Assembly: GCA_040753795.1 (NCBI GenBank)
Contig: JBFMDX010000016.1
Span: 1 to 64,000, forward strand
Direction of reading: 5' to 3'
DNA length: 64,000 bases
From: Thermodesulfobacteriota bacterium
GTDB lineage: Bacteria; Desulfobacterota; Desulfobacteria; Desulfobacterales; Desulfosudaceae
In this document: positions 1 through 64,000 of the stretch, piece after piece
Numbering within the stretch: the first letter of the stretch is position 1
How the letters are laid out: every line of letters begins with the position of its first letter
Program-made: the position numbers and the translations under genes
The notes under the pieces: generated by a model
What the model was told of the DNA's origin: nothing
Seen by the model: the letters and a program-made list of their open reading frames with translations, nothing else
Databases searched by the model: none

Positions 1-2
1 TA

Positions 3-122
3 TTTGAATATATCGAAATGTTCTACAACAGGCAGCGGCGCCATTCTGCCATTGGCTATGTCAGCCCGCATGAATATGAACAACGATACAACCAATTAAC
101 CGTGTCCACTTTTTGTGGGTAA
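3..122 (+). pseudogene. C-terminal end of an IS3-family transposase (OrfB)
   Basis: The only open frame entering from the left edge reads a 39-residue tail. It contains YNRQRRHSAIGY and SPHEYEQRY, the typical end of the DDE integrase-catalytic OrfB of IS3-family (IS150/IS2-like) elements. The catalytic D,D,E residues would lie outside the window, so I cannot say whether the transposase is intact. The stop codon lies inside the presumed right terminal repeat, as is usual in this family. The element sits directly against the cassette array that follows, so it probably inserted into or next to it. Confidence 0.8.
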
Positions 123-126
123 GACC
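101..126. mobile_element. Right end (terminal inverted repeat) of the IS3-type element
   Basis: The sequence gtgtccactttttgtgggta followed by agacc resembles the TGTCCACTTTTT...GGGTAAGACC right ends of IS3-family elements and overlaps the transposase stop codon. The left end is outside the window, so the terminal repeat and target duplication cannot be checked here. Confidence 0.5.
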
Positions 127-147
127 AACCTTTAAAGAATGTAGGAT

Positions 148-408
148 ATGGTGCCAATAAACATCTCGATGATACTATTTTTTATGGGTGGCATAATTTA
201 TTATGTGCTTATTTACACAACTTATAAATACTTGAAAAAACAAGGCTACAAACCGCCAGGTTTATTAGACCCGCCCAGATTTGCATTTTTTAAATTTTGT
301 TCTGAGCAATACAAGTCAACGGGGGATAAAAAATTAAAAAAATTATACTTCTCAATCAATATTTGCTTTGCATTTTGTGTTGTCATTTTGTTGTTAGGCG
401 TACTCTAA
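148..408 (+). CDS. Small two-helix membrane protein, unknown (cassette gene)
   Basis: This encodes an 86-residue protein with a hydrophobic helix at about residues 5-25, a charged middle (KYLKKQGYK, KSTGDKKLKK) and a second helix at about 68-86 ending in a leucine/valine-rich tail. I do not recognise a family. A weak AGGA lies just before the ATG. The frame stops three bases before the R'' box of an attC-like site, which is the normal position for a cassette gene. Base composition is AT-rich relative to the chromosome further right, supporting acquisition. The left boundary of the cassette is gone, replaced by the IS3-type end. Confidence 0.55.
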   Translation: MVPINISMILFFMGGIIYYVLIYTTYKYLKKQGYKPPGLLDPPRFAFFKFCSEQYKSTGDKKLKKLYFSINICFAFCVVILLLGVL

Positions 409-410
409 CT

Positions 411-506
411 GGTATAACATGTCATTGGTGTGGGACCGCCGGGGCCGGCGGTCTTCGTTATTATTCAGTGGAGCGCCCGGCGGCCCCACAATTCCGGCGT
501 TAACCC
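411..506 (+). other. attC-like recombination site (first)
   Basis: The site begins with GGTATAAC (411-418) and ends with GTTAACCC (499-506), the R''/R' box layout of integron attC sites. Inside, GTGTGGGACCGCCGGG (427-442) pairs with CCCGGCGGCCCCACAA (477-492) with few mismatches, including extrahelical positions, giving the expected imperfect hairpin. Length is about 96 bases. The left R'' box would pair with a GTTATACC cassette start, which is missing because the IS element lies there. Confidence 0.65.
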
Positions 507-518
507 TCGGTATAGCGA

Positions 519-938
519 ATGCACATGCATAGAACGAAATTTAGTATTTTGTTTCTTTTGATCATATTTACAGGTTGTGCTGCTTCGACAACGCCGACTA
601 AAGAACTTGCACAACCGGCCGATACAATGAAACAAACAAAATTGAGTGCGGAGAAACAGACACTCGGTCCAGACAATTGGCCGACCACAGTTGATGCAAC
701 TGTGAAAGATATCATTTCGTCCCTGTCCGACAAAGACAAGGAAACCGTGCGCAACACTAAAAAAGATGATCTTATTCTGTTTCATCATGGATGGGGAACG
801 GGAATCAGAAACCACTATGGTCTTTGGCGGGGAAATGATCAGTTGCGAGAAGATGCCTGTGGAAATAGATGCCACCCGGATGATGCTTCAATGGTAATCA
901 TTGAAAAAGTCTGGGAGGCGTTGCAAAATGAGGGCTAA
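519..938 (+). CDS. Lipoprotein with DUF6794-like domain (cassette gene)
   Basis: The 139-residue product starts with a short positive n-region and a hydrophobic stretch ending in the lipobox FTGC (Cys about residue 20), so it is probably a lipidated envelope protein. The rest contains a run of charged residues, then LFHHGWGTGIRNHYGLWRG and HPDDAS, the pattern I associate with the DUF6794 family (small proteins with a conserved GxGxxIRNxxGLW motif and a C-terminal HPDDxS). Function of that family is unknown. The stop codon TAA lies inside the R'' box GGCTAAC of the next attC-like site. There is no good Shine-Dalgarno; MHMH and the second Met are both possible starts. Confidence 0.65.
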   Translation: MHMHRTKFSILFLLIIFTGCAASTTPTKELAQPADTMKQTKLSAEKQTLGPDNWPTTVDATVKDIISSLSDKDKETVRNTKKDDLILFHHGWGTGIRNHYGLWRGNDQLREDACGNRCHPDDASMVIIEKVWEALQNEG

Positions 939-1059
939 CAAAGAAGCTCAAAGGGACAACCAGGGTCGGCTTTTTTGTACAACCGGTGGGATTGAACAAT
1001 AAACATCTTTAAGGAAGTCGGTGGAAACCCTGGTCGCCCCTGGCAGCCGACGTTATACC
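933..1059 (+). other. attC-like recombination site (second)
   Basis: Boxes are GGCTAAC (933-939) and GTTATACC (1052-1059). An internal ACCAGGGT (958-965) pairs with ACCCTGGT (1027-1034). The start of the preceding cassette, TTAACCC, matches the reverse complement of this R'' box with one mismatch, which is what excision into a circle requires. Total length about 127 bases, in the range of long VCR-like sites. Confidence 0.65.
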
Positions 1060-1075
1060 AGCATCTTAAAAAAGC

Positions 1076-1104
1076 TTGACAAAGCGTACGCAATAACGTA
1101 CATA
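1076..1104 (+). promoter_or_regulatory. Promoter and operator of the YefM-YoeB pair
   Basis: TTGACA (1076-1081) is followed after 17 bases by TACATA (1099-1104). An inverted repeat GTACG-6-CGTAC (1086-1101) lies between the two boxes, in the position where YefM/YoeB complexes normally bind for autorepression. The operator role is inference from the family. Confidence 0.6.
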
Positions 1105-1141
1105 TGGATAGGCTCGAAAATTTTATTATAAGAGGTAAATC

Positions 1142-1384
1142 ATGCCGACATTAACTGCCACAGAAGCAAGGTCAAAACTCTATGGCCTGATCGATGAAAC
1201 CACTGCGTCCCATGAGCCAATAATTATTAAAGGCAAACGCGGTAATGCAGTGCTTATCTCTGAGGATGACTGGCGCTCTATACAAGAAACAATTTATCTC
1301 CTGAATATTTCAGGTATGCGGGAATCAATACGAGACGGTTTAGCCACCCCCGTCGAGGAGTGTACAGAGGAACTTGATTGGTAA
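1142..1384 (+). CDS. yefM: Antitoxin, Phd/YefM family
   Basis: The 80-residue protein has the YefM/Phd fold signature: TATEARSKLYGLIDE at the N-terminus, IIIKGKRGNAVLISEDDW in the middle, and a variable acidic C-terminus (VEECTEELDW) that would wrap the toxin. It should bind the operator seen in its promoter through the N-terminal domain and neutralise the neighbouring endoribonuclease. AGAGG lies seven bases before the ATG. Its TAA stop overlaps the toxin start by one base (TAATG). It belongs to an integron-type cassette bounded by attC-like sites on both sides; toxin-antitoxin modules are common in such arrays and probably stabilise them. Confidence 0.9.
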   Translation: MPTLTATEARSKLYGLIDETTASHEPIIIKGKRGNAVLISEDDWRSIQETIYLLNISGMRESIRDGLATPVEECTEELDW

Positions 1385-1644
1385 TGTGGCTGATCGTTTA
1401 CACAAAGCAAGCGCAAAAAGATGCAAAAAAAATTTCCTCTGCTGGTTTAAGACCAAAAGCAGAGATGTTGATTGAGGTTTTGCGTGAAAATCCTTTTATG
1501 ACACCTCCTCCCTATGAAAAGTTATTGGGTGATTTATCAGGGGCGTATTCCCGGCGCATCAATATTCAACATCGTCTTGTCTATCAAGTTCTTGAGGCTG
1601 AAAAAACAGTTAAGATTATACGAATGTGGACTCATTACGAATAA
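1384..1644 (+). CDS. yoeB: Toxin, Txe/YoeB family endoribonuclease
   Basis: The 86-residue protein matches YoeB/Txe mRNA interferases, which cleave mRNA at the ribosomal A site. Visible features are QAQKDAKKI near the start, the central PYEKLLGDLSGAYSRRINIQHRLVYQV block that holds the conserved Arg and the general-acid/base residues, and the terminal RMWTHYE motif with the C-terminal His-Tyr typical of the active site. I start at ATG 1384, which overlaps the antitoxin stop; an in-frame TTG six bases upstream is less likely. All catalytic-region residues appear present, so the toxin is probably active. Confidence 0.9.
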   Translation: MWLIVYTKQAQKDAKKISSAGLRPKAEMLIEVLRENPFMTPPPYEKLLGDLSGAYSRRINIQHRLVYQVLEAEKTVKIIRMWTHYE

Positions 1645-1650
1645 TTTTTT

Positions 1651-1777
1651 GGCATAACAACGCCACTCACACGGACTCGCAGGGGCGGGCCGCCTTGGTT
1701 TTGGCATAGTTTGTTGTTGAACTCACTTTAGCGAAGTCCGCAAACCCTGCTCGCCGGTGGTGGCCGCCGTTGTGTGG
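1651..1777 (+). other. attC-like recombination site (third)
   Basis: Boxes are GGCATAAC (1651-1658) and GTTGTGTGG (1769-1777). GCAGGG (1679-1684) pairs with CCCTGC (1745-1750) and outer GCCACTCAC can pair with GTGGTGGC. GGCATAAC is the reverse complement, with one mismatch, of the GTTATACC that opens the YefM-YoeB cassette, so that cassette has matching ends. Confidence 0.65.
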
Positions 1778-1809
1778 AAAACAAGTACCGTCCCCAAATC
1801 AATCAACTC

Positions 1810-1840
1810 TTGACAATGATATCAATAGTGATACTTTAAT
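1810..1840 (+). promoter_or_regulatory. Possible promoter of the HicAB cassette
   Basis: TTGACA (1810-1815) precedes an AT-rich stretch with GATACTTTAAT (1830-1840). No -10 box has ideal spacing (TTTAAT gives 19, TACTTT 16), so this is tentative. The hicA start follows only a few bases later, which would make the message nearly leaderless. Confidence 0.35.
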
Positions 1841-1844
1841 AGAA

Positions 1845-2114
1845 ATGACAAAAATAGATGACATACTGAAGCAAATGCAACAGAACCCGAAAGATGTTCG
1901 ATTTTCGGAACTATGCAAAATTTGGGATCATTATTTCGGTGAGGCGCGGCAGAAGAAAAGTAGCCATCGAATTTATCGAACACCATGGCAAGGTAATCCA
2001 GGGATAAATATTCAAAACGATAAAGGTAAAGCCAAAGCCTACCAGGTTAAGCAGGTGCTTTTGGCTCTTGAAATGCTGGAGGTGAATTATGGCACAAAAA
2101 GCACCAAAGAATGA
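1845..2114 (+). CDS. hicA: HicA-type toxin
   Basis: The 89-residue protein carries the HicA double-stranded-RNA-binding-like fold signature: FSELCKIWDHYFGEAR, then SSHRIYRTPW with the catalytic His, followed by NIQNDKGKAKAYQVKQVL. HicA toxins cleave mRNA or block translation. I start at ATG 1845 because the longer reading from TTG 1770 would run through the attC-like site and adds nothing conserved. The gene overlaps hicB by 26 bases, so the two are translationally coupled. This is the toxin-first order usual for HicAB. Confidence 0.85.
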   Translation: MTKIDDILKQMQQNPKDVRFSELCKIWDHYFGEARQKKSSHRIYRTPWQGNPGINIQNDKGKAKAYQVKQVLLALEMLEVNYGTKSTKE

Positions 2115-2427
2115 TAAATATACATATCGAGTGACATGGTCCGAAGATGACGGTGAGTATGTCGGCTTATGTGTTGAATTTCCAGGTTTAAGCTGGCTTG
2201 AAGATACACCTGAAAAGGCTCTGAAAGGGATTAGGAACCTGGTATCTGATGTTATACTGGATATGAGCGGAAATAATGAACCCGTTCCTGAACCTATCGC
2301 AAATAAACATTTCAGTGGGAAGTTCATGGTCAGAATTCCGCCAGATGTCCATCGGAAGTTGGCTATTCAAGCAGCCGAATCCGGCGTCAGCCTTAATCGT
2401 GTTGTCAGTTCTAAGCTAAGTCAATAA
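2089..2427 (+). CDS. hicB: HicB-type antitoxin with ribbon-helix-helix C-terminus
   Basis: The 112-residue protein has a partially degraded RNase-H-like HicB domain at the N-terminus (YTYRVTWSEDDGEYVGLCVEFPGLS and the following EDTPEKALKGI) and a C-terminal segment KFMVRIPPDVHRKLAIQA plus SGVSLNRVVSSKL that reads as a ribbon-helix-helix DNA-binding domain. It should neutralise HicA and repress its own promoter. It overlaps hicA. The stop lies about 14 bases before the last, decayed attC-like site. The RHH version of HicB is common in Proteobacteria. Confidence 0.85.
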   Translation: MAQKAPKNDKYTYRVTWSEDDGEYVGLCVEFPGLSWLEDTPEKALKGIRNLVSDVILDMSGNNEPVPEPIANKHFSGKFMVRIPPDVHRKLAIQAAESGVSLNRVVSSKLSQ

Positions 2428-2440
2428 TCGAAGACGTACG

Positions 2441-2567
2441 CCACACAAGCAGTCAGCCCAAAGGACAGTCAGGACAGTCGGATTTTGAAAAGTAGGGGGA
2501 ACCCGCACATTAATCATCTTTAAGAAAGTCAATGGAAGCCCTGGCTCCCATTGGCGGTCGCCCTTCG
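2441..2567 (+). other. Decayed attC-like site at the array end
   Basis: CCACACAAG (2441-2449) is the reverse complement, with one mismatch, of the GTTGTGTGG opening the HicAB cassette, so this is its expected R'' box. The right part (2511-2555, catctttaaga...ccctggc) is clearly related to the right part of the second attC-like site (1004-1035). Where an R' GTT box should be, the sequence reads gtcgcccttcgacc, so the site seems to have lost its right recombination box. Confidence 0.5.
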
Positions 2568-2579
2568 ACCGGCAGGACG

Positions 2580-3083
2580 ATGAAGATAAAAATAACCGTC
2601 AATGATCTGATGCAGAAAGATTATTCGTATGACCTGACGGCTCCTGCCGGGGACAATTTTCATCCGGATTTTCTTCCCCAGTTGACGCCGAAGCAGATGC
2701 TGGCAATGGGGGTTTTCGGCGGCAAATACATGACCGATTGCGGAGAAGAGTTCCCGAAAGACTGGTTCATCCATGCCAGACTGTGCCGTGAGCGTCATGA
2801 CCCCCGGTTGAATTTCTTTGGCGTCAATGCTTCTCAGCCGCTGTCCGTCTGGCGGGAAAAAGGCTGGATCTATCATGAAGATCCCCGCGGCTGGTTTCAA
2901 TGGTATTGCCGGTACTACATGGGCAGAAGGTGCCCGGATGATGACCGCCAGATAAAACGGTGGAAGGCAATGAAGCGGCATGTGGCTCAGATTACCAGAC
3001 ATTGCGGCCCGGGAGATTCAGACTGCCGGCCGAAGCAGAGACAGGCGTTACTGAACTGGGCCTACGACAGCAGAAAAATTTAG
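2580..3083 (+). CDS. Conserved hypothetical protein, widespread unknown family
   Basis: The 167-residue protein contains long blocks I recognise as a widely conserved family without assigned function: GVFGGKYMTDCGEEFP, NFFGVNASQPLSVWREKGW, DPRGWFQWYCRYYMGRR and the end LLNWAYDSRKI. It is rich in aromatic residues, Arg and Cys, with no signal peptide or transmembrane segment. I take ATG 2580 because conservation starts there; an upstream in-frame ATG at 2532 would run from inside the decayed attC-like site. Codon use is GC-rich like the chromosome rather than like the cassettes, so it probably marks the chromosomal boundary of the array. Confidence 0.75.
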   Translation: MKIKITVNDLMQKDYSYDLTAPAGDNFHPDFLPQLTPKQMLAMGVFGGKYMTDCGEEFPKDWFIHARLCRERHDPRLNFFGVNASQPLSVWREKGWIYHEDPRGWFQWYCRYYMGRRCPDDDRQIKRWKAMKRHVAQITRHCGPGDSDCRPKQRQALLNWAYDSRKI

Positions 3084-3124
3084 CGGAACACGAATCGGGT
3101 GCCGCCTGCCGGCCGCTTCCGGCG

Positions 3125-4645
3125 CTAAACCTCCATTGACTGGAGATCCTGCGCAAATGCCTCCATGCCGGCTGATATCAGGTGCCGGAATTCGTCGAAG
3201 GTTTTTTCATCCATCAGGAACATGCGGGCGAAGAACTTCATGCCGATGCGGATGAAATCATTGTCCGGCAGTTCCGTCTGCGCCTTCCAGCAGAGGCGGC
3301 CGCTCTGCGGTTCCCGCATATCCCACTGGGCCTCGAACAACGTCCCCTGACCCCGGTTGGCCTGGAACATGACCGTGTTAAAATCATTGGCCAGTCCATT
3401 CACCGTTTCCGGAATGACCAGGTCGATGACGCTGATGGGGATGATCCCCAGCACGGCGCCGGATATCTCGACCTCCGGTTTGTTGATCATTTTATGCGCC
3501 AGGCGCATGGTCGATCCGTCGGTGGCGTATTCGCCGCTGATGATCTGGTCGGAAATGGCGATTTTCAACCCCAGGGCCCGGCCGGTCATGTTGAGGCGGG
3601 GCTCCCAGGCATAGTTCGCCAACTGGTGGACGGCAAAAGCCTCGGCCGGGAAGGGCGCGTCCGCGGCTGTGTCCACGGGGATGACCATGCCGCCGCGGGT
3701 ACGGACCCGGAGCCGGAAGAAGTCCCGCTGGGCCCCCAGGAAAAGCTCCAGCAGGGTCCGGCCCTGCTTGTCTTTCAGGACCAGTTCGGCGTATCCGTGC
3801 TTGTTCATTTTTTCCATGAATTTGGCCACCAGGGGAAAGCGGGCCTCGATGCCGTCGGGGTCCGAGCCGACATTAAGGGTGAAGTCCGTGTAGCGGCAGC
3901 CGTCCGCGGTTTTGACGACCGCCGAACTGGACAGTTCCAGCACTTTCATGTCGACGAACAGTCGGGGAAAGGTTTCCCGGAACACGTCCGTCACATCAAA
4001 CGACGCGCCCGGTTTGATCCCCCGCTGCCGCCTCAGCAGGTCCAGGTTGTCCGGATCGATGACCATCATCAGGTTGTCCAGCAGCCGGGTGATGTGGACC
4101 CAGCTGATATCACCGGAAAGCCAGGTCCCATTGGCGGTAATGGTATCCGACAGGCGGCCGGCGGGCGGATTGAGATTCTTCCGGATGGCGAATTCGCCGG
4201 TAAAGCTGCCGAAACCCTTGCCGTCCAGGCAGGCGTCCCCCATTTGTTCATGGGGGATGGCGGCCAGATCGATCCGCTCCGGACAGATGTCCCCCAGGAC
4301 GGAGATGCCGTAAAACCCGTTTTCCCACTGGGTGAAATAATCGCTTTTATAGAGCCGGGACAGGTCAAAGTTCATGAAGGCTTCGCGGATCAGATGAAAA
4401 ACGGCCCGGGCGTTTTCATCCTTGTCGGCCAGGCTGACAAACCGCTGCAGGAAATGGATGTACCGGATGGAAACGTCCCGGCCTTTCCCTTCCGGGTCCA
4501 GGTCCCGGACGGCATCGGCAAAATCGTAGGCCATGGCCTGGCCGGCCAGCAGCATGCCCAGAATCAACAGGGCGGCGACATGAATGACGCCGCTTTTCAA
4601 ACCGGCGGCGTTGAAATGGCGTCTGTCAGTAACCTCTGTGATCAT
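3125..4645 (-). CDS. Exported protein of unknown function
   Basis: The 506-residue product has a signal sequence (hydrophobic HVAALLILGMLLAGQAMA, cleavage about residue 39) and no later transmembrane segment, so it should be periplasmic or outer-membrane associated. I recognise no domain. The strong AGGGGGAAAG ribosome site just upstream supports ATG 4645. It is the last gene of a leftward cluster, 12 bases after the Cys-rich gene, which suggests co-transcription. One could imagine an envelope structural or lipid-handling role from its beta-rich amphipathic look, but nothing in the sequence proves this. Confidence 0.7.
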   Translation of the reverse strand: MITEVTDRRHFNAAGLKSGVIHVAALLILGMLLAGQAMAYDFADAVRDLDPEGKGRDVSIRYIHFLQRFVSLADKDENARAVFHLIREAFMNFDLSRLYKSDYFTQWENGFYGISVLGDICPERIDLAAIPHEQMGDACLDGKGFGSFTGEFAIRKNLNPPAGRLSDTITANGTWLSGDISWVHITRLLDNLMMVIDPDNLDLLRRQRGIKPGASFDVTDVFRETFPRLFVDMKVLELSSSAVVKTADGCRYTDFTLNVGSDPDGIEARFPLVAKFMEKMNKHGYAELVLKDKQGRTLLELFLGAQRDFFRLRVRTRGGMVIPVDTAADAPFPAEAFAVHQLANYAWEPRLNMTGRALGLKIAISDQIISGEYATDGSTMRLAHKMINKPEVEISGAVLGIIPISVIDLVIPETVNGLANDFNTVMFQANRGQGTLFEAQWDMREPQSGRLCWKAQTELPDNDFIRIGMKFFARMFLMDEKTFDEFRHLISAGMEAFAQDLQSMEV

Positions 4646-4657
4646 AATCTTTCCCCC

Positions 4658-5566
4658 TTATCTTTCCAGGGCCGCTGCCGCGGCGTCGGCCATCCGGTTC
4701 AGCAGGACCTCGGCCTGTCTTAAGGCCGCCAGGCCGGGCAAGGCCGACCAGAGGGCGGTCAGCACCGGCGCCCAGGGCGAGCCGTCTACGCCCAGCCCTT
4801 TGAAATCGATGGCCGGCGGCTGATAATCTTTCTTGTCGAAAAAGAAGTTGGCCGCGCGGAACCGGTCGGGATCACGGAAGGGCCAGGTGGCTTTGACCGC
4901 CAGGAATTCTCTGATCCGGCCGCAGGCGTCGGATTCCGGCCTGGAATCGGCGTCGTCCAGCGGCCTGCCCAGCCGGTTTTCCACCTGGTCGAAAAAAGCG
5001 TCCAGCAGGTCGGTCTCGGTGATCATCAGCCCGTAGTCGTACCAGTTGTCGGCCGCCTGCCGGATCAGCCGTTTACGGGCCGGGGCCAGATCACGGCAGG
5101 CGGGGCAGAAATAGGTGGCGCAGGCATAGGCCCCGTAGTAGCTCAAGCCCCGCCAGTCGATGCCGGCATTACCGTCGGCCAGGGGGTGGAGCAGGCAGCC
5201 CACGGTGCCCTTTTCAGAGCCGATCAGACCCAGGAAAGGACAATGGTGGAAGTCTTTCATGGGCCGCCTTTCATCTTCGGCGTGAAGCATGTCACCCCCG
5301 AACCGGTCAATGGCCTCGATGGTCCGCGGCACCTGGGAAAACCGTTCGGTCCGCTCGGCGAGCATCCGGGTCAGGCTTTCCCGGGACAGGTCCCTGACAT
5401 TGTAAAGACCGCAGCAGGCCCCGCAGGAAACCGCCGGGCCGACCTGGCAGAGGTAGACGCCCCCCGGTGTGCGGTCGTCAAGGCCGGCCGCTTCGGGGGG
5501 GATTTCTCCCGGGGCCTCTTCCATTCTACTGTATCTGCCCACGGACGCTGCCGCTTTTCCGTTCAA
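4658..5566 (-). CDS. Cysteine-cluster protein, possibly YkgJ-like
   Basis: The 302-residue protein has a Cys cluster at the N-terminus (C40, C48, C51 and C52 in CQVGPAVSCGACC), a HHCPFLGL segment and a later YGAYACATYFCPACRD. The pattern resembles metal-chelating Cys-cluster proteins such as YkgJ, but the match is partial. I expect an iron-sulfur or zinc site. The start is probably TTG 5566, because GGAAGGA sits eight bases before it; ATG 5524 lacks a ribosome site. It follows the membrane-protein gene by six bases and precedes the exported-protein gene by 12, so the genes look co-transcribed. Confidence 0.65.
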   Translation of the reverse strand: MNGKAAASVGRYSRMEEAPGEIPPEAAGLDDRTPGGVYLCQVGPAVSCGACCGLYNVRDLSRESLTRMLAERTERFSQVPRTIEAIDRFGGDMLHAEDERRPMKDFHHCPFLGLIGSEKGTVGCLLHPLADGNAGIDWRGLSYYGAYACATYFCPACRDLAPARKRLIRQAADNWYDYGLMITETDLLDAFFDQVENRLGRPLDDADSRPESDACGRIREFLAVKATWPFRDPDRFRAANFFFDKKDYQPPAIDFKGLGVDGSPWAPVLTALWSALPGLAALRQAEVLLNRMADAAAAALER

Positions 5567-5572
5567 ATCCGT

Positions 5573-6004
5573 TCATCCTTCCTGCCGGTCGGGGGCCCGC
5601 AGCATCAGGATAGCGCCGGCGCACAGGCCCGCGTACATGGCCATGACGATCCAGAAGGAAAGCGCTTTTTCCACCGGCCCGTCGCCGGCATATTCAAATA
5701 ATTTCAGGACATACCAGTTGGCTGTTTCGCCGGCCAGGAAGAACAGGAAGGCCAGGGCGATTGGCGCCGGGGCCGGGCGGTTTTTGAGCACCCGCTCACA
5801 GGCCAGAAGCCACAGGAAGCCGGCCAGGTGCACGGGCAGGCTCCACTTCCAGGCGGCAATTTTTTCAAAATACCAGACATTCAGCGGAAAGGCGCGATTG
5901 CCGAAGGTCAGCTCGCCGGCGGCGACCGCCAGCCCGAAGAGGACAGCGGTGACGATTATCCGTTTCAACGAGGGCGCTGCTTGATTAACCGGCATGACGT
6001 CCAT
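5573..6004 (-). CDS. Small integral membrane protein, unknown
   Basis: The 143-residue protein has about four hydrophobic helices (residues 14-32, 55-70, 80-105, 115-135) separated by short charged loops. I do not recognise a family. It lies between the BtrH-like gene and the Cys-cluster gene in the same direction with small gaps, so it is probably part of their operon, perhaps as the membrane anchor of whatever they do. Confidence 0.65.
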   Translation of the reverse strand: MDVMPVNQAAPSLKRIIVTAVLFGLAVAAGELTFGNRAFPLNVWYFEKIAAWKWSLPVHLAGFLWLLACERVLKNRPAPAPIALAFLFFLAGETANWYVLKLFEYAGDGPVEKALSFWIVMAMYAGLCAGAILMLRAPDRQEG

Positions 6005-6057
6005 TTTGAGAGGTGGCCTAAAGTCAAAAAGGTTTTAATACACGGAATCGGATGGCA

Positions 6058-7038
6058 TCATTGCAGTCTGACGGCGGATTCATGATAAGCCGCTTCACAT
6101 TCCCGCACCTGGCTTAGTCGTTCATTGACCTCCGAAAAATCCGGGGCCTCTTTTTCCGAAGACGCTTTCAGGGCAGCGGCCAGGGCCGTCCAGGCCAGGG
6201 CTGTCTGTTCCATCCGCTCGACCAGTTCGGACGTTATGACACCCGGAAGCAGGGCCCGGGCGGCGGCCAGAAAATCCCGGTACATCAGCCGGAAACCGCC
6301 GCCGCCGGTACCCCGTTTTTCGATGATCTGGTAGGCCAGACGGGCGGTCCACTGCCAGTCGTCAAAGCCGGGCCAGTGGTCAAGGTCTTCCTGCCAGGCG
6401 GCCAGTGCCCGCAGCCCCTGCAGGTCACTGCCGTCATCCAGGAGCACGCGGCTGTTGAAAACAATGGCCCGGCGGATAACATCCGGCAGGTCGGCCGGCG
6501 GGGCGATCGTTTCCGGCGCGAACAGGTTTCCCCGCAGATCAAAAATGCCGCCGCCGGAAAAGCGGGCCTCCTTCATGTTGTCAAAGGGAACCTCCTGGAT
6601 TTCCGGACGCTCCGTGTCGGTAACGAAAAAAAGACGCCGACCGTCATCATACCCCCAGGCGGTTATCAGGTGCCCGGGAAAGTGAGTACTGGAGCCGTAG
6701 TAGGGCAGATGAAAGATGTCGGTCTGAATGATCGCCGGCAGTCCCCTGTCCAGGCATGAGCGCAGGGCGGTTTCGCTTTCAGCCCCGTCGGCATAATACT
6801 GCCACTCAAAAGGCGTCCCGATACGGGTGAAAAACTGGTTTTCCAGATCCAGGGAGCGGACATGGATCATGCGGGAGGCCGGCAGACGGCCGCTTTTGAG
6901 ATACCACAATCCCATGCCGGCGCCGATGCCGAAACAGAGGGGTTCATCATAATCAAGGCCGTGAAAATTGACCAGGTCGCGGATGCCGGTGCTGCCGCAG
7001 TGTCTGCCGGGGGTGTGTCTGACCGGGAGCATTATCAT
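6058..7038 (-). CDS. BtrH N-terminal domain / DUF4872 protein (peptidase-like acyltransferase fold)
   Basis: The 326-residue protein fits the BtrH_N plus DUF4872 architecture: HCGSTGIRDLVNFHG with the candidate nucleophile Cys14, FGIGAGMGLWYL, an internal HFPGHLITAWGYDD with the candidate His, and FVTDTERPE. BtrH, the namesake, transfers an acyl-carrier-protein-bound side chain in butirosin biosynthesis, but most members are uncharacterised and occur outside such pathways. No acyl carrier protein or biosynthetic genes lie nearby, so the substrate here is unknown. It is the first gene of the leftward cluster; the start has no strong ribosome site (MIM, two Met candidates). Confidence 0.75.
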   Translation of the reverse strand: MIMLPVRHTPGRHCGSTGIRDLVNFHGLDYDEPLCFGIGAGMGLWYLKSGRLPASRMIHVRSLDLENQFFTRIGTPFEWQYYADGAESETALRSCLDRGLPAIIQTDIFHLPYYGSSTHFPGHLITAWGYDDGRRLFFVTDTERPEIQEVPFDNMKEARFSGGGIFDLRGNLFAPETIAPPADLPDVIRRAIVFNSRVLLDDGSDLQGLRALAAWQEDLDHWPGFDDWQWTARLAYQIIEKRGTGGGGFRLMYRDFLAAARALLPGVITSELVERMEQTALAWTALAAALKASSEKEAPDFSEVNERLSQVRECEAAYHESAVRLQ

Positions 7039-7299
7039 AAGACGTGATCCGTACGGGCGCCGCTGAATTTTCAGCTTTTCATGAGGCCCTTAGGTGTAAC
7101 CGTTGGATGGTGGTTGTTTTTCCCTGTTCTTGTCATATATTATGAATTATCTTTCAAAAAGGTTACGGTATCGCATCGTGACCGGAACCTTTTTATAATG
7201 GTATTATTGAATGATACAGACAAAAAGGCAAGTTGGATCATCACCGGCTTAAGGACGGTGTTGATTAACCGCAAGAAAACCGGAAAGGGAGGTTGTCCA

Positions 7300-7590
7300 A
7301 TGGTCGTTATCGCGAAACTGAAGGCTCAGGCGGGAAAAGCGGAAGAAGTGGCCGGGATTTTGAAGGGGTTGATCCCGAAGGTGAAGAATGAAGAGGGTAC
7401 GCTGGTCTATACCCTGAACCGGAGCCAGCAGGATCCGTCCGTGTTCCTGTTTTATGAAAAATACACCGGGGTCGAGGCCCTGGTGGCCCACAGCTCCACC
7501 GATTATTTCAAACAGGCTTTCAAGGCACTGGCGCCCCTGCTGGACGGGCCCGCCGCTATTGAGATGTATGATGAAGTGGACGCGATTTAA
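7300..7590 (+). CDS. Antibiotic-biosynthesis-monooxygenase (ABM) domain protein
   Basis: The 96-residue protein is a single ABM dimeric alpha-beta barrel: VVIAKLKAQAGKAEEV, EEGTLVYTLNRSQQDPSVFLFYEKY and the helix holding HSSTDYFKQAF. Members include small cofactor-less quinol monooxygenases and LsrG-type isomerases, but many have unknown substrates. AAGGGAGG ends eight bases before ATG 7300, which fixes this start against a longer reading from 7081. It is followed by a heptanucleotide repeat array. Confidence 0.85.
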   Translation: MVVIAKLKAQAGKAEEVAGILKGLIPKVKNEEGTLVYTLNRSQQDPSVFLFYEKYTGVEALVAHSSTDYFKQAFKALAPLLDGPAAIEMYDEVDAI

Positions 7591-7593
7591 CGA

Positions 7594-7650
7594 CAAGGGG
7601 CAAGGTCCAAGGTGTAAGGTTTAAGGTACAAGGTTTAAGGTGTAAGGTGC
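7594..7650. repeat. Heptanucleotide array (AAGGTNN)n
   Basis: Seven to eight consecutive copies of a 7-base unit (aaggtcc, aaggtgt, aaggttt, aaggtac, aaggttt, aaggtgt, aaggtgc) fill the gap between the ABM gene and the M16 protease gene. Period and base pattern resemble the other heptad arrays in this window. Confidence 0.8.
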
Positions 7651-7673
7651 GATAAGATGCCGGGTTTGTTGCC

Positions 7674-10577
7674 ATGAAACAATTGACTGACCTAAGACAA
7701 ATGACTGCCAGGCGGGTTGCCCTGGTTTTTCTGCTGGTGATGTGGGGCGCGGGTTATGTCGCTGTTCCCGGCTGCTGTCCGGATCTCTGTCGGGTTGACC
7801 GGTCAGCCGCTCCCGAGGCGGAGCCCGGTGATCTGCCGCCGGATCCGGCGCTGGTTACCGGAGCGCTGGAGAATGGTTTCCGCTACGTACTGATGAAAAA
7901 CAGCCGGCCCGAAAACCGGGTTATTCTGCACCTGATGATTGAGGCCGGTTCCATGCACGAAGCCGATGATCAGCAGGGCCTGGCCCACTACCTGGAACAC
8001 ATGCTGTTTAATGGGACGACGCATTTCCCGCCCGGCGAACTGGTCAAGTATTTTCAGTCCATCGGCATGGGGTTCGGCAACGATGCCAACGCCCAGACCG
8101 GGTTTTTCCGGACGGTGTATGATCTGAATCTGCCCTCCGGAGACGTGGAACATTTGCGGCAGGCCATGCGGGTCATGGTCGACTATGCCCAGGGCGCCCT
8201 GCTTCTGGAGTCCGAGGTGGAAAAGGAGCGCGGCGTCATTCTGGCGGAAAAGCGTGAACGGGATACGGTCTCTTACCGGACGTTCACGGCCTCGCTTGGC
8301 TTTGAACTGGCCGGTTCCCGACTGGTCAGGCGCTATCCCATCGGTGTTGACGAGGTTTTACAGACCGCCGGCCGGGATCATTTGAAAGTTTATTACGATA
8401 CCTGGTACCGTCCGGAACGGATGACCCTGGTCATGGCGGGTGACTTTGACCCGGACACGGCCGTAACGGAACTCAGGGCCGCCTTCGCGGCCATGAACAC
8501 CAGGGCGCCGGCAGCGCCCGTTCCGGATATCGGAACCACCGCGCATAAGGGCGTGACGGCCCTGTATCATTATGAAAAAGAGGCCGGCGCCACGGAAGTG
8601 TCTCTGGAGACGCTGATTCAGGCGCCGCAACCGCCGGACTCGGCGGAAGAGAAGAAAAGACGGTTTGTCCGGGATATGGCCTATCGCATCGTCAACTACC
8701 GGCTCAATGAGCTGGAGGAAAGCCCGGATCCGCCGTTCACGTCGGCCGTGGCCTCGGCCGGCCGGGCGATGCAGCATTATGAATATGCCTCGATATCGGC
8801 TACGGCCGCGCCGGATCAATGGGAGAGCGCCTTGACCGCGGTGGAACAGGTGATCAGGGCCGCGCTGGTCCACGGGTTTACGCGGTCCGAAGTGGACCGT
8901 GTCAGGCGGGAGTCCCTGGCGGAAATGGACCGGGCCGTGCGGCAGGCGCCGACCCGGGAAAGCGAAGCCCTGGCCGGCCAGATTGTCATGAGCCTGGCCC
9001 AGGAACGGGTGTTCCAGTCACCGGAACAGGAGCGGGATCTGCTGGCGCCGGTGGCCCAAGCCCTGACACCGGAGATGCTCCATGAGGCGTTGGTGAAGAC
9101 CTGGGAGCCGGATGCCCGGCAGATTCTTGTCACCGGCAACGCAGTCATCGGCGGAGACGCCGGGCCGGAGGAGAACATCCGGTCGGTTTATGAGGCCAGC
9201 CTGAAAACGTCCGTTCAGAAGCCGGAGGAAAAGGCCGTGCAGGCTTTCCCCTACCTGCCGGATCCGCAAACAAAAGGCCGGGTATCCCGGGAAGTTACCG
9301 ACGCGGATATCGGTGTTACCCGGGTTGATTTTGAAAACCAGGTCCGCCTGAACATGAAGAAGACCGATTTTAAAGTCAACCAGGTCGTGGCCGAGATCCG
9401 TTTCGGGCGGGGTGAATCGGCCGAGCCGGAGAACCTGCCGGCCCTGTGCGAACTGGGCGAAGGAACAGTCAACGAGAGCGGCTTCGGCGGCATGAAAAAG
9501 GAAGAAATGCGGCTGGCCCTGGCCGGTAAAAAGGCGGGCATCGCTTTTTCCGTGGAGGAGGACCGGTTCCTGGTCACCGGCTCGTGCGCTTCGGACGAAG
9601 TGCGGCTGCTGTTTCAGCTGTTTTACGCTTTTTTTAACGACTGGACCTGCCGGGAGGAGGCTTACCTGTTGACCCTGGACCGGTTCCGGCAGGAGCATGA
9701 CGAGTTGCGGCAGACCATTGCCGGGGCCATGCCCCTGGAAGGCGACCGGTTCCTGGCCGGGGGTGACTCCCGGTTCGGGCTGCCGCCCGATTTTACCGCC
9801 TTTGAAAAGGTCAGCCTCAATGACATCCGGTCCTGGATGGCCGAAGCCCTGAAGCAGTCGCTGCCGGAAATATCCGTGGCAGGGGATTTTGATCCGTCCC
9901 AAGTCGAGGAGGCCGCGGCGCTTTATTTCGGCGGCCGGACGCAGCCGGTCCACGCCAACCCGGGACCGGATTCCCGTAAAAACCCGGCGGTCCCGGCCGG
10001 CGAAGCGAAAACCCTGACGGTGCCGACGAAAATTCCCCAGGCCTATGTCGAAGTCGCCTGGCCCACCGATGATTTCTGGGATATCGGGCGGACACGGCGG
10101 TTCATGGTGCTGTCGCACGTTTTTTCCGACCGCATGCGCCGGATTATCCGGGAAGAGGACGGCCAGTCTTACAGCCAGTATGCCTATCATGACCCCTCCC
10201 AGGCCTACCCGGGTTACGGCGTGTTCCACGCCGCGGCTGAAATCAAGCCCGGGGCGGAAGAAGCGGTCATTGACCGGATCCGGGCCATTGCCGCCGATCT
10301 GGCCGACCACGGGGTCACGCCGGAAGAACTGGAGCGGGCCCGGGAGCCCATTCTGACCGGCATCCGGGAACTGGTCAAAACCAACGACTACTGGCTGCGC
10401 AGCGTCCTGTCCGGGTGCCGGTCTCATCCGGAGCGACTGGATTGGAGCCGGAATTTCATCAATGACTACCAGTCGGTGACGACGGATGAAATGACGGGCC
10501 TGGTCCGCCGGTACCTGGCTGATTCCCGGTGCGTTCGTATTATTGTCCGGCCGGAGGAGGCCCAAATTAATCCTTGA
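7674..10577 (+). CDS. M16 family zinc metalloprotease, exported
   Basis: The 967-residue protein carries the inverted zinc motif HYLEH (His105, Glu108, His109) in the first M16 half, followed by EVEKERGVILAEKRE, whose Glu supplies the third ligand. Two M16-type tandem halves follow the usual layout of periplasmic pitrilysin/YhjJ-PqqL relatives, and the C-terminal half has the RRIIREEDGQSYS and GYGVFHAAAEI segments that help close the chamber. A signal sequence is present; VPGC around residue 34 could be a weak lipobox. Such enzymes degrade peptides in the envelope. The start is uncertain because no clear ribosome site precedes ATG 7674; ATG 7701 is an alternative. Confidence 0.9.
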   Translation: MKQLTDLRQMTARRVALVFLLVMWGAGYVAVPGCCPDLCRVDRSAAPEAEPGDLPPDPALVTGALENGFRYVLMKNSRPENRVILHLMIEAGSMHEADDQQGLAHYLEHMLFNGTTHFPPGELVKYFQSIGMGFGNDANAQTGFFRTVYDLNLPSGDVEHLRQAMRVMVDYAQGALLLESEVEKERGVILAEKRERDTVSYRTFTASLGFELAGSRLVRRYPIGVDEVLQTAGRDHLKVYYDTWYRPERMTLVMAGDFDPDTAVTELRAAFAAMNTRAPAAPVPDIGTTAHKGVTALYHYEKEAGATEVSLETLIQAPQPPDSAEEKKRRFVRDMAYRIVNYRLNELEESPDPPFTSAVASAGRAMQHYEYASISATAAPDQWESALTAVEQVIRAALVHGFTRSEVDRVRRESLAEMDRAVRQAPTRESEALAGQIVMSLAQERVFQSPEQERDLLAPVAQALTPEMLHEALVKTWEPDARQILVTGNAVIGGDAGPEENIRSVYEASLKTSVQKPEEKAVQAFPYLPDPQTKGRVSREVTDADIGVTRVDFENQVRLNMKKTDFKVNQVVAEIRFGRGESAEPENLPALCELGEGTVNESGFGGMKKEEMRLALAGKKAGIAFSVEEDRFLVTGSCASDEVRLLFQLFYAFFNDWTCREEAYLLTLDRFRQEHDELRQTIAGAMPLEGDRFLAGGDSRFGLPPDFTAFEKVSLNDIRSWMAEALKQSLPEISVAGDFDPSQVEEAAALYFGGRTQPVHANPGPDSRKNPAVPAGEAKTLTVPTKIPQAYVEVAWPTDDFWDIGRTRRFMVLSHVFSDRMRRIIREEDGQSYSQYAYHDPSQAYPGYGVFHAAAEIKPGAEEAVIDRIRAIAADLADHGVTPEELERAREPILTGIRELVKTNDYWLRSVLSGCRSHPERLDWSRNFINDYQSVTTDEMTGLVRRYLADSRCVRIIVRPEEAQINP

Positions 10578-10676
10578 GGGAAGGCACGGTTTCAGTTATA
10601 TTTCCAGGGAATTGATCGCTCCGGTCGCCGGAATCCCGGCAGGCCGGTCATCTGTCGCAAGAAGAAAGGGGTATCC

Positions 10677-11870
10677 ATGGGAAATACGAATAAACAGGGG
10701 ATATCGACACTGTCCGTCCATGCCGGCGAAGTCCGCTACAATGAATACGGATCGGTGACCACGCCGATTGTGCAGTCATCCACTTTTATCTTCAGAGGAG
10801 TCGAGGAGGTCCGCAAGCTGGCCGAAGGGGTTATCGGCCGGTTTGAATACGGCCGCTACGGCCATCCCACTGAACTGGCGGCCGAAAAGAAACTGGCGGC
10901 CCTGGAAGACGCCAAAGATGCCATCCTGTTTTCATCCGGCATGAGCGCCATCACCACCACCCTGTTCGCGCTGCTCAAGACCGGTGATCATATCATCATC
11001 ACCGATGACGCCTACCGCCGGACCCTGGAATTCTGCCTGACCTGCCTGAAGGACTTCGGCATCGAGTGCACTATCGTCAAGATGTGTGATTACGAGGCCA
11101 TGGAAAAGGCGATCAAGCCGAATACCCGGTTGTTTTTCTCCGAGTCACCGACCAACCCCTACCTGAACATCATGGACCTGGAACGGCTGATGGGGATTTA
11201 CAAGAAGCGGGGCATCCTGGTGATTTCCGACAGCACCTTTGCCACGCCTTACAACCAGAAACCGCTGGAGTTCGGGGTCGATATCGTCATCCACAGCGCC
11301 ACCAAGTATCTGGGCGGGCATAACGACCTGCTGAGCGGAGTGGTGCTGGGCAATAATCTGGAACTGACCGGCCGTATCCGTGAATACCTGAAAATCACCG
11401 GCGGGGTGATCGATCCCAACTCCTCCTACCTCCTGATCCGGGGGTTGAAAACCTTTGAACTCCGCATGGAGCGGCTGAACCGGAGCGGGCAGATCGTGGC
11501 CGAGTACCTGGAAAAACACCCCCAGGTCCGGCGCGTTTACTATCCGGGGCTGCCCAGCCATCAGCATCACGATGTGGCCAAACGCCAGATGAAGGGTTTC
11601 GGCGCGGTGGTGACCTTCGAGGTCAAAGATGACAAGGAGTATGTGCTCGATTTCCTGGGCCGGCTCCAGATCGCCAGCATCGGCCCCAGCCTGGGCGGGG
11701 TGGAAGCCCTGATCACGCATCCGGCCACCGTCAGCTATTATGACAAGACCCAGGCCGAGCGCCAGGAACTGGGCATCAAGGACGGGCTGATCCGTTTTTC
11801 CGTCGGCATTGAAAACGTGGAAGACATTATCGCCGATTTCGAGCAGGCCCTGGCCGGCGCCGGGGAATAG
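10677..11870 (+). CDS. PLP-dependent trans-sulfuration enzyme (cystathionine gamma-synthase family)
   Basis: The 397-residue protein has all landmarks of the Cys/Met-metabolism PLP family: TLSVHAGE near the start, YGRYGHPTELAAEKKLAALE, FSSGMSAITTTL, the Asp in VISDSTFATP, and SATKYLGGHND with the PLP lysine at about 210. The family includes cystathionine gamma-synthase, beta/gamma-lyases and methionine gamma-lyase. The GGHNDLLSG segment and length do not separate these reliably, so I leave the exact reaction open. It lies 99 bases after the M16 gene with an AAAGGGG ribosome site. Confidence 0.88.
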   Translation: MGNTNKQGISTLSVHAGEVRYNEYGSVTTPIVQSSTFIFRGVEEVRKLAEGVIGRFEYGRYGHPTELAAEKKLAALEDAKDAILFSSGMSAITTTLFALLKTGDHIIITDDAYRRTLEFCLTCLKDFGIECTIVKMCDYEAMEKAIKPNTRLFFSESPTNPYLNIMDLERLMGIYKKRGILVISDSTFATPYNQKPLEFGVDIVIHSATKYLGGHNDLLSGVVLGNNLELTGRIREYLKITGGVIDPNSSYLLIRGLKTFELRMERLNRSGQIVAEYLEKHPQVRRVYYPGLPSHQHHDVAKRQMKGFGAVVTFEVKDDKEYVLDFLGRLQIASIGPSLGGVEALITHPATVSYYDKTQAERQELGIKDGLIRFSVGIENVEDIIADFEQALAGAGE

Positions 11871-11885
11871 GCCGGCCGTTTCCCT

Positions 11886-12884
11886 CTATATCTCTCCGGC
11901 CCGGTGGCAGGCGACCAGGTGATCCGTGTCGTTTGCGGCGGCGTCCGCCGGCAGCAGCATCGGTTCTTCAATCCGGCAGCGATCGATGACGTGGGGACAG
12001 CGGGTGTGAAAGCGGCAGCCCGGCGGCGGAGCCGACGGCGAGGGCACGTCTCCGGTCAGGACCTGCTTTTTTCCGGAAACGGCCGGGTCCGGTACCGGGA
12101 TGGCCGATATCAACGCCCGGGTGTAAGGATGGCGGGGGGCCCGGTAAATGGCCTCGGCGTCGGTCAGTTCCACGATTTTCCCCAGGTACATGACGGCGAT
12201 CCGGTCGGAGATATGCCGGACCACGGCCAGGTCGTGGGCGATGAACAGGCTGGTAAACCCGGCTTCGCGCTGCAGCTCCAGCAGCAGGTTTAAAATCTGT
12301 GACTGGATGGAGACATCCAGGGCCGAGACCGGCTCGTCGCAGATGATCACCCGAGGGTTCAGGGCCAGGGCCCGGGCGATGCCGATCCGCTGGCGCTGAC
12401 CGCCGCTGAACTCGTGGGGAAAACGGTCGGCCGCGGCCGCGGGCAGGCCGACCCGGTCGAGCAGCGCCCGCACTTCCCGTTTTCGGGAGTTTCTATCCCC
12501 CACGGCATGGATCTTCAGCGGTTCTTCCAGTATATACCCGACGGTGTGACGCGAGTTGAGGGATTCGTAAGGATCCTGGAAAATGGCCTGGATGTGCCGG
12601 CGCAGGCGCCGCAGGTCGGCGCGGCTGACGGCCGCCATGTCCTGTCCGGCAAAAAGGATGCGGCCGGCCGTCGGCTTGTGGAGACGCAGCAGGCACCGGC
12701 CCAGGGTGGTCTTGCCGCAGCCGGATTCGCCCACCAGCCCCAGGGTTTCGCCGGGAAAGATGGAAAAGGAGACACCGTCCACGGCGTGAACGGCGCCGAT
12801 CCGGCGCAGGAACAGGCCGCCGTGAATGGGGAAATGCATTTTCAGCCCGGAGACGTCGATGAGGGGGTCAGGTCGCGGCGGCAT
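11886..12884 (-). CDS. Peptide ABC importer ATPase (OppF/DppF type)
   Basis: The 332-residue ATPase shows Walker [12 protein letters not shown], the signature [14 protein letters not shown], Walker [12 protein letters not shown] and the oligopeptide-transporter C-terminal extension with the Cys-rich [11 protein letters not shown] segment (iron-sulfur cluster motif of Opp/Dpp ATPases). I start at ATG 12884, where the frame reads [11 protein letters not shown]; the open frame continues further upstream only as a shadow of the preceding gene. It overlaps that gene by 17 bases. With its partner it would energise the importer encoded by the three genes upstream. Confidence 0.9.
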
Positions 12885-13875
12885 GCTGTTTTCCTTCCGG
12901 TACGGCGAAATGGCAGGCGGCGAAATGGCCGTCGGCCACGGTGATGACGGGCGGTTCAGCGACGCGGCAGATGTCTTCCGCCCGGAAACAGCGGTTCTGG
13001 AAGCGGCAGCCCGGCGGCAGTTCGGACAGGGCGGGGACCATGCCGGGGATGACCGCCAGGGGCGTTTTCCTTTCGCTCTCCAGCCTCGGAATGGACGCCA
13101 GCAGCCCCTGCGTGTAAGGATGGGCCGGAGCGCGGAACAGGGCCAGCACGTCGGCGGTTTCCACGATTTTCCCGGCATACATGACGCAGACCCGGTCGCA
13201 GGTCTCGGCGATGACGCCCAGGTCGTGGGTGATCAGCAGCACCGACAGGTTCCTCTGTTGCCGCAGTCCCCTGATCAGGTCGAGGATCTGGGCCTGGATG
13301 GTCACGTCCAGGGCGGTGGTGGGTTCGTCGGCGATGAGCAGTTCCGGATCGCAGGCCAGGGCCATGGCGATCATGACCCGCTGGCGCATGCCGCCGGATA
13401 TCTGGTGCGGGTATTCCGAGAGCCGCCGCCCGGCATCGGGAATGCCCACCTGCTTGAGCAGGCCGGCGGCTTTTTCATCGGCCCGGCGCCGGTCCCGCAG
13501 GTTTTCATGAAGCCGGAACACCTCCCGCAGCTGCCGGCCGATGGAATGCACCGGGTTCAAGGCCGTCATGGGTTCCTGAAAGATCATGGAGATCCGGCCG
13601 CCCCGGATATGCCGCATCTCTTCGGCCGGCAGACGGATCAGGTCGATGTCGTCCAGCCGGATCCGGCCGCCGTCGATGCGGCCCGCGGGTTTGGGCAGCA
13701 GCCGCATGACCGACAGGGCGGTGACGCTCTTGCCGCAGCCGGATTCGCCGACCAGTCCCAGCATTTCTCCCCGGTTGACACGGAAAGAAACGTTGTCTAC
13801 GGCGGGAAGGCGGCCGGCCTCGGTTTCAAAGGAGGTCGTCAGACCGTCAACGGTCAGGAGCGGTCGATTTTCCAA
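12868..13875 (-). CDS. Peptide ABC importer ATPase (OppD/DppD type)
   Basis: The 335-residue ATPase has Walker [13 protein letters not shown], signature [14 protein letters not shown], Walker [13 protein letters not shown] and the [12 protein letters not shown] tail typical of OppD/DppD. It begins five bases after the stop of the binding-protein gene, so the two are co-transcribed. In E. coli Yej the two ATPases are fused as YejF; here they are separate genes in D-then-F order. Confidence 0.9.
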
Positions 13876-13880
13876 GGACG

Positions 13881-15779
13881 TTATTTCTCCCCGGCCAGGA
13901 AGGTCTTGTCGACGATGGTCACGGGCGGCAGGGGAAGGTTGTCCTTCATGGTCTGACGGGTTTCCTCGTATAGTTTCTGGTCGAACCAGAACAGGCCGCC
14001 CGTGACGTCGTTAAACGGATCAAACAGATCCTCGGTGTGTTTTGTCCCCGGCGGCTGGGGCAGGCGCCACCAGCGCCAGCAGGCCTGCCGCACGTAAGGC
14101 ACCATGAAGGTCGGCACAAAGCAGCCGGCGTCGTTAATGAGAACCTGGATTCGCCTGGACAATTCCTGCCGCTCCCGGGCGTCCAGGCTGTTGCGGTAGG
14201 CTTCGATCAGCCGGTCCATTTCCGGGTCGGCGGTGTTGGTAATATTGTTGGTCTGGGGCTGGTGGGCGTTGACCGAATGGAAATGCTCCCAGTACTGGGG
14301 CCGCAGGGAGGTGCTCCAGCCCATCCAGGCCACGTCGTGCTTTTTCTCCAGGACCTGCTTGTAGGCGGCGGCGGGATCCAGCTGACGCAGGTTCAGCTCC
14401 ACGCCCGCTTTTTTTGCCTCTTCTTTCAAAACCACCAGCCGCGGAGTGTGATCCTCGCTGCTGTAAGTGACGTCCACGGAAAAGCGGTTGCCGTCCTTCT
14501 GCCAGATGCCGTCGCTGCCCCGTTCCCAGCCGGCCTGCTTCATGCAGGCCGCGACCTTTTCCAGGTCATACCGCCGGGCCTTGACATCCGGGTTGGTATA
14601 ATCCCCGTACCCCACAAAGCCCTGCTCCAGGCGGAAATAGTCGCCCCGCAGCACCGTGTCGATGACCTTTTCGATGTTCATGGCGTGGGCAAAGGCGTAT
14701 CGGACGTTTTTATCCGCGAAGATCGGTTTGTCCTGGTTGAGCCACAGGCCGGAAGCCGATCGCGGCGTGTCGTTGAAGAACCAGATTTTATTCACATAGC
14801 CGTTGTCCACCACCGGGGTTTTTGACTTTTCATACCAGTAGTCCGGCACGGTGAGGCCGAACACGTCCACCTGCCCCTTTTTGAAATACTCCCAGGACAT
14901 GCTGTAGTCCTTGACCACGGTATAAACGACCTTGTCGACGTTGAAGCGGTTTTGGAAGTAGCGTTGGTCTTTGCCCCACCAGTCCGCCTTGCGGGTGAAT
15001 TCGACAAACTTTCCTTTTTCAAAATTGGTTATCTGGTATGGGCCGGTGTTGGGCGCGATTTTCCAGTTGAAGTCCTGGGTAAAACCCTCGTTCAACTCGC
15101 CGTAAAAATGGCCGGGCGTGGGGGACAGGGCGATGGACAGGTGGAGATCGGGCTGGGCCTTGGTGGAAACAACCGCCAGGGTGTGGTCGTCATACACGAT
15201 TACCCGGTCGATCTCCTGGGTGTAATAATCGTTATACCAGGGGGCGACGATGTGTTTGGAGCGCATGAACTCCAGGGTGTAGGCGAAGTCGTGGGCGGTC
15301 ACCGGTACGCCGTCGGACCAGCGGGCTTCCGGGTTGAGCTTGAAATACATGGTTTTCTTGTCGTCGCCGAAGGCCCAGTGGGTGGCGATTTCCGGGATGA
15401 TGTTTTCCGTGTTGGGGTGGACCGAGATCAGGGAAAGCTGGTTGTCCAGGATGGCGCTGCGGAAACTGCTGTTGGAATCGGGTCCCACCACCCGGAAGGT
15501 CAGGGGAAAGGCGGTGACGGCCAGGTGCAGGACGCCGCCCTTGGCCGCTTCCGGCGAGGCGTAAACCGGATCGCTTTCGTTGGTCAGCCACTGGAGGCCC
15601 GGCGGCGGGCCGGCGGGGTCGATGGGCGCCCGGAAAGGGGCCGGAACGGACAGCAGGGGCTTGGGCGGTTCCGCCGGCGGGGCCTGGGCCTGGGTTTTGT
15701 CCTTGTCTGTTGAACAGGCGCTGATCAGCGTCATGGACAGTGCCAGCAGGATGAGTAAAAGGATTCTGGGCTTCTTCAT
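13881..15779 (-). CDS. yejA: Family 5 extracellular solute-binding lipoprotein (YejA-like)
   Basis: The 632-residue protein has a lipoprotein signal (LILLALSMTLISAC, Cys at about residue 20) followed by the family 5 binding-protein fold: KGGVLHLAV, the SDGVPVTAHDFAYTLEFM motif and NTGPYQITNFEKGK. Length and the paired YejB/YejE permeases point to the YejA branch, which imports microcin C and other peptides, although other peptide substrates are equally possible. ATG 15779 has AAGGGAC eight bases upstream; the longer reading from 15797 is unlikely. It is separated from the permease genes by about 500 bases of dispersed repeats. Confidence 0.85.
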   Translation of the reverse strand: MKKPRILLLILLALSMTLISACSTDKDKTQAQAPPAEPPKPLLSVPAPFRAPIDPAGPPPGLQWLTNESDPVYASPEAAKGGVLHLAVTAFPLTFRVVGPDSNSSFRSAILDNQLSLISVHPNTENIIPEIATHWAFGDDKKTMYFKLNPEARWSDGVPVTAHDFAYTLEFMRSKHIVAPWYNDYYTQEIDRVIVYDDHTLAVVSTKAQPDLHLSIALSPTPGHFYGELNEGFTQDFNWKIAPNTGPYQITNFEKGKFVEFTRKADWWGKDQRYFQNRFNVDKVVYTVVKDYSMSWEYFKKGQVDVFGLTVPDYWYEKSKTPVVDNGYVNKIWFFNDTPRSASGLWLNQDKPIFADKNVRYAFAHAMNIEKVIDTVLRGDYFRLEQGFVGYGDYTNPDVKARRYDLEKVAACMKQAGWERGSDGIWQKDGNRFSVDVTYSSEDHTPRLVVLKEEAKKAGVELNLRQLDPAAAYKQVLEKKHDVAWMGWSTSLRPQYWEHFHSVNAHQPQTNNITNTADPEMDRLIEAYRNSLDARERQELSRRIQVLINDAGCFVPTFMVPYVRQACWRWWRLPQPPGTKHTEDLFDPFNDVTGGLFWFDQKLYEETRQTMKDNLPLPPVTIVDKTFLAGEK

Positions 15780-15850
15780 ATCAGTTGTCCCTTTCAACGT
15801 ATTATCCCGTTTCGTTCGTTTTTGTTAACTGTCCGGAATAACTTTAGTGG

Positions 15851-16029
15851 TTTCATGGGAGCCACTCTGGTTCGCGCCGTGACCCTTTTGGGGTCGGTTA
15901 CAACCGGCCGCTGAATTTCTCGAACTCGGGCTTCGCCCTCAAACAGCGAGAAATTCTTGACGCACCCGGTTGTAACCGACTATTTCCCAACAGGCTCAAA
16001 AGGCGCTCACCGGAGCGGCTTCCCATGAA
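15851..16029. repeat. Large dispersed palindromic element
   Basis: Nested inverted repeats span this stretch: TTTCATGGGAGCC with GGCTTCCCATGAAG at the ends, GTCGGTTACAACCGG with CCGGTTGTAACCGAC inside, and GAATTTCTCG with CGAGAAATTC innermost. The whole would fold into one long hairpin. It lies between the permease and binding-protein genes, so it sits inside the presumed transporter operon. Confidence 0.75.
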
Positions 16030-16127
16030 GTCATTATGTCGTCAATTTGTGATTTACTGATTATCATCAGGACATCCTAAATGACATTCAGGATCGTTTT
16101 ATATTATTCCTCACAAGTCTTTACATC

Positions 16128-16215
16128 GTCATTCCGGGCTTGACCCGGAATCCAGTGTAAAACTGATATTCTTTATCTTTCCTGGACCCCGGCTCGGGGG
16201 CCGGGGTGACGAAAC
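16128..16215. repeat. Dispersed hairpin element, CATTCCGG...CCGGGGTGACG family
   Basis: Arms cattccgggcttgacccgg / ccggggtgacg with inner atccag / ctggac enclose a loop (tgtaaaactgatattctttatcttt) related to the loops at 38041-38066 and 42207-42232. The repeat type is common in genomes of this kind. The rest of the gap from 15780 to 16276 shows no gene. Confidence 0.75.
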
Positions 16216-16276
16216 AATGTCGGCCCCGGAAGGGTCGGGGCGCGAACAAAAACACTTTTCCAAAGCCTGCTTACTT

Positions 16277-17323
16277 CTATTCATAAACCGTATGCATCCG
16301 CGGGTCAAAGGCTTCCCGCACCGCCTCGCCGATAAAGGTCACCAGGGTCAGGGTGAGAATCATGGCCCCTACCACCGAGCAGACGATCCACCAGGCGCTC
16401 AGGTTGGCCCAGCCCTGGTGCAGCAGTTCCCCCCAGCTGGGCGTGGGAGCGGGCAGGCCGAACCCGAGGTAGTCCAGGGAGGTCAGGGCGATGATGCCCT
16501 CGGCCACTGAAAAGGGGGCGAAGGTGACGATGATGGAAACGGTGTTGGGCAGGATGTGGGAGAAAATGATCCGGGCATCGGACGCGCCCAGGGAGCGCGC
16601 GGCCAGAACATAATCCCGTTCCTTTTCCCGGTAAGTGACGGTCCGCATGATCCAGGTGCGGCCGGCCCAGTCAAAGGTCACCATGATGATCAGCAGCATG
16701 AAGAAGCTGGGCACGACCACCGAAGAGATAATAATGATGACATACAGCAGGGGCATGTTGCTCCAGATCTCGATGAGCCGCTGGACAAACAGGTCGAACT
16801 TTCCTCCAAAGTAGCCCATGGCGCTGCCCAGGGCCACCCCCACGACGTAAGAGGCGGCCAGCAGGGCAAAGGAGAAAAACACGGCGATGCGGAAACCATA
16901 GACCAGCCTGGCCAGCACGTCCCGGCCGGCGGTGTCCGTGCCCAGGAAGTGTTTCCGGGCCAGTGACGGCGGGTACGGAGGGTAATGACCGGCAATAAAG
17001 TCGTTTTCATAGGGGCTGTAAGGCACCGGCGGCATCAGCACCCAGTTGCCCGACTTTTCGCTGGCAAAGCGCTCGGCCAGCTGCCGGTAACTGGTTTCAT
17101 AGGCATAGTCCAGACCGAAGACCGTCCCGGGAATCATGTCGCCGTAAGTGGGGAAAAAGAATTTTCCTTCGTAACAGACGACCAATGCCCGGTTGCTGAT
17201 GACCAGCTCGGCCGCCAGGGAGAGCAGGATCAGCCCGCCAAACAGGATCAGGGAGCCGTACCCCCGCCGGAGGGACTTGAATCGCCTGATTTTTTTGGTG
17301 GTTAACGGGCTGATGGTGATCAT
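16277..17323 (-). CDS. yejE: Peptide ABC importer permease (YejE/DppC type)
   Basis: The 348-residue permease has an N-terminal helix (residues 25-43), a periplasmic segment of about 100 residues carrying GTDTAGRDVLARLVYGFR, and five more helices with the EAA loop YVLAARSLGASDARIIFSHILPN. The long periplasmic segment with PPVPYSPYEND is characteristic of the YejE branch. The start overlaps the yejB stop by four bases, so translation is coupled. Confidence 0.9.
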   Translation of the reverse strand: MITISPLTTKKIRRFKSLRRGYGSLILFGGLILLSLAAELVISNRALVVCYEGKFFFPTYGDMIPGTVFGLDYAYETSYRQLAERFASEKSGNWVLMPPVPYSPYENDFIAGHYPPYPPSLARKHFLGTDTAGRDVLARLVYGFRIAVFFSFALLAASYVVGVALGSAMGYFGGKFDLFVQRLIEIWSNMPLLYVIIIISSVVVPSFFMLLIIMVTFDWAGRTWIMRTVTYREKERDYVLAARSLGASDARIIFSHILPNTVSIIVTFAPFSVAEGIIALTSLDYLGFGLPAPTPSWGELLHQGWANLSAWWIVCSVVGAMILTLTLVTFIGEAVREAFDPRMHTVYE

Positions 17324-18339
17324 TGGAAACGCACCCTCGGGTCGACCATGGCGACGCAGATATCGGACAGGATGTTGCCGATCAGAAACAGCAGGGACGA
17401 GATGACCAGGATGCCCATGACCACCGGGTAGTCCCGCTCCAGGACCGATTCATAGCCCAGCAGGCCCATGCCGTTGATATTAAAGACGCTTTCAATGAGA
17501 AAGGAGCCGCTCAGTATAACTGAAATGTTATTGCCGAAACTGGTGGCAATGGGGATCAGGCTGTTTCTCAAAGCATGGCCGAAGACCGCCTGCCTGAACG
17601 ACAACCCCTTGGCGATGGCGGTGCGGACGTAATCGGCCGAGAGGTTGTCCATGAGGGTGTTTTTCATCAGAAAGGTCATGACCGCGAAGGATCCGATGAC
17701 GTAGGCCGTCAGGGGGAGAACCGTGTGCCGGGCGATATCCAGGATTTTCTCCGCCGGGGACAGGCCGGCAAAGCCATGACTGGTCAGTCCGCCCAGGGGA
17801 AGAATATCCCACCGGGAGGCGAACAGCATCAGCAGCAGAATGCCCAGTACCCATCCGGGAACGGCGTACCCCGTAAAAACGGCCAGGGAGGAGATGTTGT
17901 CGAACCCGCTTTTATGACGGACGGCCTTGGCCATGCCCAGGGGGATGCAGACCCCGTAAATCAGGATCAGGGAAAGAATACCAAAATAAAGGGAGATGGG
18001 GATGCGTTGCCGGATCATTTCCCAGACCGGATCGTAGTATCGGGTGGAAGTGCCCAGGTCGCCCCGGAGCACCCTGCTCATCCAGAGGCCGTAGGCTACC
18101 AGCACCGGTTTGTCAAACCCGTAATATTGTTTCAGGTACTCGATCTGTTCCCGGGACAGGGGCTGGCTGCCGTCCCGGCGTCCGGGACCGGCTTCCATGC
18201 TTTGCAGGCGGTAGGATTCGGCGATCATGCGTTCCACCGGCCCGCCGGGCACAAAGCGGGTGACGCAGAACACCAGGACGGTGACCCCGAAAAAGGTCGG
18301 GACCACCAGCAGCAGTCGCCTGATAAAGTACGTGGTCAT
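17320..18339 (-). CDS. yejB: Peptide ABC importer permease (YejB/DppB type)
   Basis: The 339-residue permease begins TYFIRRLLLVVPTFFGVTVLVF, the standard DppB/YejB first helix, and has six helices with the EAA loop DYVRTAIAKGLSFRQAV. The insert following the first helix (GGPVERMIAESYRL, QPLSREQIEYLKQYYGFDKP) is typical of YejB rather than OppB. I start at ATG 18339; the longer reading from 18396 enters the repeat region and adds no conserved residues. It is the first gene of the transporter cluster. Confidence 0.9.
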   Translation of the reverse strand: MTTYFIRRLLLVVPTFFGVTVLVFCVTRFVPGGPVERMIAESYRLQSMEAGPGRRDGSQPLSREQIEYLKQYYGFDKPVLVAYGLWMSRVLRGDLGTSTRYYDPVWEMIRQRIPISLYFGILSLILIYGVCIPLGMAKAVRHKSGFDNISSLAVFTGYAVPGWVLGILLLMLFASRWDILPLGGLTSHGFAGLSPAEKILDIARHTVLPLTAYVIGSFAVMTFLMKNTLMDNLSADYVRTAIAKGLSFRQAVFGHALRNSLIPIATSFGNNISVILSGSFLIESVFNINGMGLLGYESVLERDYPVVMGILVISSLLFLIGNILSDICVAMVDPRVRFQ

Positions 18340-18418
18340 AACGTTATTTTGTGACTCCGATTCACTTTTTATAACGCAAATCCGGCTCGCGGACAAGGAA
18401 GAACGGAAAGAAACCGAA

Positions 18419-18508
18419 CAATGTCATTCCGAGCGTAGCGAGAAATCTCTAAAATATAACATATTGGACAGATGAGATTTTTCCCTTTGGTCGAAATGAC
18501 AGGACGAC
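18419..18508. repeat. Dispersed hairpin element, TGTCATTCCGAGCG type
   Basis: tgtcattccgagcgtagcgagaaatct (18421-18447) pairs imperfectly with agatttttccctttggtcgaaatgaca (18474-18500). This class of palindrome is common between genes in many bacteria. The remainder of 18340-18562 has no gene. Confidence 0.7.
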
Positions 18509-18562
18509 CAACCCCGATTTTTTACGACGGCAATAAAACTGGAGATGAACCGGCAAAGGAAA

Positions 18563-18596
18563 TAAAAAAGGGCGATGGCCGGAGCCGTCGCCCTTG
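18563..18596 (-). terminator. Rho-independent terminator of rplM-rpsI
   Basis: On the minus strand AAGGGCGACGGC and GCCATCGCCCTT form a 12-bp stem with one mismatch around a 4-base loop, followed by TTTTTTATT. It lies about 27 bases after the rpsI stop. Confidence 0.85.
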
Positions 18597-18622
18597 GTGG
18601 CGATAAATAATAGTAAGGGAAA

Positions 18623-19015
18623 TTAGCGCTTGGAGAACTGGTACCGCGCCCGGGGACCGCGCTGGCCGTACTTTTTCCGTTCCTTGACGCGGGCGTCGCG
18701 TTTGAGGAATCCGGCTGCCTTGAGGGGCTGCCGCAGGTCCGCCTGGAAGATGGTCAGGGCCCGGCTGATAGCGTGCCGGGCGGCACTGGCCTGCCCGGTG
18801 ATGCCGCCGCCCGTCACTCTGACGTCTATGTCGAATTTGTCGGCGTTTTCGGTAAAGGTCAGCGGGGAGCGGAGAAGCTTCTGAACCGCAAAGATAGGGA
18901 AATACTCATCGGCGGTTCTGCCGTTGACGGTGATTTTCCCGTTGCCGGGCTTGAGCCAGGTTCGGGCGATGGCGGATTTGCGTTTGCCTGTGGCGTAAAT
19001 TATGTTCTCTTGCAT
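18623..19015 (-). CDS. rpsI: 30S ribosomal protein S9
   Basis: The 130-residue protein matches S9 throughout: ATGKRKSAIARTWLKPG at the start, VTGGGITGQASAARHAISRAL in the middle and the Lys/Arg C-terminal tail ending RARYQFSKR, which reaches the P-site tRNA anticodon region. It follows rplM by 29 bases, the conserved order of this ribosomal pair. GAGGAAAC precedes the ATG. Confidence 0.98.
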   Translation of the reverse strand: MQENIIYATGKRKSAIARTWLKPGNGKITVNGRTADEYFPIFAVQKLLRSPLTFTENADKFDIDVRVTGGGITGQASAARHAISRALTIFQADLRQPLKAAGFLKRDARVKERKKYGQRGPRARYQFSKR

Positions 19016-19044
19016 TGTTTCCTCAAAAAGAAAGATTGCGGCAA

Positions 19045-19485
19045 TTAGATTTCCAATGGCTTCGGCTGCTGCGCTTCATGGGGATGGTCGGGCCCGGCGT
19101 ATACCCGCAGCTTTTTGAGCAGGTCACGGCCCAGGCGATTCTTGGGCAGCATCCCCCTGACGGCGTTAATGACCAGATCTTCCGGTTTCTTTTCCAGAAG
19201 CTGCCTGGCGGTAACGGATTTAAGGCCGCCGATATAACCGCTGTGGCGGTAATAGATCTTTTCGTCCCATTTCCGGCCGGTCAGGGTGATTTTTTCCGCG
19301 TTGACGACGATAATGGAATCCCCGGTATCCACATGCGGGGTAAACAGGGGATTGTGTTTTCCGCGGAGACGGCGGGCGATTTCCGTTGCCATTCTCCCCA
19401 GACCGCGGCCGTCCGCGTTTACTACATACCAGTTGTCCGAATTGTCCGATGCTTTTGCGCTGTAAGTATATTTTTTCACGTTCAT
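19045..19485 (-). CDS. rplM: 50S ribosomal protein L13
   Basis: The 146-residue protein matches L13: [60 protein letters not shown] and [22 protein letters not shown]. It is an early assembly protein of the large subunit and is encoded ahead of rpsI as usual. AGGAGAGA precedes the ATG, and a clear sigma-70 promoter lies 30-60 bases upstream. Confidence 0.98.
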
Positions 19486-19513
19486 TCTCTCCTGCTGTCA
19501 GAATAATCTGGCT

Positions 19514-19541
19514 ATAATATTCTCATGCTCATATATGTCAA
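19514..19541 (-). promoter_or_regulatory. Sigma-70 promoter of rplM-rpsI
   Basis: On the minus strand TTGACA (19541-19536) is followed after 16 bases by TATTAT (19519-19514), ending about 28 bases before the rplM start. Strong -35 and good -10 fit a ribosomal-protein operon. Confidence 0.75.
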
Positions 19542-19634
19542 GAAAAAAATCATTAAAAAGGTCGGGCAGGGCCGAAAGGCTCGCATTTTCCCGAAGAGCA
19601 GGCTTTTTTGGCATCCCGGGCCGCGAGTCCTCTA

Positions 19635-21545
19635 TCAATCCCCGGATGCTTTTGACGGCCGCGTTCTGGATACCGTCTTGAGCACCATCATCAGCACCGA
19701 CAGGGCCGCCGGGGTCATGCCGTCGAGGCGGGAGGCCTGCCCCAGGGAAACGGGCCGGACGGTCGACAGTTTTTCTTTTAATTCGGCGGACAATCCAGGA
19801 ACGGCGGCGTAGTCGAAATCACCCGGGATTTTCTGTTTTTCCATATCCCGGAATTTTTCGATTTCCCGCAACTGCCGGGAGATATACCCTTCGTATTTAA
19901 TTTCGATTTCGACCTGCCGGGCGACCTCCCCGGAGACCGGTTCCGGGGGCGGGGCCAGGGCGCTGATGTCGGCATAGGTTAGTTCCGCCCGCTTGAGCAG
20001 CTGTTCCAGAAACGTGCCGGTCTTTAAGGCCGGGACGCCGCGCGCCGCCAGGTGCCGGTCGACTGTTTCCGAAGGTTTGATCACGGTTTTGCGGACGCGG
20101 GAAATTTCCGCTTCCATTCGCCGCCGGTTTTCATTTACCTTCCCCACGGTTTCGGCGTCTACCAGTCCCAGGTCGTGTCCGATTTCAGACAGCCGGAGTT
20201 CGGCGTTGTCTTCCCGCAGCATCAGCCGGTATTCGGCCCGGGACGTGAACATGCGGTAAGGCTCGATGGTCCCCCGGGTCACCAGGTCATCGACCATGAC
20301 GCCCATGTAAGCCTGGGACCGGTCCAGAACAAAGGGCGGCCGCTTCTGGATCTTGCAGGCGGCGTTGATCCCGGCCCAAAGCCCCTGGGCCGCGGCTTCC
20401 TCATAACCCGAGGTGCCGTTGACCTGCCCGGCCAGATAGAGGCCGGAGACCCGTTTGGTCTCCAGGGTCGGCCGGAGTTGAACGGGATTGATGTAATCGT
20501 ATTCGATGGCGTAGGCCGGCCGCATGATAACGGCCTCTTCCAGCCCGTCGATGGAGCGGACGACCTGAATTTGAATTTCCAGGGGCAGGCTGTTGCCCAG
20601 TCCGCTGGCGTAGACTTCTTTTGTCTCCAGCCCTTCCTGCTCGAGGATGACGTGGTGGGTTTCCCGTTCCGGGAAGCGGACCACCTTGTCTTCAAAAGAG
20701 GGGCAGTACCGGGCCGGTACGCCGGTGATATAGCCGCCGTAAAGGGACGAGAGCTTGAGATGCCGCCGGACCAGGTCGGCGGTCTCCGGCCGGGTGTGGC
20801 CGAGGAAGGTGGCGATCTGGGGCATGACCGGTCCGGACCCGGAAAATGAAAAGGCCCGGGACGAGAGGTCGGATTGCTGGCGGTCGAACCGGGAAAAATC
20901 GATACTGTCCCGGTCCAGCCGGGGCGGGGTCCCGGTTTTCATGCGGCCGGTGGAAAAACCCATGTCGCGGAGCTGCCGGGCCAGTTCCACGGCGGCGAAT
21001 TCGCCGGCCCGCCCGGCGTCGTAGGAAACCGATCCGATATGGACCCGGCCGCCCAGAAAGGTGCCGGCGGCGATGATCACGGCCGAGGACGGATAGGCGT
21101 GTCCGGACAGGTCGACCACGCCCCTGACGGCGCCGTCCTCCACCATCAGGCGGACGACCATGGCCTGCTTGAGGTCCACGCCCGGGTGGTTTTCCACGGC
21201 CGATTTCATGACGGTGTGATAGCGGTGCTTGTCGTTCTGGGTGCGGGTGGACTGAACGGCCGGTCCTTTGCGGGTGTTTAAGGTCCGGTACTGAATGGCG
21301 GTCAGGTCCGCGGCCCGGGCCATCATGCCGCCCAGGGCGTCGATTTCTCTGACCAGCTGTCCTTTGGCCGTGCCGCCGATGGAGGGACTGCAGGGCATGA
21401 CCGCCACCTTGTCCAGGTCGATGGCCAGCAGCAGCACACTGCATCCCATCCGGGCGGCGGCAAGTGCCGCCTCGCAGCCGGCGTGGCCGGCGCCGACGAC
21501 GATGATGTCATGGCGTTTAGGCGCTATATGTTTTATAGTGGACAT
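19635..21545 (-). CDS. mnmG: tRNA uridine-5-carboxymethylaminomethyl modification enzyme MnmG (GidA)
   Basis: The 636-residue FAD enzyme has the dinucleotide motif [18 protein letters not shown], the GidA motif [22 protein letters not shown] with a catalytic Cys region, [14 protein letters not shown] and the C-terminal helical domain [16 protein letters not shown] that recruits MnmE. MnmG with MnmE installs the cmnm5 group on wobble uridine of several tRNAs. The length fits the family (about 630). It stands alone here rather than with mnmE or rsmG, separated from the ribosomal genes by 150 bases. Confidence 0.97.
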
Positions 21546-21581
21546 TTAAAGAAATGATTCAGCCTCAATTCAGTTGGGAAA

Positions 21582-21664
21582 AAGGGTTCCAGGATTCAAG
21601 GGGCCAAGGGTTCAAGTGAAACACCACACCCTCGACCCCTCGGCCCCTTGAATCCTTGAACCCT
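21582..21664. repeat. Inverted pair of GGTTCAAGG-type heptad repeats
   Basis: Left arm agggttccaggattcaaggg plus gccaagggttcaagtg (582-617) faces right arm ccctcgacccctcggcccc plus ttgaatccttgaaccct (629-664), forming a long imperfect hairpin between the divergent mnmG and YhcC-type genes. Similar motifs recur at 36970-37010 and at 30580-30640. Confidence 0.75.
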
Positions 21665-21740
21665 GTGTGCCGATTTAATCGGAGAAGAGCCTCAAAATAT
21701 GGGTAATAACCTATACGGGAATCAGGGGCAGGTCAAGCAG

Positions 21741-22688
21741 ATGACGGAGAATAAGCGCTATTACGATCTGAATACCTATTTCCGGTCCGTGTTCGGGTGC
21801 CGGATCCACAAAATCACCATCGACGCCGGGTTTTCCTGCCCCAACCGCGACGGCACCCTGTCGTCATCCGGCTGCATCTTCTGTAATAACCGCGGGTCGG
21901 GAACCGGCGCCCATGCCGCCGGCCTGTCCATCGCCGAGCAAATCCGAAACGGACGGAAGGTGCTGTCCCGGCGGTTCGGCGCCCAGAAATTCATCGCTTA
22001 TTTTCAGGCCTATACCAACACCTACGCGCCCCTGGAAAAGTTGAAGGCCATGTATGACGAGGCCCTGGCCGAAGAGGACATTGTCGGCCTGTCCGTAGGC
22101 ACCCGGCCGGACTGCATCGATCCTGACGTTTTGGCCCTGCTGGAGAGCTACACGGACCGCTTCCTGGTCTGGCTGGAGGTCGGGGTGCAGTCCGCGTGCG
22201 ACCGGACCCTGGCCGTGATCAACCGGGGGCATGATTTTGCCTGCGCTCAAAAAGCCATCGCCATGTCCAGGAACCGCGGCATCAGAATTTGCGGCCACAT
22301 GATTCTGGGCCTGCCCGGGGAAACGGCCGCGGACATGATCCATACCGCCGAGGCCATCGCGGCGCTGGGAATCGACGGTATCAAGATCCATCTGCTCTAC
22401 GTGGTCCGTGATACCCCCCTGGCGGCCATGCTGGCCGGCGGTGATTACCGCTGCCTGGAACAGCAGGAATACGTCGACCGGGTCTGCGATGTGCTGGAGC
22501 GGCTGCCCGCCGGCATGGTGGTGCAGCGGCTGACCGGCGATCCCCATCCGGCCGAACTGGTGGCGCCGCTGTGGGCAATGCGGAAACAGGAAACCCTGAC
22601 CGCGATCCATGACACCCTGGCGGCCAGGGACACGTGGCAGGGGAAGTGTTGCCAAGCCGGCGCTCATTCCGTTCCCGGCAAGTCATGA
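21741..22688 (+). CDS. Radical SAM protein, TIGR01212/YhcC family
   Basis: The 315-residue protein starts with RYYDLNTYFRSVFGCRIHKITIDAGFSCPNRDG-like sequence and has the family's unusual cluster motif C-x11-C-x2-C (FSCPNRDGTLSSSGCIFCNN), followed by KFIAYFQAYTNTYAPLE and HMILGLPGET. E. coli YhcC belongs here; the reaction is not established in my knowledge. I favour ATG 21741, preceded by AGGGGCAGG; ATG 21699 would add 14 unconserved residues. It is followed by a bidirectional terminator. Confidence 0.85.
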   Translation: MTENKRYYDLNTYFRSVFGCRIHKITIDAGFSCPNRDGTLSSSGCIFCNNRGSGTGAHAAGLSIAEQIRNGRKVLSRRFGAQKFIAYFQAYTNTYAPLEKLKAMYDEALAEEDIVGLSVGTRPDCIDPDVLALLESYTDRFLVWLEVGVQSACDRTLAVINRGHDFACAQKAIAMSRNRGIRICGHMILGLPGETAADMIHTAEAIAALGIDGIKIHLLYVVRDTPLAAMLAGGDYRCLEQQEYVDRVCDVLERLPAGMVVQRLTGDPHPAELVAPLWAMRKQETLTAIHDTLAARDTWQGKCCQAGAHSVPGKS

Positions 22689-22722
22689 ACCGTGACTTCG
22701 TAAACTGCTGGAGCAGCCGGCA

Positions 22723-22760
22723 TAAAAAACCCGGGCCGGAAAATTCCGGCCCGGGTTTCA
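22723..22760. terminator. Bidirectional terminator between convergent genes
   Basis: AAACCCGGGCCGGAA and TTCCGGCCCGGGTTT form a perfect stem around an AAA/T loop, flanked by A-runs on the left and T-runs on the right. It serves the radical SAM gene and the dodecin gene, which converge here. Confidence 0.85.
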
Positions 22761-22781
22761 TTTCCGCGTTTTATCCGCGGA

Positions 22782-22991
22782 TCATTCTCTGTACTTGAAG
22801 GACACCTTGATGCTGGCCCGGTAGGCGACCACCTTGCCGTTTTCGATTTTCATATCCAGTTCACTTACTTCCGCGACTCTCAGGTCTTCCAAAGTTTTTG
22901 AGGCGCGCTCCACGGCGTTTTTGGCCGCGTCTTCCCAGGAAACCGTGCTGGTGCCCACCAGATTGATGATTTTGTAAACACTTTCGCCCAT
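22782..22991 (-). CDS. Dodecin, flavin-storage protein
   Basis: The 69-residue protein is a full dodecin: VYKIINLVGTSTVSWEDAAKNAVERA, the flavin-sandwiching Trp in SWEDA, and the terminal VVAYRASIKVSFKY strand. Dodecins form hollow dodecamers binding FMN or riboflavin in the cytoplasm and are thought to buffer free flavin. AGGAG lies seven bases before the ATG. Monocistronic, with the shared terminator downstream. Confidence 0.95.
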   Translation of the reverse strand: MGESVYKIINLVGTSTVSWEDAAKNAVERASKTLEDLRVAEVSELDMKIENGKVVAYRASIKVSFKYRE

Positions 22992-23359
22992 GATTGTCTC
23001 CTTTTGTTACGGGTTGAAGGGAACGGGCCAGGGCCCGTTTGAAAAATAAACATACGCCGCTTGCTAAAAGGTCATGACGTATTCTGAGCCGAATGCCGGT
23101 TAATGATTATTGAACATGGAAACGGTTTTTGCGGATACAAAAAAGCAGGCTTCTTTATATCCCCATGACGCCCTCAAGTCAAGCATAACCTTAAATCCTG
23201 GCAAAAAACAGCCGCCATCCAACCCGGCGGCCGATAAAAAGAACTTGAAAAAATCAAATCATTTTGAAATATTCAACCGCAAATGACGCCCCCCGGAAAA
23301 ACGGGCGGCAGGTCTTTTGAAATCAAGGCCATTTTTAACAATTAGACAGGCGGATAAAC
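22992..23359. other. Intergenic region between dodecin and guaA
   Basis: There is no gene here. ACGGGCC-2-GGCCCGT (23023-23038) is a perfect short hairpin in the dodecin leader, and GCCCCCCGG/ACGGGCGGC near 23288-23312 a weaker one ahead of guaA. An AT-rich stretch (23240-23275) with TTGAAA could hold the guaA promoter, but I cannot fix the boxes. Confidence 0.4.
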
Positions 23360-24889
23360 ATGATTCTGATTATCGATTTCGGTTCTCAATTCAACCAGCT
23401 GATCGCCAGGCGGGTGCGGGAGTCCCGCGTCTATTGCCGTATCGAGCCGCCGACCATCGACATAAAAGAGATCCGGGAACTCAATCCCGAAGGCATCATT
23501 CTTTCCGGCGGACCGGCCGGCATTTACGAAAAAGGCAGCCCCAAGGTTACGCGCAAGATTTTTGACCTGGGCATACCGGTACTGGGCATCTGCTACGGGC
23601 TTCATTTCATGGCCGACGCCCTGGGCGGGAAAGTAGCGGCGACCGGCAAGCGGGAGTACGGGTTCGCGGAGCTGTGCGTTTCCTCGGCCTGTGTAGTTTT
23701 AGACGGCGTCAGCAAAAAGACCGTCTGCTGGATGAGCCACGGCGATTCGGTCAAGAAGCTGCCGCCCGGGTTTGCCGTTATCGCTTCCACCGAAAACACC
23801 AACGCCGCGGTCATTGCCGACACCTCCCGCAATTTCTACGGGCTCCAGTTCCACCCGGAAGTCGTTCATACCCGGGAAGGCAAACGGATGCTGGACAATT
23901 TCCTGTTTGATATCTGCCATTGTAAAAAAACCTGGTCCATGAAGACCTTTGCCCGCGAGGCCATCGAGGAAATCCGGACGGTCACCGCCGGGAAAAAGGT
24001 GTTGCTGGGCTTGAGCGGCGGGGTGGATTCGTCGGTGACGGCCCTGCTCATTCACCGGGCCATCGGCGACAACCTGACCTGTATTTTTGTGGACAACGGC
24101 CTGCTCCGCAAGAACGAGGCCGAAAAACTCAAAGCGGTTTTCACCCGCAATCTGAACCTCCGCATCCGCTATGTCCAGGCCGGCCCGCGGTTTTTAAAAG
24201 CCCTGGCCGGGGTGGCCGACCCCGAGAGAAAACGAAAGATCATCGGCAAGCTCTTCGTGGACGTGTTCAACGAGGAGGCCGGCAAGGTCAGGGACGCCAA
24301 GTTCCTGGCCCAGGGAACGCTCTATCCGGATGTCATCGAGTCCCGGTCGGCCTTTGGCGGACCGTCGGCGGTGATCAAGTCCCACCACAACGTGGGCGGG
24401 TTGCCGGCCCGCATGAAACTCTCCCTGGTGGAGCCCCTCCGGTTCCTGTTCAAGGACGAGGTGCGCGCCCTGGGCAGGACCCTGGGGCTGGATGAGGACA
24501 TGATTCACCGCCAGCCGTTTCCCGGCCCCGGCCTGGCCATCCGGGTCATCGGTCCGGTGGACCGGAAGAAACTGGATCTGCTGCGGGAAGTGGACGCGGT
24601 GCTGCTGGAGGAAATCCGCAAGGGCGGGTACTACCGCAAGCTGTGGCAGTCGTTTGCCGTGCTCCTGCCGTTAAAGAGCGTCGGCATCATGGGCGACAAG
24701 CGGACCTATGAACATGTCGCGGCCATCCGGGCCGTGACCAGCCGGGACGCCATGACGGCCGACTGGGCCCGGTTGCCGCACAAACTGCTTGGCCGGATCT
24801 CCAATCGAATTATTAATGAAGTAGCCGGTGTCAACCGGGTGGTCTATGACATCAGTTCCAAACCGCCCAGCACCATTGAATGGGAGTAG
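23360..24889 (+). CDS. guaA: GMP synthase (glutamine-hydrolysing)
   Basis: The 509-residue protein has an N-terminal class I amidotransferase domain ([17 protein letters not shown], nucleophile Cys in [10 protein letters not shown] near residue 79, and FHPEVVHT with the catalytic His-Glu), an ATP-pyrophosphatase domain with PP-loop [11 protein letters not shown], and the dimerisation domain ending [17 protein letters not shown]. It converts XMP to GMP. AGGCGG precedes the ATG. The next gene starts four bases after the stop. Confidence 0.98.
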
Positions 24890-24892
24890 ATC

Positions 24893-25789
24893 ATGACGGA
24901 TTTTTCGGATGAACGGGATTTTGATTTTTCCTTTGGCGGAAACAAGGGCCCGGGCAGGAAGGAACCTGACCGAGACGACGCCTTCGGCCGGCCCGATGAG
25001 GATGATGATAGAGACGATGCCTTTGTCAAAAGCGTCAAAGCCCACGAACGGGAGTACGCCCGGGAGGACGAGGCGTCGGACGGCGAAGGGCTGGATTGGA
25101 AATTCATCCTGCCGGCCATCCTGATTCCCTGTCTGATCGTCGGGGTCATGGTCGTGGCTTATATCAGCCTGTCCCGGAAGGTGGCCGCCGTGCAAAGCAC
25201 AGGTTCGGCCGCGGTCGAGGAGTTTGTTCATATTTATGACGCCAAACTGGGGGAGATCCAGAAGACCCTGACGGCCCAGGACGAAGCGGTCAGGGGGATT
25301 CAGGATAAACTGTCCGGAGTCGCCCAGAACGCGGCCGCCATCAAGGAAATTCATGCCGGTGTCAAAACACTGACCGGAGCCGACGGCAAGATGGCTGCCG
25401 CCATTGAGAGCATGAATAAGGAAGTAGACAAGCTGACGGCCGCTGTCGGGGAGACCTCCCGTCAGGTTCTGGCCCTGGGCCAGAAGATAGAGACGGCGGA
25501 GACCAAGGTGTCCAGCCTGGCCGCCGCGGCCGCCGGCAAAGCCGACGCCGAGGCCGTGCGCCGGATGGTGGCCGATGCGGAGAAAAAACTGCAGGCGTCC
25601 ATCGACGCTTCGGCCAAGGCGATAAAAAGTGATGTGAAGGCCCTGGACACCCGGGTGGGACGGGTGGAACAACAGCGGACCAAGGCGGCGCCATCTACCT
25701 CGACAGGCACCGCCCCGGCCAGGAAACCGGCCACCGGTTCCACTTCCCCGCCGGCCGGTGACCAGGACTTTATCGAAGAGGATCTGTAA
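24893..25789 (+). CDS. Single-pass membrane protein with long periplasmic coiled coil, unknown
   Basis: The 298-residue protein has an acidic, low-complexity cytoplasmic N-terminus (DRDDAFGRPDEDDDRDD), one transmembrane helix at about residues 70-92 (FILPAILIPCLIVGVMVVAYIS), and then about 160 residues of heptad-like coiled coil rich in Ala, Lys, Glu and Asp, ending in a Ser/Thr/Pro/Ala linker and DFIEEDL. I know no named family. It is probably translated together with guaA, but no functional link is apparent. The topology suits an envelope scaffold. Confidence 0.65.
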   Translation: MTDFSDERDFDFSFGGNKGPGRKEPDRDDAFGRPDEDDDRDDAFVKSVKAHEREYAREDEASDGEGLDWKFILPAILIPCLIVGVMVVAYISLSRKVAAVQSTGSAAVEEFVHIYDAKLGEIQKTLTAQDEAVRGIQDKLSGVAQNAAAIKEIHAGVKTLTGADGKMAAAIESMNKEVDKLTAAVGETSRQVLALGQKIETAETKVSSLAAAAAGKADAEAVRRMVADAEKKLQASIDASAKAIKSDVKALDTRVGRVEQQRTKAAPSTSTGTAPARKPATGSTSPPAGDQDFIEEDL

Positions 25790-25848
25790 TCCCGCTTCGC
25801 GTCCCGCGCCTTGCGGTTGAGGCCAAATCAACTCGTGAAATATGTGGG

Positions 25849-26586
25849 CTACCGGGACGCCAGCAGCGCTTCGATGTGGCCTATATCCTCAGGCAGATCC
25901 ACGGACGGGGAGTCCTGACGGGTGACGACCACCCGGATCTTGTAGCCGTATTCCAGGGCCCGCAGCTGTTCCAGTTTTTCTATTTCCTCCAGCACCCCCG
26001 AAGGCAGGCTGGCGTAAACTCCCAGGAATCTCCGGGAAAAGGCGTAGACCCCCAGGTGTTTGTAAAACGTGCAGGGCGTGCCCGGGTCACGGACCAGGGG
26101 AATGGGCGATCGGGAAAAATAGATGGCGAAGCCGCCCCGGTCGATAACGGCCTTGACGTTCTTGATGCTGCGGATTTCCGCTTCGTCGCTGACGGCGACC
26201 ACCGGGGTGGATATGCCGAAATCAACAGGCGACAGCAGGGGGGCGACGGCCTCCTCTATGGTTTCCGGCGCGATCAGGGGCTGGTCGCCCTGGACATTGA
26301 CGACGATGTCGTCGGGGGCCAGTTCCAGCAGCCGGGCCGCTTCGTCGGCCCGGTCCGAGCCCGTGCGGCATTCGGTCGGGGTCAGCACGCAGTTGCCGCC
26401 GAATTCCGCCACCGCGTCGAAAATGCGCTCGTCGTCCGTGGCCACGGCGATGTCCGTGACGCAGGAGGCCAGGCGGACGCGGTCATACACGCGTTTGATC
26501 AGGGGGACGCCGGCGATGGGCGCCAGGGGCTTGCCGGGGAAACGGGTGGATTCGTACCGCGAGGGGATGATGGCCACGACTCTCAT
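25849..26586 (-). CDS. kdsB: 3-deoxy-manno-octulosonate cytidylyltransferase (CMP-KDO synthetase)
   Basis: The 245-residue protein matches KdsB: IIPSRYESTRFPGKPLAPI, the VATDDERIF block, VVNVQGDQPLI with the metal-binding Asp, CTFYKHLGVYAF and LEQLRALEYGYKIRV. It activates KDO with CTP for lipopolysaccharide inner-core synthesis, which marks the organism as Gram-negative. AAGGAGC precedes the ATG. It converges with the coiled-coil gene 60 bases away, with no obvious terminator between them. Confidence 0.96.
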   Translation of the reverse strand: MRVVAIIPSRYESTRFPGKPLAPIAGVPLIKRVYDRVRLASCVTDIAVATDDERIFDAVAEFGGNCVLTPTECRTGSDRADEAARLLELAPDDIVVNVQGDQPLIAPETIEEAVAPLLSPVDFGISTPVVAVSDEAEIRSIKNVKAVIDRGGFAIYFSRSPIPLVRDPGTPCTFYKHLGVYAFSRRFLGVYASLPSGVLEEIEKLEQLRALEYGYKIRVVVTRQDSPSVDLPEDIGHIEALLASR

Positions 26587-26931
26587 AACAATATGCTCCT
26601 TGGTTGTCTTTCCATTTTATCAGGTACCAGTTTTTTGTTTTCGTAAAACGATGGTATAGTACAAAAGACTATTGTTTTAAATAGAAATCAGTGGCTTCGC
26701 TGGAGGTCATTGCCGTTCCCGACTTGATCCTTTCGGGGCCGGTTGAAACCAGCCAAGGGCTTTGAGACCGCCCAAAATGATCGGGGAGCGAACAAAACGG
26801 ACTTTACGAGGATGTCGGTTGTTGCGAGGAATGGAACGTACTGCTTATTTGTGACATTCCGAGGGCCGCAGTGACAAGGCTGAGGGAATGAAGACGCATA
26901 CCAGTAACTTCAATGTCAGCAAAAGGTGACT
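26587..26931. repeat. Intergenic region with degenerate dispersed repeat
   Basis: There is no gene. The stretch 26690-26915 contains ccttt-cggggccggttgaaaccag and gacattccgagggccgcagtgacaagg, reminiscent of the elements at 15851-16029 and 31506-31630 (gaggaatg...gtac...gtgac), but decayed. The last bases carry the larB ribosome site. Confidence 0.45.
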
Positions 26932-27681
26932 ATGAACGCTGAACAGTTAAAACAAATCCTGGCGGCGGTGGCCGGCGGGGGAAAAACCGTGGACGAGGCG
27001 GCCGACGAGCTGACGCACTTTTCTTTTGAGGCCATGGGGTATGCCCACGTGGACCATCACCGCAGCCTGCGTCACGGGTTCCCGGAGGTCATTTTCGGCA
27101 TCGGCAAGACACCGGCCCAGATCATCGGCATCATGGAACGGCTGATGGAAAGAAGCGGGGTGGTGCTGGTCACCCGGGTGGCGCCGGAAGCGGCCCGGCA
27201 GGCGCTGGAGCGGTTCCCCGAGGCGGTCTTCCACGAGGACGCCGGCATGATCGTCTGCCGAAAGGAGCCGCCCGCTATCGTCGGCCGGGGCACCATCGTG
27301 GTGGTGTCGGCCGGCACCTCGGATATCCCCGTGGCCCGGGAAGCGGCCCTGACCGCCGAAGCCATGGGCAACCGGGTGGAGACCCTGTTCGACGTGGGCG
27401 TGGCCGGGATTCACCGCCTGTTCGCCCACCGGGAGCTGATCACCCGGGCATCGGTCCTGGTGGTGGCGGCCGGCATGGAGGGTGCTCTGCCCTCGGTGGT
27501 GGCCGGCATGACCGGCCGGCCGGTCATCGCCGTGCCCACCAGCGTCGGTTACGGCGCCAGCTTCAAGGGGCTGACCGCCCTGCTGGGCATGCTCAACTCG
27601 TGCAGCTCCAACGTGGCGGTGGTCAACATCGACAACGGGTTCGGGGGGGGCTATATGGCGGCCTGTATCAATCGGACGTGA
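26932..27681 (+). CDS. larB: Nickel-pincer cofactor biosynthesis carboxylase LarB
   Basis: The 249-residue protein has the LarB N-terminal segment (ARVDHHR-like AHVDHHRSLRHGFPEVIFG, KTPAQIIGIMERL) and a C-terminal AIRC/PurE-like domain with VSAGTSDIPVAREAALTAEAMG and NIDNGFGGGYMAA. LarB carboxylates and hydrolyses nicotinic acid adenine dinucleotide in the first step to the nickel-pincer cofactor of lactate racemase and related enzymes. AAAAGG precedes ATG 26932; GTG 26926 is in frame but overlaps that site. larC and larE are not next to it, which is unusual but not rare. Confidence 0.93.
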   Translation: MNAEQLKQILAAVAGGGKTVDEAADELTHFSFEAMGYAHVDHHRSLRHGFPEVIFGIGKTPAQIIGIMERLMERSGVVLVTRVAPEAARQALERFPEAVFHEDAGMIVCRKEPPAIVGRGTIVVVSAGTSDIPVAREAALTAEAMGNRVETLFDVGVAGIHRLFAHRELITRASVLVVAAGMEGALPSVVAGMTGRPVIAVPTSVGYGASFKGLTALLGMLNSCSSNVAVVNIDNGFGGGYMAACINRT

Positions 27682-27682
27682 T

Positions 27683-27988
27683 AAGTGGTTAAGTATTAAG
27701 TGTTAAGTATTAAGTGTTAAGTTTTAAGTGGCGGAAGGATTCGGCCTTCCAAAGCGTTAATGTGGTCAGGGTTTTATGGCTTTAAGCGTTCCAGCCGCGC
27801 CGGACCCGGGACCAAACCGATAACTATCAATGACTTGCAGTGTTAATTAGAAGTGACTACAATTGATAAATTTGTAAAGGTTCCCACCCTCCCATACCCT
27901 GAAACTTTAACCACTTAAAACTTAACACTTAATCACTTAACCACTTAACACTTAAAACTTAATCACTTAAAACTTAACACTTAATCAC
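27683..27988. repeat. Composite intergenic repeat, copy A (heptad arrays around a core)
   Basis: An array of (TTAAGTN)n heptads (27683-27730), a core of about 170 bases, and an opposing (N-ACTTAA) array (27905-27988) fill the gap. The core, for example gaccaaaccgata (27812-27824) and ccctgaaactttaac (27897-27911), reappears reverse-complemented in copy B at 30331-30480. No gene is seen inside. Confidence 0.8.
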
Positions 27989-28013
27989 AATCAATCTAAC
28001 CGGGAACAAATCG

Positions 28014-29618
28014 TTGAAATCTGTCTTTCACTTTAAAGATACTTTGCGCCTGCTCTATCCGGTGCGGGTACTGGCTCTGGGCCTGGCAGTTTCCCAGGTG
28101 ATCGCGACGGTGCTGGTGTATCTGTCCAACCGGGCCCTGGCGGCGAAAATCGCCGCCATCCAGGCCGCCGGATACGGCCCCCTGCCCGGCGTCAATATCG
28201 ACCCTTCCCTGACCAGTTTCGAAGCCGCCTTTGCCGGGGGCTCTTTTTTCACTTTAAGCACGGGCGCCGGGGTGACGATGCTGACTTTCGGGGCGACGCT
28301 GCTTTTTTCGTCCCTGGCCCCGCTTTACCGGGCCTGGAAAACCAAGTCGCTTAAAGCCGGCTGGCGGATTCCGGCCTTGCTGGCGTTTCTGCCGGCGACC
28401 GTGGCCGCGGCTATCCTGATCATCGCATGGCCGGTCCTGTTGATCTGGGCCAACCGCCACGGGCTCTGCCCCGGCATGACCGCCTTCCTGGTGCTGGTTC
28501 CCCCGCCCGTAATCTGGGCCGCCACAAAATGGTCGCCCCGGAAAAGCGGATACACCCGTCTGCCCTGGCGCACCCCCATCCATTTTATGTTGATCGCCTT
28601 TCTGCTGGCCCTGTGGGGATGGCAGGTCAACAAGGACGTGTTTATCAATTTCAGGGACAATCTGTTGCTGACCTCGGGCCCTGGAACCCGGATCGTTGAT
28701 TTCTATTACCGCTACACCCTTTATCCGGCCGAGGTGTTCAAACGTCTGGCCGACCGGCAGCTCAAGGCCTGCGTACTGGAAGGCTTCGCTGACCCCGCTG
28801 AATCCGGGCGTCTGGAAACCGTCCTGCGAGCCCATGATTATTTTGTCGTGCCGGCGGGTGCCGTAAAACCCGATCTGACGCTGATCCGTCAGGGGAACGG
28901 CCTGGCCCTGGCGCGCGGCGGGAAACCGGTGATAACCGTGGAACGGGAACGGTTCATGCGTCTTGCCGGCGATATTCTCGACGGTTTTTCCGAAAAAGTC
29001 GACCATCAGTTCGTGTTCCGGCGGTTCACCCTCGTTTCCCTGGCCGGCGTTGCCCCGCTGGCCCTCTACCTGGCGGTCTACGGCCTGTTCTGCCTGGTAC
29101 CGGGAATACTGATCAATGTCCGGATATCCTCGTTCCTGGCGCCCGTACTCTGTTTTATCTTCTGGGCCGGTGTTATCCTGTACCTGGGCCCGCCGCCGCC
29201 GGCCAGGATCGACGCTGACCGGGCCGCGGCCGCCATCCGGGAGGGATCCCGCAAGGAGCGTATCGCGGCCCTGCGGTATATTGACGGGGAAAAACTGGAT
29301 ATCGGACGCTTTGAGGGCTATCAGCGGCTGATCGATACGACGGATCCGGCCCAGCTTTACTGGCTGGCGCGGACCCTCGGCAGCAGCCGGGACCCGGCCG
29401 CGGGCATCGCGCTCTTCCGGTTTTTGAACTCGGATTCGGCTTATATCGTCTGTAAAGCCATGTCGTCAATCGCCCGGCAGGCGGAGAAGCAGGGTGATCC
29501 GGCCCGGCGGCGGACCCGGAACATGCTGGTCCGAAAAATGGAGATGGCCGACAACTGGTATATTCAGTTTTCCGCTTATAAGGCGGCCAGGAGCCTGGGA
29601 TGGATGCCGGGAAAATAA
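28014..29618 (+). CDS. Polytopic membrane protein with C-terminal helical-repeat tail, unknown
   Basis: The protein of about 534 residues has hydrophobic helices near residues 16-35, 80-105, 118-145, 150-170 and 190-205, a soluble segment of about 125 residues, two or three more helices near 343-400, and a cytoplasmic C-terminal part of about 120 residues whose repeated helices (DRAAAAIREGSRKERIAALR, DTTDPAQLYWLARTLG) look like HEAT-type repeats. No family is recognised. The first codon is TTG with a weak upstream GGGA, so the start is uncertain. It overlaps the following CPBP-protease gene by 19 bases; the two form a unit flanked by inverted repeat copies. Confidence 0.65.
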   Translation: MKSVFHFKDTLRLLYPVRVLALGLAVSQVIATVLVYLSNRALAAKIAAIQAAGYGPLPGVNIDPSLTSFEAAFAGGSFFTLSTGAGVTMLTFGATLLFSSLAPLYRAWKTKSLKAGWRIPALLAFLPATVAAAILIIAWPVLLIWANRHGLCPGMTAFLVLVPPPVIWAATKWSPRKSGYTRLPWRTPIHFMLIAFLLALWGWQVNKDVFINFRDNLLLTSGPGTRIVDFYYRYTLYPAEVFKRLADRQLKACVLEGFADPAESGRLETVLRAHDYFVVPAGAVKPDLTLIRQGNGLALARGGKPVITVERERFMRLAGDILDGFSEKVDHQFVFRRFTLVSLAGVAPLALYLAVYGLFCLVPGILINVRISSFLAPVLCFIFWAGVILYLGPPPPARIDADRAAAAIREGSRKERIAALRYIDGEKLDIGRFEGYQRLIDTTDPAQLYWLARTLGSSRDPAAGIALFRFLNSDSAYIVCKAMSSIARQAEKQGDPARRRTRNMLVRKMEMADNWYIQFSAYKAARSLGWMPGK

Positions 29619-30238
29619 AAGTAACCACGATAGCGTTCGCAATGGTTACGGTGATGGCGGCTGAAGTCGCCGGACGGGCTGCGGTTCTTTCCGGCCTGTG
29701 CTCTCCGGGAGCCGCGATCCTGGGGGTACGCCTGGCCGAGGCCGTCCTGCTGACGGTCGTGATCCGGCTCTGCCAGGGGAGCCTGGCCGTTGTTGGCCTG
29801 GGAAAGGGCGATATTGTCCGGGGGATAACGGCGGGCGCAGCCTGGGCAATTGTTTTCGGGGGCGCGGTCGCCGTTGCCGGCGCTCTGCTGCTGGCTACGG
29901 GCGCCGATCCCCTGCCGTTGTTCCGCATGCCCCTGCCCGAAGGGCATGGAGAACTGGCCTTTTTTCTGCTGGCCGGCGTGGTGGTCTCGCCCCTGGCCGA
30001 GGAACTCTTCTTCCGGGGGCTGCTTTACGGCCTCTTCCGGCGCTGGGGAACGGTCGCGGGCGTGATCCTGACCACCATCGTTTTCGCCGGACTCCATCTG
30101 CCCGGCATCCCCATCCCCCAGGCCGTGGGCGGCATTGTTTTCTGCCTGGCCTATGAAAAGGAAAAGAGCCTGATGGCGCCCTACGTCATTCATGCCCTGG
30201 GCAATGCGGCTATCTTTGGACTGGGAATGGTTAGCTGA
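29600..30238 (+). CDS. CPBP-family intramembrane metalloprotease (CAAX protease-like)
   Basis: The 212-residue protein has about six helices and the CPBP/Abi motifs in order: EELFFRG (the EExxxR motif), FAGLHLPGIPIP (motif 2 FxxxH) and VIHALGNA (the HxxxN/D third motif). Prokaryotic members are intramembrane glutamate-type peptidases implicated in bacteriocin immunity or protein processing. It starts within the end of the upstream membrane-protein gene, suggesting that the protease acts on, or with, that neighbour. This is inference from coupling only. Confidence 0.85.
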   Translation: MDAGKIKVTTIAFAMVTVMAAEVAGRAAVLSGLCSPGAAILGVRLAEAVLLTVVIRLCQGSLAVVGLGKGDIVRGITAGAAWAIVFGGAVAVAGALLLATGADPLPLFRMPLPEGHGELAFFLLAGVVVSPLAEELFFRGLLYGLFRRWGTVAGVILTTIVFAGLHLPGIPIPQAVGGIVFCLAYEKEKSLMAPYVIHALGNAAIFGLGMVS

Positions 30239-30262
30239 CGGTTTTAGGCGTTATGGTCTTAG

Positions 30263-30520
30263 AGTGGTTAAGTGATTAAGTGTTAAGTATTAAGTATTAA
30301 GTATTAAGTGGTTAAGTGTTAAGTGCTAAGGTGTTAAAGTTTCAGGGCATAGGAGGTTGGGGAGCCTTTACCAATCCATCGGTTGGGACGCTTCTAACCA
30401 ACAAGAATGCAAGCCATAGCTATCGGTTTGGTTCCGGGCCCCGCCCGGTTGGGACGCTTAAAACGATAAAACCATAACCCCTAAACCACTTAATACTTAA
30501 CACTTAATACTTAACCACTT
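30263..30520. repeat. Composite intergenic repeat, copy B, inverted relative to copy A
   Basis: A (TTAAGTN)n array (30263-30330), a core of about 150 bases and a (NACTTAA)n array (30485-30520). Read on the minus strand, the core shares ttttaagcgt, ggaaccaaaccgata, gtaaaggctcccc and ccctgaaacttta with copy A. An internal motif ggttgggacgctt occurs twice (30382-30394 and 30448-30460). No gene is seen here. Confidence 0.8.
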
Positions 30521-30554
30521 ATAGGTAACTTCACTGATCGCACACTCTAAAATC

Positions 30555-31415
30555 TTACTCCTTCGCTCCCTCGGTTTCTTGAGTCTTTGCCGTCTCCTTG
30601 ACCCCTTGAGCCCGCGACCTCTTGAACCCTTTTAAAAGCTTTTCGAAGGCATCCTTCATCGCCCTCCAGCCCCCGATCTGCCGTTTTCCCCCGGCCGGGG
30701 CCGTGTGCCGCAGGGCCCGTTCCGCCAGCCGGGAAAAGGGCATGGTCTGGAGCAGAACCGTGCCGGTGCCGCTCAAGGATGCCAGCAACAGCCCCTCACC
30801 GCCGGAAAGCATGGACTTGAGATTGTCGGCCCGTTCAATGCTGTAATTCAGGCCGGAGGTAAAGGCCGCGATGCAGCCGGTGTCGACCCGGATGACGTCA
30901 TGTTTGAGCACTTTCTGGACCACGGTGCCGCCGATGTGGAGAAAGGCCGTTCCGATGCCGGACAGCCGCAGCAGGATAAAACCATCGTTGCCGAAAAACC
31001 CGTCTTCCATGCGCCGGGTGAAAGCGATTTCGACCAGGCAGTCGCTGGTGACGCAGAGAAAGGCGTCCCGCTGGCAGAGGATTTCCCCGTCGAAGTCGGA
31101 CAGGTTAACGGCGATGACCCGGCCGGGGTAAGGCGCGGCAAAAGAGATGCAGCGGGTGCCCAGGCCGCTGTTGGTAAACTGGGTCAGGAACAGGGCTTCG
31201 CCGGCGACCATTCGCCTGCCGGCATCGGCCAGTCTGGCCATCATGCCTTCCTCGACCGGTGAGCCGTCTCCCATTCTGGTTTCAAAGGCGATGGCGCTGT
31301 CCATGTAGTTCAGGTCGCCGGCCTCGGCCATAACGCTTTCCCCGGAGCCCAGCACGATCTCCACGGACTGCATGTCGTCACCGATAATGCTGTATTTTAT
31401 CTGCTGCAATTGCAT
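30555..31415 (-). CDS. AIM24 / TIGR00266 family protein
   Basis: The 286-residue protein has the AIM24-type beta fold (related to tubby C-terminal structures): YSIIGDDMQSVEIVLGSGESVMAEAGDLNYMD, GEALFLTQFTN, FAAPYPGRVIAVNL and GEGLLLASLSGTGTVLLQT. The role of bacterial members is not established. AAGGGA precedes the ATG. The last 24 residues (lysine, glutamate and threonine rich, after LLKGF) are encoded by a CTTGANNC-type repeat and look unrelated to the family, so the gene end may have been rewritten by a repeat. Confidence 0.85.
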   Translation of the reverse strand: MQLQQIKYSIIGDDMQSVEIVLGSGESVMAEAGDLNYMDSAIAFETRMGDGSPVEEGMMARLADAGRRMVAGEALFLTQFTNSGLGTRCISFAAPYPGRVIAVNLSDFDGEILCQRDAFLCVTSDCLVEIAFTRRMEDGFFGNDGFILLRLSGIGTAFLHIGGTVVQKVLKHDVIRVDTGCIAAFTSGLNYSIERADNLKSMLSGGEGLLLASLSGTGTVLLQTMPFSRLAERALRHTAPAGGKRQIGGWRAMKDAFEKLLKGFKRSRAQGVKETAKTQETEGAKE

Positions 31416-31505
31416 ATCATAATCCCTTCATATCTTCACGGACATTGTCCGATCTTTCCACTATCATTCCGGAGGGGGTTTTGTAAACCGGTTATCTTTT
31501 TATTC

Positions 31506-31630
31506 GTGCCGGTTGCGCCAGAGGGGCAAGACCAAGGCGCGTAAATCCCGAGGAATGAGGCGTACTGTAGTACGCCGCAGTGACGAGGGATGCGGCGCAA
31601 CGCCGGGATTGCGCCTCCGGCACAACCGGC
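31506..31630. repeat. Dispersed palindromic element beside the HD-GYP gene
   Basis: The outer arms GCCGGTTGCGCCAGAGG (31508-31524) and CCTCCGGCACAACCGGC (31614-31630) pair with few mismatches, and the centre GGCGTACT-GT-AGTACGCC (31559-31576) is a near-perfect palindrome. The element abuts the HD-GYP stop codon and may also act as its transcript end. Confidence 0.75.
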
Positions 31631-31631
31631 G

Positions 31632-32864
31632 CTATTCGTCTTTGTAGCGCTGCTGAATACTCCGCATCACATCCAGGCTGCCGAGGAAAATTTCCACCAG
31701 CTCGGGATCAAAGTGGGTGCCGGCGTCCTTTTCCAGGGTTTCCAGAACTTTCGCTTCGTCCCAGGCGGGCTTATAGACCCGGATGGAGGAGAGGGCGTCG
31801 AACACGTCGGCCAGGGCCACGATGCGGCCGAAAACCGGGATGTCCTCGCCGGCCTTGCCGGACGCCCGGCCGTCAGGACGCCTGTACTCCGGCAGCGGTT
31901 CGCCGGTGGTCACGTCGATGTAGCCGGGATAACCGGATCCGTTCCATTTTTCATGGTGATTCAGGGCCACGGCCGCGGCGGTGTCGTCGAAATCCGACTG
32001 GCTGCTGGCAAAAAGGCGCGCGCCCATCATGGAGTGGTGTTTCATGATCTCGTATTCCTGCTCGTCGAGCTTGCCGGGCTTTTTCAGGATGGTGTCGGAA
32101 ATGCCGACCTTGCCCACGTCGTGCAGCATGGCCGCCATTCTCAACAGGTCCCGTTTCTTCTGGATTTCATCTTCCGGGATATCCCGCCGCCGGGCCCATT
32201 TTTCGTAAAGTTCCACGGCATAGCCGCCGACGCGGTTGACATGGGCGCCGGTTTCCTTGGGGTCGCGCATTTCCGCCATCTTGATCATCCGCAGCAGCAG
32301 GGCGCGGGTCATCTGGGCCCGCTCCAGGGTGACCGAGGCGATGCCGGCAAAATGCATCATGACCATCACGTCCCGGTCGGAGAAAGGGATGGCCCGTCCA
32401 TCCGGGTCCCGGGCGTTGATGACCTGCAGCACCCCCAGGGTTTTTCCCATGGGCGTAGTCAGGGGGATGGTCAAGGCCGATTGCGTCCGGTAGCAGGCGG
32501 TCTCGTCGAACTGGCGGCCGAACTGAAAGGGGCTGGCCGGGTCGATGGAGTACACATCATCCAGATTAAGGGGTTGGCCGGTCAGGGTCACGTATCCGGC
32601 CAGGGTTTTCTTGTCCACGGGCATGCTGAAGGTGGAGTAGATGAGCTTTTCTCCGGGTTTGAGCCGCTGCTGCAGGGTGTCGTTCTGGGTATAGGTGAAG
32701 CGCAGCCGGTCGTTCTCCATGATGTAGATGGAACCGGCGTCGGCATTAACGAACAGCCGGGACTCGGTCAGGATTTTCTCCATCATGATATCCAGGTCCT
32801 GGATATGGTTCAACTCGGTTCCCAGGAGGGTCAGCTTGTCGATTTTTTCTTTTTCCGTCAGCAT
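31632..32864 (-). CDS. GAF / HD-GYP cyclic-di-GMP phosphodiesterase
   Basis: The 410-residue protein has an N-terminal GAF sensor domain (about 20-170, with DAGSIYIMENDRLRF and LTIPLTTPMGKTLGVLQVIN) and a C-terminal HD-GYP domain with MLHDVGKVGISD, HHSMMGARLF and HHEKWNGSGYPG, the last giving the GYP triad. All metal and catalytic residues look intact, so it should hydrolyse cyclic di-GMP. I start at MLTEKEK (ATG 32864), preceded by AAAGGCAGG; the longer reading adds a segment without conservation. No receiver domain is present, so the GAF presumably takes the signal. Confidence 0.92.
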   Translation of the reverse strand: MLTEKEKIDKLTLLGTELNHIQDLDIMMEKILTESRLFVNADAGSIYIMENDRLRFTYTQNDTLQQRLKPGEKLIYSTFSMPVDKKTLAGYVTLTGQPLNLDDVYSIDPASPFQFGRQFDETACYRTQSALTIPLTTPMGKTLGVLQVINARDPDGRAIPFSDRDVMVMMHFAGIASVTLERAQMTRALLLRMIKMAEMRDPKETGAHVNRVGGYAVELYEKWARRRDIPEDEIQKKRDLLRMAAMLHDVGKVGISDTILKKPGKLDEQEYEIMKHHSMMGARLFASSQSDFDDTAAAVALNHHEKWNGSGYPGYIDVTTGEPLPEYRRPDGRASGKAGEDIPVFGRIVALADVFDALSSIRVYKPAWDEAKVLETLEKDAGTHFDPELVEIFLGSLDVMRSIQQRYKDE

Positions 32865-32986
32865 GGGCGACCTGCCTTTACTTGTGCCTGCCGGTGAAGA
32901 GATGGCTCGAGACAACGACATTGATTTCTATTTTATTATTATAAGCGATTTTATATGGCCGGCACAACCGATAAAAAGATTTGACA

Positions 32987-34117
32987 TCAGGCCGCGGCGC
33001 GGCGGGAGAAGCGGACCGTGGCCAGGGTGAAAATGGTCAGTCCGATGGCCAGCAGCGACAGCAGTTCCGGCCAGAGTACCGTCAGGCCGGCGCCTTTGAG
33101 AAACAGCTCCCGCAGGATTTCGATAAAATACCGCAGGGGATTGGCCAGGGTGATAATCTGGACCCAGTCCGGCATGTTGGCGATGGGGTAAAAAAATCCG
33201 GACAGCAGGATAAAGGAGACCAGAAAGAACCAGGCGATAAACAGGGCCTGCTGCTGGGTGTCCACCAGGGTGGAGATGAATATGCCCAGCCCCAGGGTGG
33301 TGAAGATGAACACCGCGGCCAGGACCGCCAGCAGGGGCAGGCTGCCGACGATGGGCACCTTGAACCAGAGCACCCCGAAGGTCATGGCAAACCCCATTTC
33401 CAGAAAACCCAGCAGGGCGAAAGGCAGGGTCTTGCCGGCGATGATCTGCCAGGCTGACAGCGGCGTCACCAGGAGCTGGTCCAGGGTGCCGATTTCCCGC
33501 TCCTTGACGATGGCCATGCCGGTCAGCAGCATGGTGATGATGGTCAGCAGGATGGAGATGATGCCGGGAATCATGTAATAGACGCTTTTCAGTTCCGGGT
33601 TGTACCAGGCCCGGCTGACCGGCTCGATGAAGCGGACCGACCGGACCAGCCGCGGATCGCGGCCGGTGTCGCGCGCCATTCTGTCCCGCATGAACTCCAG
33701 CAGGATGCGGTTGCAGTACCCCATGGCCACGGCGGCGGTGTTGGAGTTCTGGCCGTCCAACAGGATCTGGATCTCGGGGCTGTCCCGGGCTTCCAGGTCA
33801 CGGCCGAAATATTCGGGAATGACCAGGGCCAGCACGGTCTCTCCCCTGAAAAGGAAACGCTCCGCCTCCCCGGCCCGGCAGGGCTGCTGTTGGACGATGA
33901 AATAATCGGTGTGGGAGAATTGTTCGATGAGGCTCCGGCTGATGGCGGAGTTGTCCTGGTCGCAGATGAGAATGTCCAGGTTCTTGATATCGGTGGTGAT
34001 GGCGTGTCCCAGGATCAGCAACTGGATCATGGGCACCACGAAGATGACCCGCAGCATGTTGGGGTCCCGGACCACCTGCCGGAGTTCTTTGATGACCAGG
34101 TTCAGGATTTTTTTCAT
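32987..34117 (-). CDS. ybhR: ABC-2 type efflux permease (YbhR-like)
   Basis: The 376-residue protein has one N-terminal helix, a periplasmic domain of about 130 residues (DIKNLDILICDQDNSAISR and following) and five C-terminal helices, the ABC2_membrane_3 layout. The conserved KEREIGTLDQLLVTPLS coupling segment and ending NPLRYFIEILRELFLKG are clear. It is the last gene of the efflux operon, 12 bases after its paralogue. By gene order it corresponds to E. coli YbhR. Confidence 0.88.
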   Translation of the reverse strand: MKKILNLVIKELRQVVRDPNMLRVIFVVPMIQLLILGHAITTDIKNLDILICDQDNSAISRSLIEQFSHTDYFIVQQQPCRAGEAERFLFRGETVLALVIPEYFGRDLEARDSPEIQILLDGQNSNTAAVAMGYCNRILLEFMRDRMARDTGRDPRLVRSVRFIEPVSRAWYNPELKSVYYMIPGIISILLTIITMLLTGMAIVKEREIGTLDQLLVTPLSAWQIIAGKTLPFALLGFLEMGFAMTFGVLWFKVPIVGSLPLLAVLAAVFIFTTLGLGIFISTLVDTQQQALFIAWFFLVSFILLSGFFYPIANMPDWVQIITLANPLRYFIEILRELFLKGAGLTVLWPELLSLLAIGLTIFTLATVRFSRRAAA

Positions 34118-34129
34118 TTTATTCCATCC

Positions 34130-35233
34130 TCATTGCAGTTTCAGCTGGAACCGCCAGATGGCCAGGGAAATGAAGAACAGGCCCACCGCCACCATGGCCG
34201 CCACCGCCGGCCACAGCTCCAGCGGACCGTTGCCCTTGAGCATGATGCCCCGGATGATCTTCAGAAAATGGGTGGCCGGGATGATCTGGGAGACGACCTG
34301 GAGCGGCCGGGGCATGGAGCTGATGGGAAAAATAAAGCCCGACAGCATGACCGAGGGCAGCAGGGTGGCGGCCAGGGAGAGCATCATGGCCACCTGCTGG
34401 GTGGCCACCAGGGTCGAGATGAGCAGGCCGATGGCCAGGGCCGTGAACAGGTAGAGCAGGCAGAAGACCATCAGCCAGGTCCAGGATCCCAGCATGGGCA
34501 CCTTGAACCAGAGGTGGCCGAAGATGATGATGAAAACGGCGATGAGAAAGGCCAGAATGAGATAGGGCAGGGCCTTGCCCAGCACCACCTCATAGGGCCG
34601 GATAGGGCTGGTCAGAATCTGTTCCATGGTGCCGGTCTCTTTTTCCCGGGCGATGGTGACCGAGGTCAGCAGGGCGCCGATCATGATCAACAGCAGGGCC
34701 ACGATGCCGGGCACGACAAAGTGGGCCGACTCCATGTCCGGATTGTAGAAGATCCGGGTCTTGACCCGGACCGGCAGGCCGACGCCGCCGGCCGACAGGG
34801 AGCGGCTCAGGAACAGGCTCTCCAGGTAGTTCTGGGCCAGGGTGGCGCTGTTGGCGTCGGTGCCGTCGGTGACCAGACCGATGACCGCGCTGCCGGCGCC
34901 GCCCAGATTGCGGCTGAAGTCCGCGGGAATGATGACCGCCGCCCGCACGGCCCGTTGCCGGAAGAGGCCTTCCGTCATCCGGGGATCGTCATAGCGCCGC
35001 ACCACGTCAAAATAGGATGAGGCGTCCACGGTTTCGATCAGGTCACGGCTGACCGGGGTCCGGTCAAGGTCGCATACCCCCACGCGGATGTTTTTCAGGT
35101 CCATGTTGATGGCATACCCGAAGATGAACATCATCAGCAGGGGCATCATCAGCAGGATCAGCACCGACCGGGGGTCCCGGCGGATGTGGATGAACTCTTT
35201 ACGGGTCAGGGGCAGAAAACGGGAGTTGATCAT
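34130..35233 (-). CDS. ybhS: ABC-2 type efflux permease (YbhS-like)
   Basis: The 367-residue protein shares the topology of its neighbour: NSRFLPLTRKEFIHIRRDPRS, then a helix, a periplasmic domain with RVGVCDLDRTPVSRDLI, and five helices with KEKETGTMEQILTSPI and PATHFLKIIRGIMLKG. The two permeases would form the heterodimeric channel. The start codon overlaps the upstream ATPase stop by one base (TAATG). Confidence 0.88.
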   Translation of the reverse strand: MINSRFLPLTRKEFIHIRRDPRSVLILLMMPLLMMFIFGYAINMDLKNIRVGVCDLDRTPVSRDLIETVDASSYFDVVRRYDDPRMTEGLFRQRAVRAAVIIPADFSRNLGGAGSAVIGLVTDGTDANSATLAQNYLESLFLSRSLSAGGVGLPVRVKTRIFYNPDMESAHFVVPGIVALLLIMIGALLTSVTIAREKETGTMEQILTSPIRPYEVVLGKALPYLILAFLIAVFIIIFGHLWFKVPMLGSWTWLMVFCLLYLFTALAIGLLISTLVATQQVAMMLSLAATLLPSVMLSGFIFPISSMPRPLQVVSQIIPATHFLKIIRGIMLKGNGPLELWPAVAAMVAVGLFFISLAIWRFQLKLQ

Positions 35234-36003
35234 TACCGGTCCACCAGATAAATGAAGACATCCTGAATGGATGCGCGGTTGTATTTTTTCTTGATGGCCG
35301 CCGGCGAGTCCATCTCGACGATGCGGCCTTTGTACATGATGGAGAGCCGGTGACAGTATTCGGCCTCGTCCATGTAATGGGTGGTCACGAAAACGGTTGT
35401 GCCGGCCGCGGCCATGGCGGCGATCAGGTCCCAGAAGTAGCGCCGGGCAATGGGGTCGACGCCGCCGGTGGGCTCGTCCAGGAACAGGATCGGCGGCCGG
35501 TGCAGGATGGCGCAGGCCAGGGCCAGGCGCTGTTTGTACCCCAGGGGCAGGGAGGCGGTCCGGCGGCCGCGGATCCCGGACAGGTCCAGGATCGTTTCCA
35601 GTTCGGCCAGTCGGGCGTTGATCTGCGGCCGGTTCAGTCCGTAAACCCCGCCGAAAAAGAAGATGTTCTCCTCCACCTTCAGGTCGTCGTACAGGGAGAA
35701 TTTCTGGGACATGTAACCGATGCGGGAGCGGATGGCTTTCCGCTGCCGGGCGATGTCCAGGCCGTCCACCGTGCCCTGGCCGGCGGATGGCCGCAGCAGG
35801 CCGGTCAGGATCTTGATGGTAGTGGTTTTACCGGCGCCGTTGGCGCCCAGAAAGCCGAAGATCTCGCCCCGGCCGACGTCAAAGGAGATGTCGTCCACGG
35901 CGACAAAATCCCCGAAGCGCCGGGTCAGGTTGCGGACCGTCACGGCCGTTGCCGGGGGCCCTGCCATGGCCGCATGATTATCGTTAGAGCCGGGCATTGT
36001 CAT
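35233..36003 (-). CDS. ABC efflux ATPase, second subunit (YbhF C-terminal half type)
   Basis: The 256-residue ATPase has Walker A GANGAGKTTTIK, signature LPLGYKQRLALA (degenerate LSGGQ), Walker B ILFLDEPTGGVD and the switch His in TTHYMD. It overlaps the preceding ATPase gene by 20 bases. E. coli YbhF is one protein with two such ATPase domains; here the halves are separate genes. The degenerate signature suggests an asymmetric nucleotide site. Confidence 0.88.
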   Translation of the reverse strand: MTMPGSNDNHAAMAGPPATAVTVRNLTRRFGDFVAVDDISFDVGRGEIFGFLGANGAGKTTTIKILTGLLRPSAGQGTVDGLDIARQRKAIRSRIGYMSQKFSLYDDLKVEENIFFFGGVYGLNRPQINARLAELETILDLSGIRGRRTASLPLGYKQRLALACAILHRPPILFLDEPTGGVDPIARRYFWDLIAAMAAAGTTVFVTTHYMDEAEYCHRLSIMYKGRIVEMDSPAAIKKKYNRASIQDVFIYLVDR

Positions 36004-36937
36004 GGCGTCTTTCTTCTCCGGCGATCATGGCCACAAAGGCGTCTTCCAGCCCAGCCGGTACCATTTCAGCCGACCGGATGGACAGGCCGTTTTCGGCGGC
36101 AGCGTGGCGCAGGGCTTTCATGTCCTGCGCGGCGTTTTCAAACAGGCTGACCTGGACCCGGTCGCCCAGGATGCGGACCTGCTCCGGGCTCAAGGCTTTC
36201 TTGAACCAGGCGGCCAGGGCCGTGATGTCCGTGCCGTCCACGGCAAAGACGGTGCCGGGAAAGCCGGCGGCGATGTCCCGGGCCCGGCCCGTGGTCAGCA
36301 CCCGGCCCTTGTGCATGAGGGCGACCCGACCGCAGCGTTCCGCCTCTTCCATGTAGGGCGTGGAAACCAGGATGGTGACCCCGTCCAATCGGAGCTTTTC
36401 CAGGATGTCCCAGAATTCCCGCCGGGAAACCGGGTCCACGCCGGTGGTCGGCTCGTCCAGCATCAGGACCCGGGGGGTATGGATCAGGGCGCAGGACAGG
36501 GCCAGTTTCTGCTTCATGCCGCCGGAAAGCTGGCCGGCGCGCCGCTTGACAAAAGGCGTCAGGCGGCTGAACTCCAGCAGTTGCCCGGTCCGCTGCTGCC
36601 GTTCGGCTTTGGGCACCCGGAACAGGTCGGCGAAAAAGCGCAGGTTCTCGGCCACCGTCAGGTCCGGGTAGAGGGAGAAGCGCTGGGGCATGTAGCCGAT
36701 GATGCTGCGGATTTTCTCCGGCTCACGATCCACGGGAATGTCAAGGACACGGCACTGTCCGGCGTCCGGGTCCAGGAGGGAACAGAGGATCCGGATCAGG
36801 GTGGTTTTCCCGGCGCCGTCCGGGCCGATCAGGCCGAACATCTCGGCCCGGTCGACCTCAAACCCGACCGAGGCCAGGGCCACCGTGGGCCCGTATTCCT
36901 TGCGCAGTCCGCTGATATGGATGGCGGGGTTGTTCAT
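35984..36937 (-). CDS. ABC efflux ATPase, first subunit (YbhF N-terminal half type)
   Basis: The 317-residue ATPase has Walker A GPDGAGKTTLIR, signature LSGGMKQKLALSCAL, Walker B VLMLDEPTTGVD, and STPYMEEA where the switch His is replaced by Pro-Tyr. A C-terminal DUF4162-like region (about 220-300) follows. Its partner has the switch His but a degenerate signature, so the pair seems to have complementary defects and one competent site. A heptad repeat lies upstream within the operon. Confidence 0.88.
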   Translation of the reverse strand: MNNPAIHISGLRKEYGPTVALASVGFEVDRAEMFGLIGPDGAGKTTLIRILCSLLDPDAGQCRVLDIPVDREPEKIRSIIGYMPQRFSLYPDLTVAENLRFFADLFRVPKAERQQRTGQLLEFSRLTPFVKRRAGQLSGGMKQKLALSCALIHTPRVLMLDEPTTGVDPVSRREFWDILEKLRLDGVTILVSTPYMEEAERCGRVALMHKGRVLTTGRARDIAAGFPGTVFAVDGTDITALAAWFKKALSPEQVRILGDRVQVSLFENAAQDMKALRHAAAENGLSIRSAEMVPAGLEDAFVAMIAGEERRHDNARL

Positions 36938-36969
36938 TTCTTGCGTTGTCCTTCAATTCAGCCGGCGCA

Positions 36970-37012
36970 TAGGGTTCAAGGATTCAAGGGGCCGAGGGGT
37001 CAAAGGTTTGTT
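36970..37012. repeat. Heptad repeat inside the efflux operon
   Basis: agggttcaaggattcaaggg followed by gccgaggggtcaaagg between the HlyD gene and the first ATPase gene. Nearly the same sequence as the left arm at 21582-21617. Confidence 0.7.
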
Positions 37013-37046
37013 ATGGAAACAGGCAATCGGGAGATGAATCATGTTA

Positions 37047-37949
37047 TCAGTTCCTCGCGACCAGATAGACTTCGGCCGGCATGCCGATTTTGAGTTCCGG
37101 CCTGTTTTCCTCCAGGGTCACCTTGACGGCATAAACCAGTTCCGACCGGGCCTTGCGGGTCTGCACGTTTTTGGGCGTGAACTCCGCCTCCGGCGATGTC
37201 CAGGTGATCCGGCCGGCCAGCGGGGTTCTCACGGCGTCCACCCGGACGGTCACGGCCTGGCCCAGGGGAAAAGCGCCCAGGTCGGTCTCCGCCAGGTATA
37301 TGTTCAACCAGAAATTTTTAAGGTCGGCGATTTTGTAAATCTTTTCCCCCGCCGTCACCACCTCTCCGGGCTCGACATATTTTTCCACCACCTCTCCGGC
37401 CAGTGGGGCCGTCACCGTGCCGTCGGCGATCTGCCGGTCCAGGACCGCCAGGGACGCCTCCAGCTGGGCCTGCCTGGCATCCAGCAGCGGGCCCTGGGAC
37501 TGGGCCGCGGCCAGCTGGTTCCGGTCCACGATCAGTTTGGTGGAGATATCGTCAAACTGCTGCCGGGTGGCCGAGCCTTTGGCGAACAGTTCTTTGGTTC
37601 TTTTATAACGGGTTTCGGTATTGGCGAAGTTTTCCCGGGCCTGGGCCACGGCCGCTTCGGCCGCGATCCGGCTGGCGGCCACCTCCTGAAGTCCGGCCGC
37701 CACCTGGGCCCGCTGCAGGGTCAGTTTTTCCACGTCGATCCGGGCCAGAAGGTCTCCGGCAACAACGGTCTGGCCCTCCTCACGGGTCATTTCCAGAACG
37801 GTCCCCGTGGCCAGGGAGCTGACGTTCACTTCCGTGGCCTCCAGCGTACCCGATCCGGCGAACCCCGGGGCCATTTTCTCTCCGCAGCCCAGGAGGCCGA
37901 ACAGCAGGAAGACGGTCACTCCCCATCCAGCGCGGTGCAATTTTTTCAT
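37047..37949 (-). CDS. ybhG: HlyD-family periplasmic adaptor (YbhG-like lipoprotein)
   Basis: The 300-residue protein has a lipoprotein-like signal (VTVFLLFGLLGC, Cys about 22), a biotinyl-lipoyl-like half (GTVLEMTREEGQTVVAGDLLARID), a coiled-coil hairpin (about 75-165), the second lipoyl half (GEVVEKYVEPGEVV) and a beta-barrel region ending GMPAEVYLV. It would link the inner-membrane ABC complex to TolC. ATG 37949 has AGGGAG seven bases upstream; the longer frame reads through a dispersed repeat and is not real. Confidence 0.9.
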   Translation of the reverse strand: MKKLHRAGWGVTVFLLFGLLGCGEKMAPGFAGSGTLEATEVNVSSLATGTVLEMTREEGQTVVAGDLLARIDVEKLTLQRAQVAAGLQEVAASRIAAEAAVAQARENFANTETRYKRTKELFAKGSATRQQFDDISTKLIVDRNQLAAAQSQGPLLDARQAQLEASLAVLDRQIADGTVTAPLAGEVVEKYVEPGEVVTAGEKIYKIADLKNFWLNIYLAETDLGAFPLGQAVTVRVDAVRTPLAGRITWTSPEAEFTPKNVQTRKARSELVYAVKVTLEENRPELKIGMPAEVYLVARN

Positions 37950-38010
37950 ATGATTATCTCCCTTATTCCGAATTTCTGTCGTTATTCCCGCGAACACCGG
38001 CTTGGTTTCT

Positions 38011-38118
38011 CCGTCATCCTCCGACTTGATCGGGGGATCCAGTATAAAATTGAACATATTCATCTTATGCTGGATCCCGGCTAACGTTCCGCTTCGCGTC
38101 ACGGGCCGGGATGACAAC
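38011..38118. repeat. Dispersed hairpin element inside the efflux operon
   Basis: ccgtcatcctccgacttgat and ggatccag pair with ctggatcccgg and gccgggatgac around the loop tataaaattgaacatattcatctt. It belongs to the same family as 16128-16215 and 42200-42275. It separates the TolC-like and HlyD genes and could affect message stability. Confidence 0.75.
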
Positions 38119-38159
38119 GACGCAGCCAGCACAGCGAGCGCTTTGATTTGGAATTGGTA

Positions 38160-39542
38160 TCACTCTATCCCCAACGCCCTCATATAGTCGGCCCACGCGA
38201 TTCTGACCCTGGCGCAGGTGATGGACAGGTCGATCTCCGCGGTCATCAGTTCCGTGTGAGCGTCCAGGTAGTCGCTTCCCGTGGCCGTACCGACCCGGTA
38301 ATTATCTTCCCGGGTTCGATAATTCTCCCGGGCGGCCAGAACCTTTTCCTCACCGATGATTCGCCGCCGGCAGGCTTCCTCATAGGTCAGCCGGGCATTG
38401 AGACGGTCCAGCGCGACCCGGCGGTCGATGGCCTCCCGGTCCTTTTCCAGACGGGTTTTTTTCGTCCGGGCGGCCTTCTGCTCATTGCCGCGCCGGCCCA
38501 TGTCAAACACGTTCCATGTCAGGTTGACGCCCGCCTGCCACCAGGTGTCCCAGTCCGGTTCGTTGCCCTTGAACCCCGGCCAGCCATAATGGGTCGATGC
38601 CGTCAGACCGACCCTGGGCAGGCGGGCGCCGCCGGCGATGGCCTCCTCGGCCGCGGCCATCTCCACCTGTTGCCGGGCGATCTTCTGTTCCTGCCGCTCC
38701 GGCGGCGCGGCCGTCAGGTCTTCGGGAACGGGCCAGGGCGGCGGATTTTTCCAGTCTACGGCAATGTCGACCGGAGTGTCCGGCGACAGCCCCATGATTT
38801 CGGCCAGAGCGGCCCGGGTCTTGGCAATGGCGTCTTCGGTCTGGATAATCTGCTGCTCTGTCTCCAGACGTCGGATTTCAATGGGGTAAAGGTCGTTTTT
38901 GATGATCATTCCCTGGGCCAGGAGGTTGCGGGCGTCCTGGAGATGGCTGTCGATCTGGTTTTTCGCGGCTTCGGCGATCTTTTTTGACTCCACGGCCATG
39001 GCCAGTTCGTAAAAGGCGGTGGTGACCCGCTTGCGGATATCGCTTTTTTGAAGCGCCGTCTGGCTGACCGCCGCCGACAGGGCCGCTTCGGACATTCTCA
39101 CGTTGTTTTTGATGCTGCCGCCGGCATAAAGCGGCTGCCACAGGGCCAGGGAAAGATCCCTGTTCTGCTCATCGCCGATTTCTATTGCCCGGCCGGGGAT
39201 GGTGATCGGCGGTTGACCCGGCGTCAGGGTGACGGTGACGTCATCCGGCCGGGTCTGATTGACCTGCGAGATATAGCCGGCGGAAGCGCTGACGCCCATT
39301 TCAGGAAAATAGCCGGCCTCGGCTTTTTTGAGACGGTAGGCGGTTTCTTCTTCTCCCTTTTCCGCCCGGACAATATCCGGATTCCCGGCCGCGGCCATAT
39401 CCAGGCATTGCTCCAGCGTCAGGGGGCTTTCGGCCGCCGCAAGGGGCGCGGCCATAAGAACGACAAAAAGGGCCGGGAGAACCCATCGCCATTTGGCGGG
39501 GTGGTGCCCGGCTTTCCTTTTGACGGGCTTTATCGTTTTCAT
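38160..39542 (-). CDS. tolC: TolC-family outer-membrane efflux protein
   Basis: The 460-residue protein has a signal peptide (cleavage about residue 37), then two related TolC halves: LTLEQCLDMAAAGNPDIVRAEKGEE and the second-half DYLDAHTELMTAEIDLSI with the long coiled-coil segments between. It would form the outer-membrane channel of the system. It starts within the TetR gene's last codons (ATGA overlap of four bases), so it is translationally coupled to its regulator. TolC is not part of the E. coli ybh operon; its presence here makes the system complete. Confidence 0.9.
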   Translation of the reverse strand: MKTIKPVKRKAGHHPAKWRWVLPALFVVLMAAPLAAAESPLTLEQCLDMAAAGNPDIVRAEKGEEETAYRLKKAEAGYFPEMGVSASAGYISQVNQTRPDDVTVTLTPGQPPITIPGRAIEIGDEQNRDLSLALWQPLYAGGSIKNNVRMSEAALSAAVSQTALQKSDIRKRVTTAFYELAMAVESKKIAEAAKNQIDSHLQDARNLLAQGMIIKNDLYPIEIRRLETEQQIIQTEDAIAKTRAALAEIMGLSPDTPVDIAVDWKNPPPWPVPEDLTAAPPERQEQKIARQQVEMAAAEEAIAGGARLPRVGLTASTHYGWPGFKGNEPDWDTWWQAGVNLTWNVFDMGRRGNEQKAARTKKTRLEKDREAIDRRVALDRLNARLTYEEACRRRIIGEEKVLAARENYRTREDNYRVGTATGSDYLDAHTELMTAEIDLSITCARVRIAWADYMRALGIE

Positions 39543-40168
39543 GTGGATTTCCTTTCCGGTTTGGCCAATCCGTACAGCACCAGGTCGGCGATGGCCTCTT
39601 TCCGCTTTTCCAGAAACCCGTCTTCGTCAACGGGTTTGCCCCAGATATGGTTGACCAGCGGCCTGGCCACAAAGTACATGAGGCACATGCCGATGACGCT
39701 GATGGCGGTCTGCCGGGGGTCCACCGGCCGGATCAGTCCGTCGGCCGCCGCCTTTTCAATAAACGGCGCGATCAGGTTCGGCGGCGATATGCCGATTTCG
39801 GAAGCAATCCGGTCGGCGATGGCCATCATGTGACTGCCGCCCCCGATGATTTCCGAAACCATCAGGCGCGGCAGGTCGGGATTGCCTTTGAGGATGTCCA
39901 TATAGACATTGATAAAGCCGCGCAGGGCCGCTTCCGGCGAATCGTATGTTCCGAAATGATGGGCCAGTTGCTTGAGAACGCTGGAGAAAAATCGGAACAG
40001 CACCTCTTCATACAGGTTTTCCTTGGAGCTGAAGTAGTAGTGCAGCAGGGCCTGGTTGACCCCGGCCTGTCTGGCGATCTGCTGCATGCGGGCGCCCTTG
40101 AACCCTTCCCTGGAAAAAACCGCCGTGGCTGCTTCCATTATTTTTTTGGGTGTTTCCGCTTCCGGCAT
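39539..40168 (-). CDS. TetR-family repressor (CecR-like)
   Basis: The 209-residue regulator has an N-terminal TetR helix-turn-helix (IMEAATAVFSREGFKGARMQQIARQAGVNQALLHYYF) and a C-terminal ligand-binding domain with VSEIIGGGSHM. The layout with downstream YbhGFSR-like genes resembles CecR (YbiH), which regulates ybhGFSR in E. coli. GGGAGGA precedes the ATG. A perfect 20-bp inverted repeat over its own promoter is the probable operator, so the whole operon is likely autorepressed until an unknown ligand binds. Confidence 0.9.
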   Translation of the reverse strand: MPEAETPKKIMEAATAVFSREGFKGARMQQIARQAGVNQALLHYYFSSKENLYEEVLFRFFSSVLKQLAHHFGTYDSPEAALRGFINVYMDILKGNPDLPRLMVSEIIGGGSHMMAIADRIASEIGISPPNLIAPFIEKAAADGLIRPVDPRQTAISVIGMCLMYFVARPLVNHIWGKPVDEDGFLEKRKEAIADLVLYGLAKPERKST

Positions 40169-40186
40169 TTATCCTCCCGGATAAAT

Positions 40187-40246
40187 TTAATCGTATAGTT
40201 TAATTAACTGAATAATTAAACTATACGATTAAGGCGTGGTTGTCAA
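40187..40246 (-). promoter_or_regulatory. Promoter and TetR operator of the efflux operon
   Basis: TTAATCGTATAGTTTAATTA (40187-40206) and its exact reverse complement (40213-40232) flank a 6-base spacer. On the minus strand TTGACA (40246-40241) precedes TATAGT (40225-40220) by 15 bases, so the right arm covers the -10 box. The 20-bp arms could accommodate two overlapping dimer sites. Confidence 0.75.
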
Positions 40247-40260
40247 GGGGTTTTTTAAAA

Positions 40261-40319
40261 AAGTTTTAAGTTTTAAGTGTTAAGTTTTAAGTATTAAGGT
40301 CCAGGGCTTAAGGTTAAAG
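40261..40319. repeat. Heptad array (TTAAGTT/TTAAGTN)n upstream of the efflux operon
   Basis: About five to six consecutive 7-base units (ttaagtt, ttaagtg, ttaagtt, ttaagta, ttaaggt) between the operon promoter and the CCA-type gene end, running into ccagggcttaaggttaaagg. Confidence 0.75.
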
Positions 40320-40322
40320 GGG

Positions 40323-41768
40323 TCAGGCGGAGGGATCGGTTGACGGTGACGTTATCATGGCTTGGGCCAGGGCCAGGGCTTCTTCCCGGTCGGACAATTC
40401 TCCCAGATCCTGTTTTTCTCTGAGATCATTAAGGATTTTACCAAGTTTCGGGCCGGGTTTCATGCCCAGGGAGATCAGGTCCGTCCCGGTGATCAGGTTT
40501 TGCCGCGCGAAGGCCGGTTTCAGGCTTTCCATATAGTTAATGACGGACTGCCGGGCCCAGGAGAAAAATCGATCCTTGGCCTCCTTGGTCAGTTTTTCAC
40601 CGGACTTGGCGGTCACGTCCGCCACGGACAGGACCATGACCAGCAGGGCGGTGTCCTTCATCTCTCTGAACCATTTGATAACGGTAGATTTTTTGACATC
40701 CGGTTGGGAGAGAATGACCGGCCGCATGTGTTGTCTGACCAGCGCATAAAGCAGGCTGCTCTGGGCGGAAGACAGGCGCAGACGATCGGCCACGCCAGTG
40801 GCCATGTCCGCTCCGAGTCGGGCGTGGCCGTGGAAAATCATCCGACCCTTGTCCGGATCGGGCTTTTTTACCAGGGGTTTGGCCGCGTCATGGAGTAAAG
40901 CGGACAGCTTGAGCAGGGGGGTGTGGGCATCCTGTTTCAGCATGTCCCGGACGGCTCCGCTGGCCGGGCCAAAGGCGCAGTCCGGATCGCGGATAATCTC
41001 TTCGCAGGCGGCCAGGGTTTCCAGGCTGTGACCCCAGACATCCAGATGATGATAGCCGTTCTGTTCGCATCCTTTGGCGGCGGTCAGTTCCGGCAGGATA
41101 ACGGCCAGAGCGCCGGTCTCATCCAGTGTCCGGATGTGGGGCAGGGCCCGGGGAGCCTCCAGAAGCTTGAGCAGTTCGGCGGCGATCCGTTCCGGGGCGA
41201 TCCTCGTCAGGCCCGCGGCGTTACGCTTCATGGCCGTCAGGGTTTCTGGCGCAATGGTGAAATCCAGCCCGGCCGCCAGACGGGCCGCCCGCAACACCCG
41301 CAACGGATCGTCGGACAGGGACTCGGCCGTGCACATGCGGATGATCCCGTGGCTGATATCCCGGCGTCCGTTTAAAAAGTCGATCAGTTCTCCGGTCCGG
41401 CCGCCGGGCGCGATCCGGAACGCCATGGCGTTGACGGTGAAATCCCGTAAGGTCAGGTCCGCTTCAATAGAGGGACCGCGCAGGTTGACCACATCAACGT
41501 AATTTCCCGGACGCCGGCTGTTCACCACGCGAAAGCAGGGCGCCTGTGGGTCTCTGGTAAACGGTACCACCGTGACCGGAGTGTCCTGACAGTCCGCCAG
41601 CAGGCGGGCAAACCCGGCCGCATCCCGGCAGGCCAGGTCCACGTCGCTCATGGGCCGCCCCATGAGGTGGTCACGCACGGCGCCGCCGACGGCATAAACC
41701 TCGGGCAGATCGTCGCTGACCGGGGCGAGCCACCGCTTGAGTAAGGCGTTCAGACCATCGGTTGTCAT
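40323..41768 (-). CDS. CCA-adding / poly(A) polymerase family nucleotidyltransferase with HD domain
   Basis: The 481-residue protein has the class II nucleotidyltransferase head VYAVGGAVRDHLMGRPMSDVDLA with the metal-binding Asp pair, RDFTVNAMAF, the RRRD-like CTAESLSDDPLRVLRAARLAA, and a C-terminal HD domain with LSALLHDAAKP. It most likely adds or repairs the tRNA CCA end, although a poly(A) polymerase role cannot be excluded by sequence alone. GAGGAGG precedes the ATG. It is followed downstream by a heptad array. Confidence 0.88.
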   Translation of the reverse strand: MTTDGLNALLKRWLAPVSDDLPEVYAVGGAVRDHLMGRPMSDVDLACRDAAGFARLLADCQDTPVTVVPFTRDPQAPCFRVVNSRRPGNYVDVVNLRGPSIEADLTLRDFTVNAMAFRIAPGGRTGELIDFLNGRRDISHGIIRMCTAESLSDDPLRVLRAARLAAGLDFTIAPETLTAMKRNAAGLTRIAPERIAAELLKLLEAPRALPHIRTLDETGALAVILPELTAAKGCEQNGYHHLDVWGHSLETLAACEEIIRDPDCAFGPASGAVRDMLKQDAHTPLLKLSALLHDAAKPLVKKPDPDKGRMIFHGHARLGADMATGVADRLRLSSAQSSLLYALVRQHMRPVILSQPDVKKSTVIKWFREMKDTALLVMVLSVADVTAKSGEKLTKEAKDRFFSWARQSVINYMESLKPAFARQNLITGTDLISLGMKPGPKLGKILNDLREKQDLGELSDREEALALAQAMITSPSTDPSA

Positions 41769-41786
41769 GGCCTCCTCATTAAATAA

Positions 41787-42146
41787 TCAGGCGCTGAACA
41801 ACCTGCTCCGGAACAGAAAGAAGACCGCGCCCAGAAGACAGCATCCCGCCCAGAGATAATCCATGGTAATCTTCTCTCTCATATAAAAAACGGAAAAAGG
41901 AACGAATATCACCAGGGTAATGACTTCCTGCATGATTTTCAACTGGGCCACGGGCATGACCGTATGGCCGATACGGTTGGCCGGCACCTGGAGCAGGTAC
42001 TCAAACAGGGCGATGCCCCAGCTCACCAGGGCGGCGATCACCCAGGGCTTGTGGGACAGGTGCCGCAGATGCCCGTACCAGGCAAAGGTCATGAACACAT
42101 TGCTGCAGCAGAGCAGCAGGATGGTAAACAGGATGCGATTGGTCAT
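41787..42146 (-). CDS. DUF486 / DMT-family small membrane protein
   Basis: The 119-residue protein has four transmembrane helices and the DUF486 pattern: CSNVFMTFAWYGHLRH, SWGIALFEYLLQVPANRIG and LKIMQEVITLVIFVPF followed by SVFYMREKI. The family is a small relative of drug/metabolite transporters with unknown substrate. It lies 18 bases upstream of the CCA-type gene in the same direction, so the two may share a message. Confidence 0.88.
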   Translation of the reverse strand: MTNRILFTILLLCCSNVFMTFAWYGHLRHLSHKPWVIAALVSWGIALFEYLLQVPANRIGHTVMPVAQLKIMQEVITLVIFVPFSVFYMREKITMDYLWAGCCLLGAVFFLFRSRLFSA

Positions 42147-42199
42147 TTTTCATGCAGTCATTAAAAGTTCAGGTGTTATGCCGGCTTGTTCTTCTCGGC

Positions 42200-42419
42200 G
42201 AAGGCCGGTGTCAAGTATAATATTGATATTATTCATCTTTCCTGGACCCCGGATCGGGGTCTAGGGTGACGAGGAATATTATCAATTTTTATTGTATAAC
42301 ACCTCAGAGTTTTATCCTCGTTTAAACCGGCGGCACGACGGCGGGGCCGCTGGATTCTGGTGTTCGCCCGAATGACGAGGAAAAGATGAAGTTTCATACA
42401 AGTATAAAATGGATATTAT
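42200..42419. repeat. Dispersed hairpin element and its partial second copy
   Basis: aaggccggtgtcaagtataa...ctggaccccggatcggggtctagggtgacg (42200-42275) belongs to the CCGG/GGTGACG hairpin family. A second, partial copy (42336-42419) carries gctggattctgg, gcccgaatgacg and the loop-like aagtataaaatggatattattcat, ending at the stop codon of the antitoxin gene. Confidence 0.7.
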
Positions 42420-42656
42420 TCATTTGTTTGTTCCGTAGAACATGGCGTTAATCGACTCGTCCTCTTCCATTATATTGTCCGGAACAGTGAATTTACCCGC
42501 CAACAATCCCAGCTTTCTTGCGTTTTCAGGTTTATGAACAACCAAATCCACCAGTGGCAGGTTGTTTTTGGCTATGACAACCTTTTCCCCGCGATAGACA
42601 AGCGCAACCAGTTTGGAAAAGTTTGTTTTTACTTCAGAGATGTTGACGATTTTCAT
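42420..42656 (-). CDS. Orphan Phd/YefM-type antitoxin
   Basis: The 78-residue protein starts MKIVNISEVKTNFSKLVALVYRGEKVVIAKN and continues NLPLVDLVVH, the Phd/YefM DNA-binding half common in partners of PIN-domain toxins, followed by FTVPDNIMEEDESINAMFYG, a toxin-binding tail. AGGAGG lies six bases before ATG 42656. No toxin gene follows: the downstream bases are a dispersed hairpin repeat, then a DUF486 gene. The toxin has probably been lost, or the antitoxin acts in trans. Confidence 0.8.
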   Translation of the reverse strand: MKIVNISEVKTNFSKLVALVYRGEKVVIAKNNLPLVDLVVHKPENARKLGLLAGKFTVPDNIMEEDESINAMFYGTNK

Positions 42657-42680
42657 ATGTGCCTCCTGGCGGTAAGCCAA

Positions 42681-43070
42681 GCATAAACAGGATGTCTAGA
42701 GTCAAGTATTCCTGAAAAGACCAATCCGGGTCAAGTAAAATAAGGCCCGGGGGATTTCTCCCTTGGGTCGGAATAAGAAGCGGTCAGTCCCGGTTCTTTC
42801 CGGTGTGGTCAAATGGCTATTAATATATTTTATAGTTCGGCCTAAAATAATTTAATGGTAGTATCGAAAAATACAATTTTTATATGGTTGTAAAAAACGG
42901 GAAGCTACCTTACTTCGTCACCTGAAAAAATAAATAGTCATTTTAAATAAAGTTGTTGTGGATTCCAGCGAACGACGGAATGATAATGAGCGGCCGGTTT
43001 TGTTTGGCGGCATGTTTCTTGTATAGATTCTACTCAAAAGGAGTAAGGACTAACCTTCGAGGAGACGATC
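42681..43070. other. Intergenic region upstream of the pilin operon
   Basis: There is no gene. The stretch 42815-42960 is AT-rich and unremarkable; gattccagcgaacgacggaatgataatgag (42961-42990) is a fragment of the dispersed repeats. The pilin operon promoter should lie in the last 80 bases. Confidence 0.4.
43008..43023 (+). promoter_or_regulatory. Possible sigma-54 promoter of the minor-pilin operon
   Basis: CGGCATGTTTCTTGTA resembles the -24/-12 consensus TGGCAC-N5-TTGCA with GG-to-TTG spacing as required but a T in place of the final C. Pilin genes are often sigma-54 dependent. The match is imperfect. Confidence 0.35.
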
Positions 43071-43523
43071 ATGCGGAATAAATCCGGTTTTTCCCTGATG
43101 GAACTGATGGTGGTAATCGCCATTATTGGCATCGTTTCGGCCCTGACCGTTCCCAACCTGATTACCTGGCGCAACAACGCCCAGTTGTCCCGGGGCGCCC
43201 GCCAGATCTATTCCGATCTCCAGGACGCCAGAAAGATCGCCATCAAAAACAACACCGTTATCACGGTTAATTTTGACGCTGGCTCCGAAAGTTACACCAT
43301 TTTGAGGGGAGGCTCCGTACTGGCCACCCGTAACATGCCGCCGGGGATCAACATTGAGGGTGCGGTTTTCACCGCTCTCGGCAATGTCGCCTCGTTTGAC
43401 AGTCTGGGTTTTGGCCGGGATTTTTTCAGCGCCGACAACAGCGGCGCGGTTACCATCAGCCGGAGCGGCGGCCGGACCGTCACCATTGACGTCAGTTCCG
43501 GCGGCAGCATAAGGATACTGTAA
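43071..43523 (+). CDS. Minor pilin, GspH/FimT family
   Basis: The 150-residue prepilin has a six-residue leader cut after Gly6 (KSG then FSLMELMVVIAIIGIVSAL, with Glu5 of the mature protein) and a GspH-type body (LSRGARQIYSDLQDARKIAIKNN). GspH/FimU/FimT pilins prime pilus assembly and connect the tip complex to the fibre. GAGGAG precedes the ATG. First gene of the operon, one base before the next start codon. Confidence 0.9.
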   Translation: MRNKSGFSLMELMVVIAIIGIVSALTVPNLITWRNNAQLSRGARQIYSDLQDARKIAIKNNTVITVNFDAGSESYTILRGGSVLATRNMPPGINIEGAVFTALGNVASFDSLGFGRDFFSADNSGAVTISRSGGRTVTIDVSSGGSIRIL

Positions 43524-43524
43524 A

Positions 43525-44277
43525 ATGACAAACATGACCCCTGAAACAAGAGGCGACAGCGGTTTTTCACTGCCCGAACTGCTGGTCGGGATGGTACTCG
43601 GAACCATCGTCGTGGCGCTGATCGTAACCGCCTATTTTTCCCAGGCGAAAACCGGCAGTAATCAGCAGCAGATGGTGGCGATGCAGCAGAACGTCCGTTC
43701 CGGCCTGTTTTTCATGCAGCGGGATATCATGATGGCCGGGTTCGGGGAAAACACCTCGGATCCTTCCGACGCGTCTTTTACCACCGCCACACCGACCCAG
43801 GTGGCGTTTACCTTTGCCGATCCGATCTGCGTGGACGACAACATCGATAATAACGGCGACGGTAACGTGGATGAAGCCGAAGAAAAAGACGGCATCGACA
43901 ACAACGGCGATGGGGATATCGATGAGTCCAACGAGCTGGAGACCGTCCAGTTTGATCTGCAGGGGACCGAACTGCACCGGATCCTGGGCGCTGGCCGGCA
44001 GGACGATATTATCGCCTACAATATCGATCAGTTGGAATTCCTGTATACCCAGGACGACGGCGATGCCGCCACCACCTATGGGAACCAGAATGACCGGGAC
44101 GATATCCGCAAGGTCGGTATTTCGATTCTGGCCCGGAGCGAATTTCCTATAAAAGGGTACACCAATACCGAGACCTATACCACATTATCCGGAACCGTCT
44201 GGGGGCCGTTTAATGACCATTTCCAGCGGGAACTGGTCACGACCTCCGTCATGTGCCGGAACATGGTGAAGCCATAA
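43525..44277 (+). CDS. pilW: Minor pilin, PilW family, with calcium-loop-like insert
   Basis: The 250-residue prepilin is cut after Gly13 (GDSG then FSLPELLVGMVLG) and has the PilW-type body (QNVRSGLFFMQRDIMMAGFG). At residues 113-135 it carries two tandem acidic loops, DNIDNNGDGNVDE and DGIDNNGDGDIDE, which match the D-x-D/N-x-D-G-x-x-D pattern of calcium-binding EF-hand or dockerin loops. Such loops occur in some deltaproteobacterial PilW proteins and suggest that folding or assembly needs calcium. Confidence 0.88.
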   Translation: MTNMTPETRGDSGFSLPELLVGMVLGTIVVALIVTAYFSQAKTGSNQQQMVAMQQNVRSGLFFMQRDIMMAGFGENTSDPSDASFTTATPTQVAFTFADPICVDDNIDNNGDGNVDEAEEKDGIDNNGDGDIDESNELETVQFDLQGTELHRILGAGRQDDIIAYNIDQLEFLYTQDDGDAATTYGNQNDRDDIRKVGISILARSEFPIKGYTNTETYTTLSGTVWGPFNDHFQRELVTTSVMCRNMVKP

Positions 44278-44306
44278 AGCGCTATAAATAATAAGGAGAC
44301 GGAAAT

Positions 44307-44870
44307 ATGATGGTCGATAGTCAAAAAACCAGGCCAGGATTCAGGAACGGGGCTTCGCCGGCAAATCAGGCGAAAAAGGCGCCGGCCGGCGCTTCCACGG
44401 GCGGGTTTACCATTATCGAGGTCATGCTGGCCCTGGTTATTTTCTCCGTCGGCCTGCTGGGCGTGGCCAGTATGCAGACGTCGTCGGTAACCGGGAATAC
44501 CTCCTCCAAGCTGAACACCATGGCGGTGGAGTACGCTTCCGATTACATGGAGAACCTGCTGGCCCTGGGTGTCGACAAGGATATCGATGACATATTCGAT
44601 ACTTATGAACAACTGGATCCGGCAGATGCAGACGATCCTCACGAACCCGACGATTTTGTCGGTGATGACTTTGACGGCGACGACGCTGACGATCTGCCCT
44701 ATTATCCCGAGCTGGACTCGCTGTTTGACCTGACCTGGACGGTGGCGGACGATACTTCCGGATCCGGGCTGGCGGCGGAAGGCCCGGTCAAGGTGATCTC
44801 CGTGACGGTGCGCTGGGCCAACGGAAACAGGGCCATTACCCTGAGCAGCATCAAGGGCGAGGCGCTGTAG
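44307..44870 (+). CDS. pilV: Minor pilin, PilV family, with acidic segment
   Basis: The 187-residue prepilin has a long leader of about 33 residues cut at GG then FTIIEVMLALVIFSVGLLGVAS, the PilV signature. An extraordinarily acidic region (about 108-140, with DPADADDPHEPDD and VGDDFDGDDADD) interrupts the body. AGGAG precedes the ATG. The long leader is unusual for a type IV prepilin but is known for PilV. Confidence 0.88.
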   Translation: MMVDSQKTRPGFRNGASPANQAKKAPAGASTGGFTIIEVMLALVIFSVGLLGVASMQTSSVTGNTSSKLNTMAVEYASDYMENLLALGVDKDIDDIFDTYEQLDPADADDPHEPDDFVGDDFDGDDADDLPYYPELDSLFDLTWTVADDTSGSGLAAEGPVKVISVTVRWANGNRAITLSSIKGEAL

Positions 44871-44894
44871 AAGCCGATATACACAGGAGGCGTA

Positions 44895-45443
44895 ATGAAC
44901 AGAATCCTATCTCTCACTGACAATAGCCGGGGTTCGGTCATGGCCATCGCCCTGATGGTCATGGTGACGCTGACGATTGTCGGTCTCATGGCCGTCAAGG
45001 ACACGGTCATGGAAAGCACCATCGCGCGCAACCATACCCTGTACCGGCAGACCCTGTATCTGGCTGAAGCCGCCGTCCGGCAGGCGGTCCAGATGATGGA
45101 AGACTACACCGACGATGCCGCTGTTTCCGGAGAGTTGATGGAAAGGCCCAGCGTTCTGCCCTGGATGCGGCACTACCTGGATTTTGATTTCGGCGACGAC
45201 GCCGATTTCGGCGATTTCCGGGCCGGCAGTTACGGCAGCTTTACGCCGATCATGACGGCCAACGCCAACAACAACGCCGCCGGGTTCGTGGCCCGGTACG
45301 AGGGCGTTTCCCTGGGCTCCAGCATCGTCATGGGCCAGCCCACCAACAAGTATCAGTTTTCTATTTACGGACGGGCGGTCAGTCCCATGGCGGGCGACGC
45401 CGCCGAGACAATGGTTAAAGTCGGTTACACCATGCGGTATTAA
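44895..45443 (+). CDS. pilX: Minor pilin, PilX family
   Basis: The 182-residue protein has the PilX N-terminus NSRGSVMAIALMVMVTLTIVGLMAV, without the classical Glu5, which is normal for PilX. YLAEAAVRQAVQ follows in the helix. The body contains FDFGDDADFGDF, another acidic patch. CAGGAGGCG precedes the ATG. Minor pilins PilV, PilW, PilX and FimU with PilY1 form the tip complex in Pseudomonas; that is the role I infer here. Confidence 0.88.
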   Translation: MNRILSLTDNSRGSVMAIALMVMVTLTIVGLMAVKDTVMESTIARNHTLYRQTLYLAEAAVRQAVQMMEDYTDDAAVSGELMERPSVLPWMRHYLDFDFGDDADFGDFRAGSYGSFTPIMTANANNNAAGFVARYEGVSLGSSIVMGQPTNKYQFSIYGRAVSPMAGDAAETMVKVGYTMRY

Positions 45444-45514
45444 ATATTGCCGGTCGCGCCCGGCGCCGCGGCGCCGGTAAAGGACCGAACAGAAGGATCA
45501 TAAGGAGGCAGGCC

Positions 45515-48500
45515 ATGAAAGAAAATAAAACCAGAAAGATGGAAACCGGAGTGCGTGCCGGTGACACCCGGCCGGAAGGGGCCGGCGCCCGGGCCCGTTT
45601 CTTCAAACCGGTTCTGTGGCTGACGGCCCTGGTGATGCTGGGCCTGGCACTGGCCTCCCCCGCCCTGGCCGCCCGATGGTATCGCGACGCCGATAACGAC
45701 GGTTTTGGTAATCCCGCCTCTTACTATAACGGCTCCTGGTCGGCCGGTTACGTCAGCAATAACACGGATTGCAATGACGCCGATGCCACCGTTTATCCCG
45801 GCGCACCGGAATTATGCGACGGCAAGGATAACGACTGCGACACGGTCGTCGACGAAAACTGCGTGCCCTGGTACCAGGACGCCGACGGCGACGGTTACGG
45901 TAATCCGGGGGTTTCCGTCATCGCCAGCACCCAGCCGGCCGGATACGTCAGCAATAATACGGATTGCGATGACGCCAACGCCGCCATCAATCCCGGGGCT
46001 ACGGAAATATGCGATGATTTGAATAACGACTGCGACGGCTCCACCGACGAGGGGTGCGTTCTCTGGTACCGGGATCTGGACGGCGACGGCTACGGCAACC
46101 CGTCCGTCACCAAGGAAGATTTTGCTCAGCCCACCGGGTATGTGGCCGATTCCACCGACTGCAATGACGGCAATGCCGCTGTTCATCCCGGCGCCACGGA
46201 AGTGTGCGACGACCAGGACAATGACTGCGACGGCAGTACCGATGAGGGGTGCCAGATCTGGTACCGGGACGCCGACGCCGACGGTTACGGCAATCTGGCC
46301 TCCTCCCAGGAGGCCGTGATTCAGCCGGCCGGTTACGTGTCCAACAGCACGGATTGCGATGACACCAATGCCGCCATTCATCCCGGCGTGGCCGAAATCT
46401 GCGATACCGTGGACAACAACTGTAACGGCGCCGCCGATGAAGGGTGCCAGACCTGGTACCAGGATGCCGACGGCGACACCTTCGGCAATCCCGCCGTGTC
46501 CGTTTTGGATTTTGTCCGGCCGGCCGGTTATGTGGCCGATAATACGGATTGCGACGACGCCGACGCGACCATATATCCCGATGCCCCGGAAGTGCCGGCT
46601 GACGGTATCGACAATGACTGCGACGGCAGCGTGGACGAGGGCGAGGTCTGGTACCGGGATGCCGACGGCGATGGATACGGTAATGCCGCCGATACCAGCG
46701 TAGTCCCCGGTCCCGGCTATGTGTTGAACAAAAAGGACTGCGACGATACCGATCCCAGCGTAAATCCTGCCGCGGTGGAGGTCTGCGAGGACGGTATCGA
46801 CAACGACTGCGACGGTGGGGTGGATGAGAACTGTTCCCTCTGGTATCAGGACGCCGACGGCGACGGTTACGGTAACGCCGCCTCCTCCGTCATGGCTTCT
46901 TCTCAGCCGGGCGGCTATGTGGCTGACAACACGGACTGCGATGATACCAGAAATACCGTAAATCCCGGCGCCATGGAAATTTGCGCGGACGCCTTGGATA
47001 ATGACTGTGACGGCAGCACCGACGAAGGGTGCCAGACCTGGTATCAGGATGCCGACGGCGACACCTACGGTAATAGCGCTGTTTCTGTCGTTCTCGTGGA
47101 TCAGCCGGCCGGATACGTGGGAAACAACACGGACTGTGATGACACCAACGCCGCTATCTTCCCTAAAGCCCCGGAACTTTGCGACGGCGTGGACAACAAC
47201 TGCAATACGTTTACCGATGAAGGCTGCGTGCACAAGTGGTATCAGGACGCTGACGGCGATTCTTACGGCAATCCCGCCGTATTTGTTACCGAAAACCCGC
47301 CGGCAGGATACGTTCCGGTTCCGGGCGATTGCGATGACACCAATGCGGCCGTCAACCCGGGCGCAAATGAAGTTTGCGACGACGGGCTGGATAATAACTG
47401 CGCCGGCGGCGACAGCGAAGGCTGCCTGACCTGGTATCAGGACAGTGATAATGACGGCTTCGGCAATCCCGCCGCCACCACCATGGCCTTTACCCAACCG
47501 GCCGGTTACGTGTCCGTCCCTGGCGACTGCAACGACGCCAACGGGACAATTTATCCCGGCGCTCCGGAAATATGCGACGGTCTGGACAGCGATTGCGATG
47601 GAACCGTGGACGATGGCTGTCAGTCCTGGTATGAGGATGCCGACGGCGACAATTACGGCAACCCGGCGGTCTCCACCTCTTCCGCCACACCTCCTGTCGG
47701 TTATATTAATAATGACGGTGACTGCGATGATACCAATGCATCCATCAATCCCGGCGCCGATGAGGTTTGCGCCGACGGTCAGGACAATGACTGCGACGGC
47801 AGCACGGATGAAGGCTGTCAGGTGTGGTATGAGGACGCCGACGGCGATACCTACGGCAATCCGGCCGTTTCCATCCAGTCCAGCGACCAGCCGGCCGGAC
47901 ATGTCGAGCGGGCCGGCGACTGTGACGACGCCAATGCCGCCATTTATCCTGGTGCGGAAGAAGTTTGTGACGGTGTGGACAACAACTGCGCCGGCGGTGT
48001 GGACGAAGGTTGCGTGCAATGGTACCGCGATATGGACGGGGACACCTTCGGCGTCTCCGCTGATATGCTGATAGCCGTGAGCCAGCCGGCCGGTTACGCC
48101 GCCCGCGGCGGCGACTGCGATGACGCCAATGCCGCTGTCAACCCGGATGCCGTGGAAGTATGCGACGGCGTCAATAACGACTGTGACAGTGCCCTGGACG
48201 AGGGCTGCACCACCTGGTATCGGGACGCGGACGGCGATACATACGGCGCTCCGGCCGTATCCATGGCGTCCACTTCTCAACCGGCCGGCTACGTGGCCAT
48301 GGCCGGCGATTGCGACGACGCTGATGCCGCTGTTCACCCCGGCGCCGCCGAAATCTGCGGCGACGGGCAGGACAACGACTGTGACGGCACCGCCGATGAA
48401 GGGTGCATCACCTGGTACCGGGACGCCGACGGAGACAATTACGGTAATCCGGCCGTTCCCCTGGTGGCTACCGGGCAGCCGGCCGGTTACGTGGGCGACA

Positions 48501-51500
48501 ACTCGGACTGCAACGACGGTGATCCCCTGATCAACCCCTCTGCCGTGGAAGCCTGCGACGGTGTAGACAATAACTGCGCCGGCGGCGTGGATGACGGCTG
48601 CCTGACCTGGTATCGGGACGCCGACGGTGACGGTTACGGTAACGCGGGGGTTTCCATGGTGTCCATTGCCCAGCCGGCCGGTTATGTTCTGGACCAGGCG
48701 GACTGCGATGACGCCGATCCCCTGATCAATCCCGGCGCCATAGAAATCTGTGACGGTATTAATGATGATGACTGCGACGGCAGCGCTGACGAAGGCTGCA
48801 CCACCTGGTACCAGGACGCAGACGTCGATGGCTATGGCAATCCGGGAGTTTCCACGGTGTCCATTGCCCAGCCGGCCGGTTATGTCCAGGACGGCACGGA
48901 CTGCGATGATACCAATGCCGGCGTCAACCCCTCCCTGCCGGAAGTGTGCGGTGACGGACTGGACAACAACTGTTCCGGCGGCGCGGACGAGGGTTGTCTG
49001 ACCTGGTACCGGGACGCCGATGGTGACAATTACGGCAATGCCGGTGATTCCATGGTGACCAATACCCAGCCGGCCGGTTATGTGCCGGATAATACGGACT
49101 GCGATGATGCCCATGCCACGGTTCACCCCGGTGCCGCTGAAGTGTGCGGCGACGGACTGGACAACAATTGCGCCGGCGGTGTGGATGAAGGCTGCCTGAC
49201 CTGGTATCAGGACGCTGACGGCGACACCTATGGTAATGGCGGCGCTTCCGTGGTATCCGCGACACAGCCGGCCGGTCACGTGGCCAGAGCCGGAGATTGC
49301 AATGACACCAACCCGGCGGTGAATCCGGGCGCGGTGGAAATTTGCGGGGATGGCCTGGACAACGACTGCGCCGGCGGCGACGCGGCTTGTACGACCTGGT
49401 ATCAGGATGCCGACGGCGATGGCTACGGCAATCCGGGTGTTTCCGTTGTTTCCGTTGATCCGCCGATCGGCTACAGATCGGTTTCCGGAGATTGCGATGA
49501 CACCAATCCAAACATTAATCCCGGCGCCGTGGAGGTTTGCGGCGACGGCGTGGATAACGACTGCGCCGGCGGCGACGCGGCCTGCGCGACCTGGTATCAG
49601 GACGCCGACGCCGACGGGTATGGTAATAACGGCGTATCCATGCAGGCGGCGGCCCGGCCCCACGGGTATGTGGCCGACAACACGGATTGTAACGACGGTA
49701 ACGCGGCGGTGAACCCCGGCGTGGCGGAAATCTGCGGCGACGGCGTAGACAATGATTGTGCCGGTGGTGACGCGGTTTGCGCGACCTGGTATCAGGACGC
49801 CGACGCTGACGGATACGGCAACAACGGCGTATCCATGCAGGCCGCGGCCAGACCCCACGGGTATGTGGCCGACAACACGGACTGCAATGACGCTGATGTG
49901 ACGGTTAACCCCGGCGCCGTGGAGGTTTGCGGCGACGGCGTGGACAATGACTGTGCCGGCGGCGACGCGGCCTGCGCGACCTGGTATCAGGACGCCGACG
50001 GTGACGGGTACGGCAACAACGGCGTATCCATGCAGGCCGCGGCCAGACCCCACGGGTATGTGGCCGACAACACGGACTGCAATGACGCTGATGTGACGGT
50101 TAATCCCGGAGCCGTGGAGATTTGCGGTGACGGCGTTGACAACGACTGCGCCGGCGGCGACGCGGCCTGCGCCACCTGGTATCAGGACGCCGACGGTGAC
50201 GGTTACGGCAACAGCGGCGCGACCCTCCAGGCCGAAAACCGGCCCCACGGGTATGTGGCCGACAATACGGACTGCGACGACGCTAACGCGGCCGTCAATC
50301 CCGGGGCCAGGGAAATCTGCGGTGACGGCGTTGATAACAATTGTGATGGATGGGATCCGGGTTGCTGTACCTACTATCGGGACGGCGACGGAGACGGACA
50401 CGGCAGCGCGAACCCGGCCGATGCCGTTCAGAATGAGTGCGGGCCCTTGCCGGGCGGGTACGTGTGGAGCAGCGATGATTGCGATGACGCCAACCCGGCC
50501 GTTCATCCCGGGGCCGGAGAAATCTGCAACGGCGTGGATGACAACTGTATCGCCGGCATCGATGAAGGCTGCAACGCCTGTTATCATGATGATGACAAAG
50601 ACGGCTACGGAGATGCTGCCGATCCGAGACCCTGCGCGGCGGGCTTGAGCGTTCCCAACGGTCTGGACTGCGACGACAACAATCCCGCCGTTTATCCCGG
50701 GGCCCCGGAAGTCTGCGGCGACGCCGCCTGGGACAACGACTGTGACGGTATCGGCGAATGGGATGAAGGCTGCCGGAACTGGTGCCGGGACGTCGACGGT
50801 GACGGTTTCGGCGGCTGGGCTGACTGCGTTTCCTCCATGACCCAGCCGGCCGGATACGAACTTAACTCCAGTGATTGTAATGACAATGACCCCACGGTTT
50901 ACCCCGGGGCGCCGGAGATCTGTGACGGCAGGGACAACAACTGTAACGGTCAGAGGGATGAAACCTGTGATACCTGGTATGAGGACGCTGACGGCGACGG
51001 TTTCGGAAACGCTTCCGTGTCCGTCACATCCCCTGTCCGGCCTTACGGCTACGTAACCGATAATCGGGATTGCGATGACGCCAACCCCAATGTTAACCCC
51101 AAAGCCGCGGAAATTTGCAACGGCGTGGACGACAACTGCGTCAACGGCATCGACGAAAGCTGCAGCGACTGCTATGACGACGCCGACGGTGATGGTTACG
51201 GTAATCCCGCCATTGCCTGTGCCTGCGGCTCCTGCCCGTCGGGGAACAGTGCCGCCAATGGCCTGGATTGCGATGACACCAATCCCGGCGTTCACCCCGG
51301 GGCCGTTGAAATATGCTGGAACGGTTTAGACGACGATTGCTCCGGCGGTGACGGGTGTGCCAATACGTATTACCGTGACGCCGACGGCGACGGTCACGGC
51401 GACCCGGGCAATACGATTCTGGACGAGGACCGGCCCGACGGTTACGTATGGAACGGCGATGACTGCGATGACACCAACCCGGCCGTTCATCCCGGGGCGC

Positions 51501-54500
51501 CGGAACTCTGTAACGGGGTGGACGACAATTGCGTCGGCGGTATCGACGAAGGCTGCAACGATTGTTACGAAGATACGGACGGCGACGGCTATGGTAATCC
51601 CGGCCAGCCCTGTATCTGCGGCTCCTGCGCGACCTGGGCGGGAGCAGGTGTGAACAACGGCCTGGACTGTAATGACAGCGATCCCAGTGTTCATCCCGGG
51701 GCTCCGGAGATCTGCGGCGACGGCCAGGATAACGACTGCGACGGTCTCTGGGATTGGGACGAGGGCTGCCTGAACTGGCGTCCGGATTTTGACGGCGACG
51801 GTTACGGCAACGATAACTGGGCCCTGGCCATATCGTCAATGACGGCGCCGGCCGGTTATGTCCTCGACGCCTGGCCGTTTGATTGTAATGATGATGATCC
51901 CGCCGTCAACCCCGGCGCCACGGAACTCTGCGACGGTAAGGACAACAACTGTAACGGGTGGAAAGATGAAGGCTGCGACACCTGGTACCAGGACAGTGAC
52001 GGCGACAACTACGGCGATTCTTCCATTGTCGTGGTTTCCCTTGTCCGGCCGTATGGTTACGTGGCCGTGAACGGCGACTGCGACGACGCCAACGCAGCGG
52101 TCCATCCGGGCGCGGTGGAACTATGCGGTGACGGTCTTGACAACGACTGCGCCGGCGGAGACGCCGCCTGTACGACCTGGTATCGGGACGCTGACGGCGA
52201 TAATTACGGCAACAGCGCCGATTCCCTGGATACCGCCGATCAGCCGCCCGGATATGTGACGGCTTCCGGCGATTGCGATGACACCAACCCGGCGGTCCAT
52301 CCCGGGGCGGTGGAGATCTGCGGTGACGGGCTGGATAACGACTGCGCCGGCGGAGACGCGGTTTGTACGACCTGGTATCGGGATGCCGACGGCGACAATT
52401 ACGGCAACAGCGCCGACTTCATCGATGCCGCTGATCAGCCGGCCGGATATGTGGTTGACGGTACCGATTGCGATGACGCCGACTATTTCATTAATCCCGG
52501 GGCGGTGGAGATCTGCGGCAACTTCATCGACGAGAACTGCGACGGTCTTGACGCGGTCTGTATGACCTGGTACCGGGACGCCGACGGCGACAATTACGGC
52601 AACAGCGCCGATTCCCTGGATACCGCCGATCAGCCGCCCGGATATGTGACCGACAACACGGACTGCGATGACGCCAATCCGGCGGTCCATCCCGGGGCGG
52701 TGGAGATTTGCGGCGACACCCTGGATAATGACTGCGTCGGCGGAGACGCGGCCTGTACGACCTGGTACCGGGACGCTGACGGCGACAATTACGGCAACAG
52801 TGCCGACTTCATCGATGCCGCCGACCAGCCGCCGGGTTATGTGACGGCTTCCGGCGATTGCGATGACACCAACCCGGCGGTCCATCCGGGCGCGGTGGAG
52901 ATCTGCGGTGACGGGCTGGATAACGACTGCGCCGGCGGGGATGCCGCCTGTACGACCTGGTACCGGGACGTCGATCATGATGGTTATGGAAATCCCGGCG
53001 TGTCCGTCCAGGCGGAAGACCGGCCGGATGGCTACGTGGCTGATAATACGGATTGCAATGACGGCGATGCCGCCATCAATCCGGCTGCCGTGGATATATG
53101 TGACGGCATCGATAATGACTGTAGCGGCGGCGCGGACGAAGGCTGTCTGATATGGTATCAGGACGGTGATGGGGACGGCTACGGTAATCCTGGCGTCACC
53201 CTGTCGCAATACTATCAGCCGGCGAATTACGTGTCCGACAACACCGACTGCAATGACGGCAACGCGGCCGTCAACCCCGGCCATGCGGAAGTCTGCAATG
53301 ACGGTCTGGACAACGACTGTGACGGTAACGTGGATGACGGATGCGTGGTGTGGTATCAGGACGCCGACGCCGATAACTACGGCAACGCCGCTGTCTCAAC
53401 CACGACGGTTATTCAGCCGGCGGGTTTTGTGCCCGACAGCACGGACTGCAATGACGGCGACGCCATGGTCAACCCCGGCATGCCGGAGGTGTGCGGGGAC
53501 GGCCTTGACAACAACTGCAACGGTCTGGAGAGCGAAGGCTGCCTGACCTGGTATCAGGACGTGGACGCCGATAACTACGGCAACGCTGCCGTATCCGTCT
53601 GGTCCATTACCGAACCGGCGGGCTACGTGTCCGACAGCACCGATTGCGATGACACCCGGGCCACGGTCAACCCCGGCCACGTGGAAGTCTGCAACGACGG
53701 CCTGGACAACGACTGCGACGGTACCGCGGATGAGGGCTGCATGGTGTGGTATCAGGACAATGACGGAGATAATTTTGGTTCCGCCGTTTCCACCATTGCC
53801 GTGATCCGTCCGGCCGGATACGTTGCCGCCAGCGGCGATTGTAACGACGCCAACGCCGCCGTTCATCCCGGCGCGACCGAGATCTGCGGTGACGGCCTGG
53901 ACAACGATTGCGACGGCGCCACGAATGAGGGCTGCCTGACCTGGTACCGGGACGCCGATGGCGACACCTACGGCACTTTTGCCGTGACCGTTATGGGCGT
54001 TGTCCAGCCGGCCGGTTATGTGGACCGCCGCGGCGATTGTAACGACGGCAATGCCGCCGTTCATCCCGGCGCGGTTGAGGTGTGCGAAGACGGTCTGGAC
54101 AACGACTGCGACGGCCTGTGGGAAGAAGGTTGTCAGACGTGGTATCAGGACGCCGACGGTGACAACTGGGGCGACCACGCTGTTTCCACCGTGACCGTCA
54201 TCCAGCCGCCCGGCTACGTCTCCCGGCGTGGAGACTGTAATGACAGTGATGCCGCCATCAACCCCGACGCCATCGAGATCTGCGACGGCGTGGACAACGA
54301 CTGCTTCGGTGACGTCGACGAGGGGTGCGTGACCTGGCATCAGGACCTGGATAATGACTCCTTCGGCGATCCGGCCATTTCCATGCAGTCCGTTTCCCAG
54401 CCGTTGGGTTTCGTCGCTGACGGCACGGATTGCGACGACGGCAACGGCGACATCAATCCCGGCGAGACCGAGGTCTGCGACGACGGCATTGACAATGACT

Positions 54501-57500
54501 GCGACGGTGCCGTGGACGAGGCCTGCGTGATCTGGTACCAGGATACGGACGGCGACGGTTACGGCAACTCGGCGGTGACCGCCGTGGCGGTCAGCGATCC
54601 CGGCGGGTACGCGCCCGACGGCGGTGACTGCGATGACACCAACGCCGCCGTGAACCCCGGAGTGGCGGAGACCTGCGACGGCATTGACAACGACTGCGAT
54701 GGCCTGGAAGACGAGGGCTGCGTGGACTGGTATCAGGATAACGACGGTGATGGTTACGGTTCCGTTTTCACTGTTTCCGATTTCACCCAGCCGGCCGGTT
54801 ATGTCAATGTGCCCGGAGACTGCAACGATGCCGATCCGGCCATCCATTTCGGCGCCGTTGAGGTTTGCGACGGCGTGGATAACGACTGCGACGGCGAACT
54901 GGATGAAGGCTGCTTTGTCTGGTACCAGGATGCCGACAACGACCGGTACGGCAACACCGCCGTCAATCAACGGTCTATTGCCAGACCTGCCGGATACGTG
55001 GCCGCGTCGGGTGACTGCAACGATGCCAACGCGGTGATCCATCCTTACATGCTGGATCTGTGCGACCACCTGGATAACGATTGCGACGCCGAATACGACG
55101 AGGATGTACCGGCCGAGGAGTACCGGAAGTACTACGCCGACAATGACGGTGATGGGTACGGCAATGCCGCCGTGTGGGTGGAGGATTGCATGCTGCCGGA
55201 ATTCGGTTTTGTCGAAAACTCGACCGATTGCAACGATAACAAAGCCGACATCCATCCCGGCGCCTTTGATATCTGCGAAAACGGCGTTGACGAGGACTGC
55301 AACGGGGAAGACCGCTTATGCGGAACGGCCACGGTAAGAGGTTGCGCTGATATAGCCAATACGCCGCTGGAAACGCTTGTCAATGCCGCTCCGCCCATTG
55401 TCCTGCTGCTGCTGGACGCCTCCCAGAGCATGTCCTATGACATCATGGTGCCCATCCAGCCGGATTCCCTGTACCGCGGTGAATACGACGTGATCAGCGC
55501 CGTGGACAAGGGATACTGGCAGGCCTCGTGGTGTAAAATGAACACCATCTACTATGACCCGGATCAGATATATACGCCCTGGGACGGAATCAGTTCCGAC
55601 ACCGGTTTGCCTTATATCGACGCCGGTCTGGAAAAGGTCTCCGACCATCCCAATCAGCCGCCCAACATATTCCTGGACAGCGTGCTGAACAAGAAAATGG
55701 GCGTCAATATTATCCTGGCCCATTATTATGCCTGGTCTTCCCTGGAACAGCGGCCCTATCTGGTGATGATCGTCGATGACGGCGCGGGCTATGCCGTGAA
55801 ATATTACCAGGTCAACCCGCCCGGGGACAACGTGCTGGTTAACGGCAGCATCGTTACCACCCCCACGACGACGGCCAATCTGCCTATTGACGTCGTCATT
55901 CCTCAGGCCTGGGCGGACGGCAACAAGGAATGCTCGGCCGCGGAGGCGATGGTCGCCCGGCAGAATTTCGCCAACTGGTATCAGTACTACCATGTCCGCA
56001 TGCTGACCGCCCAGGCCACGCTGGCCAAGGTGGTGGCCCAGGTCTCGGGCATTCAGTTCGCTCTTAACACCGTCGGCGTCGTTACCACCTCCTTCCTGCC
56101 GCCGACGCTGGTGGATTCGACCCCCGAGGGCGAAATCAACCGGCAGGCGGTGATTACGGCTATATTCAAGGCCGGCTGGGCGGAGTCGAGTACCGACCTG
56201 CGCAAGAACTACGAGGAAATGGGCGAATACCTGGCGGGTGAGATCAATAAGTCAGGCCGGCCCGCGCCATGGGCCACCGAAGAGGACGGCGGCGCCTGTC
56301 AGATGTCTTTTGTCATCCTGATGACGGACGCCCAGTACAACAAATCTTCGGTTGCCAAGGCCGGGGACGAGGACGGTGACGGTAATACGGATTTTGACGG
56401 GCCGCCCTTTGCCGACGCCCATGGGCAGGAGAGCACACTGGCCGACATCGCCATGAAGTATTATGAGACCGATCTGAACCTCGATCTGCCGAACAGTGTG
56501 CCGACCACCGTCAAGGATACGGCCGAGCATCAGCATATGGTGACCTTCTCCGTGTCGTTCGGCGCCATCGGCACGCTGGATCCCAAGGGGTATATCTTCG
56601 ACCAGTATTCATCCAACTGCGCTCCGGCCGACGATCCGGCCGAGAACTGCACGGTCGACGCCCCCTGCAATTGCGCGCCCTACTGGCCGGAAGTACCCAG
56701 CACCCAGGATAACGCGCGCGAGAAGATAGACGACCTCTATCATGCCGCCGTCAACGGCCGGGGTGAGTACTTTGCCACCCGGAACGTGAACCAGTTGGCC
56801 TATGCCCTGAAGCAGATCTTCGAGGCCATCAATGAACGCCGGGGTTCCGGCGCCTCGGTCGCGGTCAGCACCCAGGAACTGACGGAAGACACCATGCTCT
56901 ACCGCGGCCTGTACAACACCTCCGGCTGGTGGGGTGAGCTGGGCTGCTGGCAGATCGATCCCGATACCGGCAATGTCAACGACACGCCCACCTGGCTGGC
57001 GTCGGAACTGCTGGATGCCCGGGATCTGTCCACCGATCCGCGGAGTATTTTGAGCTACAACCCGGATCTTGCTCAAGGCATCACTTTTGATCTCGGCAAC
57101 CTGTCTGATGAGCAGAAACTCTGGCTGGGAGGCAGCAACGAGGAACGGCAACGGCTGATCGACTTTATCAAGGGCGACCGTTCCGAGGAAATAAAGAACG
57201 GCGGCTACCTGCGCGACCGCGTTTCCCGCCTGGGCGATATCATCCATTCGGCGCCGGTGCACGTTCTCTATAGCGACGGCACGGATTATCTATACGTGGG
57301 CGGCAATGACGGCATGTTGCATGCCTTTGACGCCTCTTCTTCCGGAACCGGCGGGCAGGAGATTTTCGCCTATGTCCCGAGCTACGTGTATGAAAACCTG
57401 GTTTCCCTGTCCGATCCGAATTATAGCCATAAGTACTACGTGGACACGACGCCGTATGTCGACAAGTCGGGCCTGCTGGTTGGCGGTCTGGGCGCGGGCG

Positions 57501-58810
57501 GCAAGGGCTATTTTGCCCTGGATGTGTCCGATCCGCGCAATTTCTCCACCGGCGATGTGCTGTGGGAATACCCCCCCGGCGTGGATGACGACATGGGCTT
57601 CTCCTTCTCCAAACCCATCACCGTGCCGCACGAGTCCGGGCGGGTGGTTCTGTTCGGAAACGGCTATGACAGCAAAAACGGCCGGTCCGTGCTCTATGCC
57701 CTGCGGATCGACGCCAATAACGCCATCGTGGAGGTCAGGAAGATCGATACCCTGACCGGCAGCCAGTCCGGCGACCCGGCAAACCCCGGCGATTGTAACG
57801 GACTTTCCAATATCGCCCCAACGGACATGGATTACGATGGTAATGTGGATTATGTTTATGGCGGTGATCTTCAGGGCAATATGTGGAAGTTCGATTTGAA
57901 CGCCCCCACTGCCGCCGGATGGAAGGTCGCGTACGGCACGGCCGCGGCGCCCCAGCCCCTGTTCCATGCCGAGCATACGGCCGGCGTTCCCCAGCCCATT
58001 GTCGGCATGCCCGATGTCATGCGGCACTGCCTGACCAACCGGGCCGGGTACATTGTGGTCTTCGGCACCGGCAGCTTTTTTGCCAACGGCGATTATCAGG
58101 ATACGTCCACGCAGTCGATTTACGGCATCTGGGACTGGGCCGATGAACTGGCGGCGGGCGGTATCGTCAATCCGGAAAATTACCCTCTGGGCGCTCCCAC
58201 CCGAATGACCGACTATGCTTCGCTGCCGGTCTCCCTGGGCGGGGCTTCGCCGGTCACGTTTGCCCTGCTGGGGCAGTCCGAGACGGCGGTATCCGACGAA
58301 TTCCGGGTGACCAGCCAGGCCAAGCTGTATGACAAGTATATCGATCCGGACGGCATTCCCAATAATGCCGATGACCAGCGGGCCTGGTTTGACGCCGAAC
58401 TCTGGGAGTCTGACGGCGCCGCTTATACCGGCGTCCGTTACGTGGGCTGGTATTTTGATTTGCCCGACAGCGGGGAGCGGGTCGTGGCCGATGCTACCAT
58501 CCGGGCCGGCCTGGCCATCATGGTCTCGGTGGACCCGTCGCCGATGCCCTGCAAGATCGGCGGTCATTCCATCCTGCAACTCCTGCAGGCCTGCGACGGC
58601 AGCCGGCCGGATGACGAGGTTCTGGACACCAATGACGACGGGGTCATTGATGCCGATGATATTGAAGCCAACCGCAAGGACCTGGACGATATCTACTACA
58701 AGCCGGTCATTATCGAAGACAAGATGTATTTCAGCGAAGACGATCCCGAACAGGGGCCATCGGAGGCGCTGGGCGTGGCCTATTGGCGGTTCTTGAGAGT
58801 GTTGCGCTAA
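45515..58810 (+). CDS. pilY1: Giant PilY1-like tip protein with 49 MopE-type metal-binding repeats
   Basis: The 4431-residue protein has four parts. (1) A long signal sequence, cleaved near residue 52 (VMLGLALASPALAA). (2) From about residue 55 to 3270, 49 tandem units of about 65 residues, each following WYxDADGDGYGNP...QPAGYVxDNTDCDDxN and PGAxEICGDGxDNDCxG with a final DEGC; each has the DxDxDG loop and usually four Cys. This is the MopE putative metal-binding motif. (3) A VWA-like domain with LLLLDASQS (Asp3301, Ser3303, Ser3305). (4) The PilY1 beta-propeller with YVGGNDGMLHAFDA near 3922 and the calcium site DMDYDGNVD (Asp4104, 4106, 4108, 4112), plus DTNDDGVIDADD near 4371. AAGGAGG precedes the ATG. 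PilY1 controls retraction and adhesion at the pilus tip. Units 21-23 and 34-37 are nearly identical. Confidence 0.9.
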   Translation: MKENKTRKMETGVRAGDTRPEGAGARARFFKPVLWLTALVMLGLALASPALAARWYRDADNDGFGNPASYYNGSWSAGYVSNNTDCNDADATVYPGAPELCDGKDNDCDTVVDENCVPWYQDADGDGYGNPGVSVIASTQPAGYVSNNTDCDDANAAINPGATEICDDLNNDCDGSTDEGCVLWYRDLDGDGYGNPSVTKEDFAQPTGYVADSTDCNDGNAAVHPGATEVCDDQDNDCDGSTDEGCQIWYRDADADGYGNLASSQEAVIQPAGYVSNSTDCDDTNAAIHPGVAEICDTVDNNCNGAADEGCQTWYQDADGDTFGNPAVSVLDFVRPAGYVADNTDCDDADATIYPDAPEVPADGIDNDCDGSVDEGEVWYRDADGDGYGNAADTSVVPGPGYVLNKKDCDDTDPSVNPAAVEVCEDGIDNDCDGGVDENCSLWYQDADGDGYGNAASSVMASSQPGGYVADNTDCDDTRNTVNPGAMEICADALDNDCDGSTDEGCQTWYQDADGDTYGNSAVSVVLVDQPAGYVGNNTDCDDTNAAIFPKAPELCDGVDNNCNTFTDEGCVHKWYQDADGDSYGNPAVFVTENPPAGYVPVPGDCDDTNAAVNPGANEVCDDGLDNNCAGGDSEGCLTWYQDSDNDGFGNPAATTMAFTQPAGYVSVPGDCNDANGTIYPGAPEICDGLDSDCDGTVDDGCQSWYEDADGDNYGNPAVSTSSATPPVGYINNDGDCDDTNASINPGADEVCADGQDNDCDGSTDEGCQVWYEDADGDTYGNPAVSIQSSDQPAGHVERAGDCDDANAAIYPGAEEVCDGVDNNCAGGVDEGCVQWYRDMDGDTFGVSADMLIAVSQPAGYAARGGDCDDANAAVNPDAVEVCDGVNNDCDSALDEGCTTWYRDADGDTYGAPAVSMASTSQPAGYVAMAGDCDDADAAVHPGAAEICGDGQDNDCDGTADEGCITWYRDADGDNYGNPAVPLVATGQPAGYVGDNSDCNDGDPLINPSAVEACDGVDNNCAGGVDDGCLTWYRDADGDGYGNAGVSMVSIAQPAGYVLDQADCDDADPLINPGAIEICDGINDDDCDGSADEGCTTWYQDADVDGYGNPGVSTVSIAQPAGYVQDGTDCDDTNAGVNPSLPEVCGDGLDNNCSGGADEGCLTWYRDADGDNYGNAGDSMVTNTQPAGYVPDNTDCDDAHATVHPGAAEVCGDGLDNNCAGGVDEGCLTWYQDADGDTYGNGGASVVSATQPAGHVARAGDCNDTNPAVNPGAVEICGDGLDNDCAGGDAACTTWYQDADGDGYGNPGVSVVSVDPPIGYRSVSGDCDDTNPNINPGAVEVCGDGVDNDCAGGDAACATWYQDADADGYGNNGVSMQAAARPHGYVADNTDCNDGNAAVNPGVAEICGDGVDNDCAGGDAVCATWYQDADADGYGNNGVSMQAAARPHGYVADNTDCNDADVTVNPGAVEVCGDGVDNDCAGGDAACATWYQDADGDGYGNNGVSMQAAARPHGYVADNTDCNDADVTVNPGAVEICGDGVDNDCAGGDAACATWYQDADGDGYGNSGATLQAENRPHGYVADNTDCDDANAAVNPGAREICGDGVDNNCDGWDPGCCTYYRDGDGDGHGSANPADAVQNECGPLPGGYVWSSDDCDDANPAVHPGAGEICNGVDDNCIAGIDEGCNACYHDDDKDGYGDAADPRPCAAGLSVPNGLDCDDNNPAVYPGAPEVCGDAAWDNDCDGIGEWDEGCRNWCRDVDGDGFGGWADCVSSMTQPAGYELNSSDCNDNDPTVYPGAPEICDGRDNNCNGQRDETCDTWYEDADGDGFGNASVSVTSPVRPYGYVTDNRDCDDANPNVNPKAAEICNGVDDNCVNGIDESCSDCYDDADGDGYGNPAIACACGSCPSGNSAANGLDCDDTNPGVHPGAVEICWNGLDDDCSGGDGCANTYYRDADGDGHGDPGNTILDEDRPDGYVWNGDDCDDTNPAVHPGAPELCNGVDDNCVGGIDEGCNDCYEDTDGDGYGNPGQPCICGSCATWAGAGVNNGLDCNDSDPSVHPGAPEICGDGQDNDCDGLWDWDEGCLNWRPDFDGDGYGNDNWALAISSMTAPAGYVLDAWPFDCNDDDPAVNPGATELCDGKDNNCNGWKDEGCDTWYQDSDGDNYGDSSIVVVSLVRPYGYVAVNGDCDDANAAVHPGAVELCGDGLDNDCAGGDAACTTWYRDADGDNYGNSADSLDTADQPPGYVTASGDCDDTNPAVHPGAVEICGDGLDNDCAGGDAVCTTWYRDADGDNYGNSADFIDAADQPAGYVVDGTDCDDADYFINPGAVEICGNFIDENCDGLDAVCMTWYRDADGDNYGNSADSLDTADQPPGYVTDNTDCDDANPAVHPGAVEICGDTLDNDCVGGDAACTTWYRDADGDNYGNSADFIDAADQPPGYVTASGDCDDTNPAVHPGAVEICGDGLDNDCAGGDAACTTWYRDVDHDGYGNPGVSVQAEDRPDGYVADNTDCNDGDAAINPAAVDICDGIDNDCSGGADEGCLIWYQDGDGDGYGNPGVTLSQYYQPANYVSDNTDCNDGNAAVNPGHAEVCNDGLDNDCDGNVDDGCVVWYQDADADNYGNAAVSTTTVIQPAGFVPDSTDCNDGDAMVNPGMPEVCGDGLDNNCNGLESEGCLTWYQDVDADNYGNAAVSVWSITEPAGYVSDSTDCDDTRATVNPGHVEVCNDGLDNDCDGTADEGCMVWYQDNDGDNFGSAVSTIAVIRPAGYVAASGDCNDANAAVHPGATEICGDGLDNDCDGATNEGCLTWYRDADGDTYGTFAVTVMGVVQPAGYVDRRGDCNDGNAAVHPGAVEVCEDGLDNDCDGLWEEGCQTWYQDADGDNWGDHAVSTVTVIQPPGYVSRRGDCNDSDAAINPDAIEICDGVDNDCFGDVDEGCVTWHQDLDNDSFGDPAISMQSVSQPLGFVADGTDCDDGNGDINPGETEVCDDGIDNDCDGAVDEACVIWYQDTDGDGYGNSAVTAVAVSDPGGYAPDGGDCDDTNAAVNPGVAETCDGIDNDCDGLEDEGCVDWYQDNDGDGYGSVFTVSDFTQPAGYVNVPGDCNDADPAIHFGAVEVCDGVDNDCDGELDEGCFVWYQDADNDRYGNTAVNQRSIARPAGYVAASGDCNDANAVIHPYMLDLCDHLDNDCDAEYDEDVPAEEYRKYYADNDGDGYGNAAVWVEDCMLPEFGFVENSTDCNDNKADIHPGAFDICENGVDEDCNGEDRLCGTATVRGCADIANTPLETLVNAAPPIVLLLLDASQSMSYDIMVPIQPDSLYRGEYDVISAVDKGYWQASWCKMNTIYYDPDQIYTPWDGISSDTGLPYIDAGLEKVSDHPNQPPNIFLDSVLNKKMGVNIILAHYYAWSSLEQRPYLVMIVDDGAGYAVKYYQVNPPGDNVLVNGSIVTTPTTTANLPIDVVIPQAWADGNKECSAAEAMVARQNFANWYQYYHVRMLTAQATLAKVVAQVSGIQFALNTVGVVTTSFLPPTLVDSTPEGEINRQAVITAIFKAGWAESSTDLRKNYEEMGEYLAGEINKSGRPAPWATEEDGGACQMSFVILMTDAQYNKSSVAKAGDEDGDGNTDFDGPPFADAHGQESTLADIAMKYYETDLNLDLPNSVPTTVKDTAEHQHMVTFSVSFGAIGTLDPKGYIFDQYSSNCAPADDPAENCTVDAPCNCAPYWPEVPSTQDNAREKIDDLYHAAVNGRGEYFATRNVNQLAYALKQIFEAINERRGSGASVAVSTQELTEDTMLYRGLYNTSGWWGELGCWQIDPDTGNVNDTPTWLASELLDARDLSTDPRSILSYNPDLAQGITFDLGNLSDEQKLWLGGSNEERQRLIDFIKGDRSEEIKNGGYLRDRVSRLGDIIHSAPVHVLYSDGTDYLYVGGNDGMLHAFDASSSGTGGQEIFAYVPSYVYENLVSLSDPNYSHKYYVDTTPYVDKSGLLVGGLGAGGKGYFALDVSDPRNFSTGDVLWEYPPGVDDDMGFSFSKPITVPHESGRVVLFGNGYDSKNGRSVLYALRIDANNAIVEVRKIDTLTGSQSGDPANPGDCNGLSNIAPTDMDYDGNVDYVYGGDLQGNMWKFDLNAPTAAGWKVAYGTAAAPQPLFHAEHTAGVPQPIVGMPDVMRHCLTNRAGYIVVFGTGSFFANGDYQDTSTQSIYGIWDWADELAAGGIVNPENYPLGAPTRMTDYASLPVSLGGASPVTFALLGQSETAVSDEFRVTSQAKLYDKYIDPDGIPNNADDQRAWFDAELWESDGAAYTGVRYVGWYFDLPDSGERVVADATIRAGLAIMVSVDPSPMPCKIGGHSILQLLQACDGSRPDDEVLDTNDDGVIDADDIEANRKDLDDIYYKPVIIEDKMYFSEDDPEQGPSEALGVAYWRFLRVLR
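45677..55325 (+). repeat. Coding tandem repeat, 49 units of about 195 bp
   Basis: The Trp codon that opens each unit recurs with a constant 195-base step over long stretches, for example 49592, 49787, 49982 and 50177, and 51983, 52178, 52373, 52568, 52763 and 52958. Unit lengths vary slightly in the irregular part (units 24-32). Copies 21-23 and the two-unit block 34-35 / 36-37 are near-identical at DNA level. Confidence 0.9.
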
Positions 58811-58814
58811 TACG

Positions 58815-58857
58815 TATAAAAGCGGGGCCGTCGATCATCCGGCGGCTCCGCTTTATA
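58815..58857 (+). terminator. Weak hairpin after pilY1
   Basis: AAAGCGGGGCCG and CGGCTCCGCTTT form a 12-bp stem with one G-A mismatch. The T-run after it is short, so it may attenuate rather than stop transcription into the next gene. Confidence 0.5.
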
Positions 58858-58871
58858 GACAAGGAGGAAAC

Positions 58872-59228
58872 ATGAAAAAGGCGTTGTTCGTTCTGGGGAT
58901 ACTGGCGGTATTGTTGTCACCCGCGGTACTGCCGGCTGAAGAGCCGGCGGTATTTGACCCACTGCAGGGAGCGGTGAAGTTCGGGGAACACGAAGCCTGG
59001 ACCGAGCTGATCTGGAAGTCCGGTCGTATCGAGGAGATCGATGCAGAGTACATGCGGGTAGCGGACCTCGGCTACGACTTTACGAAGGACACCAAATTTT
59101 ACAGCGCCTCCGGGCAGCCATTGACATGGCAGAACTTCCCGCCGGGGACCGATGTCAAGTTTGTCATCCGGAGAAGTCCGAAAACCGGTTATCTTATCAC
59201 CATTGTCTCGGTGGTAAAGGCAAAATAA
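58872..59228 (+). CDS. Small exported protein after pilY1, unknown
   Basis: The 118-residue protein has a clear signal peptide (LFVLGILAVLLSPAVLPAEE, cleavage about residue 22) and a mature part of about 96 residues with SGRIEEIDAEYMRVADLGYDFTKDTKFY and a GTDVKFVIR segment, suggesting a small beta-barrel. I do not recognise a named family. AAGGAGG precedes the ATG, and a strong terminator follows. Its place 61 bases after pilY1 and the shared end of the operon suggest a role with the tip protein. Confidence 0.75.
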   Translation: MKKALFVLGILAVLLSPAVLPAEEPAVFDPLQGAVKFGEHEAWTELIWKSGRIEEIDAEYMRVADLGYDFTKDTKFYSASGQPLTWQNFPPGTDVKFVIRRSPKTGYLITIVSVVKAK

Positions 59229-59233
59229 ACCGC

Positions 59234-59280
59234 CGGGGCTTTCATCATGCTGACGGCATGATGAAAGCCCCGTTTTTTTA
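59234..59280 (+). terminator. Strong rho-independent terminator of the pilus operon
   Basis: GGGGCTTTCATCATGC and GCATGATGAAAGCCCC form a perfect 16-bp stem around a short loop, followed by GTTTTTTTATA. Confidence 0.93.
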
Positions 59281-59288
59281 TAAATCCA

Positions 59289-59783
59289 TTACGGATAATA
59301 CATGTACAGCCGGTGAATGGTCTGGGCGTGCCAGCGGCCACGTCCGGAGAATGTAGGCACCTTGTTCTTGTCCAGATAGGCCGCCACTTCCTCGTAGGTC
59401 ATGTTTTCATCCCGCAGTTTCTTGATCATGTCCAGCAGTTGCTGTTTGTGGGCGGAGATTTTTCTTTTTCTCGGTTCTCTCCGGAAGGGCGCGGCCTGGA
59501 TCAGCTCGGGCATGGCGTCCACCACTTTCTGCAGGGCCTGGGCGTTCTTTTCGGCGGCTTCAGCCAGCCGTATCTGGCTTTCCGCGGCCTGGGCCAGATA
59601 CTTCTTGACCACCGGGGCCAGGTCATCAAAAAGGGCCTTGAGGTAATCGGGGATGTCGCTGGTTTCCCTGGCGCCGCCGCCCTTGCCGCGAGGTTCGTTG
59701 CGCGGCTTTCCCTTGTGCTGGGCGTCATACTGCTTCTGGTTGAAGTTCTGGCTGTTCCGCAGATTTTTCAGGAATTCACTCAT
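59289..59783 (-). CDS. Small protein with recombinase-like C-terminal helix-turn-helix
   Basis: The 164-residue protein has a basic, disordered N-terminus, a helical middle (about 44-100, rich in Ala, Gln and Lys) and a C-terminal part: KRKISAHKQQLLDMIKKLR, then TYEEVAAYLDKNKVPTFSG and RGRWHAQTIHRLYM. That ending resembles the DNA-contacting region of serine recombinases (IAAYLNxxGIPTPRGGxWHxxTVxRIL), but no catalytic domain is present. GGGAGGAAG precedes the ATG. It could be a DNA-binding protein that borrowed this fold, or a remnant. Confidence 0.65.
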   Translation of the reverse strand: MSEFLKNLRNSQNFNQKQYDAQHKGKPRNEPRGKGGGARETSDIPDYLKALFDDLAPVVKKYLAQAAESQIRLAEAAEKNAQALQKVVDAMPELIQAAPFRREPRKRKISAHKQQLLDMIKKLRDENMTYEEVAAYLDKNKVPTFSGRGRWHAQTIHRLYMYYP

Positions 59784-59861
59784 GGGTACTTCCTCCCTTT
59801 TAAAATATTTTTTAACATTAAATCAAGCTCAAACAAAAAAGCAAATATATTCGTCTCCGGA

Positions 59862-60707
59862 TCACCCGATCCATGGTTCCAGCTGGCGCAGGGCGGTGAT
59901 AATCAGATCCGGCCGACATTCCCGGTTGTTTGCCCCGCTTAAACGCAGCGAACCGGCGTCCCCGGCGAGCAGCGCCGTGAGAAAACCGGCGCCGGCGGCC
60001 GGTCCGATATCCTTGACCGGGTCATTGCCCACATAAAGGGTATCACCGGCGGAAATTCCTTTCCGGTTCAGGGCGGCGGCGGCCTGCTCGAAAAGGTACG
60101 CCGACGGCTTGGCCCGTCCGTGTTCAAAAGAGTAAAAGATCAGTTCCGGGTCGGCCCAGGAATCCTGGGGCAGCTCGCCGAAAAACCGTTTCAGCAGGTG
60201 TCCGGTGTAAAACTGGGCATTGGAAATAATCCCCGCCGGAATTTTTCGTTTCCGGATGGCCGACAGCACCGCGGCGGCGTCGGGCAGGGGGTAGACGGGA
60301 TTGACCGTCATCTCAAAATCCAGGGCGAATTGCCGGGCGAAATCCCGGTTCCCGGTGCCCAGAACGGACTGCCAGACCCGGTCAATTACCACCTCCGGGT
60401 AGTCGATACCCCGGTCTTTCATCTGCGCGTGGATGGCCGCAATCTCTTCCCGCAGCGCCCGGCACAGCTCTTCGGCGGTACGGCGGACGGAATACTGGTC
60501 CAGCAGTATGGCCAGGGCCCGCCAGGGCGGGGCGACCCCACGATCGGCACCGATGTCGGCCGGAAGCGGCATCAGCAGGGTGCCGTAAACGTCGAACAGA
60601 AAGGCCGCGGGCCGGACCGGCAGGGATCCCATGGGCGTCAGCCCGTTTGCTGTTGCGGCCGCCGGCGTTGTCCGGCGGGTGTCGCGACGGCCTTCAGGCG
60701 TTGTCAT
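59862..60707 (-). CDS. HAD-superfamily hydrolase
   Basis: The 281-residue protein has HAD motif I AAFLFDVYGTLLM, motif II GIISNAQ, motif III Lys in GRAKPSAYLF, and motif IV VGNDPVKDIGPA, all with the expected catalytic residues. The first 27 residues are extra and poorly conserved, so ATG at Met26 is an alternative start. It overlaps the glycosyltransferase gene by 14 bases. A phosphatase acting on the transferase's product is a reasonable guess. Confidence 0.85.
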   Translation of the reverse strand: MTTPEGRRDTRRTTPAAATANGLTPMGSLPVRPAAFLFDVYGTLLMPLPADIGADRGVAPPWRALAILLDQYSVRRTAEELCRALREEIAAIHAQMKDRGIDYPEVVIDRVWQSVLGTGNRDFARQFALDFEMTVNPVYPLPDAAAVLSAIRKRKIPAGIISNAQFYTGHLLKRFFGELPQDSWADPELIFYSFEHGRAKPSAYLFEQAAAALNRKGISAGDTLYVGNDPVKDIGPAAGAGFLTALLAGDAGSLRLSGANNRECRPDLIITALRQLEPWIG

Positions 60708-62109
60708 ACGAGCCCCACTGAAGCAGGCTGAACCGGCCGGGATGGAGAAACCGGGACAGCAGCCGTTCCCGGCTGATGTGGTGAAAAATTTTAGTCTCAG
60801 CTACTTGGCGATAGGCGGTCATCAGCCGTTCGCCGCACGTTCGTTCATTGAATTTTTCCCGGATCAGCCGATTGTTGTGAAGGACGGTGTCCCCGGTAAC
60901 GGCGCTTTCCATGGCCGAGAGAAAGGGGTTCTCTTCGACCAGCCGCCGCCGGTCGGCCGGCCGGGTCAGGATCCGGTGGATGACCGGTTTTTGAAATGAT
61001 TCATCCAGCAGACCGAAATCAATGTCCGGTTGGTCGGCCAGGGCCGCGAACGCTTCGGCATCGGCGGCACCGGGCAGGCCGAAGGCGCGGGTTCCGGCGG
61101 TTACGGCCTGGCTGATTTTTTTCCGCAGCCGGCCGGTATCCAGCCACTCGGCGGGCACCGACAGGCGGGGGTAGAGATGGTCCAGCCGCAGGCCGGCGGC
61201 TTCGGCTTCGGCGTGCAGATCGGGGATTTTACGTCCGAACAGGGGCTTTCGCGCGGTCCAGGGATCCAGAAAGGCGTAACCGAAGCCCTCGTTGACGCTG
61301 GTGGAAATCATGCCCCGGCAGGCGGCGACCCACTGGGAAAACGGTCGCCGGGACGAGGCCTCAAAGACCACCCTTACCGGATTGTCGCCGCAGAACGATT
61401 TCCATCCGTCGCGGGCGGCGATGTCCGCCGGTCCCCCGGGAGCCAGTGAAATGGCCAGGGTCGTCCGGTTTTCAAAGAACAAAGACAGCAGTAGGGCTTC
61501 ACCGATGTTCTTGCGTCGGATAGCCCGGACCGGATAGAACATCACCGGTTCCGCGGCCGTTTCCTGTTCTGGTTCCGGCAGGGGGGTAACGGCGTTGCCG
61601 ACATAATGAACCCCTTCCGGACTGGCGCCGGCGGCGATCAGGATCTCGCGGTCACGGGTATTGATGACCGCCAGATGGCAGTTGCCCGGGTATTCTTCTC
61701 CCCGGTAACAGGTGCCGGGCCTGCCGTCTTCGGCAAAATCATGGATCTGCAGCAGCAATCGCTGCCCCCTGGCCGCCAGGGCCCGGATAATCTCCAGGAA
61801 ACGCCGGTTTTTGGCGATCCAGGGGTTGTGAACGTGAATCACATCACAGCCGTCCGGCCATTCCTTCTTCAACCGGCTGATGATGGCCGCGGCGGTTGCT
61901 TCCGGATCAGGACAGGCGAAACGGCCGTCAGGCCGGTCGTAAGCGATTTCCGGCACCACCGCCGTTGGCGCTGGCGCGCCGCCTTCGGGAGGTTTTTCGC
62001 CGGAGAAAATCAGGAAGCGGTTGCGGTCCCGGGTCGCCCGCACATGCTGCCCGATAACGGTCGTCACCCCGCCCATTTTCAGGTGATAATGAATGATGCC
62101 GATATTCAT
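60694..62109 (-). CDS. GT4-type glycosyltransferase
   Basis: The 471-residue protein begins NIGIIHYHLKMGGVTTVIGQHV, a GT-B N-domain glycine loop, and has VIHVHNPWIAKN, YPVRAIRRKNIGEALLL and the C-domain SVNEGFGYAFLDPWTARKP segment with the sugar-nucleotide Glu (EGFG). It uses a nucleotide-sugar donor; the acceptor is unknown. ATG 62109 follows a TTG codon that extends the frame by one. It is coupled to the HAD hydrolase gene downstream. Confidence 0.85.
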   Translation of the reverse strand: MNIGIIHYHLKMGGVTTVIGQHVRATRDRNRFLIFSGEKPPEGGAPAPTAVVPEIAYDRPDGRFACPDPEATAAAIISRLKKEWPDGCDVIHVHNPWIAKNRRFLEIIRALAARGQRLLLQIHDFAEDGRPGTCYRGEEYPGNCHLAVINTRDREILIAAGASPEGVHYVGNAVTPLPEPEQETAAEPVMFYPVRAIRRKNIGEALLLSLFFENRTTLAISLAPGGPADIAARDGWKSFCGDNPVRVVFEASSRRPFSQWVAACRGMISTSVNEGFGYAFLDPWTARKPLFGRKIPDLHAEAEAAGLRLDHLYPRLSVPAEWLDTGRLRKKISQAVTAGTRAFGLPGAADAEAFAALADQPDIDFGLLDESFQKPVIHRILTRPADRRRLVEENPFLSAMESAVTGDTVLHNNRLIREKFNERTCGERLMTAYRQVAETKIFHHISRERLLSRFLHPGRFSLLQWGSYDNA

Positions 62110-62303
62110 CAAAATGACGAAAGAACGATATTATGAAAAACGATCAATGCATGACAGACAGAAAGAAAGAGAATCAAGAATCACCCGCGCGAGAGAGGAA
62201 TACGCCGCGTGTCATGACAAATGAACAGTGATGGTTAGTGAATATACCAATCCGCCGCTAAAGACAAGCGGTTTTTTATTTCTGTCACCCGGGAAGGGCG
62301 GCG

Positions 62304-62900
62304 TCAGATCGGGAGCGACATCTTGGCGATCTGGGTGCGGCTGGTCTGGAACATGCCGCGGGTCAGCGAGGCCATGTTGTCCGTCAGGCCGTCAAAGGGC
62401 TCCGGCTCGTAGTAATCGAAATAATCACCGGCCCGCTCCGTCGGTTCTTTTACAGGATTTTCCGACGCAAAGAGGCTGTCGGTATACAGGCATTTACGGG
62501 TCAGGATGAGCCAGGGTTTGTCCGGGTTGGTCCGGTCGACCACCAGCAGCGAAAGGCAAAGCGGCGAGTACTGGGGGTTGTTGACGATGCGGACTTCCGC
62601 GTCGCCGAAGTGAAATACCATCCCGGCCCGCGCCTTTTTGCCGTGATGCCGCTCCCGGCCTTCCAGGAAGTACACGGGTGCTCCGGTCAGTTCGGCCAGC
62701 TTCTCCTGGCCGCTTTTATGCCTGACGTGACCGGGCGTTTCGAAAATCGCGGTAATCCGCAGATCGTGCGCGGCGGCTGAATCAATATATTCACGAATAT
62801 CTTTTTTGGGATTGACCACACAGGCTTTTTTCTCCCTGGGGCACCCGATGACGTAGGACAGGGCTCCGGAATCATCCATCATGATCTGCTTGAAAAACAT
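62304..62900 (-). CDS. Degenerate metallo-beta-lactamase-fold protein (ETHE1/persulfide-dioxygenase-like)
   Basis: The 198-residue protein aligns by eye with ETHE1/rhodanese-associated MBL enzymes: MFFKQIMMDDSGALSYVIGC, then KACVVNPKKDIREYI, ITAIFETPGHVRHKSG in place of ETHVHADHVTG, and a tail region with VNNPQYSPL where ATPGHTPG is expected. The first and third metal ligands of the HxHxDH motif and the later His are lost. It should not bind the usual iron or zinc site, so it is likely non-catalytic. AGGAGG lies before ATG 62900. Confidence 0.75.
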   Translation of the reverse strand: MFFKQIMMDDSGALSYVIGCPREKKACVVNPKKDIREYIDSAAAHDLRITAIFETPGHVRHKSGQEKLAELTGAPVYFLEGRERHHGKKARAGMVFHFGDAEVRIVNNPQYSPLCLSLLVVDRTNPDKPWLILTRKCLYTDSLFASENPVKEPTERAGDYFDYYEPEPFDGLTDNMASLTRGMFQTSRTQIAKMSLPI

Positions 62901-63457
62901 GCCCGCCTCCTTTTCTCCAGAGGTCTGGATCCATGGACCCGGTCCTTTTCGCCCCTGGCAAAGCGCCGTCCCGGTTGTGAGTACGGTAAATTGTTTTTGG
63001 ACGGCTGATATGCCTATATTCAAGAATTATGCCATCAATATGGAAATTATTTATTTAATATAACCTGTTGATATATATATAGTTCTAAAACCAAAAGCGG
63101 ATCGGGCGCAAGCGCCGGTTGTTTGCCATGGCGCAATCGGGTTACGGGTTTGTGCCTTGATTTGCAAGGGCAGCGGGTAAACGAACAAAGGGATACCTTT
63201 TAATCTCAAAAAAACAGCATGTTAAATCCATGATTGACAATGCGCCCGCCGCTGTATAGGTTGACAAAAATGGGAATCCGGCTGCCAAATATTGCCAGCC
63301 GGACCATTTCCCTGTTTTGGTTCATCCACGAACCCTTTGAGTTCAGGGCTTTTGAATACTTGAACCTGTATTCCCCCCAAAACCGGGATAGTTTTTTTGA
63401 TGCGATCGTAAAAACGACCTTTTTACGAGGATGTCATTTTTTGAAAGTAATGTTTTT
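62901..63457. other. Intergenic region upstream of the M48 gene
   Basis: No convincing gene is seen. An AT-rich stretch (63040-63090) with tatatatata follows the leader of the MBL-like gene. TTGACA (63234-63239) and TATAGG (63255-63260) with 15-base spacing could be a weak promoter for the protease gene. A 75-codon open frame at 63234-63461 is not convincing. Confidence 0.4.
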
Positions 63458-64000
63458 ATGAATGGGATGGCCGTCCTGATTCTCTGTGCCGTTCTGCTTC
63501 ACGCCCTGATCGAGTGGATGGCGGACCGCTTGAACCTGTCGTTCCTTTCGCCCGCTCTTCCGGATGGTTTCAGGGACGTGTATGACGCGGACCAGTATGC
63601 CCGGTCCCAGCGCTACCTGCGCCAGCGGACTTTTCTGGGGCGGCTGTCGACCCTGGTCGAGCTGACGGCTTTTCTGGCCTTCTGGTTCTGGGGCGGATTC
63701 GGATGGCTGGATGAACAGGTGCGGGCCCTGGGATGGTCACCGGTCGGGTCCGGGCTGGTTTATATCGGGCTCCTGGCCGGGGCCGGAAGCCTGATGGGAC
63801 TGCCCTTTTCCTGGTACGGAACGTTCGTGATCGAAGCCCGGTTCGGCTTTAACCGCACCACGCCGCGGCTGTTTATCGTTGACCGGCTGAAGGCCCTGGC
63901 CCTGGCCCTGGTCCTGGGCGCTCCGCTGCTGGCCGGGATCCTGGCGTTTTTTGAATATGCCGGGCCGCGGGCCTGGCTGTGGTGCTGGCTGACGGTGTCG
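63458..64000 (+). CDS. M48 family (Ste24/HtpX-related) zinc protease, 5' part
   Basis: The frame runs open to the window edge (181 codons). It shows the N-terminal domain of Ste24-type M48 proteases: several helices (LILCAVLLHALIEWM, ELTAFLAFWFWGG, SGLVYIGLLAGAGSLM), the segment YDADQYARSQRYLRQRTF, and PFSWYGTFVIEARFGFNRTTPRLFI, the conserved loop ahead of the catalytic half. The HExxH motif would lie beyond the edge. The start could also be ATG 63467; no clear ribosome site is visible. The family cleaves membrane or isoprenylated proteins. Confidence 0.8.
   Translation, partial: MNGMAVLILCAVLLHALIEWMADRLNLSFLSPALPDGFRDVYDADQYARSQRYLRQRTFLGRLSTLVELTAFLAFWFWGGFGWLDEQVRALGWSPVGSGLVYIGLLAGAGSLMGLPFSWYGTFVIEARFGFNRTTPRLFIVDRLKALALALVLGAPLLAGILAFFEYAGPRAWLWCWLTVS

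Follow-up and report, generated by a model that had tools for sequence, protein, structure and literature searches.

A PilY1-type protein with 49 N-terminal PF11617 units in a Desulfobacterales bacterium

The protein PilY1 determines what type IV pili make contact with and what they sense, and the version of P. aeruginosa has 1163 aa (PMC3248442). In the window analysed here, which comprises the first 64,000 nucleotides of contig JBFMDX010000016.1 of a Thermodesulfobacteriota bacterium, we find instead a PilY1-type frame of 4431 aa, whose N-terminal 3215 residues are 49 consecutive units of the family PF11617, named Cu-binding_MopE in Pfam. Such a protein raises the questions of whether the array is genuine, which metal its units would bind and where on the pilus it would be placed.

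A giant PilY1 gene at the end of a minor-pilin cluster

The giant gene (45515..58810, +) encodes a protein of 464.7 kDa with a calculated pI of 4.05, and its translation reads through with no internal stop. A ribosome-binding site, AAGGAGG (45502..45508, +), ends 6 nt 5' of the ATG, and a signal peptide is predicted at the N-terminus (45515..45670, +), with cleavage at A-L-A|A after aa 52 and a layout alike to that of a paralogue described below; inspection of the sequence revealed no visible lipobox or other anchor. Pfam profiles delimit the array (45677..55321, +; aa 55-3269) as 49 PF11617 stretches with a score of 1560.5 bits, the curated cut-off being 27. It is followed by a VWA-like domain with approximate limits (55397..56839, +) and a DASQS motif of the MIDAS type at aa 3301. 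A VWA domain with a MIDAS is a feature of only some PilY1s. Pfam makes no VWA call in the giant and gives weak VWA_2 matches in two of six close homologues, whereas the DxSxS signature is present in the giant and strands and helices alternate along the region in a structure model of medium confidence. Further downstream, the PilY1 beta-propeller (57287..58141, +) is matched by PF05567 at aa 3925-4209 (139 bits, E 2.8e-40) and contains the sequence DMDYDGNVD (57824..57850, +; aa 4104), predicted by motif to be a calcium-type DxDxDGxxD loop of the family described for PilY1 propellers (PMC3123361). The best Foldseek match of the modelled C-terminal part is the P. aeruginosa PilY1 structure 3HX6 (E about 2e-25), which is also recovered from this part by a sequence profile (E 2.6e-90). 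The initial annotation had proposed a PilY1 module with the DASQS and DMDYDGNVD motifs, fused in one uninterrupted frame behind 49 units covering about 3,200 residues, and all of this stands, with the Pfam match to the propeller lying downstream of those to the MopE motif.

The gene is the last of a minor-pilin cluster with intergenic gaps of 1 to 71 bp. From the 5' end, the cluster encodes minor pilins of the FimT/GspH type (43071..43523, +; N_methyl and GspH matches), PilW (43525..44277, +; PF16074), a PilV-like protein (44307..44870, +; N_methyl, and TIGR02523 at 50.1 bits, slightly short of the 52.2 required) and PilX (44895..45443, +; PilX_N, PF14341), and it is closed by a strong intrinsic-terminator-like hairpin of 18 pairs followed by a T run (59234..59272, +). 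A C-terminal propeller with its DxDxDGxxD loop and a linkage to minor pilins are features of the PilY1 class, and the giant shares them, together with a preceding VWA-like region, with PilY1/PilC tip adhesins such as P. aeruginosa PilY1 and M. xanthus PilY1.3. Elsewhere in the genome, on contig 4, genes for PilO and a secretin lie at most 5 kb apart, and more than one secretin is encoded. This last point, together with the kinship of minor pilins with pseudopilins and the likening of PilY1 to a type II secretion (T2SS) substrate (PMC7541494), would fit a secretion-type pseudopilus, with the protein released or bound to the surface rather than sitting atop a long pilus. PilX, PilW and the PilY1 propeller are, however, typical of type IVa pili, and the T2SS has no PilY1 (PMC10191384); we regard such a use as very improbable.

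In the open-access literature we found no description of a PilY1 joined with PF11617 arrays, although subscription papers or domain databases may list it, nor did the literature searched contain a PilY1 with thrombospondin repeats or a giant PilY1 of this architecture, in line with the initial annotation, to which no described PilY1 with such an array was known. A 2026 survey identified vWFA and DUF4114 as the sole conserved N-terminal domains of PilY1 (PMC13190605).

Repeat units and their candidate metal

The units of the array are 64-71 aa long and follow the consensus WYxDADGDGYGN...QPAGYV....DCDDxN...PGAxExCxDGxDNDCDGxxDEGC, with about 10 variable residues between WYxDADGDGYGN and QPAGYV, four before DCDDxN and another four before PGAxExC. 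Altogether, the array holds 577 Asp and 113 Glu for 62 Lys plus Arg, as well as 208 Cys. When the units of both giants of this genome are considered, D3, D5, D7, G10, D41, C42, D44 and C68 are invariant in all 88, a result that upholds the acidic metal-loop character initially attributed to them. By its sequence, the first loop belongs to the Dx[DN]xDG type, like the calcium loop in the PilY1 propeller, although the strict pattern is missing in many loops because the sixth residue is G in just 41 of the 88 units and mostly N or T in the others. A second loop, DxDC, occurs at the correct spacing in 25 of the 49 units. Most units have four cysteines and therefore would form about two disulphides each, while extra cysteines occur in units 24-27, 29 and 31. 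Within the stretch of units 24-32 (about 50177-52000), which has no counterpart in the paralogue and apparently includes a duplicated multi-unit block, several units carry 5-8 Cys each.

Thrombospondin type-3 repeats also consist of rows of DxDxDG-like loops with cysteines, but this is a resemblance only; unit length and cysteine spacing look different by eye, and no thrombospondin type-3 profile matched the giant in Pfam at E 0.01. Modelling of four units with AlphaFold gave one confident model out of five (92.6 versus 34.7-51.4 for the rest), for which no fold match was found in the PDB, and our search for a solved structure of a PF11617 unit yielded none.

The name of the Pfam family invites a reading as copper or other transition-metal capture, and the initial annotation had linked the motif to copper through MopE. 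The MopE protein of Methylococcus capsulatus has a single PF11617-like motif, which our alignment places at residues 15-47 of MopE*, nearly the same stretch as the first 46 residues missing from the MopE* crystal; Cu(I) is held elsewhere, by His132, His203 and kynurenine 130 (PMC3423442). Alignments of the array units to MopE* are confined to the motif and its surroundings (residues 15-47, or 14-75 when four units are used as the query, which matches 2vov with 24.4 bits and E 1.7e-4) and stop before residue 130. The MopE copper domain, with its His132, His203 and Trp/kynurenine130, is absent from the giant, the non-array part of which is PilY1, just as MopE lacks any PilY1 module. Once the motif had been located in MopE* (PMC3423442), a copper function by name was discarded as the main reading. 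A residual argument for copper comes from the His found at the IHPGA position of 18 of the 49 units, which aligns with MopE* His26, a residue considered by the authors of the structure for weak Cu(II) binding (PMC3423442), and these 18 units may be candidates for such binding. The same His is absent from the other 31 units, the invariant candidate ligands are carboxylates, the Cu(I) ligands of MopE fall outside the motif and the adjacent genes are pilus genes, all of which makes metal capture of this type quite improbable. Calcium, on the other hand, appears to be the likelier metal, because of these same carboxylates, the location of the Cu(I) site of MopE and the finding that CaCl2 guards MopE* against proteolysis (PMC3423442).

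Origin and maintenance of the array

Mis-assembly is a known hazard of tandem arrays, so that an artefact of assembly, or an untranslated frame, has to be weighed. The longest exact repeat inside the array is 95 bp, below the usual short-read length, and collapse or mis-joining is therefore unlikely; the array lies inside a contig of 111,553 bp, and divergence between neighbouring units amounts to fractions of about 0.25 for nonsynonymous and 0.61 for synonymous sites. Moreover, a second giant PilY1 of 3776 aa with 39 PF11617 units is encoded on another contig of the genome (C1:175548-186878; L024:7549-18879), downstream of PilW and PilX genes, with no FimT or PilV found in its neighbourhood. 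The two arrays share no exact stretch longer than 30 bp. Between both proteins, dN and dS reach 0.24 and 1.73 in the array and 0.28 and 1.12 in the C-terminal part, or dN/dS ratios of about 0.14 and 0.25, which are rough given the high dS values, and purifying selection acts on both parts. With this strong selection, the short exact repeats, the separate paralogue, the ribosome-binding site and the lack of stops, the artefactual reading was rejected and its probability is negligible. The genome encodes a third PilY1, an ordinary one of 1008 aa without PF11617 units (contig C3; L026:7166-10192, -).

A comparison of the two arrays unit by unit gives an idea of how they grew. Units 1-18 of both giants correspond position by position (mean z 2.4), as do the last eight units with an offset of +10 (z 5.9-7.1 for the last three), whereas no alignment was found between the middles. 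An ancestor with about 26 or more units follows from these corresponding ends, and gain or loss of units can be placed in the middle of the array, where that of the window shows single-unit duplications (21-23, 34-37) and a five-unit one (25-27 with 30-32). In a tree built from the C-terminal parts, the giants pair as sisters with a support of 100 and nest in a group of five unit-bearing PilY1s with a support of 96.

The source genome is near that of Desulfococcus sp. 4484_241 (Desulfobacterales), one of two genomes found from the same family, and a search for the fusion in other genomes, as suggested in the initial annotation, revealed it in many Desulfobacterales. PilY1s of the same layout have four units in Desulfococcus sp. 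4484_241, two in Desulfoluna, seven in Desulfamplus nJC1bin9 and one to four in other Desulfobacterales. The idea of a unique fusion was consequently abandoned, and the exceptional feature of the giants is the length of the array. As in the giants, the units precede a VWA-like region and the propeller, the unit adjacent to the VWA can be recognised as the same one in closer relatives, and pilin genes are found upstream in Desulfococcus sp., Desulfamplus and most of the Desulfoluna loci checked. Unlike the giants, these proteins have 1-7 units and about 1400-2820 aa, and several carry a further N-terminal domain ahead of the units. Among 389 genomes of the order, no PilY1 frames are longer than those of the two giants, the next one having 2820 aa among the matches listed; no other giant PilY1 appeared in a 297-genome sample of the phylum, and a search of plasmids gave nothing beyond ordinary PilC/PilY homologues.

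These relatives bear on whether the array does anything by itself. Same-family relatives have the extra N-terminal domain followed by four units, while the units of the giants start right after the signal peptide, as would be expected if a head domain had been lost and the array were a passive stalk of drifting length, with function residing only in the VWA and propeller. Such drift would also fit the different middles of the paralogous arrays and the recent duplications of one and five units. A passive stalk is nevertheless unlikely in our opinion, as dN/dS is no higher in the array than in the PilY1 part, the aspartates of the first loop are kept in every unit of both proteins and a long array persists in both copies.

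A proposed place for the array on the pilus

The array had originally been envisaged as an arm that keeps the tip module at a distance from the cell. Cryo-ET and tagging in M. xanthus showed that the C-terminal domain of PilY1 sits on the minor pilins, with the N-terminal domain outermost at the very tip (PMC7541494), and an array at the N-terminus is hence expected to project beyond the tip module. This geometry and the want of a lipobox or anchor on the array speak against the arm, and with a signal peptide of the cleavable type and no visible anchor, projection beyond the pilus tip is the simplest reading. The array is thus probably a distal tip fibre extending past the PilY1 head, not an arm lifting it.

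Taken together, the best explanation, to which we assign a probability of about 0.6, is a PilY1 tip protein whose N-terminal chain of 49 domains extends past the pilus tip, is stiffened by calcium and contacts surfaces. The protein would first be exported by the Sec route, and its PilY1 module would then dock on the products of the neighbouring upstream minor-pilin genes and cap the growing pilus. Having no anchor of its own, the array would be the first part out through the secretin and would form a thin tether beyond the tip, with a length of perhaps 120 nm on the assumption that the units, of 6.8 kDa each, are compact beads of 2.5 nm, a value estimated from the unit mass. Each unit, with some two putative disulphides and two or three acidic DxDxD-type loops, would most likely bind calcium, giving a rigid chain that resists proteases outside the cell. 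As no cap domain is present at its end, the array itself would touch the surface first, offering a long-reach, multivalent and polyanionic contact to minerals, matrix or other cells. Of this picture, the fusion, its homology, conservation and selection and the gene cluster are direct results, and the export route, the orientation in this organism, the metal, the disulphides, the length and the ligand are proposals.

The pilus machine of M. xanthus jams when sfGFP is fused to the C-terminus of PilY1.3 (PMC7541494), and export of 3200 additional residues is for this reason not trivially compatible with it. The question posed is how the chain passes through the secretin, possibly aided by calcium-driven folding outside. 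In a bolder version, which we put forward tentatively and would not bet on, the array would be a true tip fibrillum, over 100 nm long, that precedes the pilus during export, folds and stiffens through calcium and disulphides only outside the cell and acts as a long elastic or adhesive leader, with the two paralogous fibres of unequal length defining two kinds of pilus. An N-terminal array nearly three times as large as the remainder of the protein, in a PilY1 retained in two copies by this genome, suggests that a pilus can be hugely extended at its outermost part. Related bacteria offer a natural series of 0, 2, 4, 7, 39 and 49 units with which to examine how far a pilus tip reaches, how it adheres and how it transmits force. 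These results also correct the interpretation in terms of copper that the name of the Pfam family may prompt.

Units of the PF11617 type also occur in other proteins of this genome. A lipoprotein-like protein of 710 aa (contig C20; L027:4571-6703) combines seven of them with an apparent formylglycine-generating-enzyme (sulfatase-modifying) domain, and two similar proteins of 530 aa (contig C11; L028:1884-3476 and 4050-5642, -) have about three units each, followed by a repeated C-terminal domain that looks DUF1566-like. Finally, a protein of 762 aa (contig C21; L029:4066-6354, -) contains a parallel-beta-helix-like part together with loops resembling those of thrombospondin type-3 repeats and PF11617 units.
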